A DNA stretch of 64,000 nucleotides, taken from the NCBI GenBank assembly GCA_030428355.1, contig JAUIBL010000017.1, positions 1-64,000 of the forward strand, written 5' to 3'. Shown here one piece after another: positions 1 through 64,000 of this stretch. The DNA comes from Alphaproteobacteria bacterium. GTDB lineage: Bacteria; Pseudomonadota; Alphaproteobacteria; Rhodobacterales; Rhodobacteraceae. The notes below the pieces were generated by a model. It was given only the letters and a program-made list of their open reading frames with translations, did no database searches and was not told where the DNA came from. How positions within the stretch are numbered: the stretch's first letter is position 1; every line of letters starts with the position of its first letter. A program made the position numbers and the translations under genes.

Positions 1-47
1 ACTTTTTTACGGTCCTTTGCGACCCAGCCGATTGCGATCCAACCGCC

Positions 48-84
48 GCCACTGCCCGCCATAAATGGCGTGGCGGGCAGTGGC
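48..84. repeat. 14-bp perfect inverted repeat (hairpin)
   Basis: Positions 48-61 and 71-84 are exact reverse complements (14 bp) around a 9-nt spacer. No T-run follows on either strand, so it is not a standard intrinsic terminator. The stretch 1-210 has no convincing gene. A minus-strand frame with an ATG at 62 runs off the left edge, but it has no ribosome binding site, so the hairpin may lie near the start of a gene outside the window. Confidence 0.6.
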
Positions 85-210
85 TCCCATATACCTCAGG
101 AGCCGGAATCAGGATAAGACAAGCCGAGCGGTCGCTTTCCTGTGAAAGCGGCTTGCCTTGGGCCGTGCGCGCCCCATCTTTAGTCAGTCTTGGACGTAAG
201 GGAGAGTGAA

Positions 211-474
211 ATGTCAGGCATGGAAGTTCGCGTGGCCGCCAAAACCGAGCAAAAGATGTTGGACCAGCGCTATGCCGAAGCGCGCGCCGATCTTGAGCGT
301 AACCGTTTGATTGAAAACGGCCAATCCGGTGCCTTGTTGTTTGCGGCAATGGCTTATGGCGATGCGCTGGAAGAAAACACGTTGTTCCGGACAGCGTCGC
401 ATTGGGCAAAGCTGTTCTGCATCGGTGCGGCTTTCGTGATTCCGAACCTGCTGGTCATGCACGTTCTTCTGTAA
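211..474 (+). CDS. Small hypothetical protein with one C-terminal membrane segment
   Basis: An 87-residue protein of unknown function. The ATG at 211 is chosen because a GGGAGA Shine-Dalgarno sits just upstream; an in-frame TTG at 190 would add seven residues but has no such site. The first 50 residues are charged and probably helical. The last 20 or so are hydrophobic and look like a tail membrane anchor. There is no operon partner on this strand, as the next two genes lie on the opposite strand. No family is recognised. Confidence 0.6.
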   Translation: MSGMEVRVAAKTEQKMLDQRYAEARADLERNRLIENGQSGALLFAAMAYGDALEENTLFRTASHWAKLFCIGAAFVIPNLLVMHVLL

Positions 475-537
475 CTTTCCCGTATCGGCAAAGTCTTGCG
501 CGACCGCGTTCAGTGGTCGTGCAGGATGTCAGGATGG

Positions 538-702
538 CTAAGCCTGTCGCAGGGCGACAGACGACAACCTGACAACGGAAAACCCAAGGCTGGTCGCCAG
601 AAAAACGATCAGAGCCGTGGACAAGGCAGTGCCCACGAGGACTGCGACAAAGGCCGCGATCCAGCCCAGAACACTTCCCACGATGAGCGTCATTGCTGCC
701 AT
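538..702 (-). CDS. Small two-helix membrane protein
   Basis: A 54-residue, very hydrophobic protein with two probable transmembrane helices (about residues 4-22 and 24-45). The ATG at 702 has a GGAAGG site six bases upstream and is preferred to an in-frame TTG at 735. It lies downstream of the L,D-transpeptidase gene on the same strand, beyond a hairpin that looks like a terminator. Function unknown. Confidence 0.55.
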   Translation of the reverse strand: MAAMTLIVGSVLGWIAAFVAVLVGTALSTALIVFLATSLGFSVVRLSSVALRQA

Positions 703-791
703 GTCAAACCTTCCCGGCACCTTGGTGCGCGCCAATCCTTAACAAGCAATGAATGCTCTCGGAAAAAGCGCGATTTGTGGCAGCATGATGG

Positions 792-823
792 AAAACCGGA
801 GGCGTGCAGTCCGCGCTCCGGTT
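792..823 (-). terminator. Probable intrinsic terminator of the L,D-transpeptidase gene
   Basis: An 8-bp stem (794-801 with 816-823) and a 14-nt loop lie just beyond the stop of the minus-strand L,D-transpeptidase gene. A short T-run follows on the minus strand. Confidence 0.5.
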
Positions 824-831
824 ATCTGTGT

Positions 832-1431
832 TCAGAGAACGGTCACGACGGTTCCGATCGGCACGCGGTTGTACAGATCTTCGACATGTTCATTCAGCAT
901 GCGGATGCAGCCGTTCGACACGGACTGACCGATAGAGCGGGGTGCTGTCGTCCCGTGGATGCGGAAGAACGTGTCGCGCCCGTTCTGGAACAGATACAGC
1001 GCCCGCGCCCCCAGCGGATTGTCCGGCCCTCCGGGCTGGACATAGTCGTTGTCCACGAATTTTGCATAGGTCTTGGATTCGCGTTCGATCATCTCGTCGG
1101 TCGGACGCCAGGTCGGCCATTCCTTCTTGACGGCGATCTCGGCGGTTCCGGTGAATTCAAGACCAGCCCGACCAACACCCACGCCATAGCGACGTGCGAC
1201 GCCGGGTTGGGTCACGTGATAGAGAAAATGCGCACGCGGCAGGATCAGAATTTGACCCGGCGCAACATCTGATTTGATGCGCACATTCTGCGGGCGATAG
1301 ATCGGATCGATTTGAAAGCCCTGCGCGGTCGCAATGCTTGGCGCGGCAAGACCGGCCGCAGAGGCAATCAGAAAATGACGTCGGGAAAACATGGGCAGCA
1401 CGGTTCCTTGTGTGTCGGTGTACTCGGACAT
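832..1431 (-). CDS. L,D-transpeptidase (YkuD family), exported
   Basis: A periplasmic YkuD-type L,D-transpeptidase, expected to form 3-3 peptidoglycan cross-links or attach proteins to the wall. With the start at 1431 it has 199 residues; ATGs at 1446 and 1392 are alternatives. The N-terminus carries a Tat-like signal (SRRHFL followed by a hydrophobic stretch ending in ATA). The YkuD active site is near the C-terminus: HGT at about residue 159, then SNGCIRM with the nucleophilic Cys at about 175. The length is typical of single-domain alphaproteobacterial members. It appears to be monocistronic, with a terminator-like hairpin downstream. Confidence 0.9.
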   Translation of the reverse strand: MSEYTDTQGTVLPMFSRRHFLIASAAGLAAPSIATAQGFQIDPIYRPQNVRIKSDVAPGQILILPRAHFLYHVTQPGVARRYGVGVGRAGLEFTGTAEIAVKKEWPTWRPTDEMIERESKTYAKFVDNDYVQPGGPDNPLGARALYLFQNGRDTFFRIHGTTAPRSIGQSVSNGCIRMLNEHVEDLYNRVPIGTVVTVL

Positions 1432-1582
1432 GAAAACGCCTGTCATGTTGCCAATGGATTGGGCAAAAACAAGCATGAAGGCGCGTCAGCCTTGCTCACC
1501 CATTGAGGGATTGCGGCACAAAGGACACAAACCTGCGGTGCATCCACGGCGGATCGCAGAATGTCGATGCAGCGTCCAAACA

Positions 1583-1620
1583 AAAAACCGCCCCCGACGC
1601 AGGGGTCGGAGGCGGTTTTC
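1583..1620 (-). terminator. Intrinsic terminator of the cold-shock gene
   Basis: A strong GC-rich hairpin ends in a run of six T on the minus strand, about 20 nt past the cold-shock protein stop codon. The A-rich and T-rich flanks make it a classical Rho-independent terminator. Confidence 0.85.
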
Positions 1621-1639
1621 CGTAGAGATTCGGTGTGGC

Positions 1640-1846
1640 TTATGCCAGCGCGAGGTTGATCGCGCTTTCGCGGCCATCACGGCCTGCTTCGATGTCGAAG
1701 GTCACCTTCTGATCGTCGCGCAGACCGGTGAGGCCCGAACGCTCAACAGCGGAGATGTGAACGAAAACGTCCTTGGACCCGCCATCGGGTGCGATAAAGC
1801 CGTAGCCTTTGGTGGTGTTGAACCATTTCACTGTGCCAGTGGCCAT
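1640..1846 (-). CDS. cspA: Cold-shock protein (CspA family)
   Basis: A 68-residue single-domain cold-shock protein that binds single-stranded RNA and DNA and melts RNA secondary structure. It begins [13 protein letters not shown]1-like KGYGFI and RNP2-like VFVHIS motifs are both present, and the length is standard. The ATG at 1846 has an AAGGA site upstream. About 245 bp separate it from the divergent trxC, enough for a long 5' leader of the kind used in cold-shock regulation, although no cold box was identified. A strong terminator follows the gene. Confidence 0.93.
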
Positions 1847-2092
1847 GTGAAGTATCCTTGTGTTGTCCGTTGCCCGCACTGTGCGGCAACCCGGCAAAGT
1901 CACGTCTGGATCGAAAGCTGCGTGCCGGTGTCGGAAAACAGAAGGTCGAGTAGAAGATCGTTAGCATCGCCCCTATGACAGGTTGCCGCATCTGAGACAA
2001 GAGAATTCTCTTTCGATAGCCTGCGCCGGCAAAGACTTGCCCATAGGTCACTTTCTACATATGTCGCTTTGCGAATATCTGGGAGGACGCGC

Positions 2093-2515
2093 ATGTCCGG
2101 CAAGAAACTCACCTGTCTTGACTGCGGTCAGGTCAATCGCGTGCCCGAAGATCGGCTGGATGCAGGCCCCAAATGCGGCACCTGCGGCGCGGCGCTGATG
2201 CCGGGCAAAGCTGTCGAGGTCGACTGGACCACTCTGCAAAAGGCCGCACGCAATGACGAGGTGCCCCTGGTGGTCGACTTCTGGGCGCCGTGGTGCGGGC
2301 CGTGCAAGATGATGGGACCTGAGTTTTCCAAGGCTGCCAGCACCCTGCGCGCCCGCGCACGGCTTGTCAAACTCAACACCGAGGACTTCCCGCAATCCGG
2401 CCAGACCTACGGCATCCGCGGTATCCCGACGATGATCCGCTTCGTTGGCGGCCGCGAGAGCGCGCGGCAATCGGGGGCGATGCGGGCGGATCAGATTGTC
2501 GGTTGGGTGGGCTGA
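2093..2515 (+). CDS. trxC: Thioredoxin 2 with N-terminal zinc ribbon
   Basis: A 140-residue cytoplasmic thiol-disulfide reductase. An N-terminal zinc ribbon (Cys8, Cys11, Cys28, Cys31) precedes a thioredoxin fold with the WCGPC active site (Cys68, Cys71) and a cis-proline in GIPT. That layout is specific for Trx2/TrxC. The start at 2093 has a GGGAGGA Shine-Dalgarno upstream; an in-frame upstream ATG at 2069 lacks one. The gene is convergent with ettA. Confidence 0.93.
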   Translation: MSGKKLTCLDCGQVNRVPEDRLDAGPKCGTCGAALMPGKAVEVDWTTLQKAARNDEVPLVVDFWAPWCGPCKMMGPEFSKAASTLRARARLVKLNTEDFPQSGQTYGIRGIPTMIRFVGGRESARQSGAMRADQIVGWVG

Positions 2516-2558
2516 GGAGCCTCCGCACCTACGTACATTTCGTGATCCAGTTGCGGGG

Positions 2559-2583
2559 CGGCCGGGCAAAAGCCCGACCGATT
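2559..2583. terminator. Hairpin between convergent trxC and ettA
   Basis: A 9-bp GC stem with one mismatch (2559-2567 with 2572-2580) closes an AAAA loop. It sits between two converging genes and could end both transcripts. The T-tract on the plus side is weak. Confidence 0.45.
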
Positions 2584-2596
2584 TGGCACCGAGAAT

Positions 2597-4252
2597 TTAT
2601 CTCACGAACTTCTTGAACTTCACCCGCTTAGGCTCAAGCGCATCTGCGCCCAAACGCCGCTTCTTGTCTTCCTCATAGTCCTCGAAGTTGCCCTCGAACC
2701 ATTCGACATGGGCATCGCCTTCGAAGGCGAGGATGTGCGTACACAGACGATCGAGGAAGAAACGGTCGTGGCTGATGACCACGGCGCAGCCGGCGAAATC
2801 TTCGATGGCGTCTTCCAGGGCCCGCAGCGTTTCGACGTCCAGATCGTTGGTCGGTTCGTCGAGCAGAAGGACGTTCCCGCCCTCCTTGAGCAGACGCGCC
2901 ATGTGCACGCGGTTGCGTTCACCGCCCGACAGCAGGCCGACCTTCTTCTGCTGGTCGCCACCCTTGAAGTTGAAGGACCCGCAATAGGCGCGGGAATTGA
3001 CCTCGGCGTCGCCCAGCTTGATGATCTCGGCCCCGCCTGAAATCGCCTCCCAGACGGTGTCGTTCGGGTTCAGATCATCGCGCGACTGGTCAACATAGGC
3101 CAGTTGCACGGTGTCCCCGTAGGACACGTCACCCGCATCCGGCTTTTCCTGTCCGGTGAGCATCTTGAACAGCGTCGATTTACCCGCGCCGTTGGGGCCG
3201 ATCACGCCGACAATGCCACCGGGCGGCAGGCTGAAGGTCAGGTCCTCGATCAGGAGCTTGTCGCCCATGGCCTTTTTCAAGCCATTGACTTCAATGACCT
3301 TTCCACCAAGCCGGGGCCCGTTTGGAATGATGATCTGCGCCCGGCCAACGCGTTCGCGTTCGGACTGGCCGGCCATCTCTTCATAGGCCTGAATACGCGC
3401 CTTGGATTTGGCCTGACGGGCTTTCTGGCCCTGCCGCATCCACGCAAGTTCGCGCTCCAGCGTTTTCTGCTTGGCCTTGTCCTCGCGCGCTTCCTGTTCA
3501 AGCCGCTTGGCCTTCTGTTCCAGCCAGCTTGAATAATTGCCCTCGTAAGGAATGCCGCGACCGCGGTCGAGTTCGAGGATCCAGCCGGTGATGTCATCGA
3601 GGAAATAGCGGTCGTGGGTGACGATCAGGATCGTGCCTTTGTACTCGATCAGGTGGTTCTGCAGCCACGCGATCGTTTCCGCATCAAGGTGGTTGGTCGG
3701 TTCGTCGAGCAGCAGCATGTCCGGCGCTTCGAGCAGCAGCTTGCACAGTGCCACGCGGCGCTTTTCACCGCCCGACAGCGTGGTCACATCCGCATCATCC
3801 GGCGGGCAACGCAGCGCTTCCATCGCGACGTCGATCTGGCTGTCCAGATCCCACAGGTTGTTGGCGTCGATCTCATCCTGCAGCGCGGCCATTTCATCAG
3901 CGGTGTCGTCGCTGTAGTTCATCGCCAATTCGTTGAAACGGTCGAGTTTCGCTTTCTTGCCGGCAACACCCAGCATGACGTTCTCGCGGACGGTCAAAGC
4001 CGGGTCGAGCTGCGGCTCCTGCGGCAGGTAACCCACCTTGGCGCCCTCGGCAGCCCAGGCTTCGCCCGAGAAATCGGTGTCGAGACCGGCCATGATCTTG
4101 AGGAGCGTCGATTTACCTGCGCCGTTGACGCCGACCACACCGATCTTCACGCCGGGCAGGAAGTTCAGGTGGATGTTTTCGAACGTCTTCTTGCCGCCGG
4201 GATAGGTCTTGGAGACCCCGCTCATATGGTAGACAAACTGGTAGGAGGCCAT
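2597..4252 (-). CDS. ettA: ABC-F translation factor EttA (energy-dependent translational throttle)
   Basis: A 551-residue soluble ABC-F ATPase with two nucleotide-binding domains and no membrane segments. EttA binds the ribosomal E site and couples initiation of elongation to ATP level. Walker A motifs (GVNGAGKST at residues 41-49 and GPNGAGKST in the second half), two signatures (LSGGEKRR, LSGGERNR) and two LLLDEPTN Walker B motifs are intact. The charged linker between domains matches the P-site tRNA-interacting motif region. Length and start MASYQFVY fit the family well. Confidence 0.94.
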   Translation of the reverse strand: MASYQFVYHMSGVSKTYPGGKKTFENIHLNFLPGVKIGVVGVNGAGKSTLLKIMAGLDTDFSGEAWAAEGAKVGYLPQEPQLDPALTVRENVMLGVAGKKAKLDRFNELAMNYSDDTADEMAALQDEIDANNLWDLDSQIDVAMEALRCPPDDADVTTLSGGEKRRVALCKLLLEAPDMLLLDEPTNHLDAETIAWLQNHLIEYKGTILIVTHDRYFLDDITGWILELDRGRGIPYEGNYSSWLEQKAKRLEQEAREDKAKQKTLERELAWMRQGQKARQAKSKARIQAYEEMAGQSERERVGRAQIIIPNGPRLGGKVIEVNGLKKAMGDKLLIEDLTFSLPPGGIVGVIGPNGAGKSTLFKMLTGQEKPDAGDVSYGDTVQLAYVDQSRDDLNPNDTVWEAISGGAEIIKLGDAEVNSRAYCGSFNFKGGDQQKKVGLLSGGERNRVHMARLLKEGGNVLLLDEPTNDLDVETLRALEDAIEDFAGCAVVISHDRFFLDRLCTHILAFEGDAHVEWFEGNFEDYEEDKKRRLGADALEPKRVKFKKFVR

Positions 4253-4361
4253 GATCGCGTTCCTTTGAATTTCGGTTTTGCCGAGGGATACACGCGCAGG
4301 CAGGTCCGTGCAATCGCGCGTCTTCAGGCTTTGTTTGGATTTGGCGTCTAGCCTCTGCGGA

Positions 4362-4730
4362 TCATTGATCCGAAGGGTGATTCACGCCGTCATGCCAGCC
4401 GATTGGTTCGTAATCCTTGGGGTTCACGCCCTCGATACACCCCATGTTCACGCCGTATTCTTCTGGATCGGAGCGACGCTGGTGATGCGTGTATATTCCG
4501 CAGGTCCGGCAGAAATAGTGTTTCGCCGTGTGCGTGCCGAACGTGTAGAGCGTCAGGTTCTCAGCGCCTTTAACGATTTGAAGATCCGCGCGCGCCACGC
4601 TGGCAGTCGGGGTCCCCCGCCGTCGGCAATAGGAACAGTCACACCGCCGCGCTGCGTCGAGAGTGCCTTTGAGACGGATCGCAAGCGCAACCCTGCCGCA
4701 ATGGCAGGTGGCTTTCAGCATGCCGGTCAT
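4362..4730 (-). CDS. GFA/CENP-V family zinc-binding protein
   Basis: A 122-residue protein of the glutathione-dependent formaldehyde-activating enzyme/CENP-V family. The Cys ligands are visible: Cys9 and Cys11, the CDCSYC cluster (Cys30, Cys32, Cys35) and FCRTCG (Cys74, Cys77). The specific substrate cannot be told from sequence. The ATG at 4730 overlaps the stop of the upstream rhomboid gene by four bases (ATGA), which suggests translational coupling; an ATG nine bases later is an alternative. Confidence 0.85.
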   Translation of the reverse strand: MTGMLKATCHCGRVALAIRLKGTLDAARRCDCSYCRRRGTPTASVARADLQIVKGAENLTLYTFGTHTAKHYFCRTCGIYTHHQRRSDPEEYGVNMGCIEGVNPKDYEPIGWHDGVNHPSDQ

Positions 4731-5470
4731 TTGCGCCGCACTGACGGGATGCGCGAACGGGTCAGTTGGTACTTGGCCTCTGGATGCGGCGGATGGCCTT
4801 CTGTGCGGGTCCAGAACTGCGGCCCTCCCAACCGGAGCCAAAGTGGGATGGTCAGTGCAAGGCCGATCACGAAACCACCGATATGCGCCCAGTAGGCCAC
4901 GCCTCCTTCATCCGCCGCTGTGCCGAACCCACCGAAGATCTGCATTGCGAACCAGAGGCCTAGCATGATCCAGGCCGGGATCGGGATGATGCGGAAGATG
5001 ATGACAATGATGATCAGGATGTCGACTTTCGCCTTTGGAAAGAGAAGGAGATAGCCGCCCATGACCCCGGCGATGGCCCCGGACGCACCCACCGTAGGCA
5101 CAGGCGATCCCGGCGCGCTGATATAGTGGATGAACCCGGCACCCAGCCCTGCGGCAAGATAGAACAGGGTAAAGCCGATATGGCCCATCTCGTCTTCCAT
5201 ATTGTCGCCGAAGATGAACAGGAACAGCATGTTCCCGATCAGATGCATCCAGCCGCCATGCAGGAACATAGAGGTCAGGAACCCGCTGAACCCCTGACCT
5301 TCGCTCACCAGCGCCGGGATCAGAGCGTAGTCGAAGTAAAAGCGCATGATCTGCTGGTCGCTCTGCATGAGCGGCCAGTAGCTCAGGAAGATGCCGACAT
5401 TCGCGACGATCAGCGCGTATGTGACAAAGGGCGTTCTGCCCGACGGGTTGTGATCGCGGATCGGAAACAT
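4727..5470 (-). CDS. Rhomboid-family intramembrane serine protease
   Basis: A 247-residue, six-helix inner-membrane serine protease. The rhomboid signatures are all present: HLIGN with His76 and Asn80 in helix 2, GASG with nucleophile Ser130 in helix 4, and HIGGF with His196 in helix 6. An active Ser-His dyad is therefore predicted. The C-terminal 40 residues are soluble and charged. It is coupled to the GFA-family gene by a four-base overlap. The substrate is unknown. Confidence 0.92.
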   Translation of the reverse strand: MFPIRDHNPSGRTPFVTYALIVANVGIFLSYWPLMQSDQQIMRFYFDYALIPALVSEGQGFSGFLTSMFLHGGWMHLIGNMLFLFIFGDNMEDEMGHIGFTLFYLAAGLGAGFIHYISAPGSPVPTVGASGAIAGVMGGYLLLFPKAKVDILIIIVIIFRIIPIPAWIMLGLWFAMQIFGGFGTAADEGGVAYWAHIGGFVIGLALTIPLWLRLGGPQFWTRTEGHPPHPEAKYQLTRSRIPSVRRK

Positions 5471-5501
5471 GCCGCGAGAGTTGGCGCAAAGCGGCGGCGC
5501 G

Positions 5502-8500
5502 TCAAGCCGCGCCGCTCAGCAGTTGTGCGTTTCCGCCCGATGCCGTGGTGTCGACACAGACATGGCGTTCATGACAGACATGGCCTTTATCCGGCATCCC
5601 GGTGATCAGCGGCAGGATCGGCCCGGTCCGGCTTGCCAGAGCCGCTCGTAGCGCACGCGCCGTGTCGTCATCTCCCCACCAGAGCGCCCCTTCCATTGCA
5701 AGATCGGCGAGCCACTCCGGCGCGATGCTACCCTCGGCCTTGGCTGCCGTTCCTCCAAACGCCTCCACAGCGCGGACTTGAGCAGCTGCGGCCTCTGCAC
5801 CCGGTCCAAGGCAGAGGATTGGCCCCCGCGCCATTGCGGTCAGTACGTTGGACTCTCCGGTCGGGCCGGGCAGGGTTGTCTTGGTCGCGGATGCCTTACC
5901 GCCGGCAGAGGCCAGCGTTTTGGTCAGACGGTCTTTGCTGTCCTGCGACGACCACGCCTCCCCTGCCTTGGTCGCCGGATGCCTGCGGAACCGCGCCAGA
6001 TAGTTCGGCCCACCGGCTTTCGGTCCCGTGCCCGATAACCCCTCGCCACCAAACGGCTGGCTGCCGACAATTGCGCCGATCTGGTTGCGGTTCACATAGA
6101 TATTGCCCGCTGTGATCCGCTCCGAGACATGCTGCACCCGGTCGTCGATCCGGGTTTGCAGACCGAATGTCAGGCCGTAGCCCGTGCCGTTGATCGCGTC
6201 GATCACTTTGTCGATGTCTTTTGATTTGAAAGTCGCGATATGCAGCACAGGACCAAAGATCTCACGCTCCAGGTGGGAAATTCCGGACACGCGGATCAGG
6301 GTCGGCGGAACGAATGTGCCACCGCCGGGCGGGGGAAGGCGGTGGAGAACGCGACCTTCGGCCTCGGCCGCATCGACATAAGTAATGATCCCGTCCCGTG
6401 CCTCGGCATCAATGGCCGGGCCGACATCGGTGCCGTAGGTCCACGGATCACCAATCACCAGTGCGTCCATCGCTCCGGTCAGCATTTCCACAAAGCTGTC
6501 GGCAATGTCTTCCTGCACATAAAGACAGCGCAGCGCCGAGCAGCGCTGACCGGCGGATTGGAACGCGGATTCGACGATTGCCTGCACCGCCTGTTCCGGC
6601 AACGCGGTGCTGTCCACGATCATGGCGTTCAACCCACCGGTTTCCGCGATCAGCGGCGCGCCGGGATCAAGGTGCTCGGCCATGCTGCGATGGATGATCT
6701 GCGCGGTCTCGGTCGAGCCGGTAAAGGCAACCCCCTTGACCGCCGGGTTCGATGTCAGCGCGGCCCCCACATCGCCCGCGCCCGGCAAGAGCTGCAATGC
6801 TGTTGCAGGCACACCCGCCTCGTGCAGCAGTTGCGCGGCACGATATGCGATCAGCGGCGTTTGTTCGGCGGGTTTGGCCAGCACGGCATTGCCGGTCGCC
6901 AATGCGGCTGCGATTTGCCCGGTGAAGATCGCCAGAGGGAAGTTCCACGGGCTGATGCAGGCGAACACGCCCTGCGGGTCCGGCCCGTCAGCGCGGGCGG
7001 CGTAGTAGCGCAGGAAATCCACTGCTTCGCGCAGTTCAGCCACCGCGTCGGGCAGCGATTTGCCCGCCTCGCGGGCGAGTAGCGCAAAGAGTTCGCCGTA
7101 ATGCGCCTCGTAGAGGTCGGCGGCCTTGTTCAGGACCGTTGCACGCTCTGCCGCCGATGTGGCCCAAGGCCGGGCTGCCGCGCAGGCGGTAGCGACTGTG
7201 CCGGACGTCGCCCACGTGACCGATCCGACCGTGTCGCCGGGGCGGGCGGGGTTGTGCACCGGGTTTGTTTCTCCGGTCTCGGCATCGACCGCGACCAACG
7301 GCTTTGCGGACCATTGGACATTGGAGAAAGGTTTGCGTGCCGCTTCGATTTCGCTGCGGGTCGGTCGGTGCGTAAGGTCCCAACCCTTCGAGTTCGGACG
7401 CTCGGGGACGAACAATTCCGGCCCGGTGAGCAGATTGGGCACCGCGTGCACCTCGAACGGGTCCGAGGCCACTTCGGCCGCAGGCACATCGGTGTCGACA
7501 ATCTGATTCACGAAAGAGCTGTTCGCACCATTCTCCAGCAGCCGCCGCACGAGATAGGCCAGCAGATCGCGATGGGCGCCGACCGGGGCATAGATCCGAC
7601 ACCGCGTTCCCTCGGCATCCTTGACGATGTCATGCAGCGCCTCGCCCATGCCGTGCAGACGCTGGAATTCGAAGGTCGTACGGTCTGTGGCCATATGCAG
7701 GATCGCGGCCACCGTATGCGCGTTATGCGTGGCGAATTGCGGGTAGATGCGGTCCGTCATGCCGAGCAGCTTGCGGGCATTGGCGATGTAGCTGATGTCG
7801 GTGTGGTGCTTTGCCGTAAACACCGGAAACGCGGGAAGCCCCGCCACCTGCGCACGCTTGATCTCGGTGTCCCAATAGGCTCCCTTGACCAGACGCACCA
7901 TGATCTTGCGGTCCAACCGTTCGGCCAGATTGTAGAGCCAGTCGATGACATGCCCCGCACGTGGCCCGTAGGCCTGCACGACTACCCCGAAGCCGTCCCA
8001 GCCCTTGAGCGATGGTTCCGACAGCACGGTTTCGATCACGTCAAGAGACACCGACAGACGGTCGGCCTCTTCTGCGTCGATGTTGAGCCCGATCCCGGCC
8101 GACCGCGCCAGTTGCGCGAGCGTGCGCAGACGCGGCACAACCTCGTTCATCACGGTGTCCTGCTGTGCCTCTTCGTAGCGCGGATGCAGCGCCGACAGCT
8201 TGACCGAGATGCCCGGGTTTTCCCGAATGTCCTTCGACTTGGCCGCTTCCGCAATCGCACTGATGGCCCGGGAATAGGACAGATGGTAACGGCGCGCGTC
8301 GGTTTCCGTGCGCGCAGCCTCGCCCAGCATGTCGTAGGAATATGTGTAGCCTTTGGACTCCATCTTCGCTGCGCGCTTCATCGCGGATTGGATGGTTTCG
8401 CCCAGCACGAATTGTGCGCCCATTTCCTTCATCGCACGCCCGACAGCCGACCGGATCACCGGTTCGCCCAGACGCTTGATGGCACCCCGCAGGTGCCCCA

Positions 8501-8924
8501 CCGGGCCAGGCTGTTCGTCCTTGAGCACTTTCCCGGTCAGCATCAGCGCCCAGGTGGAGGCGTTCACCAGCGGAGAGGTGCTTTCGCCCAGATGACTGGC
8601 CCAGTTCGACGGGGCGATCTTGTCCTCGATCAGCGCGTCGATGGTGGCGGCATCCGGCACGCGCAGCAGCGCTTCCGCCAGACACATGAGCGCGATGCCT
8701 TCTTCGGTCGACAGACCGTATTCGCTCAGAAAGACCTCCATCAGGCCGGGGCGCGAATCCTCTCGGATCGCGGTAACAAGCTTGGTTGCGCGGGCTTTGA
8801 TCGCAGTGCGATCCTCTTGGGTCAGTTGGGCCGCGGCGCGCAGGCTTTCGACCTTTCGGGCCTCGTCGGCATAGGTGTTGTCGTCAATCAAGGGACGCAA
8901 GTTGGGCAGCTCATCACGGGGCAT
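5502..8924 (-). CDS. putA: Bifunctional proline dehydrogenase / L-glutamate-gamma-semialdehyde dehydrogenase
   Basis: A 1140-residue enzyme that oxidises proline to glutamate in two steps. The FAD-dependent proline dehydrogenase barrel spans about residues 120-475 (RLVKGAYWD near 344, QRLHGMGE near 421). The aldehyde dehydrogenase covers about 500-1000, with general base Glu761 in ETGG and catalytic Cys795 in GQRCSA. The last 130 residues form the usual C-terminal extension. There is no N-terminal ribbon-helix-helix domain, so this PutA should not be its own repressor, in keeping with the divergent Lrp-type regulator. A GGAGA site precedes the ATG. Confidence 0.96.
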   Translation of the reverse strand: MPRDELPNLRPLIDDNTYADEARKVESLRAAAQLTQEDRTAIKARATKLVTAIREDSRPGLMEVFLSEYGLSTEEGIALMCLAEALLRVPDAATIDALIEDKIAPSNWASHLGESTSPLVNASTWALMLTGKVLKDEQPGPVGHLRGAIKRLGEPVIRSAVGRAMKEMGAQFVLGETIQSAMKRAAKMESKGYTYSYDMLGEAARTETDARRYHLSYSRAISAIAEAAKSKDIRENPGISVKLSALHPRYEEAQQDTVMNEVVPRLRTLAQLARSAGIGLNIDAEEADRLSVSLDVIETVLSEPSLKGWDGFGVVVQAYGPRAGHVIDWLYNLAERLDRKIMVRLVKGAYWDTEIKRAQVAGLPAFPVFTAKHHTDISYIANARKLLGMTDRIYPQFATHNAHTVAAILHMATDRTTFEFQRLHGMGEALHDIVKDAEGTRCRIYAPVGAHRDLLAYLVRRLLENGANSSFVNQIVDTDVPAAEVASDPFEVHAVPNLLTGPELFVPERPNSKGWDLTHRPTRSEIEAARKPFSNVQWSAKPLVAVDAETGETNPVHNPARPGDTVGSVTWATSGTVATACAAARPWATSAAERATVLNKAADLYEAHYGELFALLAREAGKSLPDAVAELREAVDFLRYYAARADGPDPQGVFACISPWNFPLAIFTGQIAAALATGNAVLAKPAEQTPLIAYRAAQLLHEAGVPATALQLLPGAGDVGAALTSNPAVKGVAFTGSTETAQIIHRSMAEHLDPGAPLIAETGGLNAMIVDSTALPEQAVQAIVESAFQSAGQRCSALRCLYVQEDIADSFVEMLTGAMDALVIGDPWTYGTDVGPAIDAEARDGIITYVDAAEAEGRVLHRLPPPGGGTFVPPTLIRVSGISHLEREIFGPVLHIATFKSKDIDKVIDAINGTGYGLTFGLQTRIDDRVQHVSERITAGNIYVNRNQIGAIVGSQPFGGEGLSGTGPKAGGPNYLARFRRHPATKAGEAWSSQDSKDRLTKTLASAGGKASATKTTLPGPTGESNVLTAMARGPILCLGPGAEAAAAQVRAVEAFGGTAAKAEGSIAPEWLADLAMEGALWWGDDDTARALRAALASRTGPILPLITGMPDKGHVCHERHVCVDTTASGGNAQLLSGAA

Positions 8925-9035
8925 GGCGATCTCCAGTCATATCCTCTACACTACTGACAATCTGAAAGTACAACCGCCGGATTATTGGCAACTGGTGCGA
9001 CAAACGTACTGATTTTTGAGAGAAAGGCAGGCGAT
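8925..9035. promoter_or_regulatory. Divergent putA-putR control region
   Basis: About 110 bp between the putA start codon and the proposed putR start must hold both promoters and probably the PutR binding site. It is noticeably more AT-rich than the flanking genes. I could not assign -35/-10 boxes with confidence. Confidence 0.5.
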
Positions 9036-9506
9036 TTGATTATTTCCGATCTGGACAGATTCGACCGGGCTATTTTGCACGAATTGGCGCGCGACGGTCG
9101 GGTGTCGATCACCGAACTCTCGCGGCGGATCGGCTTGTCGAAATCTCCCACCCAGGCGCGCTTGAAGCGGCTCGAGGAAATGGGCGCGATTCAGGGCTAC
9201 CGTGCCCTGCTGGACCCGATCAGACTCGGCCTTGATCACATCGCCTTTGTCGAAGTGAAGATGACCCAGACCCGCGAGGCGGCACTGGCCGCCTTCAACG
9301 AAGCTGTGGCCAAGATCCCCGAGATCGAACAGGCGCATCTGATCGCGGGCAATTTCGACTACCTGCTCAAGGTGCGCACTGCGAATATGCGCAGTTATCG
9401 CAAGGTGTTGGCCGAGAAAATTTCGACCCTGCCGCATGTCGCCGCCACGTCGACCTATGTCGCGATGCAGGCCGTCAAGGAAGAGACCTTCGGCAACGTG
9501 ACTTGA
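9036..9506 (+). CDS. putR: Lrp/AsnC-family regulator, probable proline-responsive activator PutR
   Basis: A 156-residue Lrp/AsnC regulator. An N-terminal helix-turn-helix (about residues 5-55, including ITELSRRIGLSKSPTQAR) is followed by a RAM/AsnC effector-binding domain. The gene is divergent from putA, as in Rhodobacter and Agrobacterium, where PutR activates putA in response to proline; that role is inferred from position. The start is probably TTG at 9036, which has AAAGGCAGG upstream. A TTG at 8985 would add 17 residues without a clear ribosome binding site. Confidence 0.87.
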   Translation: MIISDLDRFDRAILHELARDGRVSITELSRRIGLSKSPTQARLKRLEEMGAIQGYRALLDPIRLGLDHIAFVEVKMTQTREAALAAFNEAVAKIPEIEQAHLIAGNFDYLLKVRTANMRSYRKVLAEKISTLPHVAATSTYVAMQAVKEETFGNVT

Positions 9507-9537
9507 CCAATCACGCGCCGCGCGGCCTAATGCGATC

Positions 9538-10083
9538 ATGCGCAGACTGATTTCGATCCTTGCCGTGATGGCGGCCACCCAAGCAACGGCAGACGGATGT
9601 TCGGTTGCCCCCGACCACGAGGCTGCACTGGACGGGCTTTATGCCGAAGTGCAGCGTGCACCGAACGAGATGATCGCGCGGACCTTTTCGAACCGGATGT
9701 GGGACCTGTGGCTGGAAGCGCCGGATGAGCCGTCACAGATGATGCTGGACGAAGCCCTGCGCGCCATACGGGTGGGCGACTACCTGCGCGCCACCGACCG
9801 TTTGAACAAGCTCGTCTCTTACTGTCCGTTCTATGCTGAAGGTTACAATCAACGCGCCTTCGTGAATTACCTGCGGGGCGATTTTCCGGCTGCCTTGCCG
9901 GATCTCGATCAGGCCATTGCACTGAATCCGCGTCACACCGGGGCGTTGACCGGCAAGGCGCTGACCCTGATCGCGATGGGGCTTGAGGACGAGGCGCAGC
10001 CGATCCTCAAGGACGCGGTTGCGCTGAACCCTTGGCTGGGCGAACGTGCGCTGATCAAGCAGCCCGAGGGCGACGATCTCTGA
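9538..10083 (+). CDS. Exported tetratricopeptide-repeat protein
   Basis: A 181-residue protein with a short signal peptide (residues 1-18, cleaved after ATA) and a C-terminal half of TPR-like helices. One canonical repeat lies around residues 105-135 (AEGYNQRAFVNY, then DFPAALPDLDQAIALNP), and a second follows to about 165. Two or three TPRs suggest a periplasmic protein-binding role. It starts about 30 bases after putR and may be transcribed with it. No specific function is recognised. Confidence 0.8.
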   Translation: MRRLISILAVMAATQATADGCSVAPDHEAALDGLYAEVQRAPNEMIARTFSNRMWDLWLEAPDEPSQMMLDEALRAIRVGDYLRATDRLNKLVSYCPFYAEGYNQRAFVNYLRGDFPAALPDLDQAIALNPRHTGALTGKALTLIAMGLEDEAQPILKDAVALNPWLGERALIKQPEGDDL

Positions 10084-10169
10084 GCCAGTGCGGCTGAATC
10101 ACGAATTGCCGCAAATCGCCCACCCAAGCCATTGTTTCCGTCCCATCCTGCGGCTAGGGATAACCCGTT

Positions 10170-10254
10170 GCGGGCGTGATGGAATGGTAGACATATCGGA
10201 CTTAAAATCCGAAGGCCTTGTGCCGTGTGGGTTCGAGTCCCACCGCCCGTACCA
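10170..10254 (+). tRNA. tRNA-Leu (UAA)
   Basis: An 85-nt class II tRNA with a long variable arm. The acceptor stem pairs 10170-10176 with 10244-10250, the anticodon stem encloses TAA, the T-loop is GTTCGAGTC, and CCA is encoded at 10252-10254. A plausible promoter (TTGTTT at 10132, 17-bp spacer, TAGGGA at 10155) lies upstream. Confidence 0.95.
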
Positions 10255-10334
10255 CTCCCTGTTTTCCCGTTTGCCACTGCTGTCGTTCTGGGGTCTGATA
10301 CGGGTATCCACCTATATCAGGCACGGGAGTCAGT

Positions 10335-11501
10335 ATGCCCATCCACAATCGTTTTGCCGAATTGCACCCCGAAATCACCGCCTGGCGCCGTGATCTGCAC
10401 GAGCATCCGGAGCTGCAATACGATCTGCCGCGCACCGCCGGGATCGTGGCGGACAAGCTGCGCGCCTTTGGCTGTGACAGCGTGGTCGAAGGGATCGGGC
10501 GCACCGGGGTTGTGGCGCTGATCGAGGGCAAGACAAACCGGTCGGGCAAGACCATCGCCTTTCGCGCTGACATGGATGCACTGCCGATCTTCGAGGCGAC
10601 AGGGGCCGCGCATGCCTCGAAAACGCCGGGCAAGATGCATGCCTGCGGGCATGACGGGCACACGGCCATGCTACTGGGCGCTGCGCAGTACCTCGCCGAG
10701 ACTCGCAATTTCGATGGCACGGTCGCCATCGTCTTTCAGCCCGCCGAAGAAGGCGGGGCCGGGGCCGAGGCAATGGTGCAGGACGGCCTGATCGACCGGT
10801 TCGGCATTTCCGAGATCTACGGGCTGCACAATTCGCCGCTTCTGCCACTTGGGCAATTCGCGATCCGTCCGGGGGCTTTTTACGCCGCCGTCGACAGTTT
10901 CCACATCAATGTGCGCGGCAAGGGCGGGCATGCCGCACGTCCCAACAACACGGTGGACACGACACTCGCCGCATCTGCCATCGTGATGGCACTGCAATCC
11001 GTCGTGTCGCGCAACACCGACCCGCAGCAGGCGGTGGTGGTTTCCGTCACCTCCTTCCGCACCGAATCCGAAGCCTTCAACGTGATCCCCGAACACGCCG
11101 TCCTGCGCGGCACGGTGCGCAGCTTTGACATGGAGGTGCGCGCCAAGACGCTGGAGCGGATCGGGGCCATCGCGGAGCTGACGGCACAGAGCTATGGCGC
11201 AACAGCCGAACTGGGCTTTGACGAAGAGCCGTATCCGGTGATGTCCAACCATGAAACGGAAACCGAGCATTGCATCAGCGCCGCCCGCGACGTGACGGGC
11301 GATTGCATCACCGACGCGCCCCGCACGACGGGGGGCGAGGATTTCGCCTACATGCTGCAAGCCTGCCCCGGCGCCTATATCCAGTTGGGGATCGGGCCGG
11401 GACCGGGGCTTCACCATCCGCAATACGATTTCAACGACGAGGTCATCCCGACAGGCTGTTCCTATTGGGTGACGCTGGCTGAACAGAGGCTTCCCGCATG
11501 A
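10335..11501 (+). CDS. M20-family metallo-amidohydrolase (hippurate hydrolase/N-acyl amino acid deacylase type)
   Basis: A 388-residue M20D-type amidohydrolase that cleaves an N-acyl or amide bond, for example of N-acylated amino acids. Metal-site motifs are RADMDALPI (Asp81), HACGHDGHTAM (Cys104, His106) and PAEEGGAGA (catalytic Glu near 138). A dimerisation domain follows at about 190-300. The substrate is not predictable. It overlaps the acetamidase-family gene by four bases (ATGA), so the two are co-translated. An M20 enzyme, an acetamidase and an acylphosphatase-like protein in one unit point to amide or N-acyl compound breakdown. Confidence 0.9.
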   Translation: MPIHNRFAELHPEITAWRRDLHEHPELQYDLPRTAGIVADKLRAFGCDSVVEGIGRTGVVALIEGKTNRSGKTIAFRADMDALPIFEATGAAHASKTPGKMHACGHDGHTAMLLGAAQYLAETRNFDGTVAIVFQPAEEGGAGAEAMVQDGLIDRFGISEIYGLHNSPLLPLGQFAIRPGAFYAAVDSFHINVRGKGGHAARPNNTVDTTLAASAIVMALQSVVSRNTDPQQAVVVSVTSFRTESEAFNVIPEHAVLRGTVRSFDMEVRAKTLERIGAIAELTAQSYGATAELGFDEEPYPVMSNHETETEHCISAARDVTGDCITDAPRTTGGEDFAYMLQACPGAYIQLGIGPGPGLHHPQYDFNDEVIPTGCSYWVTLAEQRLPA

Positions 11502-12424
11502 TCATCGAAGCTGGGCCAAAAACCTGTCACTGGGGCTATTTCGATGCCACGCTGGCCCCGGTCGCCACTGTAGACAGCGGTTCCGAGGTCACGATCAACA
11601 CGGTCTCTGGCGGGCCCGAAGTGCTGCCGGGCGCAGGCTATCACGTCCCGCCCGAACTGCTGGCGATCCACGAAACCGGCGTGCCGCAGGTGCCGGGCCA
11701 TATCCTGACCGGTCCAATTGCCGTGGACGGCGCGATGCCGGGCGATGTGTTGCAGGTGGACATCCTCGACATCCAGTTGCGTCAGGATTGGGGGTTCACC
11801 TTTATCCGCCCACTCTCCGGCGACCTGCCTCTCGACTTTCCCGAACGCCAGGGCATGACCCTGCGCCTTGATGCCGATGCGAACGAGGCGACTTTGCCTT
11901 GGGGTCTGAAGCTGCCGCTTGCGCCGTTCTTCGGTGTCATGGCGGTTGCCCCGCCACGGGCCTGGGGGCGGATTTCGACCATCGAACCACGCGCGCACGG
12001 GGGCAACCTGGACAACAAGGAACTGGTGGCGGGCACCACGCTTTACCTGCCGGTTCACACCGAAGGTGCGCTGTTCTCCTGTGGGGACGGGCACGGCGCG
12101 CAGGGCGATGGCGAAGTCTGCGTCACCGCCATCGAAACCGCGTTGCAGGGCCGGTTCCGGTTGACCGTGCGCCGCGACCTCGACATGACCTATCCCGAGG
12201 CCGAAACGCCGACGCACCTTATCACCATGGGCATGCATCCCGATCTGGATGTCTGCGTCGAGATCGCGCTGCGCCGCATGATCGACGTGGTCTCTACACG
12301 CGCCGGAATCAGCCGGGCCGAGGCCTATATGCTCTGCTCGCTGGCCGGGGATTTGCGGATCACCCAGACCGTGAACCGCGAAAAAGGTGTTCACATGATG
12401 ATGGCCAAGTCGCATCTTTCTTAA
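11498..12424 (+). CDS. Acetamidase/formamidase family protein
   Basis: A 308-residue member of the FmdA/AmdA family, cytosolic hydrolases releasing ammonia from short amides. The family core is visible: GDGHGAQGDGEVC near residues 195-207, and a conserved C-terminal region where the catalytic fold closes. The length is typical. It overlaps the M20 hydrolase by four bases and is 21 bases from the acylphosphatase-like gene. The true amide is unknown; it might be an intermediate linked to the neighbouring heterocycle operon. Confidence 0.88.
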   Translation: MIIEAGPKTCHWGYFDATLAPVATVDSGSEVTINTVSGGPEVLPGAGYHVPPELLAIHETGVPQVPGHILTGPIAVDGAMPGDVLQVDILDIQLRQDWGFTFIRPLSGDLPLDFPERQGMTLRLDADANEATLPWGLKLPLAPFFGVMAVAPPRAWGRISTIEPRAHGGNLDNKELVAGTTLYLPVHTEGALFSCGDGHGAQGDGEVCVTAIETALQGRFRLTVRRDLDMTYPEAETPTHLITMGMHPDLDVCVEIALRRMIDVVSTRAGISRAEAYMLCSLAGDLRITQTVNREKGVHMMMAKSHLS

Positions 12425-12445
12425 CCAAGGCCCGAGGCGATCCAG

Positions 12446-12697
12446 ATGTCCGAGAAAATGTCCGCACGTATCCACCTGACAGGTCACGTTCAGAGTGCGG
12501 ATTTCCCGAACTGGATCGCCCGGCATGCCCACAAGCTTGGCCTTGATCATGTCACGACGCAGCACGTGCCCGACGGGTTGGAGGTCAGGGCGCAAGGCCC
12601 CGAAGAAATGCTTCAGGCGCTGGCACTTGGTGTGAGTCTCGGACCGGAAAGTGTGCTCGTCGACACCATGGACATCACAACCGTTGCGTGCGTCTGA
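12446..12697 (+). CDS. Degenerate acylphosphatase-like protein
   Basis: An 83-residue protein with the acylphosphatase ferredoxin-like fold; the pattern GHVQ...F...A...GL...PDGLEV...G aligns across the domain. In true acylphosphatases the catalytic Arg sits in GFR and the catalytic Asn in VRN. Here the aligned positions are Pro (DFP) and His (TQH), so classical acylphosphatase activity is unlikely. It is the last gene of a three-gene amide-hydrolase unit. Binding or partner function is more likely than catalysis. Confidence 0.7.
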   Translation: MSEKMSARIHLTGHVQSADFPNWIARHAHKLGLDHVTTQHVPDGLEVRAQGPEEMLQALALGVSLGPESVLVDTMDITTVACV

Positions 12698-12835
12698 CGG
12701 GTCGTGCGATCACAATTTCATCGCTTAGTGCAATATTTGTGCAATTATCCGGGTTTTCGTGCACCTTGAGGGGGCGCTCTTATTGATCGACCGGAGCCCG
12801 TCTGTCTTACTCGGCCCGACTTCGGCGGAGTGAGT
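12698..12835 (+). promoter_or_regulatory. Control region of the Rieske/deaminase/ABC operon, with three GTGCA repeats
   Basis: A 138-bp gap before the eight-gene operon is AT-rich in its first half. It contains three direct GTGCA(A/C) repeats starting at 12728, 12739 and 12759, spaced 11 and 20 bp apart (about one and two helical turns). That is what an operator for a dimeric or oligomeric regulator would look like. No regulator gene adjoins, and the -35/-10 boxes were not resolved. Confidence 0.45.
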
Positions 12836-13438
12836 ATGGACTGGATTGCTGTTGGTTTGAAAGAGGATGTCCCGCCCGGCTTCGTTATCCCGAGCCGCAT
12901 CGCGGACACCGAACTGGCAGTCTGGTGCTCGCCCAGCGGAACCTACCATGCATGGTCGGACCGCTGTCCGCATCGTGGCATGCGCCTTTCGCACGGGTTT
13001 GTCCGGGGCGAGACTCTGGCCTGCATCTATCACGGGTGGCAATACAATGAGGCGGGATCGTGTCACTACATCCCCGCCCATCCGAAACTCACACCACCTG
13101 ACACCATCTGCGTGCCGACCTATCGCTGTATCGAGGCCGGTGGGGTGATCTGGGTGTCGTTGACGGAAACCGACACTCCGTTGCCCGCTTTGGGTGGGCG
13201 TCGGACGGTCAGGTCGCTGCCCGTGTCCATGTCGGCACCGGACCTCGCGGCGCATTTCGGTGCGGCAGGTTTCACCACGATCGCGGTGGTGTCGGATCAC
13301 GATGTGCTGCTTGCCGTACAGCCGTGTACGGACGGCGAATGCATGATCCATGCGCTCGCCGCGCCCGACGCGGATCGAAGTGCCGTGTCCCACTGGCTCG
13401 AAGACCTGCGCGCAACTTTGGAGAGGGTACCGGCATGA
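12836..13438 (+). CDS. Stand-alone Rieske [2Fe-2S] protein, probable electron donor to the adjacent oxygenase
   Basis: A 200-residue protein whose first 110 residues are a Rieske domain of the oxygenase type. The cluster ligands are Cys44 and His46 (CPHRG) and Cys63 and His66 (CIYHGW). It lacks the mononuclear-iron catalytic domain that normally follows. Instead there are about 90 C-terminal residues I cannot assign. The start is ATG 12836, with GGAG seven bases upstream. It overlaps by four bases the next gene, which encodes an oxygenase domain without a Rieske cluster, so the pair should form one split enzyme. It resembles in role the extra N-terminal Rieske domain of the caffeine-pathway reductase NdmD. 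Confidence 0.85.
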   Translation: MDWIAVGLKEDVPPGFVIPSRIADTELAVWCSPSGTYHAWSDRCPHRGMRLSHGFVRGETLACIYHGWQYNEAGSCHYIPAHPKLTPPDTICVPTYRCIEAGGVIWVSLTETDTPLPALGGRRTVRSLPVSMSAPDLAAHFGAAGFTTIAVVSDHDVLLAVQPCTDGECMIHALAAPDADRSAVSHWLEDLRATLERVPA

Positions 13439-14271
13439 ATGCCGCCATCGACAATCACTGGTATCCCGTCGCCATGATCTCGGGCATCGACGCGCCACGC
13501 GAAACTTTACTGCTTGGTAAAAAAATCTCTTTGGGTCGGGATGGCGGTGCGTGCTGGGTCAAGGATGCGACGGGCACGGAACTGCCCACGGTCGAACGGT
13601 TCGGCCATCTCTGGACCAGCCCCGGCCAGCCCAACCGCGATCTCTTCACCATCCCAGAAGCCGACAGCCCCGGACGCCGCCTCGTCGATGTGGGGTCGGT
13701 CAAGGTCAAATGCTCTCCCTTGCGCGCGGTCGAGAACTTCCTCGACATCGCGCATTTTCCCTTCGTGCACACCGACATCCTCGGGGCCGAGCCACATACC
13801 GAGGTGGATCGCTACGACGTGAAGATCCGCGAAGAGGTGGACGAGGTCTGGGCGACCAAGGTCAAGTTCTACCAGCCTCAAGCCGCGAAATCCGCTGCGG
13901 GCGGGATCACCACCGAATACATGTACCGCGTGCCCGCGCCGACCTGTTCGGTGCTCTACAAGACCTGTCCGCCGCGCCCCGGCGAATGGGACATCATCAC
14001 TCTTTTCGTGCAGCCCCTGACCGACGAATGGTGCGAGGTCTGGCCGTGGATGGCGCTCTATGATGACGATTCCACCATGTCTGAGATGGTCAGCTTCCAG
14101 CAGTTGATCTTCATGCAGGACCGCTCGATCCTGGAGAACCAGTTGCCGCGCAAACTGCCGCTCGATCCGGGGATGGAGGTGCCGACACAGGCCGATATGA
14201 CCTCGGTCGCCTATCGACGCTGGCTCAAGAAGATCGGCTACACTTACGGCGCGCAACTGGTGGCGGCATGA
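13435..14271 (+). CDS. Rieske-oxygenase catalytic subunit lacking its own Rieske cluster (NdmC-like)
   Basis: A 278-residue non-haem iron oxygenase subunit. The ring-hydroxylating alpha-subunit core is clear: residues 100-112 contain the bridging Asp104 and the iron ligands His107 and His112, and Asp229 (in MQDRSILE) fits the third ligand. The N-terminus NHWYPVA is the normal start of a full-length Rieske oxygenase. However, the segment that should hold CPHR and CxYHGW is missing: residue 43 runs straight into the strand before the catalytic domain. NdmC, the 7-methylxanthine N7-demethylase subunit, is described with the same loss and similar size. The start overlaps the Rieske gene (ATGA), and a GGAGAGG site precedes it. 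Confidence 0.82.
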   Translation: MNAAIDNHWYPVAMISGIDAPRETLLLGKKISLGRDGGACWVKDATGTELPTVERFGHLWTSPGQPNRDLFTIPEADSPGRRLVDVGSVKVKCSPLRAVENFLDIAHFPFVHTDILGAEPHTEVDRYDVKIREEVDEVWATKVKFYQPQAAKSAAGGITTEYMYRVPAPTCSVLYKTCPPRPGEWDIITLFVQPLTDEWCEVWPWMALYDDDSTMSEMVSFQQLIFMQDRSILENQLPRKLPLDPGMEVPTQADMTSVAYRRWLKKIGYTYGAQLVAA

Positions 14272-14882
14272 TCCTCTACGACTACGTCCTAAGCGCCAGT
14301 TGCTACAAGGTCCGCCTGATGGCGGCGCTGCTTGGCACGCCGCTGACCCTGCGGGCGGTGAATTTCCACCCGGGCCGCGAACACAAGTCGCCCGAGATGC
14401 TGGCGCTGAATCCCAAGGGCACGCTGCCGATCCTTACGGATGGCGACACGGTGCTGACGGACAGCGCCGACATCCTGCGGCATCTGACGGCGGATCATCC
14501 CGAATGGCGGAGCACCGACGATGACCGCTGGCTGGCCTTCGCATCCGCCCTGAACGCCAGCCTTGGTCTCGCGCGGTTGCACGACGTGATCGGCTACGAC
14601 GCCGACATCGACAAAGCCCGCGCGGCAGGTGTGGCGGCGCTGCGCACGCTTGAGGCGCATCTGACGGAACAGCGCTTTGACGGGCTGATCTTCCTCACCG
14701 GTTCCAAACCCACCATCGCGGACATCGCCTGTTTCCCCAACATCGCGCTGGCGCCGGATGGGGGTGTGAGCCTCGATCCGTATCCATCTGTACGCCTTTG
14801 GATGCGCGCCATCCGATCCCTGCCGGGTTTCATCGAAATGCCGGGCATCCACCGACTGCATGAACTGGCGCACCCGGTATGA
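14268..14882 (+). CDS. Glutathione S-transferase-like protein (NdmE-like)
   Basis: A 204-residue GST fold. The thioredoxin-like N-terminal domain (residues 1-78) has a SASCYKVR active-site-like motif, the NPKGTLPIL strand with its cis-Pro, and TDSADIL for the glutamyl-binding site. An all-helical C-terminal domain with the N-capping box TIADIACFP follows. It overlaps both neighbours by four bases. In the methylxanthine N7-demethylase complex a GST-like protein, NdmE, is a structural partner of NdmC. The position here makes that role more likely than free glutathione conjugation, although catalysis cannot be excluded. Confidence 0.83.
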   Translation: MILYDYVLSASCYKVRLMAALLGTPLTLRAVNFHPGREHKSPEMLALNPKGTLPILTDGDTVLTDSADILRHLTADHPEWRSTDDDRWLAFASALNASLGLARLHDVIGYDADIDKARAAGVAALRTLEAHLTEQRFDGLIFLTGSKPTIADIACFPNIALAPDGGVSLDPYPSVRLWMRAIRSLPGFIEMPGIHRLHELAHPV

Positions 14883-16276
14883 CGGCAATCCTTCTCAAGA
14901 ACTGCGAGGCGATTGTCACCTCGGCCAGCGCTCCGGTTCTGCGGCACCAGGACATCCTCTGCGAGAACGGCGCGATCACCGCGATTGGCCCCGACCTGAC
15001 GCGGCAGGCGCCCGAGGGGGCAGAGGTGATCGACGCGACCGGGCATTTCATCTATCCGGGCCTCGTCAACACACACCACCATTTCTTCCAGTGCTTCGTC
15101 CGCAACCGCGCGGAACTCGACTGGACGCGCTATTCGGTGATCGAATGGCTTGACCGTATCTATCCGATCTTCTCGCGCCTGACCGAGGACTGTTTCTACC
15201 ACAGCTCCGTTGTCGCGATGGCCGAGCTGATCAAACACGGCTGCACCACCGCGTTCGACCACCAATACTGCTTCCCGCGCCATGCCGGGTCGCACATCAT
15301 CGACCGGCAATTCGAGGCGGCGGAGCTTCTGGGCATGCGGTTTCACGCGGGCCGGGGTGGCAACACGCTGCCCAAGTCCGAGGGCAGCACCATCCCGGAC
15401 GCGATGCTGGAAAGTACCGACGAATTCATCTCGGCCTGCGAACAGGCCATCGACGCGTTCCACGATCCGGCTCCGCTTTCGATGCGGCAAGTGGCGGTGG
15501 CACCCTGCCAGCCGGTGAACTGCTACCGCGAGACATTCGAGCAATCCGTGGCGCTGGCACGGGACAAGGGCGTGATCCTGCACAGCCATGTGGGCGAGGG
15601 CGAAAGCCCGGTGATCGAACAGGTGCACGGGATGCGGACCGTGGATTACTGCGCAGAGATCGGGTTTGCCGGGCCGGACGTGTTCTATGCCCATGGCTGG
15701 GAACTGACGCGCGATGAACTGACCAAGCTGGCGGCGTCGGGCACGGGTGTTTCGCATTGTCCGGAGCCGGTCTATCTGGTCGGGGCCGAAGTCACCGACA
15801 TCCCGGCTATGGATACGCTGGGCGTGCGTGTGGGCCTTGGCTGCGACGGAGCGGCGTCGAACGACAATTCGAACCTGATGCACTGCATCCATTCCGGCTA
15901 CATGCTGCAATGCCTCGTTGCTTCGACCCGGCAGGACGTCGTGCCGGTGCCCGGGCGGTTCCTGCACTATGCGACCGAAGGTGGTGCGTCGCTTCTTGGC
16001 CGCAAAGACATCGGCGCCTTGCGCCCTGGCATGGCGGCAGACCTGTTCGCCATCGACACCCGCAAGCTCGATTTCGTCGGAACGCGCCATGACCCGATCA
16101 GCCTTCTGGCCAAGGTCGGGGTCGGCACGCCCACGGACCTTACCATGATCAACGGCCGCATCGTCTGGCACAAGGGCGCGTTTCCGGGGATCGACGAAGG
16201 CGCGCTGTTCGCCGCCGCCGAAGAGACACTTCACACCATTCTGCCAAACACAACCAACGGGGATGACCATGTCTGA
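14879..16276 (+). CDS. COG0402 amidohydrolase, 8-oxoguanine/guanine-type deaminase
   Basis: A 465-residue metal-dependent aminohydrolase of the group holding 8-oxoguanine deaminase, guanine deaminase, isoxanthopterin deaminase and triazine hydrolases. Metal ligands can be placed: NTHHHFF (His66, His68), HSHVGEG (His237), YAHGW (His272) and GCDGAASND (Asp323). The sequence around GLVNTHHH and the C-terminal GALRPGMAADL is closest, from memory, to 8-oxoguanine deaminases. Cytosolic conversion of an aminopurine to the oxo-purine plus ammonia is expected. It sits between the oxygenase genes and a nucleobase-type transporter, which supports a purine-like substrate. Confidence 0.83.
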   Translation: MTAILLKNCEAIVTSASAPVLRHQDILCENGAITAIGPDLTRQAPEGAEVIDATGHFIYPGLVNTHHHFFQCFVRNRAELDWTRYSVIEWLDRIYPIFSRLTEDCFYHSSVVAMAELIKHGCTTAFDHQYCFPRHAGSHIIDRQFEAAELLGMRFHAGRGGNTLPKSEGSTIPDAMLESTDEFISACEQAIDAFHDPAPLSMRQVAVAPCQPVNCYRETFEQSVALARDKGVILHSHVGEGESPVIEQVHGMRTVDYCAEIGFAGPDVFYAHGWELTRDELTKLAASGTGVSHCPEPVYLVGAEVTDIPAMDTLGVRVGLGCDGAASNDNSNLMHCIHSGYMLQCLVASTRQDVVPVPGRFLHYATEGGASLLGRKDIGALRPGMAADLFAIDTRKLDFVGTRHDPISLLAKVGVGTPTDLTMINGRIVWHKGAFPGIDEGALFAAAEETLHTILPNTTNGDDHV

Positions 16277-17363
16277 CACACTCAAACGCCGCAGTTTTCT
16301 GAAAGGCTCTCTTGCCGCGACAACCGCCTTGGCGCTGCCGATGCGCGCCCATGCGCAGGACGTTCTCAAGATGGGCGTCGTGCTGCCATCGCCCATCGCG
16401 GATGTGGGTTGGTCGCACACGCTGATGGAAGGCGTGAACACGGTCAAGGAAGCCTACGGCGACAAGCTCGAAGTAACCGTTCTCGAGAACATCATGGAAG
16501 GCCCGGATGCCGACCGCATCGCCAACGGGTTGGTGTCCGAAGGCAACAAAGTCCTGCTGCTTGGGTCGTTCGGCTACCAGAACGGCGGCATCCAGATCGC
16601 CAAGCGCAACCGCGATGTGTCGATCATTCACGCCTCGGGCTTCATGGTCGAGCCGAACTTCGCGCCCTTCACCGCGAAATACTGGCAGGGCACGTACTTG
16701 ATGGGGATGGCCGCCGCGTCGCTGACCAAGACCAAGAAAATCGGCTGCGTTGGCGCGTTTGCGATCCCGGAACTGATCACCTCGATCAACGCCTTCATGC
16801 TGGGCGCGTTGTCGGTTGATCCCGAAATCACCATGAGCGTCGTCTGGGTGAACAGCTGGTTCGACCCCGCGTCGGAACAGGAAGCCGCCAAAGCACTGAT
16901 TTCGCAGGATGTGGACATCCTCTTCTCGAACGCGCAGGACACGCCGTCGGTGATCGCCGTGGCGGAAGAGGCGGGGGTCTATGCCTATAACCTCAACTCG
17001 TCGATGAAGAGCTATGCGCCGACCAAGTATCTTGGCGTTGTCGGCACCGATTGGGGTCCGCATTTCAAGCGTCTGGTCGATGGTCATGTCGCCGGGAATT
17101 TCCCGAGCGCCAACTACTGGCTGGGCATGGAAGACGACGTGGTCTTTACCGCCGACTGGAACCCGGACATCCCGGCCGACATGATCGCCCGGATCGAGGC
17201 CAAGCAGGCGGAAATCGCAACCGGTGACTTCGTGGTCTTCAAAGGCCCGCTCACCGACCAGTCCGGTACCGAGCGTGTGGCGGATGGCGTGGCGATGACC
17301 GATGGCGAGATCATCGGCATGGATTGGCATGTTGCGGGCGTGACCACGCCGCTGCCGTCGTGA
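16269..17363 (+). CDS. BMP-family ABC transporter substrate-binding protein (nucleoside/nucleobase type)
   Basis: A 364-residue exported solute-binding protein of the basic membrane protein (BMP/PnrA) family, which binds nucleosides and purines. It has a Tat-type signal (KRRSFLKG followed by a hydrophobic run ending AHA, about residues 1-29). The type-1 periplasmic-binding fold follows, with the family-typical SPIADVGWSH and GCVGAF segments. ATG 16269 follows a GGGG ribosome site and overlaps the deaminase gene by eight bases; an ATG at 16263 is an alternative. It is followed directly by its ATPase and two permeases. Confidence 0.9.
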   Translation: MSDTLKRRSFLKGSLAATTALALPMRAHAQDVLKMGVVLPSPIADVGWSHTLMEGVNTVKEAYGDKLEVTVLENIMEGPDADRIANGLVSEGNKVLLLGSFGYQNGGIQIAKRNRDVSIIHASGFMVEPNFAPFTAKYWQGTYLMGMAAASLTKTKKIGCVGAFAIPELITSINAFMLGALSVDPEITMSVVWVNSWFDPASEQEAAKALISQDVDILFSNAQDTPSVIAVAEEAGVYAYNLNSSMKSYAPTKYLGVVGTDWGPHFKRLVDGHVAGNFPSANYWLGMEDDVVFTADWNPDIPADMIARIEAKQAEIATGDFVVFKGPLTDQSGTERVADGVAMTDGEIIGMDWHVAGVTTPLPS

Positions 17364-18859
17364 GCCAGCCTGCGCTGCTGAGGCTTTCAAAGGTCTCCAA
17401 GCGCTACGGCACCGTTCAGGCCAACAAGGAGATCGACCTCGAGGTGCATTCGGGGTCGATCCACGCCGTGCTGGGTGAAAACGGGGCGGGCAAATCCACC
17501 CTGATGAAGCTCATCTACGGTGTCGAACAGCCGGATGCGGGGCATATCTACTGGAACGGGCAGGAGGTGCATCTTGCCCGGCCTTCTGACGCACAGGTGC
17601 TGGGCATCGGTATGGTGTTTCAGCATTTCTCGCTCTTCGAGACGCTGAGCGTCGTGCAGAACGTGTCACTGATGATCCCCGGCAAACCGGCGGAATTGGC
17701 GCAGCAGATCGCCGATCTGGGGGACCAGTTCGGTCTGTCCGTCGACCCGCACGCGATGGTGCATCGCCTGTCTGTGGGCGAACGCCAGCGGGTCGAGATC
17801 ATCCGCTGCCTGCTGCTCAATCCGAAACTGCTGATCCTGGACGAGCCGACCTCGGTGCTGCCGCCGCAAAGCGTGCGTCGTCTTTTCGAGACCCTGCGCA
17901 AGCTGCAGGCCGATGGCATGGCGATCCTGTTCATCTCGCACAAGCTCGACGAGATCCGCGAACTGTGCGACACCGCGAGTGTTCTGCGCGGCGGCGAGGT
18001 GACCGGCCGCGTCGATCCGCGCGAGCATGATGCCCGTTCTCTGGCGCAACTGATGATCGGGCGCGAGATGCCCAATGTGGCCCATGTCGCGCCGCGCCCG
18101 CCCGGGGAAGAGCGGCTGCGCCTGAATGCGCTGAGCCATCCGCGTGCCAGCCGGTTCGGCACAACGCTGGAGGGCATCGACCTCAAGCTGCGCAGCGGTG
18201 AGATCGTCGGGATTGCGGGGATTTCCGGCAATGGGCAGCAGGAACTGGCGGCGCTCATCTCGGGCGAAACCCGGGCCCAGGAACCGGGGATGATCGAGAT
18301 CATGGGAAAGAAGGTCGGGCATCTTGGCCCGATGGCGCGGCGCAAGCTGGGCTTTGCTTTTGTGCCGGAAGAACGGCTTGGGCGCGGCGCGGTGCCCGAG
18401 ATGTCTCTGGCCGACAACAGCCTTCTGACCGCCCACGGCCGCAGCATGCTGTCGCGCGGGTTCATCCGGCGCAGCGTGGAGCGCGCCTTTACCCGTGAGT
18501 GCATCGAGACGTTCGACGTGCGCACCCCGGGACCGGATGCCGAGGCGGGCGCGATGTCGGGCGGGAACCTGCAGAAATTCATTCTGGGCCGCGAGATCAT
18601 GCTGAACCCGGACGTGATGCTCGTGTCGCAACCCACATGGGGTGTCGACATCGGGGCTGCGACCGCGATCCGCAGGCGTCTGCTGGACATGCGCGATCAG
18701 GGCTGCGCGATCCTCGTGATTTCCGAGGAAATGGACGAATTGTTCGAGATCTGCAGCAAATTGCATGTGCTGCACAAAGGGCATCTGTCGCCCGCCCTCG
18801 ACGCGGCAGAGACGACCCCGCAGGAAATCGGGCGCTACATGATTGGGGCTGCGACGTGA
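17360..18859 (+). CDS. Sugar/nucleoside-type ABC transporter ATPase (two fused NBDs)
   Basis: A 499-residue double ATPase of the kind that pairs with BMP-family binding proteins. NBD1 has Walker A GENGAGKST, signature LSVGERQR and Walker B LLILDEPTSVL. NBD2 carries the degenerate Walker A GISGNGQQE and the signature MSGGNLQK normal for this subfamily. The GTG start at 17360 overlaps the preceding stop (GTGA), and the end overlaps the next gene the same way. It energises uptake of the operon's substrate. Confidence 0.92.
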   Translation: MSQPALLRLSKVSKRYGTVQANKEIDLEVHSGSIHAVLGENGAGKSTLMKLIYGVEQPDAGHIYWNGQEVHLARPSDAQVLGIGMVFQHFSLFETLSVVQNVSLMIPGKPAELAQQIADLGDQFGLSVDPHAMVHRLSVGERQRVEIIRCLLLNPKLLILDEPTSVLPPQSVRRLFETLRKLQADGMAILFISHKLDEIRELCDTASVLRGGEVTGRVDPREHDARSLAQLMIGREMPNVAHVAPRPPGEERLRLNALSHPRASRFGTTLEGIDLKLRSGEIVGIAGISGNGQQELAALISGETRAQEPGMIEIMGKKVGHLGPMARRKLGFAFVPEERLGRGAVPEMSLADNSLLTAHGRSMLSRGFIRRSVERAFTRECIETFDVRTPGPDAEAGAMSGGNLQKFILGREIMLNPDVMLVSQPTWGVDIGAATAIRRRLLDMRDQGCAILVISEEMDELFEICSKLHVLHKGHLSPALDAAETTPQEIGRYMIGAAT

Positions 18860-19926
18860 AACTCCGACTGATCCGCCGCGACTCCGCCTCGCGCCTTGCG
18901 ATGTTCGCGGCACCCGTGTTGGCGCTCGTGCTCACCTGTCTGGCAAGCCTTGTCCTGTTTGCCGCGCTGGGCAAAGACGCGGGCGCGGCGCTGCATGCGC
19001 TGCTGCTCAAGCCTTTTTTGAGCTGGTACAGCTTTTCCGAAGTGCTGTTGAAGATGGCCCCGCTGCTCCTGATCGCGCAGGGGCTCGCTATCGGGTTCCG
19101 GGCCAACGTGTTCAACATCGGGGCCGAGGGGCAGTTTATCGTCGGTGCGCTCTGCGCCTCCGCGTTGCCGGTCTATTTCCCCGACGGGGATTTCCCGATG
19201 ATGCTGCCCGCAATGATCGCCTTCGGCGCTTTGGGCGGCATGGTCTATGCGTTGATTGCCGCAGCCTTGCGCACGCGCTTTGGCGCGTCGGAAATTCTCG
19301 TCACGCTGATGATGGCCCTGATCGCGGTCCAGATCCTGAACTACCTGCTACTGGGTCCGTGGAAAGACCCGCGAGGGTTCAATTTCCCGCAGACGGTGAT
19401 GTTCCCCGACAACGCGATGCTGCCGATCCTGTTCGACGGGACACGTACCAATATCTCACTGATCTTCGCGCTGCTGGCGAGCGTCTTTGCCTACCTGATG
19501 ATGCAGCACCACTTCCGGGGTTACCAGTTGCGCACGGCGGGCCTTGCACCGCGCGCCGCGCTCTATGCCGGGTTTTCCGCGCCGAAGATGGTGTGGCTGG
19601 GGCTGGGTCTTGGTGGATTGGCTGCTGGCATCGCCGGGGCGAGCGAGGTTGCCGGGCCGCTTGGTCAGCTCCAGCGCTCGGTCACCTCGGGATATGGCTA
19701 CGCGGCGATCATCGTCGCCTATGTCGGCGGGCTGAACCCGCTCGGGATCATCGCGTCGAGTTTCCTGATCTCGGTGATCTATATCGGCGGCGACAGTGCC
19801 ACTGTCTCTGCCGGATTGCCGGTGGCGGCGGTCGAGGTGTTCCAGGGCTTGCTGCTCTTCTTCTACCTGATGACCTTCACCCTGATCCGCTACCGGATCG
19901 AGTTTGACCGCAAGGTGCCGGCATGA
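18856..19926 (+). CDS. ABC transporter permease, BMP/nucleoside system, subunit 1
   Basis: A 356-residue inner-membrane permease with about nine hydrophobic segments, of the branched-chain/ribose permease superfamily. The GFRANVFNIGAEGQF motif near residues 80-95 is typical of the first nucleoside-system permease. The GTG start at 18856 overlaps the ATPase stop. It pairs with the following permease, whose ATG overlaps its stop codon. Confidence 0.9.
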   Translation: MKLRLIRRDSASRLAMFAAPVLALVLTCLASLVLFAALGKDAGAALHALLLKPFLSWYSFSEVLLKMAPLLLIAQGLAIGFRANVFNIGAEGQFIVGALCASALPVYFPDGDFPMMLPAMIAFGALGGMVYALIAAALRTRFGASEILVTLMMALIAVQILNYLLLGPWKDPRGFNFPQTVMFPDNAMLPILFDGTRTNISLIFALLASVFAYLMMQHHFRGYQLRTAGLAPRAALYAGFSAPKMVWLGLGLGGLAAGIAGASEVAGPLGQLQRSVTSGYGYAAIIVAYVGGLNPLGIIASSFLISVIYIGGDSATVSAGLPVAAVEVFQGLLLFFYLMTFTLIRYRIEFDRKVPA

Positions 19927-20798
19927 GCGGGCTGGAGTTCCTCCTCGCGGGCACACTCGCCGCATCCCTCCCTTTGCTTCTGGCCGCGCTGGGCGAGATG
20001 GTCGTTGAAAAGACAGGGCTGCTGAATCTTGGTCTGGAAGGCATGATGGCAATCGGGGCCGCGATTGCGTTCATCTGTGTCTTCCACACCGGTTCGCATG
20101 TGCTGGGATTTGCGGCTGCGGCGCTGATCAGTACGGCGGTTGCGATGCTCTTTGCGATCCTCGTGATCGGTGTGAAGGCCAATGAGGTGGCCTCGGGCCT
20201 CGCCATCGGGGTTCTGGGGCTCGGGCTGTCGGCGCTCTTCGGCAAGTCATACGAAAGCCGCACCATCAGTGGTCTTCCCAAGATCGACATTCCCGTCCTG
20301 TCCGACATCCCGCTGATCGGGCCGACGCTGCTGACGCAGGATATCGTTGTCTGGTTGGCGGTCCTTGGCACGATTGCGCTCTGGTGGGTGCTGAACCGCA
20401 CCAAGCTGGGTCTCATCATCGCGGCTGTGGGCGAAAATGCGGATGCTGCGCGGTCCATCGGTTACCCGGTGGTTCTTATCCGGCTCTGCGCCGTGGCTTT
20501 TGGCGGCGCGATGTGCGGGCTGGCGGGGGCTTATGCCTCGACCGTCTACACGCCGCTTTGGGCGGACGGGATGATCGCCGGGCGGGGCTGGATCGCGCTG
20601 GCGCTGGTGGTGTTCGGCACATGGCAGACCGGGCGTGTCGCCTTCGGCGCGCTGCTGTTCGGGATCCTGTCTTTGGGCGAGCTGACAGCCCAAGCGATGG
20701 GCGTGGGTCTGCCCTCGCAGGTGCTGTCGAGCCTGCCCTATCTGGTGACGATCCTGATGCTTGTGGTGATTTCGCGGCGGCGGTCCGGTCTGGTCTGA
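19923..20798 (+). CDS. ABC transporter permease, BMP/nucleoside system, subunit 2
   Basis: A 291-residue permease with eight or nine hydrophobic segments. EKTGLLNLGLEGMM near residues 28-42 is the hallmark of the second permease of nucleoside ABC systems. It is the last gene of the operon that begins at 12836; all eight genes overlap their neighbours by four to eight bases. No clear terminator follows in the 24-bp gap before the converging protease gene. Confidence 0.9.
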   Translation: MSGLEFLLAGTLAASLPLLLAALGEMVVEKTGLLNLGLEGMMAIGAAIAFICVFHTGSHVLGFAAAALISTAVAMLFAILVIGVKANEVASGLAIGVLGLGLSALFGKSYESRTISGLPKIDIPVLSDIPLIGPTLLTQDIVVWLAVLGTIALWWVLNRTKLGLIIAAVGENADAARSIGYPVVLIRLCAVAFGGAMCGLAGAYASTVYTPLWADGMIAGRGWIALALVVFGTWQTGRVAFGALLFGILSLGELTAQAMGVGLPSQVLSSLPYLVTILMLVVISRRRSGLV

Positions 20799-20822
20799 CC
20801 GCCGCCGCCGTAAATGCGTATG

Positions 20823-22889
20823 TCACATGCCGATGAACGGGTGATCCTGCGCGCGTGCCACCACGGTGCTGCAGACCGGAGGCACCCGGTACGGGCCTGT
20901 TCTGGCGAGATTGCGCGCGTCGGGCGTCGGGCCCGGATAGATCTCCGCGAACCCGTATCGCGCCGGACGGTCGGAAATGAAGTTCAAGGCGATCAAACGC
21001 GTGGCCGTCGCCGCCGCGGCACTTGTTCCGATGATCCGCGCCCCGGAACCGGAGAGTACTCCTATCGAGGGCAAACCGGGTCTGAACCAACCTTGATCCG
21101 CCGTGGCGGTGGCCGCGGGCAGGTTGGCATCGACAAAAGCCGTTCCGCTTTCATCAAGGGCGATGGACGCACTGCCGCTATATGCCGAAGGCTTGAGCGT
21201 TGATTGCATGTAGCCGGCGATGCGCAACACCGAGGGGGCCGTGCCGATGCCGTTCAGGCAGCCAAATCCCCGAACCGGGGTCAGGGCAGGCAATTCGAAC
21301 AGGCGCGGTGGTGTCGGGTGTGACAGGTCGACAAGATGGCTTTGCTGTCCACCCGTGCCCAACTGCGTCGGATCATCGTCGCGCTGTACCCAGACGTCGA
21401 TATGCTCACCCTGGCTCAGCGGGTCCGAGCCGGTGTCGATCCGGATCGTCCACATTCCGACAGGGGTCCGTCGCCCCGCTCCCGGATTGCCAGCCGTCGG
21501 GATCATCGCCAGCATGACACGCCAGCGGTTGCCTTGATGCTTGTCCGCCGAAAGCTGGCCGATGTTCTTGCCATCGGCTTCAATTTCGACAAACCGGCGC
21601 GGGTCGCCGCCTTTGAGCAGGGGATCGGCCTCAACGGCGATGGTTTGCTGCATCTCGGGCGGGTGTCCGGCAGGAGGCGAGACGGTGACAGACCAGCCCA
21701 TCGGATCGCGGTCCGGAGGCAGCCAGATCTCCAGATAGCTCGATGTCCGGTCATCGGGTTTGAGCTGCCAGCCAAAACTGACCGAGTCGTCCTGCAGGTC
21801 GACGGGGGCAAACCTTGCGTGCATGTCATTGGCAAAGTTGTTGCCCGTCGGCATGACCAGTTCCGTGCAGGGCTGTACCTTGCGCCGGTCGGTGATCAGC
21901 GCCTCGACGGCCCGTTCGAAGCTTGACTGACCGTCATGGCGATTGGCGCTCCAGCCGTAGCTGAAGTTGATCACCAGCGGGATCTCGGGGCAGTTGTAGG
22001 CCTGCGCGATCATGCGGGCGCGGTTGAAGATGTATTCAATCGCGCTGAGCATCATCATTTCCTTGCCAAAGCCCGACGTGTCCCAGGCGATGGTGTTCGG
22101 CAGTTGTACGGCGATCACCGCCGCATCGTCGGGCAGATCGGCCGCGCCGACAAATGGGTCATTCCCGGCGGCAATCCCGGCGATATGCGCACCGTGGGTG
22201 GCGTGGTGCATGAGCACAGTGTCCACTTCAGGCAGATCGGCGTCGATGGCATGGGCCGCCTTGTAGGCGCGGATTTCCTGATCGCCAAATTGCGTGCGCA
22301 ACTGGTCGATCCGGGTGCCTGTGATTTCGCAGCCGAAAGGAACGGCGGCTGATGTATCCGCCCGCGCGGCCTGCAGCCAGCACAGGTTGATCCGCGTGTC
22401 GCCCGCCGCGTCGCGGAACGCGCGGTGCAGGAACGGGATGCCGTCGTCGATCACCCCAATAATGACGCGGGGTTTGACTTTGGGCTTCTGCCAGCCCTCG
22501 GGCGTCGCGGTCGAGTCATAGCTTGCGGGCCACGTCACTGGATCAATCGGCATGTTGAGCCGGTAGCGGGTCCCGTTCAGCGCGTGCAGGCAGCGGGCCA
22601 GTTCCGCGTCGTCCTGCGCCGGGTCGGTCTCCGGAGTCACCGCCTTGTTCCACATGGCAAAGGGCGTGACATCCGGGTTGTCCTTCCAGAGCGGCGGGAT
22701 GCGGATTTCGACATCGTCCGTGCCGCTCAGCATGCCTTCGCCTTCCATCAGGGCGGTGATGTGGCTTGATGGACCCGTGCGGATTGCCGGAAACGCAAAG
22801 GGGCGACCGAGGTCTTCGGAAAAGATCCAGCGTTCATACGGACCGGGATATTTGTCGATCCGTTCATCATCATGGCGGTGCGGAAACAT
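20823..22889 (-). CDS. Subtilisin-like (S8) serine protease, no signal peptide
   Basis: A 688-residue S8-family protease. The catalytic triad can be read as Asp148 (IGVIDDG), His232 (ATHGAHIAG) and Ser623 (GTSAAAA), with oxyanion Asn350 (PTGNN). Unusually, Asp to Ser spans 475 residues because a beta-rich domain of about 200 residues (380-580) is inserted before the Ser. No signal peptide or membrane segment is visible, so it acts in the cytosol or leaves by a non-Sec route. It starts three bases after the haloperoxidase-like gene, so the two are coupled. The substrate is unknown. Confidence 0.82.
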   Translation of the reverse strand: MFPHRHDDERIDKYPGPYERWIFSEDLGRPFAFPAIRTGPSSHITALMEGEGMLSGTDDVEIRIPPLWKDNPDVTPFAMWNKAVTPETDPAQDDAELARCLHALNGTRYRLNMPIDPVTWPASYDSTATPEGWQKPKVKPRVIIGVIDDGIPFLHRAFRDAAGDTRINLCWLQAARADTSAAVPFGCEITGTRIDQLRTQFGDQEIRAYKAAHAIDADLPEVDTVLMHHATHGAHIAGIAAGNDPFVGAADLPDDAAVIAVQLPNTIAWDTSGFGKEMMMLSAIEYIFNRARMIAQAYNCPEIPLVINFSYGWSANRHDGQSSFERAVEALITDRRKVQPCTELVMPTGNNFANDMHARFAPVDLQDDSVSFGWQLKPDDRTSSYLEIWLPPDRDPMGWSVTVSPPAGHPPEMQQTIAVEADPLLKGGDPRRFVEIEADGKNIGQLSADKHQGNRWRVMLAMIPTAGNPGAGRRTPVGMWTIRIDTGSDPLSQGEHIDVWVQRDDDPTQLGTGGQQSHLVDLSHPTPPRLFELPALTPVRGFGCLNGIGTAPSVLRIAGYMQSTLKPSAYSGSASIALDESGTAFVDANLPAATATADQGWFRPGLPSIGVLSGSGARIIGTSAAAATATRLIALNFISDRPARYGFAEIYPGPTPDARNLARTGPYRVPPVCSTVVARAQDHPFIGM

Positions 22890-22892
22890 GGC

Positions 22893-24020
22893 TCAGGCTT
22901 TCTGCGCTTCGGCGACGGCTCCGGACCAAAGCCACGAGAACGCAGGCTTGGCCGAAAGCGTGGCGCATGCGCCTGTTGCGGTCAGGCCTTTTGTTGCGGC
23001 GATGCCCGGGTCGCGCTGATCTTCATCGAAGAAGTCGTGATCGCCCGCGCTGTAGGCCAGTTCCGCAACAGGACCTCCTGCGCCTGCACGGTTCAGGACA
23101 ACCTGCCCGACGATCCGTCCAAGCGCGGCACCTGCCCAACTGTCGATGGGGTAATGCACACCCGCCACCGTCCGGTTGACCGCGATGCGTTCGGCCAAGC
23201 CGCGCAGCACCTTGATGCGCTGTTCGCCATCGGAAAGGCTGTCCCATTCGGTCACAAGCGCTTCCAGAACGGTCAGCACGGCATAGGCTTCGGTTGCGTG
23301 GGCCGACGGGAAGCTGCCATGGCCCGGCGTCGGGATCATCGGCATCAGCCGGGCGTCCACCTGATCGGGGCGGCGGATGGCAAGGTGGTTCTTTACGATC
23401 ATCGCGGTGTGCGCTGCGGCCACTTGCGTGGCGGTGATCAATTCGAATGTCTTTTTGTTCTGGGCGCTGTGCAGTCCCAGCATCATCGCAAAATAGGCGG
23501 TTGGAAAGCCAAGCTGCGACGTGATCTCGGCTGTGCGTTCGGCGCGCAGGGTGGCGTAATCCGACACCAGCCGACATTGCGACCGCAACAGGTCCGTTGC
23601 CGGACGATCCAGCGTCAGGCAGGTCCTGCCGTCAAAGGACAGCGACACCCGGTCGGGTGCACCGCCTGTGCCGACCATGGCCTCGGACCCGATGCCCGCA
23701 AGAAACTCGCTCACATAAAGCGACCCACGGACCCATGTGGCCAGTCCGCTCAGATTGTTGGGATCGGAAAATCCCAGCTCCTTGTCGGTTGGGGTTGTTC
23801 CGTTTTCTGTCAGGTGGCGCAGACCTTCGGCGGTGGTCTGCAGACCATGCGTGGTCATCGGATCATAGCCGCCGGGGTCTTCGCTTCCCAGAAATCCACC
23901 GAGGCCGGTAAAGTTCGTGCCACCACCGAAGCCGCCAAATCCACCGAAGCCGCCGAACCCTCCGAAGCCGCCGAAACCGCCAAATCCGCCGAAGCCGCCA
24001 AATCCACCATATTGTGACAT
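22893..24020 (-). CDS. PAP2 / vanadium-haloperoxidase-type protein with N-terminal Gly-Gly-Phe repeats
   Basis: A 375-residue protein. Residues 5-30 are about nine tandem Gly-Gly-Phe units. The rest is an alpha-helical acid phosphatase/vanadium-dependent haloperoxidase domain with the complete signature KX6RP (Lys207, Arg214, Pro215), PSAH (235-238) and RX5HX3D (Arg280, His286, Asp290). It has no transmembrane helices, unlike membrane PAP2 lipid phosphatases, which favours the soluble haloperoxidase branch. Phosphatase activity is possible. It is co-transcribed with the S8 protease downstream and lies 26 bases after the regulator gene. Confidence 0.8.
   Translation of the reverse strand: MSQYGGFGGFGGFGGFGGFGGFGGFGGFGGFGGGTNFTGLGGFLGSEDPGGYDPMTTHGLQTTAEGLRHLTENGTTPTDKELGFSDPNNLSGLATWVRGSLYVSEFLAGIGSEAMVGTGGAPDRVSLSFDGRTCLTLDRPATDLLRSQCRLVSDYATLRAERTAEITSQLGFPTAYFAMMLGLHSAQNKKTFELITATQVAAAHTAMIVKNHLAIRRPDQVDARLMPMIPTPGHGSFPSAHATEAYAVLTVLEALVTEWDSLSDGEQRIKVLRGLAERIAVNRTVAGVHYPIDSWAGAALGRIVGQVVLNRAGAGGPVAELAYSAGDHDFFDEDQRDPGIAATKGLTATGACATLSAKPAFSWLWSGAVAEAQKA
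23931..24008 (-). repeat. 9-bp tandem repeat encoding (Gly-Gly-Phe)n
   Basis: About nine imperfect copies of a 9-bp unit (minus strand GGC/GGA-GGN-TTC/TTT) encode the repeated N-terminus of the haloperoxidase-like protein. Synonymous third-position differences between copies show selection on the peptide rather than recent slippage. Confidence 0.85.
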
Positions 24021-24046
24021 CTTGTGTATTCCTTGTTTTCAATAGG

Positions 24047-25705
24047 TTAAGTAAGTCCCGCCGCGGCCAGAGCCGAAACCACCAGTTTCCCGGTCTTGCT
24101 GTCTGCAGAGGGGTGTGTCCTGCGATAATCGTCGAGACTGAAATACGGGAACCGACGCAGGAGATCCTGTGCGGTTTCGCGTGCCTCGGCCCCACGATCA
24201 AGCGCATGCAGTGCGGCGATGCGTGTTCGAAGTGTTGAAATATGCCGGTCATTCGACTCGAGCGACCGGTCGGCCAATTCAAGCGCCTTTTCATAGTCGC
24301 CGCCTGCCAGATGGGCAGAACTGGCCAGACTGTCGAAATAATACCCGAACGGGTCGATCGGAGACAGGTCGCGGGCCATGGTCGTGGCCCGGATCGCGGA
24401 TTGGCCTTCGTCACGAAATGCCATGAGCGACCCGCGCAGCAGCCATGACAGGCTTTCGCTTGGATTGATGTCCTGTGCCGCGCTGTAGCGGCGCTCTGCC
24501 ACGTCCATGTTCTTGAGGATATTGCCGTTCACGAAGCCGTCGATGGTCAGGCCAAAGCTGGATTGCGGATCAAGATCCAACGCGCGGGCGGTGCAGTCTA
24601 GAGCCTTCTGCGTGTCGCCTTGGCGGTCCGCGCTGTAGTTCTTGAACACGCTGAGCACATACCATTTGCCCAGCCACGCAAAGACATGCGGGTTGGCCGG
24701 AGCACGCGCCGCAGCTTCGTCAAGGAACTGTCGGGCACGCAGGAAATCTCCAAGCTTGGGGTGATGCATGGCCGTCGCCCCGGCGATCAGCAATTTATGG
24801 TCCGGCAAGTCCGGCAGCGGTGTCTGTCGTCCGGCCGACAAGGTCGTTTCGGCAATCGCACGCCCGACCGATTGCACCACGTTCACCAACCATCCCGAAG
24901 CTTCCTGCGAGAAATGCGCCATTGGGCAGGACAGGTGCCTGTTCCACAAGAGCGTGCCACTGTGCACATCGGTAAAATCGAGATCCGCGATCAGCGTGTC
25001 ACCCTGACGGCGCATGCTGCCGGTCAGCAGGTAATCCACGTTCAGCGTTTCGCGCACATGCACGATGTCGACAAAGCGCTTCGACATGGCCCGCCCGGAG
25101 AGATGCGAAATGACGGAAAGCAGGCTGGAGCGCGACATCATGCGGCTGGTTTCTTCTGCGATCCAGTCACCGGTGATGGCGAGGTCCGCATCTCCGGGCG
25201 GCACGGTCAGGGGCAGAGCACAGACACGGGGCCGGATGCGGATCGGTCCACGGTTGTTCGAGATGAAACAGAGCGCCTTCACTGAACTCGGGTCGGCGCG
25301 GATGCTGTCGCGCCAAGCCACGAACGAAGGATCGCGGACGTTGAGATCATCAAGGAACGGACCATCCGATGGGTGGCCGATGACCTTGACCCGGGTCATG
25401 TCGATTTCGATTTCCTTGTTGGTCACCGTGAGGATCCTGTCGAAATCCTCTCCAAGGATCTTGCGCAGATCGGACAAGGCGCGACGCAGGTTCTGGTGTC
25501 CACTTTCGTAATCTGCAAAGCCCCACAGCGTTTCCTGCAGGAAGCTGCGGGATCGGCGGTTCAGCGGAGCGGTGACCAAGAGTGCAAAAAGCGCACGGTG
25601 TTTCGCACCTGTGATGTCCTGCGCAGACGCATCCGTGCGCCGCAGCACGCATGATCCGAACAAGGAAATTTCAAGCCCCGTGGCCACCTTAGCCTCTTTC
25701 ACCAT
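24047..25705 (-). CDS. Transcriptional regulator: N-terminal winged helix (OmpR/SARP type), TolB-like segment, C-terminal TPRs
   Basis: A 552-residue soluble regulator. Residues 10-105 form a winged-helix DNA-binding domain of the OmpR/SARP type (HRALFALLV, then NLRRALSDLRKIL). Residues about 130-270 resemble the TolB-like module found behind such domains (YLLTGSMRRQGD, then SGTLLWNRHL). Residues 300-530 are TPR-like helical repeats. No membrane segment is seen, unlike CadC. It lies 26 bases upstream of the haloperoxidase-like gene on the same strand and probably controls that unit and itself. The inducing signal is unknown. Confidence 0.8.
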   Translation of the reverse strand: MVKEAKVATGLEISLFGSCVLRRTDASAQDITGAKHRALFALLVTAPLNRRSRSFLQETLWGFADYESGHQNLRRALSDLRKILGEDFDRILTVTNKEIEIDMTRVKVIGHPSDGPFLDDLNVRDPSFVAWRDSIRADPSSVKALCFISNNRGPIRIRPRVCALPLTVPPGDADLAITGDWIAEETSRMMSRSSLLSVISHLSGRAMSKRFVDIVHVRETLNVDYLLTGSMRRQGDTLIADLDFTDVHSGTLLWNRHLSCPMAHFSQEASGWLVNVVQSVGRAIAETTLSAGRQTPLPDLPDHKLLIAGATAMHHPKLGDFLRARQFLDEAAARAPANPHVFAWLGKWYVLSVFKNYSADRQGDTQKALDCTARALDLDPQSSFGLTIDGFVNGNILKNMDVAERRYSAAQDINPSESLSWLLRGSLMAFRDEGQSAIRATTMARDLSPIDPFGYYFDSLASSAHLAGGDYEKALELADRSLESNDRHISTLRTRIAALHALDRGAEARETAQDLLRRFPYFSLDDYRRTHPSADSKTGKLVVSALAAAGLT

Positions 25706-25821
25706 GTGCTCTGATGCTATCCGCGCTCTGCGCCGGAACCAAGCCGTTCACACTTATTTCACGGTAAGTCCCCCAAGCCATTTGCTAACCTGCCAGAACA
25801 GAAAGAGAAAAGGACCATTTC

Positions 25822-26049
25822 ATGTCCGAAAAGCCGACACCTCTCGAAATCACGGATGCGGTCGATTTTTACAAACAATGGCCGCGACTGCGGTTGAACG
25901 CAGAAAAGCTTCTCGAGATGCGGACATTGAATGACGATGATGCACAGGTGCTGCGCTGGATGATCAAGGTGGTCGATATGGTGGGTCCGCACGACGTCGC
26001 CCGAGACGCGGAGGGCACAAAAAAACCGGCCGGTGGCCGGTTTTCCTGA
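25822..26049 (+). CDS. Small hypothetical protein
   Basis: A 75-residue, soluble, charged protein of unknown family, with an AAAGG ribosome site upstream of ATG 25822. Its last dozen codons coincide with a strong hairpin that also serves as terminator, so the C-terminal GGRFS tail is dictated by RNA structure. It is divergent from the TPR regulator and convergent with an ABC solute-binding protein gene. Confidence 0.6.
   Translation: MSEKPTPLEITDAVDFYKQWPRLRLNAEKLLEMRTLNDDDAQVLRWMIKVVDMVGPHDVARDAEGTKKPAGGRFS
26018..26046. terminator. Bidirectional terminator overlapping a stop codon
   Basis: An 8-bp GC-rich stem is flanked by a run of seven A on the left and TTTT on the right, between converging genes. 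The hairpin and its T-run lie inside the last codons of the 75-residue gene. Confidence 0.75.
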
Positions 26050-26067
26050 GGCGTCACAAAGGCGTGG

Positions 26068-26844
26068 TTACAGCCCCCATTTCTCGGCGGTACGCTCGAA
26101 GAAACCTTGTGCTTTCTTCAATTCGATCCAGCTGTTGACGTAGTTGATCCAGACCTGATCGTTCTGCGGCAGCAGCATGGCAATGGGCGACGGGGCGCGG
26201 GGACCGTCGGTTTCGATCTGGCGCAGGTTCGGGAATTTCGAAACCAGCGTTGCGCCTTCGATATTCGACGTGATGAACACGTCAGACCGGCCGGACAGGA
26301 CTTCCTGATAGCCGCGTGCCGGTGCTTCGACGACGGTGATCTCTGCGTCGGGGAACCATTCCTTGGCAAGTTTCTCGAAGGTGGTGCCGAGGGTGGTCGC
26401 CACTTTCACATCGCCCGCGTTGATCGAGTCCCACCCCGAGAAGCGGTCAACCTTGTCCTCGGTGGTGAAGGGGAAAATCTCGACCGAGATGTAGCTGTCC
26501 GAGAAACCTGCGGCTTTCATCCGCGCCGGGCTGATCGATGCAGAGCCGGTCATGTGGTAATTGCCGGCAACCACACCATTGACCAGCGTTTTCCAGTCGG
26601 TGGGGACGAATTCCAGTTCGACACCAAGGTCGGTCGCCAGTTCGGTCATCACGTCGATGTCATACCCGACATAGCTGTTGGTGGCCGGGTCGCGCACGGA
26701 CATCGGGTTCCAGTCGCCGGTGGTGCCGACTTTGAGCACTCCGCCGCTCAGAATGTCCTGCAACGCCGATTGCGCCGATGCAGGCGCGGCAAGAACGGAT
26801 GCTGCAAATGCAGCGGCAAGGCCAATTGATTTCAGAAAACGCAT
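26068..26844 (-). CDS. Periplasmic solute-binding protein, family 3 (polar amino acid / cyclohexadienyl-dehydratase-like)
   Basis: A 258-residue exported protein with a Sec signal (residues 1-24, ending ASA). It has a type-2 binding fold with the family-3 motif [15 protein letters not shown] and YVGYDIDVM. The overall pattern is close to PheC/cyclohexadienyl dehydratase-like binding proteins, so either ligand binding for transport or an enzymatic role is possible. Its divergent neighbours are a polar amino-acid ATPase and a permease, making transport the likelier job. Confidence 0.85.
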
Positions 26845-26973
26845 GGTATTTCCCTTTTCGTGTCTGTCTTCATGGGGTTACATAAGGGGGAGAGCTCCGA
26901 CGGCCATCACGACACGCGGTTTTTTCTGCGCGCGCGCTATCTAGAGAGCAAATCTGGTCGATCGGAGTGTGGC

Positions 26974-27714
26974 ATGAACGCTGACCGCGTCATAGAAATC
27001 AGGTCTTTGAACAAATCGTTCGGCGATTTCCAGGTTCTCAGGAATGTCGACCTGACTGTCAGTCTGGGAGAACGTATTGTCATTTGCGGACCTTCGGGTT
27101 CGGGCAAGTCCACCTTAATCCGATGTGTCAACGGATTGGAACAGTATGATTCCGGCAGCATCACGGTTGATGGTATTTCCCTGTCTGAACCGGGCGGCGT
27201 GGACAAGGTGCGTGCCGAGGTCGGGATGGTGTTTCAACAGTTCAACCTTTTCCCGCATCTGAGCGTGATCGAGAACCTCACCTTGGGCCCGATGAAAGCG
27301 CGCGGTCTGTCCCGCAAAGAGGCCGAGGCACTGGCGATGCAATATCTCGAACGGGTGAAGATCCCCGAACAGGCTCTGAAACGCCCGCGCGAGCTGTCAG
27401 GCGGTCAGCAACAGCGCGTGGCAATTGCCCGGTCGCTCTGCATGAAGCCCAAGATCATGCTGTTTGACGAACCGACATCCGCCCTTGATCCCGAGATGAT
27501 CGCCGAAGTGCTGGACGTGATGGTCGAACTGGCGCGCGATGGCATGACCATGCTGGTGGTCACGCACGAAATGGGATTTGCGCGCAAGGTTGCGGATCGG
27601 ATGGTGTTCATGGATGGCGGCGAGATTGTCGAGACCGGAACTCCGGCCGATGTCTTCGAAGCGCCGAAGACCCGGCGGTTCAAGTCGTTTCTCGACAAGA
27701 TCCTGCAGCACTGA
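26974..27714 (+). CDS. Polar amino-acid ABC transporter ATPase
   Basis: A 246-residue ATPase of the GlnQ/HisP type. Walker [11 protein letters not shown]-loop [10 protein letters not shown], signature LSGGQQQR and Walker [14 protein letters not shown] are all intact. ATG 26974 has CGGAG upstream. It is closely similar to the AapP-type ATPase at 45259. The permease follows after ten bases and the divergent gene encodes the binding protein. Confidence 0.93.
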
Positions 27715-27724
27715 GGACATGGCG

Positions 27725-28495
27725 ATGACACGGTTCTTCAAAATCTGGATGCTGCTGGGTGCCTGCCTGTTTCTTGCCGCCTGTTCCGGTGATGGCACCT
27801 GGGGATGGTACGTGATCGACCCTTCGACGGCGCAGGGACAGTCTAACATCCGGTTTCTTGTGGGTGGGTTCTGGGCTACGATCCAGCTTTCTCTGATCGC
27901 CACCGCTTTGTCGATGACGCTGGGACTGCTGGTGGCCCTGCCGGGCATGTCGTCGAACCGCTGGGTGCGGCTGCCGTCAAGGGTCTATATCGAATTCGTC
28001 CGTGCGATCCCGCTGCTGCCGATGCTCTTCTGGGTGTTCTATGGCCTTCCGGTGGTAATGCGGTCGCTGGGCTTTCCGATCACCATCGACGCTTTCTGGG
28101 GGGCGATCATCACGCTGGCCATTTCCGACAGCGCTTTCACCGCCGAGATCTACCGATCCGGCATCCAGTCTATCCCCAAAGGCCAGACCGAGGCCGCGCG
28201 CACCGTTGGCCTGACCTATGGCCAGACGATGCGGTACGTGATCCTTCCGCAGGCGATCCGACGCATCCTGCCGCCGCTGGCCAACCAGTTCATCTACATC
28301 GTCAAGATGTCGGCCTTTGCGTCGGTCATCGGGATGCAGGAATTGACACGGAGGGCAAATGAGCTTGTGGTGACGGAATACCGACCGCTTGAAATCTATA
28401 CGCTGCTGATCCTGGAATATCTTGTCCTCGTCCTGATCATAAGCTTCTTTGTGCGTTGGCTGGAGCGCAAGATGGGCGCGGATGAAAGCCGTTGA
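27725..28495 (+). CDS. Polar amino-acid ABC transporter permease with lipobox-like N-terminus
   Basis: A 256-residue permease with the HisM/GlnP core. The EAA-loop region GQTEAARTVGLTYGQTM lies at about 155-171, and five or six hydrophobic segments are present. The first 22 residues form a signal-like helix ending LAAC, which looks like a lipobox (Cys22). The start is ATG 27725, with GAGGA seven bases upstream. It is translated with the ATPase; the AhpD-like gene follows 11 bases later. Confidence 0.9.
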   Translation: MTRFFKIWMLLGACLFLAACSGDGTWGWYVIDPSTAQGQSNIRFLVGGFWATIQLSLIATALSMTLGLLVALPGMSSNRWVRLPSRVYIEFVRAIPLLPMLFWVFYGLPVVMRSLGFPITIDAFWGAIITLAISDSAFTAEIYRSGIQSIPKGQTEAARTVGLTYGQTMRYVILPQAIRRILPPLANQFIYIVKMSAFASVIGMQELTRRANELVVTEYRPLEIYTLLILEYLVLVLIISFFVRWLERKMGADESR

Positions 28496-28506
28496 AGGAG
28501 CGAGTG

Positions 28507-28863
28507 ATGAGTTGGTCGGATTTCATGAAAGACACGGTGGGGCGTCTTGACGCTCTGCAAAAGGAAACGCCCGAGACATTTGCCGGGTTCAACCAGATGG
28601 GGCGGGCGGCCAAGACGAACGGCGCATTGGACGAGAAGACCAAGGAACTTATCGCGCTGGGCATTGCGATCTCGACGCGGTGCGACAGTTGCATCGCGTT
28701 CCATGTCAGGTCGCTGGTGCGGCTCAAGACAACCCGTGAGGAATTCTGCGAGGCGCTGGCGATGATCGCCTATATGGGTGGCGGACCGTCGGTGGCGTTC
28801 AGCGCCAAGGCGCTCGAGGCGTATGACGAGTTCACGGGCGGCCCTGCAGGCACATCGGTCTGA
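28507..28863 (+). CDS. Carboxymuconolactone decarboxylase / AhpD-like protein
   Basis: A 118-residue all-helical CMD-family protein with the AhpD-type redox motif CDSCIAFH (two Cys three apart, then His), pointing to peroxidase or thiol-disulfide activity rather than lactone decarboxylation. The start at 28507 has an AAGGAG site. It may be co-transcribed with the ABC genes 11 bases upstream. A block of palindromes follows its stop. Confidence 0.85.
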   Translation: MSWSDFMKDTVGRLDALQKETPETFAGFNQMGRAAKTNGALDEKTKELIALGIAISTRCDSCIAFHVRSLVRLKTTREEFCEALAMIAYMGGGPSVAFSAKALEAYDEFTGGPAGTSV

Positions 28864-28873
28864 GGTGGGGCCA

Positions 28874-28966
28874 AAGGTCTTTCGAAAGACCTTGAGCCGC
28901 GGTTTCGAAACCGCGGCTCAAGCGCGTTCCAACGCGCTTTGACAAGAGATTTCGAAATCTCTTGTC
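28874..28966. repeat. Array of four adjacent palindromes, three centred on TTTCGAAA
   Basis: Four near-contiguous palindromes fill the gap between converging genes: 28874-28893 (20 bp, perfect), 28891-28922 (32 bp, perfect), 28920-28939 (9-bp arms, CC loop) and 28941-28966 (26 bp, perfect). Palindromes 1, 2 and 4 have TTTCGAAA at the centre but different arm sequences. The last ends over the TetR stop codon. It could be a bidirectional terminator made of several hairpins, or a protein-binding or REP-like element. Confidence 0.9.
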
Positions 28967-29549
28967 ACGTGACCGCCTTGCGCACCATGTCCCAGTAGAT
29001 CGCTTCCACCTCGGGCAGCGACAGCCGCCCCCCGCTCCGGTACCACGTATTGACCCCGTTCAGCATGGCGATGATCGCGAGCGTGGTGATCTTGGTATCA
29101 GCCACGTGAAAGTCACCGGCCTCGCGCCCATCACGCAGGATGGCTTCCAGCTCGCCCTCGTACCTGCGACGCAGGTCTTCGATCGTCGCGAAATTTGCAG
29201 GCGTGAGGTTGCGCAGTTCCATGTAGGAAATGAACACCGCAAGCGGACGTTCGAGGTGAAACCGGATGTGAAAGCGGCTGAATGTCTCCAGCCGCTCCAG
29301 CGGTGTGTCGGCGACAGGCTCCTCGGCACGTGCGTCCAGCAACTCGTCCATGTGACCCTGCATCAGGTCGAAGAGCAGCGATTGCTTGTCCGGGGTGTAA
29401 TTGTAAAGCGCCCCGGCCTGAACACCGACCTCCTGCGCGATCCGGCGCATCGACACAGCCGCATAGCCATGCTGCGCAAACAGCGCCAGCGCCGCCTCGC
29501 GCACCCGTGGCCCCGTGATGTCCGAATGTGAGCCAGCCGTGCGTGCCAT
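28965..29549 (-). CDS. TetR-family transcriptional regulator
   Basis: A 194-residue TetR regulator. The N-terminal helix-turn-helix (residues about 12-60) includes AALALFAQHGYAAVSMRRIA, QEVGVQAGALYNY and YTPDKQSLL. The C-terminal domain is a ligand-binding helical bundle. The ATG at 29549 is preferred over an upstream in-frame ATG at 29618. The target is unknown; the divergent small lipoprotein gene is one candidate. Confidence 0.88.
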   Translation of the reverse strand: MARTAGSHSDITGPRVREAALALFAQHGYAAVSMRRIAQEVGVQAGALYNYTPDKQSLLFDLMQGHMDELLDARAEEPVADTPLERLETFSRFHIRFHLERPLAVFISYMELRNLTPANFATIEDLRRRYEGELEAILRDGREAGDFHVADTKITTLAIIAMLNGVNTWYRSGGRLSLPEVEAIYWDMVRKAVT

Positions 29550-29645
29550 GGCAGGCAGATTATCTGAACACCCGTTCAGATCAAGCCCGTGGTTGCGCAG
29601 GCCTCCGCGCTGCGGCATGACAGTTGAGTGAGAAGGAGCATTCTG

Positions 29646-29927
29646 ATGTGGCGGGTGGCAGTCATCCTTGGTTTTCTCGTAACCGCATGTGCGGAATTTC
29701 CCGAGGTCGACGCCGCCCTTGAGGCGGGAGGGCCTGCTGCGGATTACCCGGCCCTTTTGCCCTTCGAAGAGCTTCTTGCGGTTCAGGACACCGGTCTGAC
29801 CGAGACCGATGACGACATTCTGCTCGCCCGCGCCGCCGACCTGCGCAACCGGGCGGACGGGCTGCGCGGTCCGGTGATCGAGTCCGACACCCGTGACCGA
29901 ATGGACGACGGCGTGACGCAGCCCTGA
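29646..29927 (+). CDS. Small putative lipoprotein
   Basis: A 93-residue protein with a signal peptide ending in LVTAC (lipobox Cys about residue 16) and an acidic mature part with no recognised domain. ATG 29646 has an AAGGAG site. It lies upstream of hom and may be transcribed separately. Confidence 0.7.
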   Translation: MWRVAVILGFLVTACAEFPEVDAALEAGGPAADYPALLPFEELLAVQDTGLTETDDDILLARAADLRNRADGLRGPVIESDTRDRMDDGVTQP

Positions 29928-30002
29928 TCAGGGCCGTTGCAGGCCTGAACACAAGGCGCTATTGCGGGCCAAATCACCGCCGACTGCAAAAGGATTGCCT
30001 GA

Positions 30003-31289
30003 ATGACTGAACCTCTGCGCCTTGGAATTGCAGGTCTGGGCACTGTCGGTGCGGGCGTTGTCAAGATCGTCCGCCAGAAATCCGCACTGCTCGAGGCACG
30101 GGGCGGGCGACCGATCACCATCTCCGCGGTCTGCGCGCGCAACCGTGTCAAGGATCGCGGTGTCTCACTGGATGGATACGCCTGGGAAGACGATCCCGTG
30201 GCTCTTGCCCAGCGGGAGGATGTCGACGTATTCGTCGAACTGGTCGGCGGCAGTGACGGTCCTGCCAAGGCAGCGACCGAGGCCGCGCTGAAAGCAGGCA
30301 AGGATGTTGTCACCGCCAACAAGGCTCTTCTGGCGCATCACGGGCAAGTCCTCGCCGAAGCCGCCGAAATGGCCGGATCGGTTCTGAGGTTCGAAGCGGC
30401 CGTTGCCGGAGGCATCCCGGTCGTCAAGGCCCTCACCGAAGGTCTGGCGGGGAATGACATCAGCCGTGTCATGGGGGTGATGAACGGCACCTGCAACTAT
30501 ATCCTGACGCGCATGGAATCCGCCGGGCTGACCTATGAACAGGCTTTTGCCGAAGCCGACGGGTTGGGTTATCTCGAAGCCGATCCGAACCTCGATGTCG
30601 GCGGCATCGACGCGGGACACAAGCTGTCGCTCCTGGCCTCGATCGCCTTTGGCACACAGGTGGCCTTTGATGCGGTCGAACTGGAAGGTATCGGGCGGGT
30701 CAGCATCGAAGACATCCGTCAGGCGGCGGATATGGGCTACAAGGTCAAACTTCTGGGTGTCTGCCAGATGACAGGTCGGGGCCTTGAACAACGCATGTCA
30801 CCCTGCCTTGTGCCGGCCTCTTCGCCGCTGGGGCAGTTGGACGGGGGCACCAACATGGTCGTGATCGAAGGCGACCAGGTCGGTCAGATCGTTCTGCGCG
30901 GCCCCGGTGCTGGCGAAGGCCCGACCGCAAGCGCCGTGATGGGCGACGTGATCGACATCGCGCGGGGCACGCGTGTGTCAACCTTTGGTCAGCCCGCTGC
31001 GACCTTGTCCAAGGCCACACCTGCGCAGACTGCGACCCCTGCGCCGTACTACCTGCGTCTGATCCTTCTCGACAAACCCGGTGCTCTGGCCAAGGTCGCC
31101 GCCGTGCTTGGCGAAGCAGGCGTGTCGATCAACCGGATGCGCCAGCGGAGCCACGATCAAAACACCGCGCCGGTGCTGATCGTGACCCACAAGACCACGC
31201 GCGCGGCGCTGGACACGGCGCTGGCCGCCATGGTCGGGACACAGGTCGTCGAAGGCGAACCCGTCGCGCTGCGGATCGAACAGGTCTGA
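30003..31289 (+). CDS. hom: Homoserine dehydrogenase
   Basis: A 428-residue NAD(P)-dependent oxidoreductase that makes homoserine from aspartate semialdehyde for threonine and methionine synthesis. The nucleotide-binding motif GLGTVGAGV is at residues 11-19. The NGTCNYIL and EADGLGYLEADP segments are the catalytic signature. The C-terminal 80 residues are an ACT domain that normally binds threonine. It heads the hom-glpX-recJ block typical of Rhodobacteraceae. Confidence 0.95.
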   Translation: MTEPLRLGIAGLGTVGAGVVKIVRQKSALLEARGGRPITISAVCARNRVKDRGVSLDGYAWEDDPVALAQREDVDVFVELVGGSDGPAKAATEAALKAGKDVVTANKALLAHHGQVLAEAAEMAGSVLRFEAAVAGGIPVVKALTEGLAGNDISRVMGVMNGTCNYILTRMESAGLTYEQAFAEADGLGYLEADPNLDVGGIDAGHKLSLLASIAFGTQVAFDAVELEGIGRVSIEDIRQAADMGYKVKLLGVCQMTGRGLEQRMSPCLVPASSPLGQLDGGTNMVVIEGDQVGQIVLRGPGAGEGPTASAVMGDVIDIARGTRVSTFGQPAATLSKATPAQTATPAPYYLRLILLDKPGALAKVAAVLGEAGVSINRMRQRSHDQNTAPVLIVTHKTTRAALDTALAAMVGTQVVEGEPVALRIEQV

Positions 31290-31373
31290 TCGCTTTAGCG
31301 CAATCAACCTTGTCAGCAGGAAGGCGCGGGCTTAACACGCTTCGCAACCGACTTATTGTGACTGGAGAGTTTC

Positions 31374-32339
31374 ATGACCGCGCGCGCTGATTTCAACGAT
31401 CGTATGCTGTCCCTTGGTTTGGCGCGGGTGGCAGAGCAGGCCGCCATCGCAACTGTGAACCTGATCGGGCGCGGCGACGAGAAAGCCGCCGATCAGGCCG
31501 CGGTGAACGCGATGCGTCAACAGTTGAACCTGCTGGATATTGCCGGGGTCGTCGTGATCGGCGAAGGCGAACGTGACGAAGCGCCGATGCTCTACATCGG
31601 GGAAGAGGTGGGTACCGGCAATGGTCCGGGTGTGGACATCGCGCTGGATCCGCTGGAAGGCACGACTCTCACCGCCAAGGATATGCCGAACGCCCTTACA
31701 GTGATCGCGATGGGTCCGCGCGGGTCGATGCTGCACGCGCCGGATGTCTACATGGAAAAGCTGGCCATCGGTCCGGGCTTTGCCGAAGGTCTGGTGACCC
31801 TCGACATGTCGCCCCGCGAGCGCGTCACGGCACTCGCCAGGGTCAAGGGGTGCAGCCCGCGCGACATCACGGTCTGTGTGCTCGAACGTCCGCGCCACGA
31901 AGACATGATTGCCGAAATCCGCTCGACCGGCGCTGCGATCCGGCTGATCACCGATGGGGACGTTGCCGGTGTGATGCACTGCGCCGAACCCAGTCAGACC
32001 GGGATCGATATGTATATGGGCACCGGTGGCGCGCCGGAAGGTGTGCTTGCGGCGGCCGCGCTGAAATGCATGGGGGGCCAGATCCAGGGCCGCCTTCTGT
32101 TCCGCAACGATGACGAGAGAGCCCGCGCCGCCAAGGCCGGGATCACCGATCTCGACAAGATCTACACCCGCGACGAGATGGTCACGCAGGACGTGATCTT
32201 TGCCGCCACGGGCGTCACCACCGGATCGCTGCTCGCCGGGATCAAGCGCGAGGTCGGCTATTACACGACCGAAACCCTGCTGATGCGGTCGAAGACCGGA
32301 TCCGTGCGCCGCATGACCTACCGGAACCCGACCCACTGA
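31374..32339 (+). CDS. glpX: Class II fructose-1,6-bisphosphatase (GlpX type)
   Basis: A 321-residue metal-dependent phosphatase of gluconeogenesis; in autotrophs it may also dephosphorylate sedoheptulose bisphosphate. Metal and phosphate-binding motifs GEGERDEAPM and DPLEGTTL are present, and GTGGAPEGV occurs near residue 215. The length is standard. It is 84 bases after hom and 10 bases before recJ. Confidence 0.95.
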   Translation: MTARADFNDRMLSLGLARVAEQAAIATVNLIGRGDEKAADQAAVNAMRQQLNLLDIAGVVVIGEGERDEAPMLYIGEEVGTGNGPGVDIALDPLEGTTLTAKDMPNALTVIAMGPRGSMLHAPDVYMEKLAIGPGFAEGLVTLDMSPRERVTALARVKGCSPRDITVCVLERPRHEDMIAEIRSTGAAIRLITDGDVAGVMHCAEPSQTGIDMYMGTGGAPEGVLAAAALKCMGGQIQGRLLFRNDDERARAAKAGITDLDKIYTRDEMVTQDVIFAATGVTTGSLLAGIKREVGYYTTETLLMRSKTGSVRRMTYRNPTH

Positions 32340-32349
32340 TGGGGCAGGC

Positions 32350-34095
32350 GTGACCGCATATCTTGGCGTTGACAGGTCCCTGACCGGGCGGCGCTGGATC
32401 GGTCCTGCCCCCGACATCGCGCGTCAGGCCGAAGCGCTGGCGCAGCAGACCGGATTGCCACCCGCGCTGTGCCAGACGCTGTCCCGCCTTGGGGTTCCGG
32501 CGGATGACGTGCCGACCTATCTAGACCCGACTCTGCGGGCCCTGTTGCCGGACCCGCGCAGCCTGCGGGACATGGAACAGGCGGCGGGACGCATCCTGCA
32601 GGCGGTGCGACACCGGGAGCGCCTTGCGATCTTTGCCGATTACGATGTCGACGGCGGCGCGTCCGCGGCATTGCTGCTTGACTGGCTTCGGCAGCTTGAC
32701 CGCACAGCGACCCTCTATGTGCCCGACCGCATCGACGAAGGCTACGGCCCGAACGAGGCGGCGATGGAGGCCTTGGCACGGGATCACGATCTGATCGTCT
32801 GCGTCGATTGCGGAACCCTCTCGCACGGCCCCATCGCGGCGGCGCGGGGCGCGGATGTCGTCGTGCTGGACCACCATCTGGGGGGCGAGACCCTTCCGGA
32901 CGCGTTTGCGGTTGTGAACCCGAACCGACAGGACGAGGATGGCAGCCTCGCGCACCTGTGTGCTGCAGGCGTGGTGTTTCTGACACTGGTCGAGGCCGGC
33001 CGGCAGATGCGCGAGGCCGGTACGCAGGGGCCTGATCTGTTGTCGATGCTGGATCTGGTGGCGCTGGCCACCGTGGCGGATGTCGCTCCTCTCAGGGGGG
33101 TAAACCGTGCTTTGGTGCGGCAGGGCCTCAAGGTGATGGCACAGCGTGCGCGTCCCGGTCTGGTCGCGCTGTGTGATGTGGGGCGTCTGGACACTGCGCC
33201 CAAATCCTATCATCTCGGCTTCGTTCTGGGGCCAAGGGTCAATGCAGGTGGACGGATCGGCAAGGCCGATCTGGGGGCACGGCTCTTGGCGACGACGGAT
33301 CCGCATGAGGCCAGATCCCTTGCCGAACGGCTTGATGCGCTCAACACCGAACGCCGCGAGATCGAGGAGGCCGTACGGGCCCAGGCACTGGAGCAGGCAG
33401 AAAAGCGGGGCTTTGACGCGCCTCTGGTCTGGGCTGCCGGGGACGGCTGGCATCCCGGGGTTGTCGGCATCGTGGCGTCGCGCCTCAAGGAACGTACGAA
33501 CCGTCCCTCCATCGTGATCGGCTTTGACGGTGACGCAGGCAAAGGCTCCGGACGGTCGGTCAGCGGCATAGACCTTGGCGCGGCGATCCAGAAACTGGCC
33601 GCCGAGGGCCATCTCGAAAAAGGCGGTGGTCACAAGATGGCGGCTGGCCTGTCCTTGACCCGCGCGCAATTGGAGCCAGCCATGGCCCGTCTCTCTGACA
33701 TCCTCGCGCGGCAGGGTGCCGATCAACTGGGCGCCTCAGACCTGCGTCTGGATGGACCGCTGATGCCGGGAGCCGCAACACCGGAACTTGTCGACATGCT
33801 GGAAGAGGCCGGACCGTTCGGGGCGGGCGCTGCGGCCCCTCGGTTCGTGTTCCCCGACATGCAGATCGGATTCGCCAAGCGGGTGGGCAGCGCGCATCTC
33901 AAGATCAGCTTTGGCGATGGCCTCGGGACGCGGATCGATGCGATTTCCTTTGGCGCATTCGATGGCCCGCTCGGTCCGGCGTTGGAACAGCACGGCGGCG
34001 CACGATTCCATCTGGCGGGACGTCTGGAAATCAACGAGTGGGGCGGCAGACGATCTGTTCAACTGCGTCTTGAGGATGCCGCGCCAGCCCAATAG
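32350..34095 (+). CDS. recJ: Single-stranded-DNA-specific exonuclease RecJ
   Basis: A 581-residue 5'-3' ssDNA exonuclease of recombination and mismatch repair. DHH-family motifs are FADYDVDG (aspartates 97, 99, 101), CVDCG (Asp153) and LDHHLGG (174-176). DHHA1 motif GGGHKMAAG occurs near residue 423. A C-terminal OB-fold region completes the protein. The start is GTG 32350, ten bases after glpX. Confidence 0.95.
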   Translation: MTAYLGVDRSLTGRRWIGPAPDIARQAEALAQQTGLPPALCQTLSRLGVPADDVPTYLDPTLRALLPDPRSLRDMEQAAGRILQAVRHRERLAIFADYDVDGGASAALLLDWLRQLDRTATLYVPDRIDEGYGPNEAAMEALARDHDLIVCVDCGTLSHGPIAAARGADVVVLDHHLGGETLPDAFAVVNPNRQDEDGSLAHLCAAGVVFLTLVEAGRQMREAGTQGPDLLSMLDLVALATVADVAPLRGVNRALVRQGLKVMAQRARPGLVALCDVGRLDTAPKSYHLGFVLGPRVNAGGRIGKADLGARLLATTDPHEARSLAERLDALNTERREIEEAVRAQALEQAEKRGFDAPLVWAAGDGWHPGVVGIVASRLKERTNRPSIVIGFDGDAGKGSGRSVSGIDLGAAIQKLAAEGHLEKGGGHKMAAGLSLTRAQLEPAMARLSDILARQGADQLGASDLRLDGPLMPGAATPELVDMLEEAGPFGAGAAAPRFVFPDMQIGFAKRVGSAHLKISFGDGLGTRIDAISFGAFDGPLGPALEQHGGARFHLAGRLEINEWGGRRSVQLRLEDAAPAQ

Positions 34096-34192
34096 GGACT
34101 GATTTAAGTCATTGAAAATAAATCACTTTACCATTTAGTAAAAATTATTTCCCGCAGATCGAAAAAACAGCAAAAAACCGTCGAATTTCCGC

Positions 34193-34221
34193 TTGCATGG
34201 CCCCGCGCCATTGCATAAACA
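34193..34221 (+). promoter_or_regulatory. Sigma-70-type promoter of tRNA-Glu
   Basis: TTGCAT (34193-34198), a 17-bp spacer and TAAACA (34216-34221) lie 15 bp before the tRNA. The preceding 90 bp is very AT-rich and could act as an UP element. The region 34096-34192 holds no gene. Confidence 0.7.
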
Positions 34222-34236
34222 CCGCTCACCAAGAGT

Positions 34237-34311
34237 GGCCCGTTCGTCTATCGGTTAGGACGCCAGGTTTTCAACCTGGAAAGAGGGGTTCGATTCCCCT
34301 ACGGGCTGCCA
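34237..34311 (+). tRNA. tRNA-Glu (UUC)
   Basis: A 75-nt tRNA. The acceptor stem pairs 34237-34243 with 34301-34307, the anticodon stem CCAGG/CCTGG encloses the TTC anticodon, the T-loop is GTTCGATTC, and CCA is encoded at 34309-34311. Confidence 0.96.
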
Positions 34312-34361
34312 CTGGTTTTCCCCTTACAACCTTACTTGCAAAACCGATTGGTCGGCGACAT

Positions 34362-35768
34362 ATGCACGCCATGATCGGGATCAGACTGTTTTGCATCACC
34401 ACCCTTGCCCTGCTTTGAGGGCCGGGGCTTGCACAATCCGAAAGCACCCCGCGCGTGCCGGAAAGCCCTGCGGAAATCAGCCTGTCTTTCGCGCCTCTGG
34501 TCAAGGAAGCGGCGCCTGCCGTTGTGAACATCTACGCCCGCCGCGTGGTGCAGTCGCGGCGCAGCCCTTTTGAGGGTGATCCGTTTTTTGGCGGCCTTTT
34601 CAGAGACTTCGGCGCGCCGCGTCCTCGGGTTCAGAACTCGCTGGGGTCGGGTGTGATCGTATCGCCGGATGGGTTTGTCGTGTCGAACTACCATGTGGTC
34701 GGACAGGCGGACGACATTCGGGTCGTTCTGAACGACCGCCGTGAATATCAGGCCCGCGTGCTGATCGGCGACGAAGAGTCCGATCTGGCCATTCTCAAGA
34801 TTGACGCCGAGGACATGCCGTTCCTCGAACTCCGCGACAGCGACACGGTCGAGGTGGGCGAGCTTGTGCTTGCCATCGGCAATCCCTTCGGTGTGGGGCA
34901 GACCGTCTCGTCGGGGATCGTGTCGGGGCTTGCCCGGTCGGGGACGGCGTCCGGCAATGGCCGGGGCTATTTCATCCAGACGGATGCGCCGATCAATCCT
35001 GGCAACTCCGGCGGTGCGCTGATCGATGTGTCGGGACGGATGATCGGGATCAACACGTCGATCCTGACCCGGTCAGGCGGATCGAACGGTATAGGGTTTG
35101 CCATTCCGGCCGCGTTGGTTGCCGAATTTCTGGACCAGGCGCGTGCGGGGAAAACCGCATTCGAACGCCCCTGGGCCGGGGCGACCGGGCAACCGGTGGA
35201 TGCCGACCTGTCGGATGGCCTTGGCCTGCTGCGCCCCGAAGGTGTGATCATCACCGCTTTGCATCGCGCCAGTCCGCTGGCAGCCGCAGGCATTGACGTG
35301 GGGGACGTGGTTGTCGAAGTAGCGGGTAAGCCGGTGAACACGCCAGCCGAGATGCTTTTTCGTATGTCGGTCGAAGGCTTGGGGGAAGAGGTCGAGATGG
35401 TGTATCTGCGCAATGGCGACCTTATACGTACCAAGGTCGCCCTGATCGCGCCGCCGGATGATCCGCCGCGCGACGCACGGATCCTGACGGATCGTGACGT
35501 CTTGACGGGGCTGGAGGTTGCGCGGATCAATCCTGCCGTGACAGCCGAATTGGGGCTGCCGTTGAAAAAGGATGGTGTCGTGGTGGTGGAACCGGGCCCG
35601 TTGGGGCGGCGCGTCGGGCTGCAGACCGGGGACGTGATCCGTCGGGTGGATCGCTTTGTCATCCAGTCGCCTTCCGATGTGGGCCCAGCTCTTAGGCAGG
35701 CTGCGCCGAACGTGTCCATCGAGGCAGAGCGGGGCGGCCAACGCCTGATCCTGCGGTTCCGGGCCTGA
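34362..35768 (+). pseudogene. HtrA/Deg-type periplasmic serine protease with an in-frame TGA in its signal peptide
   Basis: Counting from ATG 34362, the frame encodes a signal peptide start (MHAMIGIRLF, then TLALL), a TGA at 34416-34418 (codon 19), then GPGLAQSES and a complete Deg protease. The catalytic triad is His111, Asp141 and Ser216 (NPGNSGGAL), followed by two PDZ-like domains. Both sides of the TGA are in the same frame, so this is a base substitution, not an indel. The only downstream in-frame start is GTG 34455, which has no Shine-Dalgarno and would leave the enzyme in the cytoplasm. Either the gene is inactivated, the TGA is read through, or a base call is wrong. From 34455 on it is intact (437 codons). 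Confidence 0.75.
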
Positions 35769-35771
35769 CAG

Positions 35772-37076
35772 GTGGCGGATCTCTTTGATACCGGTGACGC
35801 GACCAAGGATGCGCCAAGGCCGCTGGCCGACCGGTTGCGCCCCCGCAGACTCTCCGAGGTGATCGGCCAGTCGCAGGTCATCGGCCCTGACGCGCCGCTG
35901 ACCGTGATGCTTGAGGCAGGCAGCCTTGGATCGGTGATCTTCTGGGGGCCGCCGGGTGTGGGAAAAACCACCATCGCGCGGCTGTTGGCTGATGAGACCG
36001 AACTGCATTTCGTCCAGATCAGCGCGATTTTTTCCGGTGTTCCCGAACTGCGCAAGGTCTTCGACGCGGCCAAGCAACGGCGCAAGGCGGGGCAGGGCAC
36101 GCTGCTGTTCGTGGACGAGATCCATCGCTTCAACAAAGCGCAACAGGACGGGTTCTTGCCGCATATGGAGGATGGCACGATCCTCTTGGTCGGTGCGACG
36201 ACGGAAAACCCGTCCTTCGAGTTGAACGCCGCTTTGCTCAGCCGGGCACAGGTTCTGGTGTTGGAGCGGCTTGCATTGGCCGATCTGGAACGTCTTGCGC
36301 AACGGGCCGAGGTTGAGCTGGGCCGGACGCTGCCCTTGGACGGCCCTGCGCGTGAAAACCTGCTCGAGATGGCCGATGGCGACGGGCGTGCGCTGCTCAA
36401 CCTCGTCGAACAGGTCATGGCATGGCATGTCGACACACCGCTGGACAGCGCGGCTCTGGGTCAACGCCTTATGAAGCGCGCCGCGCAATATGACAAATCG
36501 GGGGATGCGCATTACAACCTGATCTCAGCGCTGCACAAATCGGTACGCGGGTCGGACCCTGATGCGGCGCTTTATTGGTTCGCACGGATGCTCGATGCAG
36601 GCGAAGACCCCCGCTATCTGGCCCGTCGCATCACCCGCATGGCGGTCGAAGACATCGGCCTGGCAGATCCGCAGGCGCAGGCCGTTTGCCTGCAAAGCTG
36701 GGAAACCTTTGAACGGTTGGGCAGCCCCGAAGGCGAATTGGCCATCGCGCAGGCGCTGGTCTATATCGCCCTCGCGCCAAAATCGAACGCGGTCTACGTG
36801 GCCTACAAGGCGGCGCGGTCTGCGGCCAAGACCACCGGATCACTGGTGCCACCCAAGCACATCCTGAACGCACCGACCAAGCTGATGAAGGATCAGGGCT
36901 ACGGGTCGGGCTATGCCTATGATCACGACGCCGAAGATGGTTTTTCCGGTCAGGACTATTTCCCCGAAACCATGGGTCGCACCGAGTTTTACGTGCCAGT
37001 GGAACGCGGGTTTGAGCGTGACCTGAAAAAGCGGGTCGAGTATTTCGCCAAGCTGCGCGCCAAGAGAAACGGCTGA
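35772..37076 (+). CDS. rarA: Replication-associated recombination protein A (RarA/MgsA AAA+ ATPase)
   Basis: A 434-residue AAA+ ATPase of the RarA/WRNIP1 family that acts at stalled replication forks. Walker A GPPGVGKTT (59-67) and Walker B LLFVDEIHRF (about 109-118) are intact, sensor GATTENPSFE follows, and the C-terminal half is the RarA tetramerisation region. GTG 35772 lies three bases after the Deg protease stop, so the two are co-transcribed. The gene converges with the multicopper oxidase gene, four bases away. Confidence 0.94.
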   Translation: MADLFDTGDATKDAPRPLADRLRPRRLSEVIGQSQVIGPDAPLTVMLEAGSLGSVIFWGPPGVGKTTIARLLADETELHFVQISAIFSGVPELRKVFDAAKQRRKAGQGTLLFVDEIHRFNKAQQDGFLPHMEDGTILLVGATTENPSFELNAALLSRAQVLVLERLALADLERLAQRAEVELGRTLPLDGPARENLLEMADGDGRALLNLVEQVMAWHVDTPLDSAALGQRLMKRAAQYDKSGDAHYNLISALHKSVRGSDPDAALYWFARMLDAGEDPRYLARRITRMAVEDIGLADPQAQAVCLQSWETFERLGSPEGELAIAQALVYIALAPKSNAVYVAYKAARSAAKTTGSLVPPKHILNAPTKLMKDQGYGSGYAYDHDAEDGFSGQDYFPETMGRTEFYVPVERGFERDLKKRVEYFAKLRAKRNG

Positions 37077-37080
37077 CCGG

Positions 37081-38445
37081 TTAGGCTGAGACCCTTATCC
37101 ATGTGCCCATGCCGGCCTGATGATGGGCCAGCATATGACAATGGAACAGCCAGTCCCCCGGATTATGCGCCTGAAACGCGATCTCGCGGGTGTCCTGCGG
37201 GTTGAGCAGGATCGTGTCGCGCAAGGGGCCAAGCGATCCATCGGCCAGAACCTCCGAGAAATGCATCCCGTGCAGGTGCATCCCGTGCGGAAAAGCCGTG
37301 TTGTTGGCCATGCCGATCCGCGCGCTTTCGCCAAGAGACAACTCCAGAAGCGGTGTTTCTGGTCGCCCGGCCACACCGTTGAGCGCCCAGAACAGGCCGC
37401 GACCGGCTAGTTCGCGTGGGTCCAGTTCCTGACCGTCGACCCGCGCTGCGCGCATGCCGCCCATCGCCCCACCTTCGATCAACAGGGTCGCCGTGCGGGC
37501 GTTTGCCAGATCAATTGGGAAGTCCGGGTTGGGCGGCAGGATCACCTTGTTCGCGCGCGCTGCTTTCGACGGGCCGGACACCGGGAAATGAGCAATCGCA
37601 TAGCCGCCGTCGCGCTCGAATGTGATCAGGAACGCCTCTTCACTGTCGGTCGTCACATCAAGAATGAGGTCTATCCGCTGTGCCGGGGCAAGGACAAGCT
37701 CTTCGGGCAGCGTTTGTGGTTCGTTCAAAGGCATACCGTCGAGCGCCACGACCCATCCGTCGAACCCCTGCAACCCAAGTGTGAACACGCGCGCATTGGC
37801 GGCGTTGATCAACCGCAGCCGCACGCGGTCACCGCGTTTTACAGGGTAGGCCGGGTCGATCTGCCCGTTGGCCAGCCAGAGATTGCCAATGCGCCCCGCA
37901 TGGCTGAGGTCGTGGAAATTGTCGAAGGCAGACAAACTGCCATCCTGTTCCAGACGAATGTCGTCGACCATTAGGGTGATGTCCTGATCCAAATCCGGCG
38001 GATCGGTCTCGTCGATGATCAAAGGGCCGTAGAGCCCGCGTTCGATCTGTTCCATGCTTTTGGAATGGCTGTGATACCAATAGGTGCCCGCGTCCGGCAG
38101 GGAAAAATCATAGTCGAACGATGCGCCTTGAGCGATGGGGGCTTGCGTCAGTCCGGGCACGCCGTCCATCGCATTCTCCAACCTCAACCCATGCCAATGC
38201 ACCGAGGTCTGCTGCGGTAACTGGTTCTCCACGGTAAGCCGAAGGCGGTCACCCTGACGCGCGCGCAGTTCGGGACCGGGAAACGCCGCACCAAAGCTCC
38301 ACATCTCGGTATCAGGATAACCGACCGGAAGGATTTGCTGACGATGTGCTGCAGCGGTTAGCGTCGTCCGAGACGCCTGTGCGAGGCCGATACGCGGAAC
38401 AAGGCCCGCGACCGCAAGACTGCCCAGAAACTGACGACGCCGCAT
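37081..38445 (-). CDS. Multicopper oxidase, Tat-exported
   Basis: A 454-residue three-cupredoxin-domain oxidase, probably periplasmic. The Tat signal MRRRQFLGS opens the protein. Copper-site motifs are HWHG (His83, His85), WYHSH (His125, His127), HGMHLHGMHF and HCHMLAHHQAGM with the type 1 Cys. The type 2/3 trinuclear site and type 1 site are therefore complete. A role in Cu(I) or metal detoxification (CueO/CopA-like) or phenol oxidation is possible; no methionine-rich insert is visible. ATG 38445 is chosen over an upstream ATG at 38520. Confidence 0.9.
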   Translation of the reverse strand: MRRRQFLGSLAVAGLVPRIGLAQASRTTLTAAAHRQQILPVGYPDTEMWSFGAAFPGPELRARQGDRLRLTVENQLPQQTSVHWHGLRLENAMDGVPGLTQAPIAQGASFDYDFSLPDAGTYWYHSHSKSMEQIERGLYGPLIIDETDPPDLDQDITLMVDDIRLEQDGSLSAFDNFHDLSHAGRIGNLWLANGQIDPAYPVKRGDRVRLRLINAANARVFTLGLQGFDGWVVALDGMPLNEPQTLPEELVLAPAQRIDLILDVTTDSEEAFLITFERDGGYAIAHFPVSGPSKAARANKVILPPNPDFPIDLANARTATLLIEGGAMGGMRAARVDGQELDPRELAGRGLFWALNGVAGRPETPLLELSLGESARIGMANNTAFPHGMHLHGMHFSEVLADGSLGPLRDTILLNPQDTREIAFQAHNPGDWLFHCHMLAHHQAGMGTWIRVSA

Positions 38446-38548
38446 GTCGGCTCCCTCCGATGATGATGCGAGAAAGCTTAGTCGGCCCTTCGCAAAGAGC
38501 AATGGTGCTTTGCTTGACATCTCACAGTCGCCGCGCGACAGAGCCTGA

Positions 38549-38929
38549 ATGTTGACAACCCTATCCCTTGTGGCCCTTGGCGGCGCGATTGGCGCATCCC
38601 TCCGGTATGTTTCCGGTGTGGGTATCGTGCGGCTGTTCGGTCAGGGTGATTTCCCGGTGGCGATCCTGACAGTGAACATCGTCGGCTCATTCCTGATGGG
38701 GGTATTCGTGGTAGCGGCTGCGCATCGCGGTCTTACGCATCTGTCACCTTTTGTCATGACGGGTGTTCTCGGCGGTTTCACGACTTTTTCGGCCTTTTCG
38801 CTCGAGACCATGACCCTGATCGAACGAGGGCAGGTTGGGTCTGCCATGCTTTACGTTGTTCTTTCCGTTGCATTGTCGGTGGGGGGGCTGGCATTGGGTC
38901 TTCTTCTGGCGCGGAGTGTCTTTGCATGA
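38549..38929 (+). CDS. crcB: Fluoride ion exporter CrcB/Fluc
   Basis: A 126-residue four-helix membrane protein that exports fluoride as a dimeric channel. The family residues are clear: GGAIGASLRY at the start of helix 1, TVNIVGSFLMG in helix 2 and GGFTTFSAFS in the helix 3 break. It overlaps the rluC-like gene by four bases. The 103-bp upstream gap shows no fluoride riboswitch. Confidence 0.94.
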   Translation: MLTTLSLVALGGAIGASLRYVSGVGIVRLFGQGDFPVAILTVNIVGSFLMGVFVVAAAHRGLTHLSPFVMTGVLGGFTTFSAFSLETMTLIERGQVGSAMLYVVLSVALSVGGLALGLLLARSVFA

Positions 38930-39969
38930 GCCAAGTTCAGATCATCACAGTCGGTCCGGGGGATTCGGATCAGCGGCTTGACCGCTGGCTCAAACGGCTG
39001 TTCCCGCATCTGGCGCAGGGGCGCATCGAAAAGATGTGCCGCAAGGGTGAAGTGCGGGTGGATGGGGGCCGTGTCAAGGCCAGCACCCGGCTTTCAACCG
39101 GGCAAGAGGTGCGCATCCCGCCGCTTCCCGCGCCCGGTGAGGTGGAATCGCGGCCAAAGCCGACCGTCTCCGACAAGGACGCCGCGATGATGAAATCACT
39201 CGTTCTGTACAAGGACGACCATATCATCGCGCTGAACAAGCCACCGGGATTGCCCACCCAGGGCGGCAGCAAGCAGACCCGCCACGTCGATGGGTTGGCC
39301 GAGGCGCTGACCTTTGGCTATGACGAAAAGCCCCGGCTGGTGCATCGCCTCGACAAGGACACGTCTGGTGTTCTGCTGCTTGCACGTACACGTGCCGTGG
39401 CCGGTGCACTGACCGAAGCCTTTCGCGCGCGGGAAACGCGCAAAATCTACTGGGCGGCTGTGGCAGGTGTTCCGTTCCCGCAGATGGGCACGATCAAGTT
39501 CGGTCTGGTCAAAGCGCCGGGACATGGTGCAGGCGGCGAGAACGAGAAAATGCGTGCGGTGCACCCCAAGGATGTCGCCACCACCGAAGGCGCGAAACAC
39601 GCGACAACGGATTACGCCGTGCTCAGCGCGTTGGCGAAACGCGCGGCTTGGGTCGCTATGGTGCCGATCACCGGACGCACCCACCAATTGCGCGCGCATA
39701 TGGCCGAGCTTGGGCATCCGATCATCGGGGACGGCAAATACGGCGGGTCCGGTCAGGAGAACCTGGGCGATGGCTGGGGCGCGATGCTGGGCGGCGGGAT
39801 CAGCCGCAAGCTGCACCTGCATGCCCGGTCCATCACGATCAAACACCCGGTCACTGGTGCCCGATTGACCATAACCGCTCCGCTGCCCGAGCACATGGAA
39901 CGGACGTGGGAATTCCTGCAATGGGATCCCCGAGATGTGCCAGCCGATCCGTTCGAGGATCTCGACTGA
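38926..39969 (+). CDS. rluC: RluC/RluD-family 23S rRNA pseudouridine synthase
   Basis: A 347-residue pseudouridine synthase with an N-terminal S4 RNA-binding domain (about 15-65) and the catalytic motif HRLDKDTSG with Asp143. ITGRTHQLRAHM near residue 245 is the usual RluA-family motif. RluC-type rather than RluD is assigned only by general similarity. It overlaps crcB by four bases and its TGA shares one base with the next gene's ATG. Confidence 0.9.
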   Translation: MSQVQIITVGPGDSDQRLDRWLKRLFPHLAQGRIEKMCRKGEVRVDGGRVKASTRLSTGQEVRIPPLPAPGEVESRPKPTVSDKDAAMMKSLVLYKDDHIIALNKPPGLPTQGGSKQTRHVDGLAEALTFGYDEKPRLVHRLDKDTSGVLLLARTRAVAGALTEAFRARETRKIYWAAVAGVPFPQMGTIKFGLVKAPGHGAGGENEKMRAVHPKDVATTEGAKHATTDYAVLSALAKRAAWVAMVPITGRTHQLRAHMAELGHPIIGDGKYGGSGQENLGDGWGAMLGGGISRKLHLHARSITIKHPVTGARLTITAPLPEHMERTWEFLQWDPRDVPADPFEDLD

Positions 39970-40652
39970 TGGCGGACCGCTTGCGGTTGGTTGTGTTCGA
40001 TGTCGATGGAACGCTGGTCGACAGCAAGGCGCACATCCTGCAAGCCATGGGCACCGCGTTCGGCAGACTGGGTCTTGAGACACCTCCGCGCGATGCCATT
40101 CTCCATGGCGTCGGGTTGTCTTTGCCGGACCTGATGGCACAGCTTGTTCCGGACCAGTCGCTGCAGGTGCGCCATGCGCTGTACGAAGGGTATAAATCTG
40201 CGTCTTTGGCGCAGCATGAATCCGCAGGAGAGGGGCATCATGCCGTTTTCTTTCCGGGCATTCGCGAACTGCTGGACCGGTTGCGGGGCGACGATTTCAC
40301 GCTGCTGGCCACGGCAACAGGTATGTCGCGCCGGGGGCTGGACCGGATCATCGCGCAACATGGACTTGACGGGTATTTTCAATCGACACAGGTGGCCGAC
40401 ACCCATCCGTCGAAACCACATCCGTCAATGCTTCACGCCGCGCTTGCGGAAACCGGGGTCGTACCTGAAGACGCCGTCATGATCGGTGATACCAGCTATG
40501 ACATGCTGATGGCCAAGGCCGCAGGCCTCCATGCCATTGGCGTCACCTGGGGCAATCACCCGTTTGAGCATCTTGCAGCGGCCGACCTGATCGTGAACAC
40601 CACCGACGAATTGAGCACTGCACTGACACACTGGATCGAGGACCGCACATGA
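39969..40652 (+). CDS. HAD-superfamily hydrolase (phosphoglycolate phosphatase-like)
   Basis: A 227-residue HAD phosphatase. Motif I is DVDGTLVDS with Asp11 and Asp13, motif II the Thr in TATG, motif III the Lys in SKPHPSM, and motif IV GDTSYDM. The small helical cap follows motif I as in Gph/PGMB enzymes. The substrate is uncertain. The start overlaps the rluC stop (TGATG) and its end overlaps atp12 by four bases. Confidence 0.9.
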   Translation: MADRLRLVVFDVDGTLVDSKAHILQAMGTAFGRLGLETPPRDAILHGVGLSLPDLMAQLVPDQSLQVRHALYEGYKSASLAQHESAGEGHHAVFFPGIRELLDRLRGDDFTLLATATGMSRRGLDRIIAQHGLDGYFQSTQVADTHPSKPHPSMLHAALAETGVVPEDAVMIGDTSYDMLMAKAAGLHAIGVTWGNHPFEHLAAADLIVNTTDELSTALTHWIEDRT

Positions 40653-41371
40653 GTGAATGGGCTCCGAAACGCTTCTGGAAAGCAGCCACGGCACAGGCCA
40701 CTGATCTTGGCTTTGGCGTCTTGCTTGATGGCCGTCCAGTGCGGACGCCAGCCAAGGCGATCCTCACCGTGCCCACAGCCGCGATTGCCGAGAGAATCGC
40801 TCACGAGTTCGATGCGCAGGACGACAGGATCGATCCGCGCACCATGCCCTTTACGAGAACCGCAAACGCGGCTGTCGACAAGGTTGCACTGCAGCACGCC
40901 GAAGTGGCTGACATGCTTGCCGATTATGGCGACAGCGACCTTTTGTGTTATCGGGCTGAAGCCCCCGAGGAGCTGGTCTCGCGGCAGGCCGAGGCGTGGG
41001 ATCCGCTACTGGACTGGGCGGCAGCAACGCTTGGATCGCGGCTTGTGCCGCGTGTCGGTGTCATGCACGACCCACAGGATCCCGAGGCCGTGGCGCGGCT
41101 GCGAACAGCGGTCCATGCGATGTCGGCGTTCGAATTGGCCGCCTTCCACGATCTGGTCGCCATCAGCGGGTCGCTGATCATCGGATTTGCCGCGAAGGCA
41201 GAGGTCAAGCCGATTGAAGACCTGTGGGCTGCCTCGCGTGTGGATGAAACCTGGCAGCAAGAGCAATGGGGTGAGGATGAAGAGGCTGCGGAAATGGCGG
41301 CACACAAGAAGGCCGCCTTTTTGCACGCTGCCGCATTTATGCGATTGCTCAACGGGCAATACGGCGCGTGA
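40649..41371 (+). CDS. ATP12-family F1-ATPase assembly chaperone
   Basis: A 240-residue homologue of mitochondrial Atp12, which chaperones the alpha subunit of F1-ATPase during assembly. Family features include an N-terminal KRFWKAA segment and DPRTMPFTRTANAAVDKV near residues 65-85. SGSLIIGFA falls near 165-175. The family is restricted to alphaproteobacteria and mitochondria. It is the last gene of the crcB-rluC-HAD-ATP12 run of overlapping genes. Confidence 0.9.
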   Translation: MSEWAPKRFWKAATAQATDLGFGVLLDGRPVRTPAKAILTVPTAAIAERIAHEFDAQDDRIDPRTMPFTRTANAAVDKVALQHAEVADMLADYGDSDLLCYRAEAPEELVSRQAEAWDPLLDWAAATLGSRLVPRVGVMHDPQDPEAVARLRTAVHAMSAFELAAFHDLVAISGSLIIGFAAKAEVKPIEDLWAASRVDETWQQEQWGEDEEAAEMAAHKKAAFLHAAAFMRLLNGQYGA

Positions 41372-41550
41372 CGCAGGGGAAACTGCGTCGATCTGATCAA
41401 AAAATAGGCTATGCGGCTTGACCTCAGGAAATGAATCCCCACAAAATCGATCGCATCGCGAGTGGGGGGTTCCCTACTTTCGTCGTATGAGCGCAGATGC
41501 GTTCGTCAGAAACCGCACTGATAGGTGCGGGCTAACAGGAAGAGGTAAAC

Positions 41551-42570
41551 ATGAAAAAACTTGCAATTCTTGGCGCGATGACCGCGGCCGGCCTGTCGGC
41601 TGGCGTTGCGTCGGCTGCCACGCTTGACGACGTCAAAGCACGCGGCAAGCTGAACTGCGGCGTGACAACCGGTCTCGTCGGTTTTGCAGCGCCGAATGCG
41701 AACGGTGAGTGGGAAGGTTTCGACGTTGGTGTGTGCCGGGCCGTTGCCGCTGCCGTTCTTGGCGATCCGACTGCGGTCGAATTCGTGCCGACAACCGGCA
41801 AGACCCGCTTTACCGCGCTTGCGTCGGGGGAAATCGACCTGCTGGCTCGGAACACAACTTGGACGTTCTCGCGCGATGTCGACCTCGGCTTTGAATTCGT
41901 CGGCATCAACTATTACGACGGTCAGGGCTTCATGGTGCCCAAGGACCTCGGTGTGTCCTCGGCAAAGGAACTCGATGGCGCGACCGTCTGCATCCAGACC
42001 GGCACCACCACCGAGCTGAACCTCGCGGACTTCTTCCGCGCCAACAATATCAGCTACGAGCCGGTTCCGATCGAAACCAACGCGGAAGCACAGCCGCTGT
42101 ATCTTGAAGGCGCGTGCGACGTGTACACCACCGACGCATCCGGCCTTGCGGCAACCCGCGCTGCGTTCGAAAACCCGGGTGATCACGTCATTCTGCCGGA
42201 AATCATCTCGAAAGAGCCGCTTGGCCCGCTCGTTCGTCACGGTGACAACCAGTGGGGCGACATCGCACGCTGGACCCTGAATGCGCTGATCGCAGCGGAA
42301 GAGCTTGGCGTTACCTCGGCAAACGTGGCCGAGCTGGCTGCTGCACCGGGCAACAACCCGGAAATCAACCGTCTGCTGGGCACCGAAGGTACTCTGGGTG
42401 CGATGCTTGGTCTTGAAAATGACTGGGCCGTCAAGGCGATCATGGCCGGCGGCAACTATGGCGAGCTGTTCGAGAAGAACATCGGTGAGAACACACCGAT
42501 CGGTTTGGCGCGTGGTCTGAATGCGCTTTGGACCGAAGGCGGTCTGCTCTACACACCGCCCTTCCGCTAA
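41551..42570 (+). CDS. aapJ: General L-amino-acid ABC transporter binding protein (AapJ/BztA)
   Basis: A 339-residue periplasmic binding protein with a Sec signal (residues 1-23, ending ASA). The family-typical mature start is TLDDVKARGKLNCGV. Conserved segments such as LARNTTWTFSRD match the AapJ/BztA family, which takes up glutamate, glutamine, aspartate and related amino acids. AGGAAGAGG precedes the ATG. A terminator follows, which probably lets the binding protein be made in excess over the membrane subunits. The 179-bp upstream gap contains no gene. Confidence 0.94.
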   Translation: MKKLAILGAMTAAGLSAGVASAATLDDVKARGKLNCGVTTGLVGFAAPNANGEWEGFDVGVCRAVAAAVLGDPTAVEFVPTTGKTRFTALASGEIDLLARNTTWTFSRDVDLGFEFVGINYYDGQGFMVPKDLGVSSAKELDGATVCIQTGTTTELNLADFFRANNISYEPVPIETNAEAQPLYLEGACDVYTTDASGLAATRAAFENPGDHVILPEIISKEPLGPLVRHGDNQWGDIARWTLNALIAAEELGVTSANVAELAAAPGNNPEINRLLGTEGTLGAMLGLENDWAVKAIMAGGNYGELFEKNIGENTPIGLARGLNALWTEGGLLYTPPFR

Positions 42571-42585
42571 GTTTCGGACTTCGGA

Positions 42586-42615
42586 AAAGGGCGCGGAACA
42601 CTCCGCGCCCTTTTT
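42586..42615 (+). terminator. Intercistronic terminator between aapJ and aapQ
   Basis: A 12-bp stem (42586-42597 with 42602-42613) and short loop are followed by a T-run, directly after aapJ. Partial termination here would raise binding-protein output over permease output. Confidence 0.85.
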
Positions 42616-42698
42616 CAGATCAACGAATAAGCCTTCGGAGACGGCATCAGAGCGCGTGAAGCGCCGCCAAAATGCTCCGGAACAACAGGGATAAAATA

Positions 42699-43913
42699 AT
42701 GTCCACGATTTCAGACCCACCAGCGGGGTCGTTTCAGCTATCCATGCTGATCAACGACACGCGTTACCGCTCTTATACATTTCAGTTCGTCGCGTTGATC
42801 CTTCTGATCATGGCGTTTGCCTATCTGGGCCACAACCTGCTGGCAAACCTGCGGGCGGCGGGTCTCAACATCTCGTACAATTTCCTGGGTGAACCGGCCG
42901 GTTACGACATCAACCAGACGCTGATCCCCTACACCAGCCAGTCGACACATTGGCAAGCGTCGATGGTCGGGGTTCTCAATACCCTTTTGGTCGCCTTTCT
43001 GGGCTGCATCATGGCGACCATCATTGGTGTCTTTGTCGGCGTCATGCGCCTGAGCGACAACTGGCTCGTCCGACAGTTGATGTCGATCTATGTCGAGATT
43101 TTCCGCAATGTGCCGGTCCTGATCTGGATCCTGATCATCATGGCGATATTCATCGCCGTCCTGCCGCAGCCCCGCGATTTTCGTGGTGACGACGCGACGG
43201 CGTCGATGGTCCTTGGCATGTTCGCGTTCACTGGACGCGGATTCTACACACCAGCGCCGGTCTTCGGTCCGGGATCGTCGGTGGTGATCGCAACTTTCCT
43301 TGCATCGCTGGTCGGCATATTCGCGTTCAAGCGCTACGCCAAGAAGGCGCTTTATGACCGGGGCCAATTGATCCCGACCCTTTGGCCGTCGATTGCGATC
43401 TTCTTCATTCCGACCATCCTTGTGTTCTTCATCATGGGACGGCCGATCACGCTCGATTATCCCGCCTTGCAGGGGTTCAACTTCCAGGGCGGCATCTTCA
43501 TGCGCAACTCGCTGATTGCGTTGTGGTTCGCCCTGTCGATCTACACGGCTGCCTTCATCGCCGAGAACGTGCGCGCAGGCATCCTTGCCGTCAGCAAGGG
43601 ACAGACCGAAGCGGCAGCCTCACTGGGTTTGCGCCCGGGGAGGATCATGAACCTTGTCATTCTTCCGCAGGCCCTGCGGGTGATCATTCCGCCGCTGATC
43701 TCTCAGTACCTGAACCTGACCAAGAACTCGTCGCTTGCAATCGCCGTGGGGTACATGGACCTGACCGGGACGCTGGGTGGCATCACGCTTAACCAGACGG
43801 GCCGCGCGATCGAGGCGATCTTCCTGCTCATGCTGTTCTACCTCGCCATCTCGCTTGCGATCTCGGCGATCATGAACGTCTACAACAACGCCGTGAAACT
43901 GAAGGAGCGCTGA
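42699..43913 (+). CDS. aapQ: General L-amino-acid ABC transporter permease (AapQ/BztB)
   Basis: A 404-residue inner-membrane permease with about eight hydrophobic segments; AapQ/BztB proteins are longer than ordinary HisQM permeases. The EAA-loop segment GQTEAAASLGLRPGR is near residues 300-314. ATG 42699 is preferred to an upstream ATG at 42672. It forms a heterodimer with AapM, whose gene begins one base after its stop. Confidence 0.93.
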   Translation: MSTISDPPAGSFQLSMLINDTRYRSYTFQFVALILLIMAFAYLGHNLLANLRAAGLNISYNFLGEPAGYDINQTLIPYTSQSTHWQASMVGVLNTLLVAFLGCIMATIIGVFVGVMRLSDNWLVRQLMSIYVEIFRNVPVLIWILIIMAIFIAVLPQPRDFRGDDATASMVLGMFAFTGRGFYTPAPVFGPGSSVVIATFLASLVGIFAFKRYAKKALYDRGQLIPTLWPSIAIFFIPTILVFFIMGRPITLDYPALQGFNFQGGIFMRNSLIALWFALSIYTAAFIAENVRAGILAVSKGQTEAAASLGLRPGRIMNLVILPQALRVIIPPLISQYLNLTKNSSLAIAVGYMDLTGTLGGITLNQTGRAIEAIFLLMLFYLAISLAISAIMNVYNNAVKLKER

Positions 43914-43914
43914 G

Positions 43915-45210
43915 ATGTCTGACACACATGCACAGACCGTTGCCTTCGTCCGCACCACCATGCTGCCCGAGCAGCCGCCTCCCGCGTCTGAAGCAGGGGT
44001 CATCAAATGGATGCGTGAGAACCTGTTCAAGGGGTGGTTCAATTCGCTTCTGACAATCCTGTCGCTCTATTTCATCTTCCAAATCGTCACGAGCGCCTAC
44101 CCCTGGTTTGCCAACGGGATCTGGAACACAAGCTCGTTGGCGGAATGCCGCGAAATGCTGGACGGGATGACAGGGGCCTGCTTCTCCGTTCTGACCGAGC
44201 GCTGGAACCAACTGTTGTTCGGGTTCACCTATCCTACGGATGCCTACTGGCGTCCGACTCTGGCGTTTGTTCTGCTGATCGTCGCCATTGCGCCGGTTCT
44301 GTACCCCAAGGCCCCGCGTCAGTTGCTGGTGTTCACGGGGATCTATCCGTTCCTCGCGTACTGGCTGATCTGGGGCGGCACCTTGCTCACCCCGTTGATG
44401 ATTCTCGTCGGACTGATCGCAGGCTACTTCGCGTTCAAGCAATTCGAACGCCAAAGCTTTGCGATGGGGCTGCTGGCGGGTGTTGTTGCAGCAATCGTCG
44501 TGATCTGGGCCGGGGGCATTGTCCCGGCAGCGATGCCGGATGTTCTGGCCATTCAGGCCATTCCCTCGCGGGATCTGGGCGGCTTCATGCTGAACATGAT
44601 CCTCGGGACGGTCTGCGTGTCGCTGTCGTTGCCCTTGGGCATCATGCTGGCCCTTGGTCGCCAATCTTCGATGCCGATCATCAAGTGGATCTGCGTGATC
44701 TTCATCGAGTTCATCCGGGGTGTTCCGCTCATCACGCTGCTGTTCGTCGCGAACGTGGTCCTAGCTTACTTCTTCCCGCCGGGGTCGAACATCGACCTCG
44801 TGCTGCGCGTCATCATCATGATCACCATGTTCTCGGCCGCGTATATCGCAGAGGTGATCCGGGGTGGTCTGGCGGCGCTGCCGCGCGGTCAGTACGAAGC
44901 GGCAGACAGCCTCGGTCTGGATTACGCACAGTCGATGCGCCTTATCATCCTGCCGCAAGCGCTGAAGATCTCGATCCCGGGCATCGTGAACGTGGCGGTG
45001 GGTCTGTTCAAGGACACGACGCTTGTGTCGGTGATTTCGATGTTCGACCTTGTGGGCATGATCCGCGGGCCGATCCTCGCATCGACCGAATGGAACGGTG
45101 TCTATTGGGAACTCTGGGGCTTTGCAGTCTTCGTGTTCTTCATCGTCTGCTACAGCATCTCGAAATATTCACAGTGGCTCGAGCGTCAGCTTGCCACCGA
45201 TCGCCGCTAA
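43915..45210 (+). CDS. aapM: General L-amino-acid ABC transporter permease (AapM/BztC)
   Basis: A 431-residue permease, partner of AapQ. An N-terminal extension of about 90 residues and several extra helices precede the conserved core. The EAA-loop region [17 protein letters not shown] is near residues 325-341. The length agrees with AapM/BztC. It begins one base after aapQ and is followed 48 bases later by the ATPase gene. Confidence 0.93.
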
Positions 45211-45258
45211 GGCCCTGCAGCCGCGCGCGCGACAGGGCAATATACAGGAGGCCGATAC

Positions 45259-46032
45259 ATGGCTGATACTGCACATGCACAAATGACCGTCTCGGACGAG
45301 GTGGCAATCCAGATCGAAAAGATGAACAAGTGGTACGGCACGTTCCACGTGCTGCGTGACATCGACCTGACGGTGTACCGAGGCGAACGGATCGTCATCG
45401 CCGGGCCGTCCGGGTCGGGCAAGTCGACGCTGATCCGCTGTATCAACGCGCTGGAAGAGCACCAGAAGGGCTCGATCACGGTTGATGGCACCTTGCTGTC
45501 CTCGGACATCAAGAACATCGACACGATCCGGTCCGAGGTCGGGATGGTGTTCCAGCACTTCAACCTGTTCCCGCATCTGACCATTCTGGAAAACTGTACG
45601 CTGGCCCCGATCTGGGTACGCAAGATCCCCAAGCGCGAGGCCGAGGAAACCGCGATGCACTTCCTTGAGAAGGTGAAGATCCCCGAACAGGCCAACAAGT
45701 ATCCCGGCCAGCTTTCGGGTGGACAGCAGCAGCGCGTGGCGATTGCACGTTCGCTTTGCATGCGCCCCCGCATCATGCTCTTCGACGAACCCACATCGGC
45801 GCTTGACCCGGAAATGATCAAGGAAGTGCTCGACACCATGGTGAGCCTTGCCGAAGAAGGCATGACCATGCTCTGCGTGACGCACGAGATGGGATTTGCT
45901 CGTCAGGTGGCCAACCGCGTGATCTTTATGGATGCGGGTCAGATCGTGGAACAGAACGAACCGGAAGAGTTCTTCAACAACCCGCAGAACGACCGCACCA
46001 AGCTTTTCCTGAGCCAGATCCTCGGTCACTGA
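45259..46032 (+). CDS. aapP: General L-amino-acid ABC transporter ATPase (AapP/BztD)
   Basis: A 257-residue ATPase with Walker [11 protein letters not shown]-loop [10 protein letters not shown], signature LSGGQQQR and Walker [20 protein letters not shown] precedes the ATG. It completes the four-gene aap/bzt operon and converges with the histidine phosphatase gene. Confidence 0.94.
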
Positions 46033-46054
46033 CCGTCAGGAACACCTGCGCAAT

Positions 46055-46078
46055 CGCCCCGGCCAAAAGGTCGGGGCG
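46055..46078. terminator. Hairpin between convergent aapP and the SixA-like gene
   Basis: A 10-bp GC stem with one G-T pair closes an AAAA loop between converging genes. There is no clear T-tract, so it may act as a processing or weak bidirectional terminator. Confidence 0.5.
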
Positions 46079-46080
46079 CA

Positions 46081-46596
46081 TCAATCCGTCGGATTGCTCT
46101 CTTGTGCTGCGATCACCTCTCGGGGAATGGCAAAAGCCTCGCACACCCCGGTTCCGGCAAGCAGATACCCCCAGTCGGTGATGTCGAACCGGATCAGACT
46201 GGTTGCACAGGTCGGATAGTCCTCGAAACGTGCATGTTCAGGGGGGACTTCGACAAGGCTCTGTGCGCAATCGGCAATTCCGTAATTGTGCCCCAACAGC
46301 AAGACGCAATCCCCACTGGCTTCACGCAGCACATCCATGATCTCGTCACCTTCGGCAAGATAAAGCGCCCGTTCAAACCGCGTCGGTGTCTTCGGCAAGT
46401 CCAGAAGGTCCAGCGTCTGTCGTGTGCGTGTTGCCGTCGAACACAGAACCTCATCGGGCAGCCAGCCCTGACCTCGCAGCCAGGTGCCCATCACGGCGGC
46501 GTTCGTCTTGCCGCGTGCATTCAACGGGCGGCTGTGATCATCTCCGGCTGCCGACCAGTCCGACTTGGCATGGCGCATCAGGATCAGTCTTTTCAC
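46081..46596 (-). CDS. SixA-type histidine phosphatase family protein
   Basis: A 171-residue histidine phosphatase with the LMRHAKSDW phospho-acceptor motif (His at residue 9) and a second catalytic His in LLGHNYG. The short, cap-less form is like SixA, a phosphohistidine phosphatase acting on histidine phosphotransfer proteins; other substrates are possible. It is the last gene of the yidC-to-sixA minus-strand unit. Confidence 0.87.
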   Translation of the reverse strand: MKRLILMRHAKSDWSAAGDDHSRPLNARGKTNAAVMGTWLRGQGWLPDEVLCSTATRTRQTLDLLDLPKTPTRFERALYLAEGDEIMDVLREASGDCVLLLGHNYGIADCAQSLVEVPPEHARFEDYPTCATSLIRFDITDWGYLLAGTGVCEAFAIPREVIAAQESNPTD

Positions 46597-46622
46597 GATA
46601 AACCGCCTTTCCGTGGGTCACG

Positions 46623-47276
46623 TCACTTTCCCAAAAATGCGCGCATGTGGAAAGCGGATTGTTCGGGAAGGCGGCCAAAGCGCTGCGATACGGGGCAGGC
46701 CCGTCTGACAAGGCAACCGGAGCGGCAGTCGGCCCCTTCGGCAGACCGCAAATGCGCCTTGCAGGCCACGACATCGTAAGGTTGATCCGGTGCCAATGCA
46801 CCGATAGGGCACGCGTTCTCGCAGGGCCGCGCATCGCATTCTGTGCAGGGGGCATCGGATGGTGCGTCAAGCCCAAGCCGCTCCGGCAGGGCGAGCGCCG
46901 CACGGTAGCTGATGAACAGACCTGCTGCTTGGTGCACCAACAGGCCGACGGGCGATGACCAGCAGGCACCGCTGCGTTCTGCCCAACGCAGGAAGGGAGG
47001 GTAGGGTGGTCCATCATAGGGAAAGATCGCGGTGCCGCCAAAAGACCCGGCAAGGCCTGTTGCCACCCGTTTTGACCACCGGTCCAATGGATCCGAGGAC
47101 GCATCCAGATATTCGGGCGAAGACGTGAACATCGCCCAGAAGGCAGGTTCGTCAGGCCCCAGAAGGACAAGAGTTTGGGTGCCCTCCGGGGTACCGTCAT
47201 GCGCGTTTGGATGAAACGCGCCCCGCAGGGTCAGTCCGACCTCCTGCGCCGCTGACGCAAGGCGTGCGAGTGTCAC
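46623..47276 (-). CDS. [4Fe-4S] ferredoxin-like protein
   Basis: A 217-residue cytosolic protein. The C-terminal third has cysteine clusters [18 protein letters not shown] (four Cys then Pro, a [4Fe-4S] ligand set) and further Cys in [13 protein letters not shown]. The N-terminal part has no recognised domain, though its length and layout recall the ferredoxin part of QueG-like proteins. It overlaps argB by four bases. Redox role unknown. Confidence 0.75.
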
Positions 47277-48142
47277 CGTTTGGGACGGATCAAAGACCCG
47301 GCGCCATGTTCCGTGAACAGTTCCAGAAGGCAGGCATTGGGCACCCGGCCGTCCAGAATGACCACCGCGCGCACACCTTCTTCGATGGCCTTGAGCGCGG
47401 TTTCCGTCTTGGGGATCATACCGCCCGCGATTGTCCCGTCCTCGATCATCGCGGTGACCTCTTCCGGGGTCATCGCGGTCACCACCGCACCGCTGGCATC
47501 CTTCACACCGCTGACATCCGTCAGCAGCAACAGCCGGTCGGCCTTGAGCGCGCCGGCGATTGCGCCTGCGGCGGTATCGCCATTCACATTGAAGGTCTCG
47601 TTGGGGTTCATGCCCGTTGCAACCGGTGCCACCACGGGAATAATCCCCGCCTTGAACAGATCGCGCAGCACCTGCGGGTTCATCTCGACCGGGCGTCCGA
47701 CGAAGCCCAGTTCGGGATCATCCGCCTCGCACACCATGAGATCGTCGTCTTTGCCCGACAGCCCCACGGCGCGACCACCTTCGTCCATGATCGCCTGCAC
47801 GATGCGCTTGTTCACAAGCCCCGTCAGTACCATCTCGACCACTTCGACAGTTGCCTTGTCGGTCACCCGCTTGCCACGCACGAAATTCGACTTGATCCCA
47901 AGCTTGTTGAGCATGTCATTGATCATCGGCCCACCGCCATGCACCACAACGGGGTTGATCCCGACCTGACGCATCAGGACGATGTCACGGGCGAATTCGG
48001 CCATTGCTGCCTCGTCGCCCATCGCGTTGCCGCCGAACTTGACCACCACGATGGCCCCGGCATAGCGCTGCATGAAGGGCAGGGCTTCGGAAAGGGTGCG
48101 GGCGGTTGCGATCCAATCGTGGTTCATATCTCGGGATTTCAT
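47273..48142 (-). CDS. argB: Acetylglutamate kinase
   Basis: A 289-residue amino-acid kinase that phosphorylates N-acetylglutamate, the second step of arginine synthesis. The VVKFGGNAM phosphate loop (about residue 35), [10 protein letters not shown] substrate motif and [11 protein letters not shown] nucleotide region are intact. The start at 48142 is likely; ATG 48127 is an alternative. It is 87 bases downstream of engB. Confidence 0.94.
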
Positions 48143-48229
48143 GTCTGTTCTCGATCCAAACCGGTCCAGTGCCCGGCGCGTGCCCTGTGTGCGACATGGT
48201 TTACCCGGAGGCAAGCCGATTTGCCGCGA

Positions 48230-48880
48230 TCAGGCGATCCCGGCGATGATGCTGCGCAGGGTGGCGATACCATCGCCCTTGTCGCTGCTGGTCAGCACCA
48301 ATTCCGGATAGGCGGCCGGGTGTTTGGCCAGCTTGTCGCGCACCTGAGCCAGCAGAGCGTCATATTGGGACGGTTTGATCTTGTCGGACTTGGTCAACAC
48401 CACCTGAAACGTGACCGCGCTTTTGTCGAGCAGGGTCATGATCTCTTCGTCCACCGGTTTGATCCCGTGGCGGCTGTCCACCAGCACGAAGGCACGGCGC
48501 AGGCTGGCGCGCCCCGACAGATATTGCTTGAGAAGCGCCTGCCATTTCTCGACCACCTTGACCGGCGCATTGGCATAGCCATAGCCAGGCAGGTCCACCA
48601 GGTAGCGGTCATCGCCCAGCGTGAAATAGTTGATCTCCTGGGTGCGGCCTGGCGTGTTGGACGCGCGCGCAAGCGCCTTGCGTCCGGTGATCGCATTGAT
48701 CAGAGACGATTTCCCGACATTCGACCGGCCGGCAAAGCAGACCTCCATACGGTCATCCGGGGGAAGCCCAGACATCGCAACGACGCCCTTTAGGAAATCC
48801 ACCTCGCCGGCAAAAAGCTTGCGCCCGGCCTCCCGGCTCAGGTCGTCCGGCTCTTCCGCCAGAGGAAAAGGCAACTTCAT
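48230..48880 (-). CDS. engB: Ribosome-biogenesis GTPase EngB/YsxC
   Basis: A 216-residue GTPase required for 50S subunit assembly. G1 is GRSNVGKSS, G3 is DLPGYGYA and G4 is LTKSDK. ATG 48880 lies one base after the MOSC-gene stop, so translation is coupled. An in-frame ATG at 48919 would overlap that gene. Confidence 0.94.
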   Translation of the reverse strand: MKLPFPLAEEPDDLSREAGRKLFAGEVDFLKGVVAMSGLPPDDRMEVCFAGRSNVGKSSLINAITGRKALARASNTPGRTQEINYFTLGDDRYLVDLPGYGYANAPVKVVEKWQALLKQYLSGRASLRRAFVLVDSRHGIKPVDEEIMTLLDKSAVTFQVVLTKSDKIKPSQYDALLAQVRDKLAKHPAAYPELVLTSSDKGDGIATLRSIIAGIA

Positions 48881-48881
48881 G

Positions 48882-49625
48882 TCAGACACGGGCCACCTCG
48901 TCGCCGGTTTTGATTTCACCGCTTCGGATCACCTCGGCCCGGACCGAAAAATCCTGATGTCCCCAGCTTTCCAAGGCGGTCAGAATATCGGCGTCACGCA
49001 ATCCTGTCTCGGGGTTGCTGTGGGTCGACTTGCACCGATCGGTTCTTTCCCTGACCCTTACAATCACCTCGCCGATCCGGATTTCGCGATCATCCCAATC
49101 GAATTCTTCCCATGGGGCCAGACCGTCGATCCAGATGTTCCCACGCCACCGCAGATGTGACAGCGGTTTGCCGACACGTTGTTCCACGGCGCGGTGCGAT
49201 GCGTGATTGCACAAGGTCACGCTTGGGAAATCGCTGTCCGTAAAGGCCTGCGCTTGCGCTTTGACCAGGCGCGCGGGCTGCAAGGCCTCTGCCGGGACGA
49301 GGTGTTTGACCCAGGCAATGAAATCTGCGCTTTCCGTATCGGGATCGAATGTCAGGTCGTCTGCGTCAGGATGGCTGAGCGTGATCCTGCCCGATGTCTC
49401 ATCGAGGCGGGCGCGGATCGCCATCAGGTTCGGCAGCTTTGCAACACGGCAAAAATGGCCGCAACTCGCCCATTGCGACCCATCGGCAGTCGAGCGGTCA
49501 TGTGCCACCGCCCACATCCTGTCGAACGGCAGGGCGTCACCCGCCTGCACCATCACCGAGGCCAGACTTTCCCGACCATGACTTTTGATCGGGTGTCGCC
49601 AGATCTCGGTGACGGTCGCTGTCAT
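48882..49625 (-). CDS. MOSC-domain protein
   Basis: A 247-residue protein with an N-terminal MOSC beta-barrel half (ATVTEIWRHPIKSHG) and the MOSC core. A conserved Cys (RTDRCKST, near residue 203) is a likely cofactor or sulfur ligand, as in molybdenum-cofactor sulfurases. The substrate is unknown; relatives reduce N-hydroxylated compounds. It overlaps yidC by four bases (ATGA) and is one base from engB. Confidence 0.88.
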   Translation of the reverse strand: MTATVTEIWRHPIKSHGRESLASVMVQAGDALPFDRMWAVAHDRSTADGSQWASCGHFCRVAKLPNLMAIRARLDETSGRITLSHPDADDLTFDPDTESADFIAWVKHLVPAEALQPARLVKAQAQAFTDSDFPSVTLCNHASHRAVEQRVGKPLSHLRWRGNIWIDGLAPWEEFDWDDREIRIGEVIVRVRERTDRCKSTHSNPETGLRDADILTALESWGHQDFSVRAEVIRSGEIKTGDEVARV

Positions 49626-51433
49626 TTCTGACCCGTTTTCGGGCTGCGCTTGATGCCTGATTTGATGTTGCCGAATACATCCGGCTTATAGCCCTGCGAC
49701 CGCATGATGAGATACTGCTGGGTGAAGGTGATCGTGTTGTTGGCGATCCAGTAGACGACAAGACCGCTGGCGAAACCACCCAACATGAACATGAACACCC
49801 ACGGCATCCATGCAAAGATCATCGCCTGCGTCGGGTCGGTCGGTGCCGGGTTGAGCTTTTGCTGCAACCACATCGAGATACCCAGAAGCAGCGGCAGGAT
49901 CCCGATGAAGATCAGCGCCAAAAGTGAACCGGGTGTCGGTGCTGCCCAAGGCAACAGGCCGAAGAGGTTGATGATCGAGGTGGGGTCTGGTGCGGACAGG
50001 TCCTGAAACGGCCCCAGCCACGGTGCGTGACGCAGTTCGAGCGTGACGAAGATCACCTTGTAGAGAGAGAAGAAGATCGGGATTTGCAACAGGATCGGGA
50101 GACACCCCGAGGCCGGGTTGACCTTTTCCTTCTTGTAAAGCTCCATCATCTCCTGTTGGAGCTTCTGACGGTCGTCTCCGGCACGTTCCTTGATCTTTTC
50201 CATCTCCGGCTGAAGCTCTTTCATCTTCGCCATCGACACGTAGGATTTGTACGCCAGCGGGAACAGCACAGCCTTGATGATCAGCGTCAGGCCGATGATC
50301 GCCCAGCCCATGTTGCCGATCAACAGATTCAGGTGATGCAGCAGCCAGAAGATCGGTTTGGTCAGAAAAAAGAACCAGCCCCAGTCGATTGCGTCGATGA
50401 ACCGATCCACACCGCGGGCCTGATACTCGCGGATGGTTTCCCATTCCTTGGCGCCTGCAAAAAGCTGGGTGGACACCTGGCGCGTTTCACCGGGGGCAAT
50501 GGTGATCGTCGGCTGCACCGCTTCGGTCTGGTAGATGTTGCTGGCATCGCTGTATTTCGCGACCTGGCGGAACGGCGTGCCGTTCTCGGGGATGATCGTG
50601 GTCATCCAGTAGTGGTCCGTAAAGCCGATCCAGCCGTTCTCGGTCACCTGCGTGACCTCGGCGCGCGCGCCTTCGGCGGGGTCGATGGCAAAGTCGGTCA
50701 TGTCGGAATAGTCGATCTCGGCCAAGGTGCCATCAGCCATTGCGACGACGCCTTCGTGCAGAATGAAGAAATTCTTCAGGTCCGCAGGTTCGCCATGACG
50801 CGCGATCAGCCCATAAGGTGCCATCGTCAATGCGCTGTCGCTGGCGTTTTCCACCGATTGGGTGACGGTGAACATGAAGTCGTCATCGATCTCGATCGTC
50901 CGGCGAAATACCGTGCCGTTCGGGCTATCCCAGCGCAGGGTAACGGGAGTGGCCGATGTCAGGGTCTCGCCGGATTCGACGGTCCAGTTGGTGGTCACGC
51001 TTGGCACATCGTCCAACGTGAGCCCGCCGCCCGGTGCCCAGCCGAACAGCGCATAATAGGGCCGATCCGATCCGACCGGGTTCAAGAGATGCACGACATC
51101 CGCGTCTTCCTGCAGGCTGACGCGGTAATTCTTCAACGACAGATCATCTATGCGTCCACCGACAAGCGAGATAGACCCGACAACCCGATCGGTTTCGATC
51201 GGCACGCGCGGGGCATCGGCGACGGCGGTTGCGCCTTGATTGATCGCCGCCGTGCTTCCCGGAGCAGCGTCCGGCGTGGCGGCAATGGCAGGCTGCGCCC
51301 CATCGGATTGGGCCGTGACAGCCGCATCGAGGGATACGGTCGGTTCGGGTGGAGGAAACAGGACAAACCATATCAGAATGACCGCAAAACTTAGCGCAGT
51401 TGCGATTAGAAGGTTCTTGTTCTGATCGTCCAT
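49622..51433 (-). CDS. yidC: Membrane protein insertase YidC
   Basis: A 603-residue inner-membrane insertase of the Oxa1/YidC family. An N-terminal anchor (residues 7-27) is followed by a large periplasmic domain (about 50-350) and five conserved helices. The catalytic groove region includes NPASGCLPILLQIPIF. The C-terminus is basic. ATG 51433 follows AGG. Usually rnpA and rpmH precede yidC; here a signalling gene does. Confidence 0.95.
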   Translation of the reverse strand: MDDQNKNLLIATALSFAVILIWFVLFPPPEPTVSLDAAVTAQSDGAQPAIAATPDAAPGSTAAINQGATAVADAPRVPIETDRVVGSISLVGGRIDDLSLKNYRVSLQEDADVVHLLNPVGSDRPYYALFGWAPGGGLTLDDVPSVTTNWTVESGETLTSATPVTLRWDSPNGTVFRRTIEIDDDFMFTVTQSVENASDSALTMAPYGLIARHGEPADLKNFFILHEGVVAMADGTLAEIDYSDMTDFAIDPAEGARAEVTQVTENGWIGFTDHYWMTTIIPENGTPFRQVAKYSDASNIYQTEAVQPTITIAPGETRQVSTQLFAGAKEWETIREYQARGVDRFIDAIDWGWFFFLTKPIFWLLHHLNLLIGNMGWAIIGLTLIIKAVLFPLAYKSYVSMAKMKELQPEMEKIKERAGDDRQKLQQEMMELYKKEKVNPASGCLPILLQIPIFFSLYKVIFVTLELRHAPWLGPFQDLSAPDPTSIINLFGLLPWAAPTPGSLLALIFIGILPLLLGISMWLQQKLNPAPTDPTQAMIFAWMPWVFMFMLGGFASGLVVYWIANNTITFTQQYLIMRSQGYKPDVFGNIKSGIKRSPKTGQK

Positions 51434-51577
51434 AGGGGCCTGCCACCTGTGGTGTTTTGGATTACCGCTGCGTTCAACAGGCACTGTGCCTGAAGGTCAA
51501 GCGGATTCACAGGAAAGACAGGCGCAGTGCGGCATTTGTTCAGGCGCTTGTGATCCATTGCCATTTGGCGGTTGCGC

Positions 51578-53149
51578 TTACTTGATCCGTCGGATGCGCG
51601 ACTGGGTCGGTTCAGGGGGTCCGACCTGTTGCTCCTTGAGCCAAAGGCCGATCTCTTCCGCGCTCGAAGGTGGTGCAAACAGGTGACCCTGAGCCGCCCC
51701 GCATCCGAGATCCCGCAAGACACCGTGTTCTTCCTGCGTTTCCACACAGGTCGCCACGGAGCCAAGCTCCAGCCGGTCGCACATGGCCAAAACGGCATGC
51801 AGGGCACGTCTTTGGTCGTTGGACGTGTCGATCCCCCGGATCAACGACCGGTCCAGCTTGACGCGTGAGAGACGAAGGTGCTGCAGCGCAATGGGGCTGG
51901 TGCCTCCACTTGCGCAGACGTCAAGATCAAGTGCGCATCCCAGTTCTGTCAGCAACTCCAGATTGCGCCGGATCACGTCCTCGCCTGTCTTGGTCAGGAC
52001 CGCTTCGGGAAGGTCGAAAACAAGACGATGTGCCGGCAGATCACAGCGCATCACGTCGCCTTTGATCCGGGCGGCCAGATCGGGATCGCGCAATTCGTCT
52101 TCTGACAGATTGAGGCTGATGGTGCCGACAGTGAAACCCGCAGCATCCCAGGCCCGCAACACAGTAGTGGCTTGAAGAAACATGGTGCGCCCCAGGCGCG
52201 ACATCTGGTTGGCGTCCCGCGCCGCGTCAAGAAACTCGGACGCCGTCAAAAGGCCACGCGTCGGATGATCCCAGCGGGCAAACGCTTCCATGCCGCAGAC
52301 AAGACCGGTGCGCAGCGTGATCACGGGTTGAAAAACCGCCTGAATACGCCCCTGATCAAGTGCCGACGTGATTTCGGTTTCAAGCGCATTTCGGGATTTG
52401 TGGTGTCGAGACAATCTGTCCGACCAGAGCCGTGTGGCGCTTTCACCGTTCAGCATGGCTTCTTCCAGTGCTTCCGTCGCCGATCGCAGCCAGGAGTCGG
52501 CAGTCACGTTTCGCCCGAAATTGAGCGATGAGGCGATTCCGATCGTCGCCGACACCGAACATGTGACTCCGTCGATCAGCAGCGGTTCCTCGGCGCTGGC
52601 CCGAAGACGTTTTGCAAGCTCCAGCAGGTTGTCTAGACGCAGGCGAAAGCCTGGAGCAATCAGGACCGTGAAACGCATCGGTCCGGTTTCGAAGACGTGA
52701 TCCGGTGCACGCAGTGCAGACCGCAGCCGGGAAGCGATCAGGATACGTGCCTCGACCGCGCGATCAGGACCGAAGCGTTCAATGATGCCTTCAAGCTGCG
52801 GGATGGCGATTTGCAAGCAGGCCGTGGTTTGCCCGTTGTGCTGCGCAATGCCGAGAAACTGTTTCGCGACTGCCTCGACGGAGGGCTTTTGCAGATCGCC
52901 AAGCGGCCCGCTGTCGACCCAATGTCCGGTCCCGCCAAAAGCCGCATAAATCAAAGGGACAGCCAAGGCGCAGATCACCAGAAACGGCTCGCCCCCGACC
53001 CAATAGGCCGACAGGCACAGTGCGGGCAGGAAGGCCAGCATCTGAGGGCCGGTCAATCCCTTGATCAGGAGCGCCCGGAGAGTGGACAGGTCCGGAAAGT
53101 GACGCATGGCAGCGGTGTCCCATAACTTGATTGCGGGACTGTTGCGCAT
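51578..53149 (-). CDS. Membrane-anchored GGDEF-EAL protein with degenerate active sites
   Basis: A 523-residue protein with two N-terminal hydrophobic segments (about 28-75). A diguanylate-cyclase fold follows in which GGDEF is replaced by GPMRF, then a C-terminal EAL phosphodiesterase fold (about 265-515). In the EAL domain the E(A)L motif is MEAFARW, and NLSEDEL, VKLDRSL and a conserved Glu pattern are kept. The DDFG metal motif, however, is replaced by a stretch containing LDVCASG. Catalytic c-di-GMP synthesis is ruled out by the motif, and hydrolysis is doubtful. It may bind c-di-GMP or act as a scaffold. It lies 17 bases downstream of ttcA. Confidence 0.8.
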   Translation of the reverse strand: MRNSPAIKLWDTAAMRHFPDLSTLRALLIKGLTGPQMLAFLPALCLSAYWVGGEPFLVICALAVPLIYAAFGGTGHWVDSGPLGDLQKPSVEAVAKQFLGIAQHNGQTTACLQIAIPQLEGIIERFGPDRAVEARILIASRLRSALRAPDHVFETGPMRFTVLIAPGFRLRLDNLLELAKRLRASAEEPLLIDGVTCSVSATIGIASSLNFGRNVTADSWLRSATEALEEAMLNGESATRLWSDRLSRHHKSRNALETEITSALDQGRIQAVFQPVITLRTGLVCGMEAFARWDHPTRGLLTASEFLDAARDANQMSRLGRTMFLQATTVLRAWDAAGFTVGTISLNLSEDELRDPDLAARIKGDVMRCDLPAHRLVFDLPEAVLTKTGEDVIRRNLELLTELGCALDLDVCASGGTSPIALQHLRLSRVKLDRSLIRGIDTSNDQRRALHAVLAMCDRLELGSVATCVETQEEHGVLRDLGCGAAQGHLFAPPSSAEEIGLWLKEQQVGPPEPTQSRIRRIK

Positions 53150-53166
53150 CTTTCCTCAGCGAAGGA

Positions 53167-54048
53167 TTAACGCAGCTTTGGAATATCCGAAGAATTTTCG
53201 CTTTCGGGACCGGGCCGCAGAGACAGCCCTTTGAAATCAAAAAGACCGCTGTCCAGCAGATGTGACGGGCGCGCATTCGTCAGGGCCCGGAACATCACCT
53301 GGCGACGGCCGGGGCTGTTTTTCTCCCAGCCATCAAGAATCGCCTTGACCTGTTGCCGCTGCAACCCGTCTTGGCTTCCGCAAAGATCGCAGGGAATGAT
53401 CGGGTAATTCATCGCCGTGGCGAATTTCTCGCAATCGGCTTCTGCCACATGAGCAAGCGGACGATAGACGAAAAGATCGCCTTCTTCATTCACCAGTTTC
53501 GGGGGCATGGTCGCAAGACGACCGCCGTGAAACAGGTTCATGAAAAAGGTCTCGAGAATATCATCGCGATGATGTCCCAAAACAACTGCCGAGCATCCTT
53601 CTTCGCGCGCGATCCGGTAGAGGTTGCCGCGCCGCAACCGGGAACACAGCGCGCAGTAGGTCCGCCCCTGCGGGACCTTGTCGACCACAATCGAATAGGT
53701 GTCCTGATATTCGATCCGGTGCGGAACTCCCATCCTTTCAAGAAAGTCGGGTAGGACCGTTGCCGGAAACCCGGGCTGACCCTGATCGAGGTTGCACGCA
53801 AGCAGGTCCACGGGCAGCAAGCCCCGCCATTTCAGTTCGTGCAAGACCGCAAGCAGCGTATAGCTGTCCTTGCCTCCGGACAGGCAGATCAGCCATTTCG
53901 GCGTCTGATCGGTGTTGCGTTCCACCATGCCGTATTGCTCGATCGCCTCGCGCACATTCTGCACGATGCGTTTGCGCAATTTCTTGAACTCGGTGCTTTT
54001 GGGGGCACCGTAGAACAGCGGGTGAATGTCATCTGCATCGTCAAGCAT
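53167..54048 (-). CDS. ttcA: tRNA 2-thiocytidine(32) synthetase TtcA
   Basis: A 293-residue ATP- and Fe-S-dependent enzyme that thiolates C32 of certain tRNAs. The PP-loop motif SGGKDS is at residues 57-62. Cluster-binding Cys132 and Cys135 (CALC) and C-terminal Cys220 and Cys223 (CDLC) are present. The last 40 residues are a charged extension. It is followed closely by the GGDEF-EAL gene and preceded by hrpB on the same strand. Confidence 0.93.
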
Positions 54049-54089
54049 GTGTCCGATCTACGTGGGAACGCGCAGCCGGACAAGCCCCG

Positions 54090-56540
54090 TCAGCGGGCGC
54101 GCGGTTTGGCCCGCAATGTCGGATCGGCCTCAGTTGGATCGTCCGGCCATGGGTGCTTTGGATAGGCGGCGCGCATGTCCTTGCGCACATCCGCATACGA
54201 TCCAGCCCAGAACCCCGGCAGATCAAGCGTCGTCTGAACCGGCCTCTGGGCAGGAGACAGCAGCGTCACCCGCAACGGGGTCTTGCCGACTTTGGGATGC
54301 GTCTTCTGGCCGAACATTTCCTGCAGACGCAACGCGATCTCGGGATGGTCGCCGGAATAGTCGATCGGGATCTGCCGCCCGAGCGGCGTGGTGAACGTGC
54401 CGGGAACCAGTCGGTCCAAGTCCTGCATCAGGCTCCAGTCAAGCTGCGCCCGCAGGGCAGGCAACAGATCGAACCGTTTCCAGTCATCGGCACTGCGGAC
54501 CGCGTTCAAATGCGGCAGGAGCCAGTCCTCGAGGCTGTCCATCAATGCGGTCTCCGACATATCCGGCAGCGCAAGACCGGCCTCACGCCCAAGGCCGACG
54601 CGTGCAATGAACCGACGTGCGGCATCGCTCGTGGCAGGGGCCAAACCCAAATCGCGCACACCGTCCAGCATGGCGAGGGCGATCTGGTCAGCGGTGGCCT
54701 CTTTCCATGTCCGATCATCCAGCGCGAGAGACCCGAGTTTTTCCTGCTGTCGGGCGATCACCCGGCGTTCGCGCTTCGACCATTCGCAGAAGCTGACCCA
54801 TGTGATCTGGTCTGCGAACAGCATCCTCAGCGCGCTTTCGGAAATCTGAACCGCCTGCCGGATGCGCGCTTCTCTTGGGTTGCCGTCCAGATCGGTGGCC
54901 ACGATCAGGCGCGCTCCGGCAAGGGCGTCGTCACTGTCCATCACGGCGCCTTTTCCCCCCGACAACTGATAGCGTGGGGCATCTCCCTTGCGTCGCAGAC
55001 CGATGCGGTCGGGATAGGCAAGGGCGGCCATTTCGCCAACAGTCAGCGTGTGTCCCTGTGCCTTTGGCGCGGCGCGTTCCAGCCGTTTCGCCTCGGTGCG
55101 GATGCGGTCCACGGCACCCCTGTTGAGAACACCTCTGCGGCGTTCGGCAAACCCTGCGGGATCGCGCAAGGCCTCCATCCGAAGGGCAAGATCGACACCG
55201 CCGCCCTGAAGCGGGTCACGCTCTGCCAGCAGCGCCGCAAGCGGTGCGGCCGAAGCGCCCGCGATGCCAACCATATGCGCCAGCCGGGGATGCAGCGGCA
55301 AAGTCGCAAGCCTGCGCCCGTGTTCGGTGATGCGGTTCCGCGCATCCAGAGCACCCAGCAGGCGCAGAAGGGCCTGAGCCTCGGCAAACGCTCCGTCCGG
55401 TGGGGGTGTCAGAAACGGCAACGCGTCAGGGGGTGCCCTCCAAACTGCGAGTTCAAGAGCAAGCCCCGCAAGATCGGCCGCTTCAATTTCAGCAGGGGGA
55501 AACGCGGCTAGCGCCCCATCCTCGCCTTTGGTCCAAAGCTTGTAGGCCACGCCGTCGGTCACGCGCCCGGCGCGCCCGGCGCGCTGCTTTGCTTCGGCTT
55601 TTGTGACTTTTTCGGTCACCAAACGCGACATGCCGGACCCTGGATCAAATCGCGACCGGCGTGCCAGTCCGCCATCCACCACAACGCGGATGTCCTCAAT
55701 TGTCAGGGACGTTTCGGCAATCGAGGTGGCCAACACCACCTTGCGCCCATGAGGCTCTGGCCGAAGGGCGGCTTGTTGTGCCTGGAACGGCATCGCGCCG
55801 AAGAGGGGGCGGACATGACACTCACTGGGAAGACGGCCTTTGAGGGCGGCCTCGACCCGTCGGATTTCGCCCTCGCCGGGCAGGAACGCCAGAACGCCGC
55901 CAGTCTCGGCTTGGACCGCCTCGCAGACAAGATCCGCCATGGCTGTTTCGAAACGCATCGATTTGCCAACCGGTTTGTCCAGCCAACGGGGTTCCACCGG
56001 ATAGCTGCGCCCCTCTGACGTGACGACCGGGGCGTCCATCAGATGTGCCACCGGGGCCGCGTCCAGAGTGGCCGACATCACCACAAGCAGCAGGTTATCC
56101 CGCAATGCGCCGGTGATCTCCAGAGCCAGAGCCAAGCCGAGATCGGCGTTCAGCGATCGTTCGTGAAATTCGTCGAAGATCACCGCGCCGATGCCTGACA
56201 GTTCGGGATCGGACTGCATCATCCGTGTCAGGATGCCTTCGGTCACCACCTCGATTCGGGTCCGGGCCGAAACCCTGCTCTCGCCGCGGACGCGGTAGCC
56301 AACCATTTCGCCGGTGGCCTCGCCCAGCGTTTCGGCCATCCGTTCGGCAGCCGCCCGCGCGGCCAGACGGCGGGGTTCCAGCATGACGATGCGCTTCGGG
56401 GTCAGACCCGCCTCCATCATGGCCAAAGGCACGCGCGTCGTCTTGCCTGCTCCGGGAGGGGCTTGAAGAACGACACGGCCGCAATCACGAAGATGCGCAA
56501 CAAGCTCTGGCAGCACAGGATCGATGGGAAGCCGGGTCAT
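54090..56540 (-). CDS. hrpB: ATP-dependent helicase HrpB
   Basis: An 816-residue DExH-box helicase. Walker A APPGAGKTT (27-35), motif II DEFHER (about 118-123), SAT motif III and C-terminal QRAGRAGR are all present. The HrpB-specific C-terminal domain fills residues about 470-816. The cellular role of HrpB is not well defined. Length and order fit the family. Confidence 0.94.
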   Translation of the reverse strand: MTRLPIDPVLPELVAHLRDCGRVVLQAPPGAGKTTRVPLAMMEAGLTPKRIVMLEPRRLAARAAAERMAETLGEATGEMVGYRVRGESRVSARTRIEVVTEGILTRMMQSDPELSGIGAVIFDEFHERSLNADLGLALALEITGALRDNLLLVVMSATLDAAPVAHLMDAPVVTSEGRSYPVEPRWLDKPVGKSMRFETAMADLVCEAVQAETGGVLAFLPGEGEIRRVEAALKGRLPSECHVRPLFGAMPFQAQQAALRPEPHGRKVVLATSIAETSLTIEDIRVVVDGGLARRSRFDPGSGMSRLVTEKVTKAEAKQRAGRAGRVTDGVAYKLWTKGEDGALAAFPPAEIEAADLAGLALELAVWRAPPDALPFLTPPPDGAFAEAQALLRLLGALDARNRITEHGRRLATLPLHPRLAHMVGIAGASAAPLAALLAERDPLQGGGVDLALRMEALRDPAGFAERRRGVLNRGAVDRIRTEAKRLERAAPKAQGHTLTVGEMAALAYPDRIGLRRKGDAPRYQLSGGKGAVMDSDDALAGARLIVATDLDGNPREARIRQAVQISESALRMLFADQITWVSFCEWSKRERRVIARQQEKLGSLALDDRTWKEATADQIALAMLDGVRDLGLAPATSDAARRFIARVGLGREAGLALPDMSETALMDSLEDWLLPHLNAVRSADDWKRFDLLPALRAQLDWSLMQDLDRLVPGTFTTPLGRQIPIDYSGDHPEIALRLQEMFGQKTHPKVGKTPLRVTLLSPAQRPVQTTLDLPGFWAGSYADVRKDMRAAYPKHPWPDDPTEADPTLRAKPRAR

Positions 56541-56582
56541 GGCGCCTTCTATGCCAGCCTCGGCCTGTGTCGCAAGAAGGGG

Positions 56583-57053
56583 TCAGATCTGTCCGACGTC
56601 GTCTCCCGGTCGTACCAGAACCAATTGATCGGCCGGGCACGCGCGGAACTGTTCGACCGCCGGGGCCGCGTCGGCGAGCGATACAGCAACCTCCAGATCT
56701 CCAAGAACGGCGACAGCGCGCTGATTGAAATTCAATCCGTTCAACACATTGCCAAAGCCCCTGTCCCGAACGGTCAACGTGCGGATGTCTTCGGCTTCGA
56801 TCACGTGTCGGGTGGTCGAAATCGTCAAGCCGCGTGGTCCTTCGAACCGCATCGAAAACACTGCCGCTTCAGGCCAGCCACCTTCGCGCGACAGATGAAT
56901 GGCATATTCACCACTGCCCGGATCATAGGTGACCATGACGGCCACATCTGCATCCTGGTGGAACAATGTACAGATCGGGACAGGCGTAAAATCCCACGCT
57001 TTCGCCGGGACTGGCGCAACCAGAAGGGCAATGGCAATCACAACCGTACGCAT
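56583..57053 (-). CDS. Exported hypothetical protein
   Basis: A 156-residue protein with a Sec signal (residues 1-19, ending AKA) and a beta-rich mature part. Two Cys (near 28 and 137) could form a disulfide. No family is recognised. It is upstream of hrpB on the same strand with 42 bases between, and divergent from the zinc-ribbon gene. Confidence 0.7.
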   Translation of the reverse strand: MRTVVIAIALLVAPVPAKAWDFTPVPICTLFHQDADVAVMVTYDPGSGEYAIHLSREGGWPEAAVFSMRFEGPRGLTISTTRHVIEAEDIRTLTVRDRGFGNVLNGLNFNQRAVAVLGDLEVAVSLADAAPAVEQFRACPADQLVLVRPGDDVGQI

Positions 57054-57173
57054 GAAGCAATGGTAGCGTACGTTTCGCTTTGTGCCAGCAGGTTCACGAA
57101 GAATATCCGGTTGGAGATGATATTCGGACCGGAGTGCATATCCGATGATGGGTCAACCGAAGGAGACAGCCAC

Positions 57174-57440
57174 ATGAAATGCCCCATCGACGGAAATGCT
57201 TTGGTGATCGCAGAACGCTCCGGTGTCGAAATGGACTATTGCCCGCAATGTCGCGGTGTCTGGCTGGACCGCGGCGAGTTGGACAAGATCATCGAACGAA
57301 GTGCCGCCTATACCGCACCACCGCCACCCCCGCCCTCCGCTCCGCAACCGGCCCGTGGCGACGCGAGCGGCTATCACGACACGGGATACGGGAAAAAGAA
57401 TAAGCGCGGCGGCTTTCTTGACGAACTGTTCGACTTTTGA
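57174..57440 (+). CDS. TFIIB-type zinc-ribbon protein
   Basis: An 88-residue protein. The N-terminal 45 residues hold a zf-TFIIB zinc ribbon (CPIDG at 3-7, CPQCRGVWLDRGELD from about 24). A poly-proline linker (APPPPPP) and a Gly/Lys-rich tail ending FLDELFDF follow. AAGGAG precedes ATG 57174. It probably binds zinc and a protein partner; function unknown. Confidence 0.83.
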   Translation: MKCPIDGNALVIAERSGVEMDYCPQCRGVWLDRGELDKIIERSAAYTAPPPPPPSAPQPARGDASGYHDTGYGKKNKRGGFLDELFDF

Positions 57441-57488
57441 TGCAGCCTCGCCTAATCGGGCCGGATGAACCCGACCTCAGGAGGCGCT

Positions 57489-57563
57489 ATGCGTGTGTGG
57501 TGTGTGATCGCGAGTATGTTGGCGCTGTCAGCCTGCGGTGTGCCATTTGTGCCGCTGATCTGA
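57489..57563 (+). CDS. 24-residue small lipoprotein
   Basis: The frame has a strong CAGGAGG site upstream of ATG 57489. It encodes a signal-like stretch ending LSAC (lipobox Cys16) and then only eight more residues, GVPFVPLI. The mature part would be a tiny acylated peptide in the inner or outer membrane. It lies 48 bases after the zinc-ribbon gene. The strong ribosome site and proper lipobox support it being real. Confidence 0.65.
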   Translation: MRVWCVIASMLALSACGVPFVPLI

Positions 57564-57590
57564 GTTGGCTTCGAAGCATTATCGCCACGG

Positions 57591-58169
57591 TCATCCGGTG
57601 GACGGTTGAAAGATCAGACCGGCGATGCGCCGCAGCCCTGTATCGATAAGCAAGAGCGCCGACCGCAACAGCACCTTGTTCGAGTCGATGACAGCCGCGA
57701 TGCGGGAATAATGTGGCCTTTGTGCTGCAGTTGGTGATCGCAAAAGGACCGTCTGCGCCTCGTCCATTGCGCGCAGCGTCTCACGACGCAGCAACGGGAT
57801 CGCCTCTTCCGTCACCGCATTGAACACGCGGCCACCCTGCCGGAGCGGCGGCCTTGTTCTTTCTCTGTTTGCCGAAACAACAGACCCGATCCGGGTTTCA
57901 ACAAGACGCAGGGCCGTCTGCGCTTCGGCGTACCCGACAAGCCCATCCAGCCGGTCAGCCGCGCTGCGATAGCTCTGGCTGTAGCAATCGTAGCGGAAAA
58001 CGATGATCAAATCGCCACATTCCCGGAAATCCCCCTGCAAAAGACGCACAACCGCTGACGTGGTGCGATTGCTCAGTCCATCAGACCGGCCGTATTGCGC
58101 CAGCGCCATTGGAGTCAGAGCCATTGACACAACGAGGGTTGCTGCAACGCGCAAGAACAGGTTTCGCAT
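57591..58169 (-). CDS. Exported hypothetical protein, helical
   Basis: A 192-residue protein with a Sec signal (residues 1-24, ending ALA). The mature part is mainly helical, with two Cys near 51 and 62 (ECGDLIIVF, then DCYSQS) that may form a disulfide. No family recognised. The 155-bp gap between it and uvrB, which lies upstream on the same strand, shows no gene or clear terminator. Confidence 0.7.
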   Translation of the reverse strand: MRNLFLRVAATLVVSMALTPMALAQYGRSDGLSNRTTSAVVRLLQGDFRECGDLIIVFRYDCYSQSYRSAADRLDGLVGYAEAQTALRLVETRIGSVVSANRERTRPPLRQGGRVFNAVTEEAIPLLRRETLRAMDEAQTVLLRSPTAAQRPHYSRIAAVIDSNKVLLRSALLLIDTGLRRIAGLIFQPSTG

Positions 58170-58324
58170 ATGAGCTTGTCCAAAACGAAGAGGGGCCTAC
58201 CGATCAATGACGGCGTGCCATTGATGTCTCGGCACATCCCTCACGTGGAAAGTGGTAGCCCGACGCCCCAAACCGCGCAACGCATGTTTTGTTGGCCCTC
58301 TTCAGGTGGGCCCAAGGCGCACAC

Positions 58325-60508
58325 TTACCGCTTCTTGCGCCGTTTCACGTTCCCACCGCGCTGACCGGGGCGACCTGCCGTTGACCGCCCCGAAGACGCG
58401 ATGGCTGCCTCTGCTGCAGCTTCGACCGCCGATTGACGGGCCAGCGGGTCGTCGGCGATCGCAAGATCCACCGCCTCCAGCCGCTTGACTTCGTCGCGCA
58501 GAAGCGCGGCTTCTTCGAATTCGAGGTTTTCGGCTGCCTTGCGCATGTCCGCGCGCAATCCGTCCAGAACCGCTTGCAGGTTCGCGCCGGCCAGCGGCTT
58601 GTCCACCTTGGCGGTGACGCGGTTCATGTCCACATCGCCTTTGTAAAGCCCGGCAAGAATGTCCTCGACGTTCTTTTTGACCGTTTCCGGCGTGATCCCA
58701 TGCTCTTCGTTATAGGCGATCTGTTTGGCACGGCGGCGGTCGGTTTCCGCCAGCGCGCGCTCCATCGACCCGGTGATCCGGTCGGCATACATGATCACAC
58801 GACCTTCGGCGTTCCGAGCCGCCCGTCCGATGGTCTGGATCAGAGAGGTTTCGGACCGTAGGAAGCCTTCCTTGTCCGCATCCAGAATGGCGACCAAGCC
58901 GCATTCGGGAATGTCCAAGCCTTCGCGCAGAAGGTTGATCCCGATCAGCACATCGAACGCGCCAAGCCGAAGGTCGCGAAGAATCTCGATCCGTTCGATC
59001 GTGTCGATGTCCGAGTGCATGTAGCGCACGCGGATGCCCTGTTCGTGCAGATATTCGGTCAGGTCTTCTGCCATACGCTTGGTCAGAGTCGTGACCAGCG
59101 TACGGTACCCGTTGGCCGCAACCTTGCGGATTTCGTCCAACAGATCGTCCACCTGCATGTCCACGGGGCGGATCTCGACCACCGGATCCAAAAGCCCCGT
59201 GGGGCGGATCACCTGTTCCACAAACACACCGCCGGTCTGTTCGATTTCCCATTTCGCCGGGGTTGCGGAGACGAACACCGATTGCGGGCGCATCGCATCC
59301 CATTCCTCGAACTTGAGGGGGCGGTTGTCCATGCACGAGGGCAGGCGGAATCCGTGTTCGGCAAGCGTGAACTTGCGCCGGTAGTCGCCTTTGTACATGC
59401 CGCCGATCTGCGGCACGCTGACATGGCTTTCGTCGGCGAAGACAATCGCGTGGTCGGGGATGAATTCGAACAGGGTAGGTGGCGGTTCACCCGGCGCGCG
59501 CCCGGTCAGATAGCGGGAATAGTTCTCGATCCCGTTGCAGACGCCTGTCGCCTCCAGCATCTCAAGATCGAAATTCGTGCGCTGTTCTAACCGCTGCGCC
59601 TCAAGCAGCTTGCCCTCGTTCACCAACTGGTCAAGCCGCTGCCGCAACTCTTTCTTGATGCCCAAGATGGCCTGCTGCATCGTCGGTTTCGGGGTCACGT
59701 AGTGGCTGTTGGCGTAGATCCGGATGCGTTCGAAATTGTCGGTTTTCTCACCCGTCAGCGGATCGAATTCAGTGATGCTTTCCAACTCGTCCCCGAAGAA
59801 GGACAGTTTCCATGCCCGGTCCTCAAGGTGCGCCGGGAAGATTTCAAGACTGTCGCCCCGCACCCGGAATGACCCGCGCTGGAAGGCCTGATCGTTGCGG
59901 CGGTATTGCTGCGCCACGAGATCCGCCATCACAGCACGCTGGTCATAGCTTTTGCCGACATGCAGATCCTGCGTCATGGCGCCGTAGGTCTCGACCGAGC
60001 CGATACCGTAGATGCACGAGACCGAAGCCACGATGATCACGTCATCCCGTTCGAGCAACGCCCGGGTGGCCGAGTGGCGCATCCGGTCGATCTGTTCGTT
60101 GATCTGGGATTCCTTCTCGATATAGGTGTCCGACCGGGGCACGTAGGCTTCGGGCTGGTAGTAGTCGTAATAGCTGACGAAATATTCGACCGCGTTGTCG
60201 GGGAAGAACCCCTTGAATTCGCCATATAGTTGCGCGGCAAGCGTCTTGTTGGGCGCAAGAATGATCGCCGGACGCTGCGTTTCCTCGATCACCTTGGCCA
60301 TGGTGAAAGTCTTTCCGGTGCCCGTGGCACCCAAAAGTACCTGATCTCGCTCCCCATTCAGGACACCTGCCGACAGCTCCCGGATCGCCGTTGGCTGGTC
60401 GCCCGCCGGCTCGAATTCGGTGTTCATGCGAAACCGGATTCCACCTTCCAGCTTGTCGCGCGATCGGACATCCGGCGCTGGTGCATGGAGAATTTGCGTA
60501 TCTGGCAT
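58325..60508 (-). CDS. uvrB: Excinuclease ABC subunit B
   Basis: A 727-residue DNA-damage recognition helicase of nucleotide excision repair. Walker A GATGTGKT (60-67), the beta-hairpin region with [10 protein letters not shown], and DEX helicase motifs are present. A C-terminal UvrC-binding UVR domain (about 660-690, [14 protein letters not shown]) follows. The tail ends in a Lys/Arg-rich segment. Slightly longer than E. coli UvrB, as is usual in this order. Confidence 0.96.
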
Positions 60509-60917
60509 GAATCACCTGGTGGAATCGGCTGTTGCGGAAAGAGGAAATATGCAGGCTGAAACGTCAAAATGGACATGCCATACCGGAAATGCAACCAATG
60601 TCGTGCATGTTGAAGTTTACACTTTAGTGTCTTGAATTCATTACATTTCGGAAGCTTGGTCTCAACCAGCAGCGCACTCGCAAGAGGCGGCGATGCTTTT
60701 TTCCTTTAAAAGTTGTGCGAATGAAGTACCTTTGTAGGTGCAAGCAGTTGGTATCATTTGTTTTCGAGCGGCACACACCCACCCCTCGCTCCCCGCGGCT
60801 CGTTGGTGGATGAAACCCTGCTTGCACTGAATTGCAACGACCTGCGACATTATCATAACCTTGCACGTCGACCCGTTTTTCACCATACCACTGTCAACAA
60901 CGTATGAGGTGAAAACC
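60509..60917. other. Intergenic region upstream of uvrB and the NDUFS4-like gene
   Basis: A 409-bp gap lower in GC than its flanks. It holds no RNA gene that I can recognise. The only protein candidate is a minus-strand frame (60662-60850), listed separately. It presumably contains the promoters of both divergent neighbours; no boxes were assigned with confidence. Confidence 0.5.
60662..60850 (-). CDS. Doubtful small Cys-containing protein
   Basis: A 62-residue frame with four Cys and a mixed composition (WVCAARKQM, then CTYKGTSF). AAGG is present eight bases before the ATG at 60850. Its third-codon GC is lower than neighbouring genes, which could mean foreign origin or simply non-coding sequence. 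No family is recognised. Confidence 0.25.
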
Positions 60918-61229
60918 ATGCGCGCTCGCATTTACCAGCCCTCGAAAACCGCCATGTCTTCCGGGACTGCGAAAACCCGCCACTGGGTTCTCGAGTTTGC
61001 ACCGGAAAGCCCGCGCGAAATTGACCCGCTTATGGGATGGACATCGTCTTCGGACACGCAAAGTCAGGTGCGGTTGAAGTTCGACACGCTTGACGCTGCC
61101 AAGGCGTATGCCAAGGAACACGGCATCGACGTGATCCAGTTGACCCCGAACAAGCGCAAGCCCAACATCCGCCCGCGCGGCTATGCGGAAAACTTCGCCG
61201 TCGATCGCAAGGGTGCTTGGACGCACTGA
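60918..61229 (+). CDS. NDUFS4-like NADH dehydrogenase accessory subunit (ETC complex I subunit)
   Basis: A 103-residue homologue of the 18-kDa mitochondrial complex I subunit NDUFS4, found in alphaproteobacteria. It begins [10 protein letters not shown]. The family core includes [19 protein letters not shown] and a C-terminal RPRGYAENF. It associates with the peripheral arm of complex I. The start at 60918 is supported by an upstream AGGTG; an in-frame ATG lies upstream at 60861. A terminator follows. Confidence 0.9.
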
Positions 61230-61301
61230 TTGTAAATCGGGGCAAAGTTAGCACGGAATCGGGCAAAGATTTCGCGAAGACGATGGTTCGAGCTAGATAT
61301 G

Positions 61302-61323
61302 GGGCGCCCACTGGGCGCCTTTT
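61302..61323 (+). terminator. Intrinsic terminator of the NDUFS4-like gene
   Basis: A 7-8-bp GC stem (61302-61309 with 61312-61319) and a T-run (61320-61323) lie 73 bases past the stop. Confidence 0.8.
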
Positions 61324-61368
61324 CTACATGTAGATTCTGGTCGAGAGTTGCGGCACAGGAGGATGGCT

Positions 61369-62798
61369 ATGGCGGGAAAAGCTTTGAACAAGGCGAACTT
61401 GCTGACCCTCGGCGCAGATGTTCTGGCCGACCTGCTTCTGGAAAGCGTCAAGGGCGACGCCGCCCGACAGCGGCGCGTACGCATGGCGCTTGCGGCGGAA
61501 CAGGGACCCGAGACCATTGCCGCCGATGTGCGCAAGCGGTTTGCGCAGGTCCGGAGGGGCCGCAGCTTCATCTCCCGCAAGGCGCAGAAGTCGCTGGCCA
61601 GGGAACTGTCGGACCTTACGCAGCTGATCGAAACAGGCATCGCGCCTGACGCGCCGGACCTGGCGTTCGATCTGCTTTGGGCGCAACTGCACTTGGCAGC
61701 GGGCATCCATGAGCGCACGGACGACAGCTGGGGCACGATCGGCGACGTGATGCGGGACGCGATGGAGGCGATCTCCCGCGTTGCGCCATTCCTGACCAAA
61801 GACCCGAAGGCTCTCGCGGAAGACGTCTTCGAGGCGGTTTCGGTGGACGGATACGGCGCGTTCGATCACGCCGTCCATGCCTTGGCAGAGGCGTTGGGTG
61901 ACACCGGTCTGGCGCATCTCAAAGCGCTGTCGGAGGCTGCGCGGTCTGCGCCGCTGACCGAGGCTGATCTGATACTGTACGAGTTCATAACAGACCCCGC
62001 ACAGCGCGAAGATCGCGCTCGGGTCGCCCGCGACCGGACTGTCGAGATGATCCTGCAGGATGTCGCGGATCTGCAAGGGGACGTCGACGCATGGCTGTCC
62101 CGGTACACACCCGAGCAGCTGACATTCCACACCATCGCCCCCGAGGCCGCGACACGCCTGCTGGCCGCCGGTCGCGCCGAAGAGGCGCTGCAGCTTGTCG
62201 ACCGTGCCCTGCCGACCGACCACTGGTTCGACACCCCCGATCTTGATCAGGCGCATTTCGCCTGCCTGGAGACGCTGGGCCGCAAGGACGACCTCCGCAA
62301 TGCCCTGTGGGCGCGTGCGAAAAGCGCCTGTGTCCAGACGCGCTGCGCCGGCATCTCAAGCTCCTGCCGGATTTCGAGGACATCGAAGCCGAAGACGCCG
62401 CCCGCCAGCATGTGCTCGCCTTTCCGGTCATCGACGCCGCCTTGGCCTACTGCCTGCAAGTTCAGGACATGTCCCTCGCGTCCCAGTTGATCCTGTCCCG
62501 CCACACCGAGATCGATGGCGATGCCTATGACATCCTGACCCCGCTTGCCGATGCGCTGACGGCCACGCACCCCCTGGCCGCCGTCCTGCTGTGGCGGTCA
62601 ATGATCGACTTCGCCCTGACCAAGTCCCGCTCAGGCCGCTACGGCCACGCCGCCCGCCACCTCGCGTCCTGCGCCACAGCGGACATGGCGATACCGGACT
62701 ACGCGGGGCACCCGACGCATGTGGAATATCTCGACCGCCTAAAGGCAAATCACGCCCGAAAAGCGTCGTTCTGGGAGCGCGTCGCGGATTTCGGGTGA
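61369..62798 (+). pseudogene. DUF6880-type protein, interrupted by a single frameshift
   Basis: A helical, cytosolic protein of unknown function, recalled as DUF6880. The first frame runs from ATG 61369 (AGGAGG upstream) and reads well to about 62320 (GRKDDLRNALWAR). It then turns into nonsense-like sequence until its stop at 62490. The downstream frame picks up at the same point (EKRLCPDALRRHLK) and continues to 62798 with the family-like C-terminus (LLWRSMIDFAL, then KASFWERV). Adding one base near 62320 would restore a protein of about 476 residues. It is either a real disruption or a sequencing error. Confidence 0.75.
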
Positions 62799-63101
62799 AC
62801 AAGCTGCATGCCTTGGTCATGGAGTTCTGGCTGGAAAGTAGGCGGAAAGCGTGAATTCACCGCTGCACAGCAAGGTTTTCAGATGCCACTGAACCAGACA
62901 TTCGCTATTGCGCAGCATTCTCGAAAGTCGGGCTGAACGCCGCCATTGGAGTTGCTCTGGGAACAGCCATTCGCTGAACCATCTTAAAGTTTGCCGCAGG
63001 AGTCTTGACAGAGGAACGAACCCATTCATTGTTTGACGTCCAACCGCACGGGGAGGTGCGGGCGCAAGTGAAAAAGAAAACACCTTTGGGAGGAGGAAAC
63101 C
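62799..63101. other. Intergenic region before the TRAP gene
   Basis: This 303-bp gap contains no gene, tRNA or clear repeat that I can support. It should hold the promoter of the TRAP binding-protein gene. Confidence 0.5.
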
Positions 63102-64000
63102 ATGAAACATCTGCTTGGCAGCCTTGTCGCTGCAGCAATGCTCTATGTCACCCCTGCATTTGCCGAGACGACACTGCGTATTACGCTGCAGTTGCCTCTT
63201 GCAAGCCATCTTGGCCAGAACCTGCTGATGTTCAAAGAAGAAGTTGAGGCCAATTCCGATTTGAAAATCGAAATTTATGACAGTGCCCAACTCTATCGCG
63301 ACAATGAAGTGCCCGAGGCGGTAGGCGCAGGCGAGATCGAAATGGGGGTAGCCTCGCTCACCCGCTATGTCGGTGAAATTCCGGCTGTTGATATTTTCTA
63401 CATGCCCTTCGTTCTGAACACGGAGGAAAAGGTCCGTGCGGCGGTGGCACCCGGGTCACCCGTACGGGAACCGATTGATGCGGCCATTCGTGAAACGGGT
63501 TCGCATGTTCTATGGTGGCAGGCCTACGGTGGGTCAGTTCTGCTGAGCAAGGACGAACCATTGCGTGGACCCGAGGACATGGAGGGCAAGAAAGCCCGCG
63601 TCTTCGGCAAGTGGCTGGGTGAATGGGTCAGTGTCCTAGGCGGCGCACCGACTTTGATTTCGGGCTCCGAACAGTTTCTCGCCTATCAGCGCGGTACGGT
63701 CGACATCGGCATGACCGGTGTGTCCGGGGTGGTCTCACGCAAGCTTTGGGAAGTGATGGACGCCATCACCGTAGTGAACAACGCCGATATCGAATTCCTC
63801 GTCGTCATCAACGAAGATGTCTGGGAAGGTCTCACCGAAGACCAGCGCAACGTACTGACAACAGCCGCACGCAATGCTGAATCCGCAGTCCGCGACTATA
63901 TGTCGGAATTCGAGGCCGATGCATTCAAGCAGGCTGAAGCCAACGGCATGACGGTCTACTATCCTTCGGAAGAGGAAATTGCACGCTGGAAGGAAGCCTC
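63102..64000 (+). CDS. TRAP transporter solute-binding protein (DctP family), partial
   Basis: The gene starts at ATG 63102 behind a GGGAGGAGG site and runs off the right edge (about 299 codons seen). A Sec signal (residues 1-21, ending AFA) is followed by a DctP-type fold: LPLASHLGQN at about 30-39, then QLYRDNEVP and a GQ-like ligand region. DctP-family proteins normally carry carboxylates; the ligand here is unknown. Membrane subunits dctQ and dctM would be expected just beyond the window. Confidence 0.9.
   Translation, partial: MKHLLGSLVAAAMLYVTPAFAETTLRITLQLPLASHLGQNLLMFKEEVEANSDLKIEIYDSAQLYRDNEVPEAVGAGEIEMGVASLTRYVGEIPAVDIFYMPFVLNTEEKVRAAVAPGSPVREPIDAAIRETGSHVLWWQAYGGSVLLSKDEPLRGPEDMEGKKARVFGKWLGEWVSVLGGAPTLISGSEQFLAYQRGTVDIGMTGVSGVVSRKLWEVMDAITVVNNADIEFLVVINEDVWEGLTEDQRNVLTTAARNAESAVRDYMSEFEADAFKQAEANGMTVYYPSEEEIARWKEA

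Follow-up and report, generated by a model that had tools for sequence, protein, structure and literature searches.

The N7-demethylation of 7-methylxanthine in Pseudomonas putida CBB5 is carried out by NdmCDE, which, according to the accessible part of PMC4408171, combines a Rieske-less catalytic subunit with a GST-like partner and a Rieske cluster on another polypeptide. A second point of reference is NdmH, an N2,N2-dimethylguanine hydrolase described in 2026, whose homologues reach kcat/KM values of 10^5-10^6 on N2,N2-dimethylguanine and whose physiological context is, in the accessible sections of that paper, still being investigated by its authors (PMC13054789). The same sections derive AtzB, the hydroxyatrazine ethylaminohydrolase of pADP-1, from an NdmH-type progenitor and report SSII in AtzB where NdmH has CQNN (PMC13054789). 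For AtzT, the guanine-binding BMP protein of pADP-1, the accessible text of PMC6834077 gives a Kd of 0.11 μM for guanine.

Here, we describe a locus in a 64,000-nucleotide stretch of Rhodobacteraceae DNA (the window) that encodes relatives of NdmC, NdmH, and AtzT together. We hold, with moderate confidence, that its nine genes make up an operon for breaking down methylated guanine bases, comprising import, demethylation by a split oxygenase, and NdmH-type hydrolysis to xanthine. A description of this operon was not found in the open-licence PMC papers searched, and the link of NdmH to an oxygenase and an importer is new relative to the accessible sections of PMC13054789, where gene neighbourhood was not found.

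Gene content and arrangement

Eight overlapping ORFs on the plus strand, all with Pfam support, span positions 12830-20798 and include a complete BMP-type importer, which confirms the gene content and arrangement given in an earlier sequence-only reading. That reading let the operon start at 12836; the operon stands, the start does not, as the Rieske ORF begins with GTG at 12830 (12836 is the next ATG) and a ninth member just upstream of the eight ORFs, a small acylphosphatase-like gene (12446-12697, plus strand), had been missed. The eight ORFs encode a Rieske-only subunit (12830-13438), a Rieske-less, NdmC-like catalytic subunit (13435-14271), a GST-like subunit as the counterpart of NdmE (14268-14882), an NdmH-type amidohydrolase (14879-16276), a BMP-type periplasmic binding protein (16263-17363), an ABC transporter ATPase (17360-18859; PF00005 in two stretches), and two ABC transporter permeases (18856-19926 and 19923-20798; both PF02653, BPD_transp_2). 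Five of the seven junctions overlap by 4 nt and the amidohydrolase and BMP genes by 14 nt, while the BMP and ATPase genes share 40 nt if the latter starts at TTG 17324, which is possible, and 4 nt if it starts at GTG 17360, which is more likely. A scan for promoters and terminators from 12200 to 21200 returned nothing exceeding chance. Genes for an M20 peptidase and a formamidase lie upstream and were rejected as members, since the pair is adjacent only in the window and in Marivita-type loci; the window itself belongs to a Marivita-like genome of the Rhodobacterales, its oxygenase being 99% identical to that of L063.

A predicted Rieske oxygenase split over separate proteins

The Rieske-only subunit (202 aa) matches PF00355 alone (77 bits) and retains an intact CxH...CxxH cluster motif next to a shrunken catalytic domain that lacks the iron site; accordingly, the D..H....H motif occurs in none of 104 stand-alone Rieske proteins. 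The catalytic subunit presents the reverse picture: it matches VanA_C (74.5 bits) and, slightly below the cut-off, KshA_C, and it retains N101, D104, H107, H112, and D229, whereas the cluster motif is gone. Among 126 oxygenase homologues, the Rieske motif is found in frame in the 7 full-length ones and is missing from 119, all of which retain these five residues. Both subunits have SxtT/GxtA (SxtDIOX) as their top PDB match, the Rieske-only profile aligning with residues 10-131 of SxtDIOX and the catalytic one with residues 95-333, followed by NdmB/NdmA. The predicted models (pLDDT 95.6 for the Rieske-only and 84.2 for the catalytic subunit) likewise have GxtA and SxtT as their nearest solved folds. 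These two enzymes, whose substrate is a saxitoxin precursor, carry both metal sites on one chain, unlike the window proteins. Judged by profile matches and models, each of the two subunits resembles a reduced copy of a Rieske oxygenase subunit, the one complementing the other, and the oxygenase appears unusual in having its two metal sites on separate proteins.

In the tree, the window oxygenase falls into one Rieske-less clade with an NdmC-type protein (support 100/98), but on a different branch: it belongs to a branch of 24 rows without NdmC types (99/99), the wider window branch being supported by 89/86 and the NdmC-type branch by 86/83. The order of branches within the clade is not fixed, and the outgroup branches are long, a situation in which the program warns of false joins. 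The oxygenase stands apart from the full-length Rieske oxygenases tried, a set that left out VanA, and vanillate demethylase was discarded as a candidate since PDB searches give SxtT/SxtDIOX and NdmA/B first. To our knowledge, no activity has been measured for any protein of the window's oxygenase branch.

The Rieske-only, Rieske-less, and GST-like proteins recognised at the outset are all borne out, as is their kinship with NdmD-, NdmC-, and NdmE-type proteins, respectively. In NdmD-type proteins, it is the Rieske portion at the N-terminus to which the Rieske protein is akin, and an ndmB-ndmCDE-type cluster (L181) contains an NdmC-type protein of the other branch with 46% identity to the window oxygenase, as well as a GST with 44% identity to the window protein (GST_N/GST_C domains). 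An assignment to NdmCDE itself is not supported, given the separate branch and the lack of an NdmD-type reductase: the window Rieske subunit is free-standing, with a reductase neither fused nor adjacent. This combination, a Rieske protein that stands alone and a missing reductase, goes with the window oxygenase branch. A tblastn search (E 1e-6, identity of 25% or more) for an NdmD-type reductase encoded on the same strand and no further than 9 kb away found it at none of the best 80 named loci, and a VanB-type reductase gave one weak match there. Reductase arrangements in relatives include the Rieske domain fused to the reductase (NdmD type), a fusion of catalytic subunit and reductase (Variovorax), and a separate VanB-type protein (L177, Komagataeibacter).

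Another difference from NdmCDE is the acylphosphatase-like protein (83 aa), which scores 30.9 bits for PF00708 (cut-off 22.5). Of 105 stand-alone Rieske proteins, the majority of them from the 80 close relatives, 97 have a family HMM match immediately upstream, as opposed to none of eight NdmD-type fusions. Acylphosphatase catalysis uses an Arg and an Asn, both of which look replaced in the small protein (by eye, in a 14-member alignment with no reference enzyme in it). It is probably a fourth partner of the split oxygenase.

An NdmH-type hydrolase and an AtzT-like importer

The amidohydrolase (Amidohydro_1) had been taken for an 8-oxoguanine/guanine-type deaminase, an assignment that we withdraw. 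It fails the cut-offs of both 8-oxoguanine deaminase (NF006055; 376.5 against 532 bits) and guanine deaminase (TIGR02967; 113.3 against 375.4 bits), and a separate canonical guanine deaminase is encoded on another contig of the same genome (C83; 500.1 bits, TIGR02967). Instead, it carries all 13 active-site residues named for NdmH, that is, CQNN together with Q74, W85, W93, Y98, Y133, E243, H275, P300, and D326 (poNdmH numbering, from the accessible part of PMC13054789), including sites at which 8-oxoguanine-deaminase-type proteins differ. In the hydrolase of Pleomorphomonas sp. (L126), these residues match by exact residue number, and of 77 operon amidohydrolases (window included; extracted at 60% identity or more), 76 have the full signature. 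By its residue signature, the window enzyme is thus of the NdmH type and not an 8-oxoguanine deaminase. It is 56% identical to AtzB, with four operon hydrolases compared ranging from 54 to 59%, although AtzB degrades a herbicide.

The closest PDB match of the BMP protein (PF02608, with a TAT signal) is AtzT with guanine bound (E 1.3e-73), and four operon members compared are 35-38% identical to AtzT. S97, F98, E165, W194, and N218 of the AtzT site described in the accessible part of PMC6834077 are shared, as is an aromatic residue at position 45. In contrast, all 76 operon proteins counted show Y45 replaced by W, N169 by S or T, and N220 by D. Across the site Y45 S97 F98 E165 N169 W194 N218 N220, 74 of them read W S F E S W N D and the other two W S F E T W N D. 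The former pattern also occurs in 8 of 34 further BMP proteins listed apart.

Conservation and linkage of hydrolase and oxygenase

The 80 named loci are the best-scoring of at least 530 confirmed relatives, and counts on them describe close relatives. Within this set, the window gene order was found in 69, with order and strand kept in all 69 complete loci; the arrangement is not due to chance. The GST-like gene lies beside the oxygenase in all 80 and the hydrolase is present in 72, so the purine link suspected earlier holds, and the homologous operons retain purine genes. Neither of the two findings that would have refuted the earlier reading, an oxygenase grouping with unrelated Rieske oxygenases (here, the full-length ones tried) or homologous operons devoid of purine genes, was made. 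One relative (L113) has neither hydrolase nor importer. Calling the operon "marine-type", as was done at first, is too narrow, since 50 of these best 80 loci belong to Hyphomicrobiales (mainly rhizobia, judged by name) and 25 to Rhodobacterales. In Rhizobium johnstonii 3841, the operon corresponds to RL_RS29065-RS29105.

A less biased test is provided by genome samples at the order and phylum level. All 12 NdmH-positive genomes of the order sample (390 genomes; Fisher p 1.2e-16, kinship ignored) and all five of the phylum sample (398 genomes) carry the oxygenase nearby. Combined, this amounts to 16 of 16 different NdmH genomes (own included), with the oxygenase 611-700 bp from NdmH, and NdmH without oxygenase was found in neither sample. 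Conversely, 12 of 24 oxygenase-bearing genomes in the order sample lack NdmH. Six of 15 same-branch loci without NdmH contain a guanine deaminase within the stretch examined, and the other nine lack an amidohydrolase-type guanine deaminase; the HMM behind this count was built from those same six proteins, and distant or differently folded deaminases escape it. Three of the six exceed the TIGR02967 cut-off (L137, L140, L054) and three lie just below (L052, L056, L057); in L054 and L056, the deaminase gene shares 4 nt with an oxygenase gene. A cytidine-deaminase-fold gene (PF00383) is present in L142 and L052.

These deaminases fit guanine as a product, and the oxygenase might accordingly strip exocyclic N2-methyl groups from N2-methylguanine and N2,N2-dimethylguanine to supply guanine deaminase with guanine, leaving NdmH as a second, hydrolytic route. 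That N2,N2-dimethylguanine is the substrate of NdmH in the accessible sections of PMC13054789 agrees with this. We nevertheless consider it unlikely, as such an activity would duplicate the work of the hydrolase wherever NdmH is present, yet NdmH was not found without the oxygenase in the two samples, and the characterised relative NdmC takes off a ring N7-methyl group (accessible part of PMC4408171).

Substrate and proposed pathway

The NdmH-type identity of the hydrolase favours methylated guanines over methylxanthines. Of the methylated purines first suggested as substrates, methylated guanine is hence retained and is most likely the substrate, while caffeine-type methylxanthines are given up. 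An operon for N7-demethylation of methylxanthines, with the deaminase dealing with a side product, would suit the clade shared with NdmC-type proteins and the presence of a GST counterpart. It is quite improbable, however: the nine genes include no N1- or N3-demethylase, an NdmD-type reductase was not found near the best 80 loci, and a hydrolase for 2-amino-purines is kept in 72 of these although methylxanthines have no amino group.

Still less probable, to the point of being a marginal option, is hydroxylation of the purine ring (for example, guanine C8) without demethylation, followed by deamination of the oxidised base. The nearest solved folds, SxtT and GxtA, would be in line with this, as they hydroxylate C-H bonds in a ring system resembling purine. 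So would an 8-oxoguanine deaminase (580.6 against 532 bits) located between oxygenase genes in L057 and a gene of L175 with an 8-oxoguanine-deaminase-like residue pattern (pattern only). Against it, NdmA, NdmB, and NdmC are all demethylases, frmA adjoins two relatives (L181 and L177), and the window hydrolase has NdmH residues, unlike 8-oxoguanine-deaminase-type proteins. Pathways for homarine or other N-methyl heterocycles were also rejected, as the purine genes speak against them, and so was a caffeine-type pathway, given the absence of an NdmA/NdmB-like gene among the nine.

The methylguanine pathway that we prefer would begin with uptake of the base, perhaps one released from decaying RNA, by the AtzT-like importer, as suggested by its family and binding-site residues. 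The split Rieske N-demethylase would then free a ring methyl group as formaldehyde, with kinship to NdmC pointing to N7 as the most likely position. As NdmH alone converts N2,N2-dimethylguanine to xanthine, there would have to be a second methylated position, here presumed, for the oxygenase to act on. The free Rieske subunit may receive electrons from an NADH reductase whose gene lies elsewhere, and pass them over the subunit boundary to the iron in the Rieske-less partner. Such a path would work because, in Rieske oxygenases, electrons normally move from one subunit to its neighbour. A 1066-aa reductase-like ORF on contig C78 is one candidate for the electron donor. Presumably, the GST-like protein and the acylphosphatase-like protein keep the assembly together. 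The hydrolase, assigned here by sequence alone, would remove the 2-amino or 2-dimethylamino group to yield xanthine, and these two steps may come in either order. Xanthine would finally enter ordinary purine breakdown via xanthine dehydrogenase, with the gene elsewhere in the genome.

The genome encodes both XDH and FrmA. L181 combines an NdmB homologue and NdmC/D/E-type genes with frmA and frmB, and frmA is also found at L177, which fits because demethylation would produce formaldehyde. The scheme is built on which genes are present, how they are conserved and linked, where the proteins fall in the tree, and how they are predicted to fold; from this we infer substrate and chemistry. Points that speak against it are the derivation of N7 from NdmC, when the NdmC-type protein of L181 is 46% identical and on another branch, the presumed second methylated position, the absence of a reductase nearby, the oxygenase-bearing genomes without NdmH, the nine NdmH-less loci with no amidohydrolase-type guanine deaminase, L113, and the changes in the AtzT site.

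A more far-reaching version, which we offer as a speculation rather unlikely to hold in full, would make an operon for RNA-derived methylguanine the physiological home of NdmH. Its four-part oxygenase (Rieske-only pseudo-oxygenase, Rieske-less oxygenase, and a scaffold of GST-like protein and pseudo-acylphosphatase) would be built from two degenerate copies of a single Rieske oxygenase subunit that complement each other. With the N7-methyl removed by the oxygenase and the N2,N2-dimethylamino group by NdmH, even 2,2,7-trimethylguanine, the base that caps small nuclear RNAs in eukaryotes, might be converted to xanthine, and this operon family would be the likely source of the hydrolase that was recruited as AtzB to break down atrazine.

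Significance

The initial interpretation of the locus is partly supported, and NdmH can be placed in a conserved operon, next to an importer and an oxidative partner, while the oxygenase adds to NdmCDE a further mode of splitting a Rieske oxygenase. If the proposed pathway is true, it would provide marine and root-associated bacteria with a route to recycle RNA-derived methylated guanine, and the natural pathway for the ancestor type of an atrazine-degrading enzyme would be established.

Composition and Surroundings of the Operon

The sequence-only reading had described eight overlapping genes, and these are indeed present on the + strand (12830–20798); a ninth, a small acylphosphatase-like ORF (12446–12697; PF00708), had been overlooked. 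The M20 peptidase (10335–11501) and the formamidase-like gene (11498–12424) lie upstream of the operon and outside it: they were left out as operon members because they form an adjacent pair beside it only in Marivita-type loci (L063–L067, L124), the pair not being seen in the other relatives. The window genome is that of a Marivita-like member of the Rhodobacterales, and the oxygenase of L063 is 99 % identical to that of the window. On the − strand, a 688-aa ORF (20823–22889; by eye a putative subtilase) runs convergently towards the operon end, next to a 375-aa ORF (22893–24020) with a run of FGG repeats at its start and then, also by eye, a putative phosphatase/haloperoxidase-type domain.

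An Oxygenase Apparently Divided between Two Proteins

The Rieske motif is absent from the reading frames of 119 of the 126 oxygenase homologues and occurs in frame in the seven full-length ones, while N101, D104, H107, H112, and D229 are kept in all 119 Rieske-less homologues. The stand-alone Rieske proteins carry the cluster motif in 103 of 104 cases and the D..H....H iron motif in none of the 104. On one and the same PDB chain of SxtDIOX, the Rieske protein profile covers 10–131 and that of the catalytic subunit 95–333. The AlphaFold models of both (pLDDT 95.6 and 84.2, respectively) find their nearest folds in GxtA/SxtT, with TM-scores by query of up to 0.81 (Rieske) and 0.85 (catalytic) among the matches listed, followed in either case by NdmA or NdmB. 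The two subunits look like complementary shrunken copies of one alpha subunit. Ordinary Rieske oxygenases are described as passing the electron from the cluster to the iron of the next subunit over approximately 12 Å via a conserved Asp (PMC12445004). Given this inter-subunit transfer, a division of cluster and iron between two proteins is mechanistically reasonable, and we infer by analogy that the Rieske and catalytic proteins would assemble with cluster and iron on neighbouring subunits.

In a tree of 57 sequences, all 49 Rieske-less proteins fall into one clade (100/98), within which the window oxygenase belongs to a 24-row branch (99/99) and a wider branch (89/86). Proteins with NdmD-type neighbours form a separate branch (86/83), the branch order not being settled by the tree. 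This separate branch contains the NdmC-type protein of locus L181, itself encoded beside an NdmB homologue; window and L181 share 46 % identity between their oxygenases and 44 % between their GSTs, and the window Rieske protein matches the Rieske portion at the N-terminus of NdmD-type proteins with about 30–41 % identity. In contrast to NdmCDE, the window family has a free Rieske subunit, lacks a nearby reductase, and adds the acylphosphatase-like gene. Near the 80 named loci (the best of at least 530), no NdmD-type reductase and a single weak VanB-type match were found; the acylphosphatase-like gene precedes 97 of the 105 stand-alone Rieske proteins examined and none of the eight NdmD-type fusions. 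As two defining features of NdmCDE, a Rieske domain fused to the reductase and a position inside the NdmC-type branch, were tested for and are lacking, the system was filed as a related but new variant rather than as a member.

A third way to split the enzyme is found on the Variovorax paradoxus plasmid CP063167.1 (L040, 13310–16457), where the gene for a Rieske-only protein precedes those for a 604-aa fusion of Rieske-less oxygenase to VanB-type reductase and for a GST. In L177 and in Komagataeibacter, a VanB-type reductase is a separate gene. The Klebsiella pneumoniae plasmid NZ_CP015501.1 (L039, 9235–15889) harbours an NdmC/NdmD/GST-type cluster that also encodes a TIM-barrel protein, a 2-oxoglutarate oxygenase, and a full-length Rieske oxygenase; a nucleobase:cation symporter gene is located close by.

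Hydrolase and Importer

The best NCBIfam name for the window hydrolase, 8-oxoguanine deaminase, was rejected, as the score falls far below the cut-off (376.5 vs. 532 bits). NdmH, reported in 2026 to hydrolyze N2,N2-dimethylguanine to xanthine and dimethylamine, has 13 active-site residues named for the Pleomorphomonas oryzae enzyme (PMC13054789). In L126, an assembly of a Pleomorphomonas sp., the operon hydrolase has all 13 at exactly the published numbers. They are kept in 76 of 77 operon hydrolases (window included, identity at least 60 %), the remaining one having Q74 replaced by H; the L057 8-oxoguanine deaminase and a protein resembling it from L175 differ at these residues. AtzB of pADP-1 shares 54–59 % identity with the operon hydrolases (four compared), as opposed to 36–40 % with the L057 and L175 proteins. 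On pADP-1, the amidohydrolase WP_011117184 adjoins the AtzT importer genes (L198, 42490–48737), with AtzB apart from them and near an NCS2 permease (L197).

The nearest solved relatives of the binding protein are AtzT, which is reported to co-purify with guanine (Kd 0.11 μM; PMC6834077), and a Brucella protein whose model contains adenine. Of the AtzT guanine-site residues, S97, F98, E165, W194, and N218 are kept, whereas Y45 is changed to W, N169 to S/T, and N220 to D (each 76/76 counted). This combination would fit a purine similar to guanine, but not guanine itself.

Conservation and Linkage

A scan of genome contigs confirmed at least 530 oxygenase relatives, the best 80 of which were kept as named loci. 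Among these best 80, Rieske protein, oxygenase, and GST are each present in all, the binding protein in 75, the acylphosphatase-like protein in 74 (tblastn), the ATPase and each permease in 73, and the NdmH-type hydrolase in 72 (identity at least 60 %); the full eight-gene set occurs in 69, with identical order and strand in every one. Two of the eight loci missing the hydrolase (L086, L141) are truncated by the end of the contig behind the oxygenase, and in six (L113, L121, L130, L137, L140, L142) it is absent within the stretch examined. By order, the 80 comprise 50 Hyphomicrobiales, 25 Rhodobacterales, one Geminicoccales, and four unplaced loci; annotated Rhizobium plasmids carry the same gene block. 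The distribution is patchy, with oxygenase profile matches in 24 of 390 genomes of the window's order and three of six of its own genus.

In these 390 genomes, hydrolase (called at E 1e-100) and oxygenase co-occur in 12, the oxygenase is alone in 12, and both are lacking in 366 (Fisher p 1.2e-16, uncorrected for kinship). None of the 12 hydrolase-bearing genomes is without the oxygenase, nor is any of the five among 398 genomes of the phylum; in both samples, NdmH thus never occurs apart from the split oxygenase, while the oxygenase also occurs without NdmH. In all 16 different genomes concerned, the window genome among them, the two matches are separated by 611–700 bp.

Fifteen NdmH-less loci of the stand-alone-Rieske kind offered enough sequence for inspection (six named, nine others). 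Six encode a guanine deaminase and nine none of that type, making an amino-purine deaminase a recurrent but not constant partner of the split oxygenase, which fits a guanine-type substrate. It is the last operon gene in L137 and L140 (TIGR02967, 428.8 and 433.5 bits; cut-off 375.4); scores are 373.6 in L052, 380.0 in L054, 358.8 in L056, and 361.7 bits in L057, and in L054 and L056 its gene has a 4-nt overlap with an oxygenase gene. L056 (5273–18160) and L057 (2778–18820) are larger clusters. Both contain a pair of Rieske-less oxygenase genes, at least two kinds of deaminase, and a GMC-type oxidoreductase, whose family was tested for the L056 protein alone. L056 also has an aldehyde dehydrogenase and xanthine-dehydrogenase-like genes, whose best matches are pucD and pucE, and L057 has a sulfopyruvate-decarboxylase-like pair; both may encode a different, longer purine-like pathway.

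A Putative Route for Methylated Guanines

Since a canonical guanine deaminase (500.1 bits) is encoded elsewhere in the window genome, NdmH probably does not serve as the housekeeping enzyme there. The same genome encodes xanthine dehydrogenase (1216.5 bits), glutathione-dependent formaldehyde dehydrogenase (612.5 bits), reductase-like ORFs, and a HODM-like gene (149.2 bits), HODM being tied to dimethylamine oxidation. On its contig C5 (L194, 2541–12124), xanthine dehydrogenase genes appear by eye to precede another BMP-type ABC transporter, an ordinary purine-uptake arrangement. Both frmA and frmB adjoin the NdmC-type cluster L181 and frmA adjoins L177, which fits formaldehyde release by the wider oxygenase family; the published CBB5 gene map likewise includes frmA and frmB (PMC4408171).

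The best reading, which we consider moderately probable, is catabolism of methylated guanine via importer, split N-demethylase, and NdmH hydrolase. Its weak point is the demethylated position, as N7 would follow by analogy from NdmC only. The oxygenase would need a substrate beyond what NdmH alone can finish, for which 7-methylguanine and 2,2,7-trimethylguanine are the obvious candidates.
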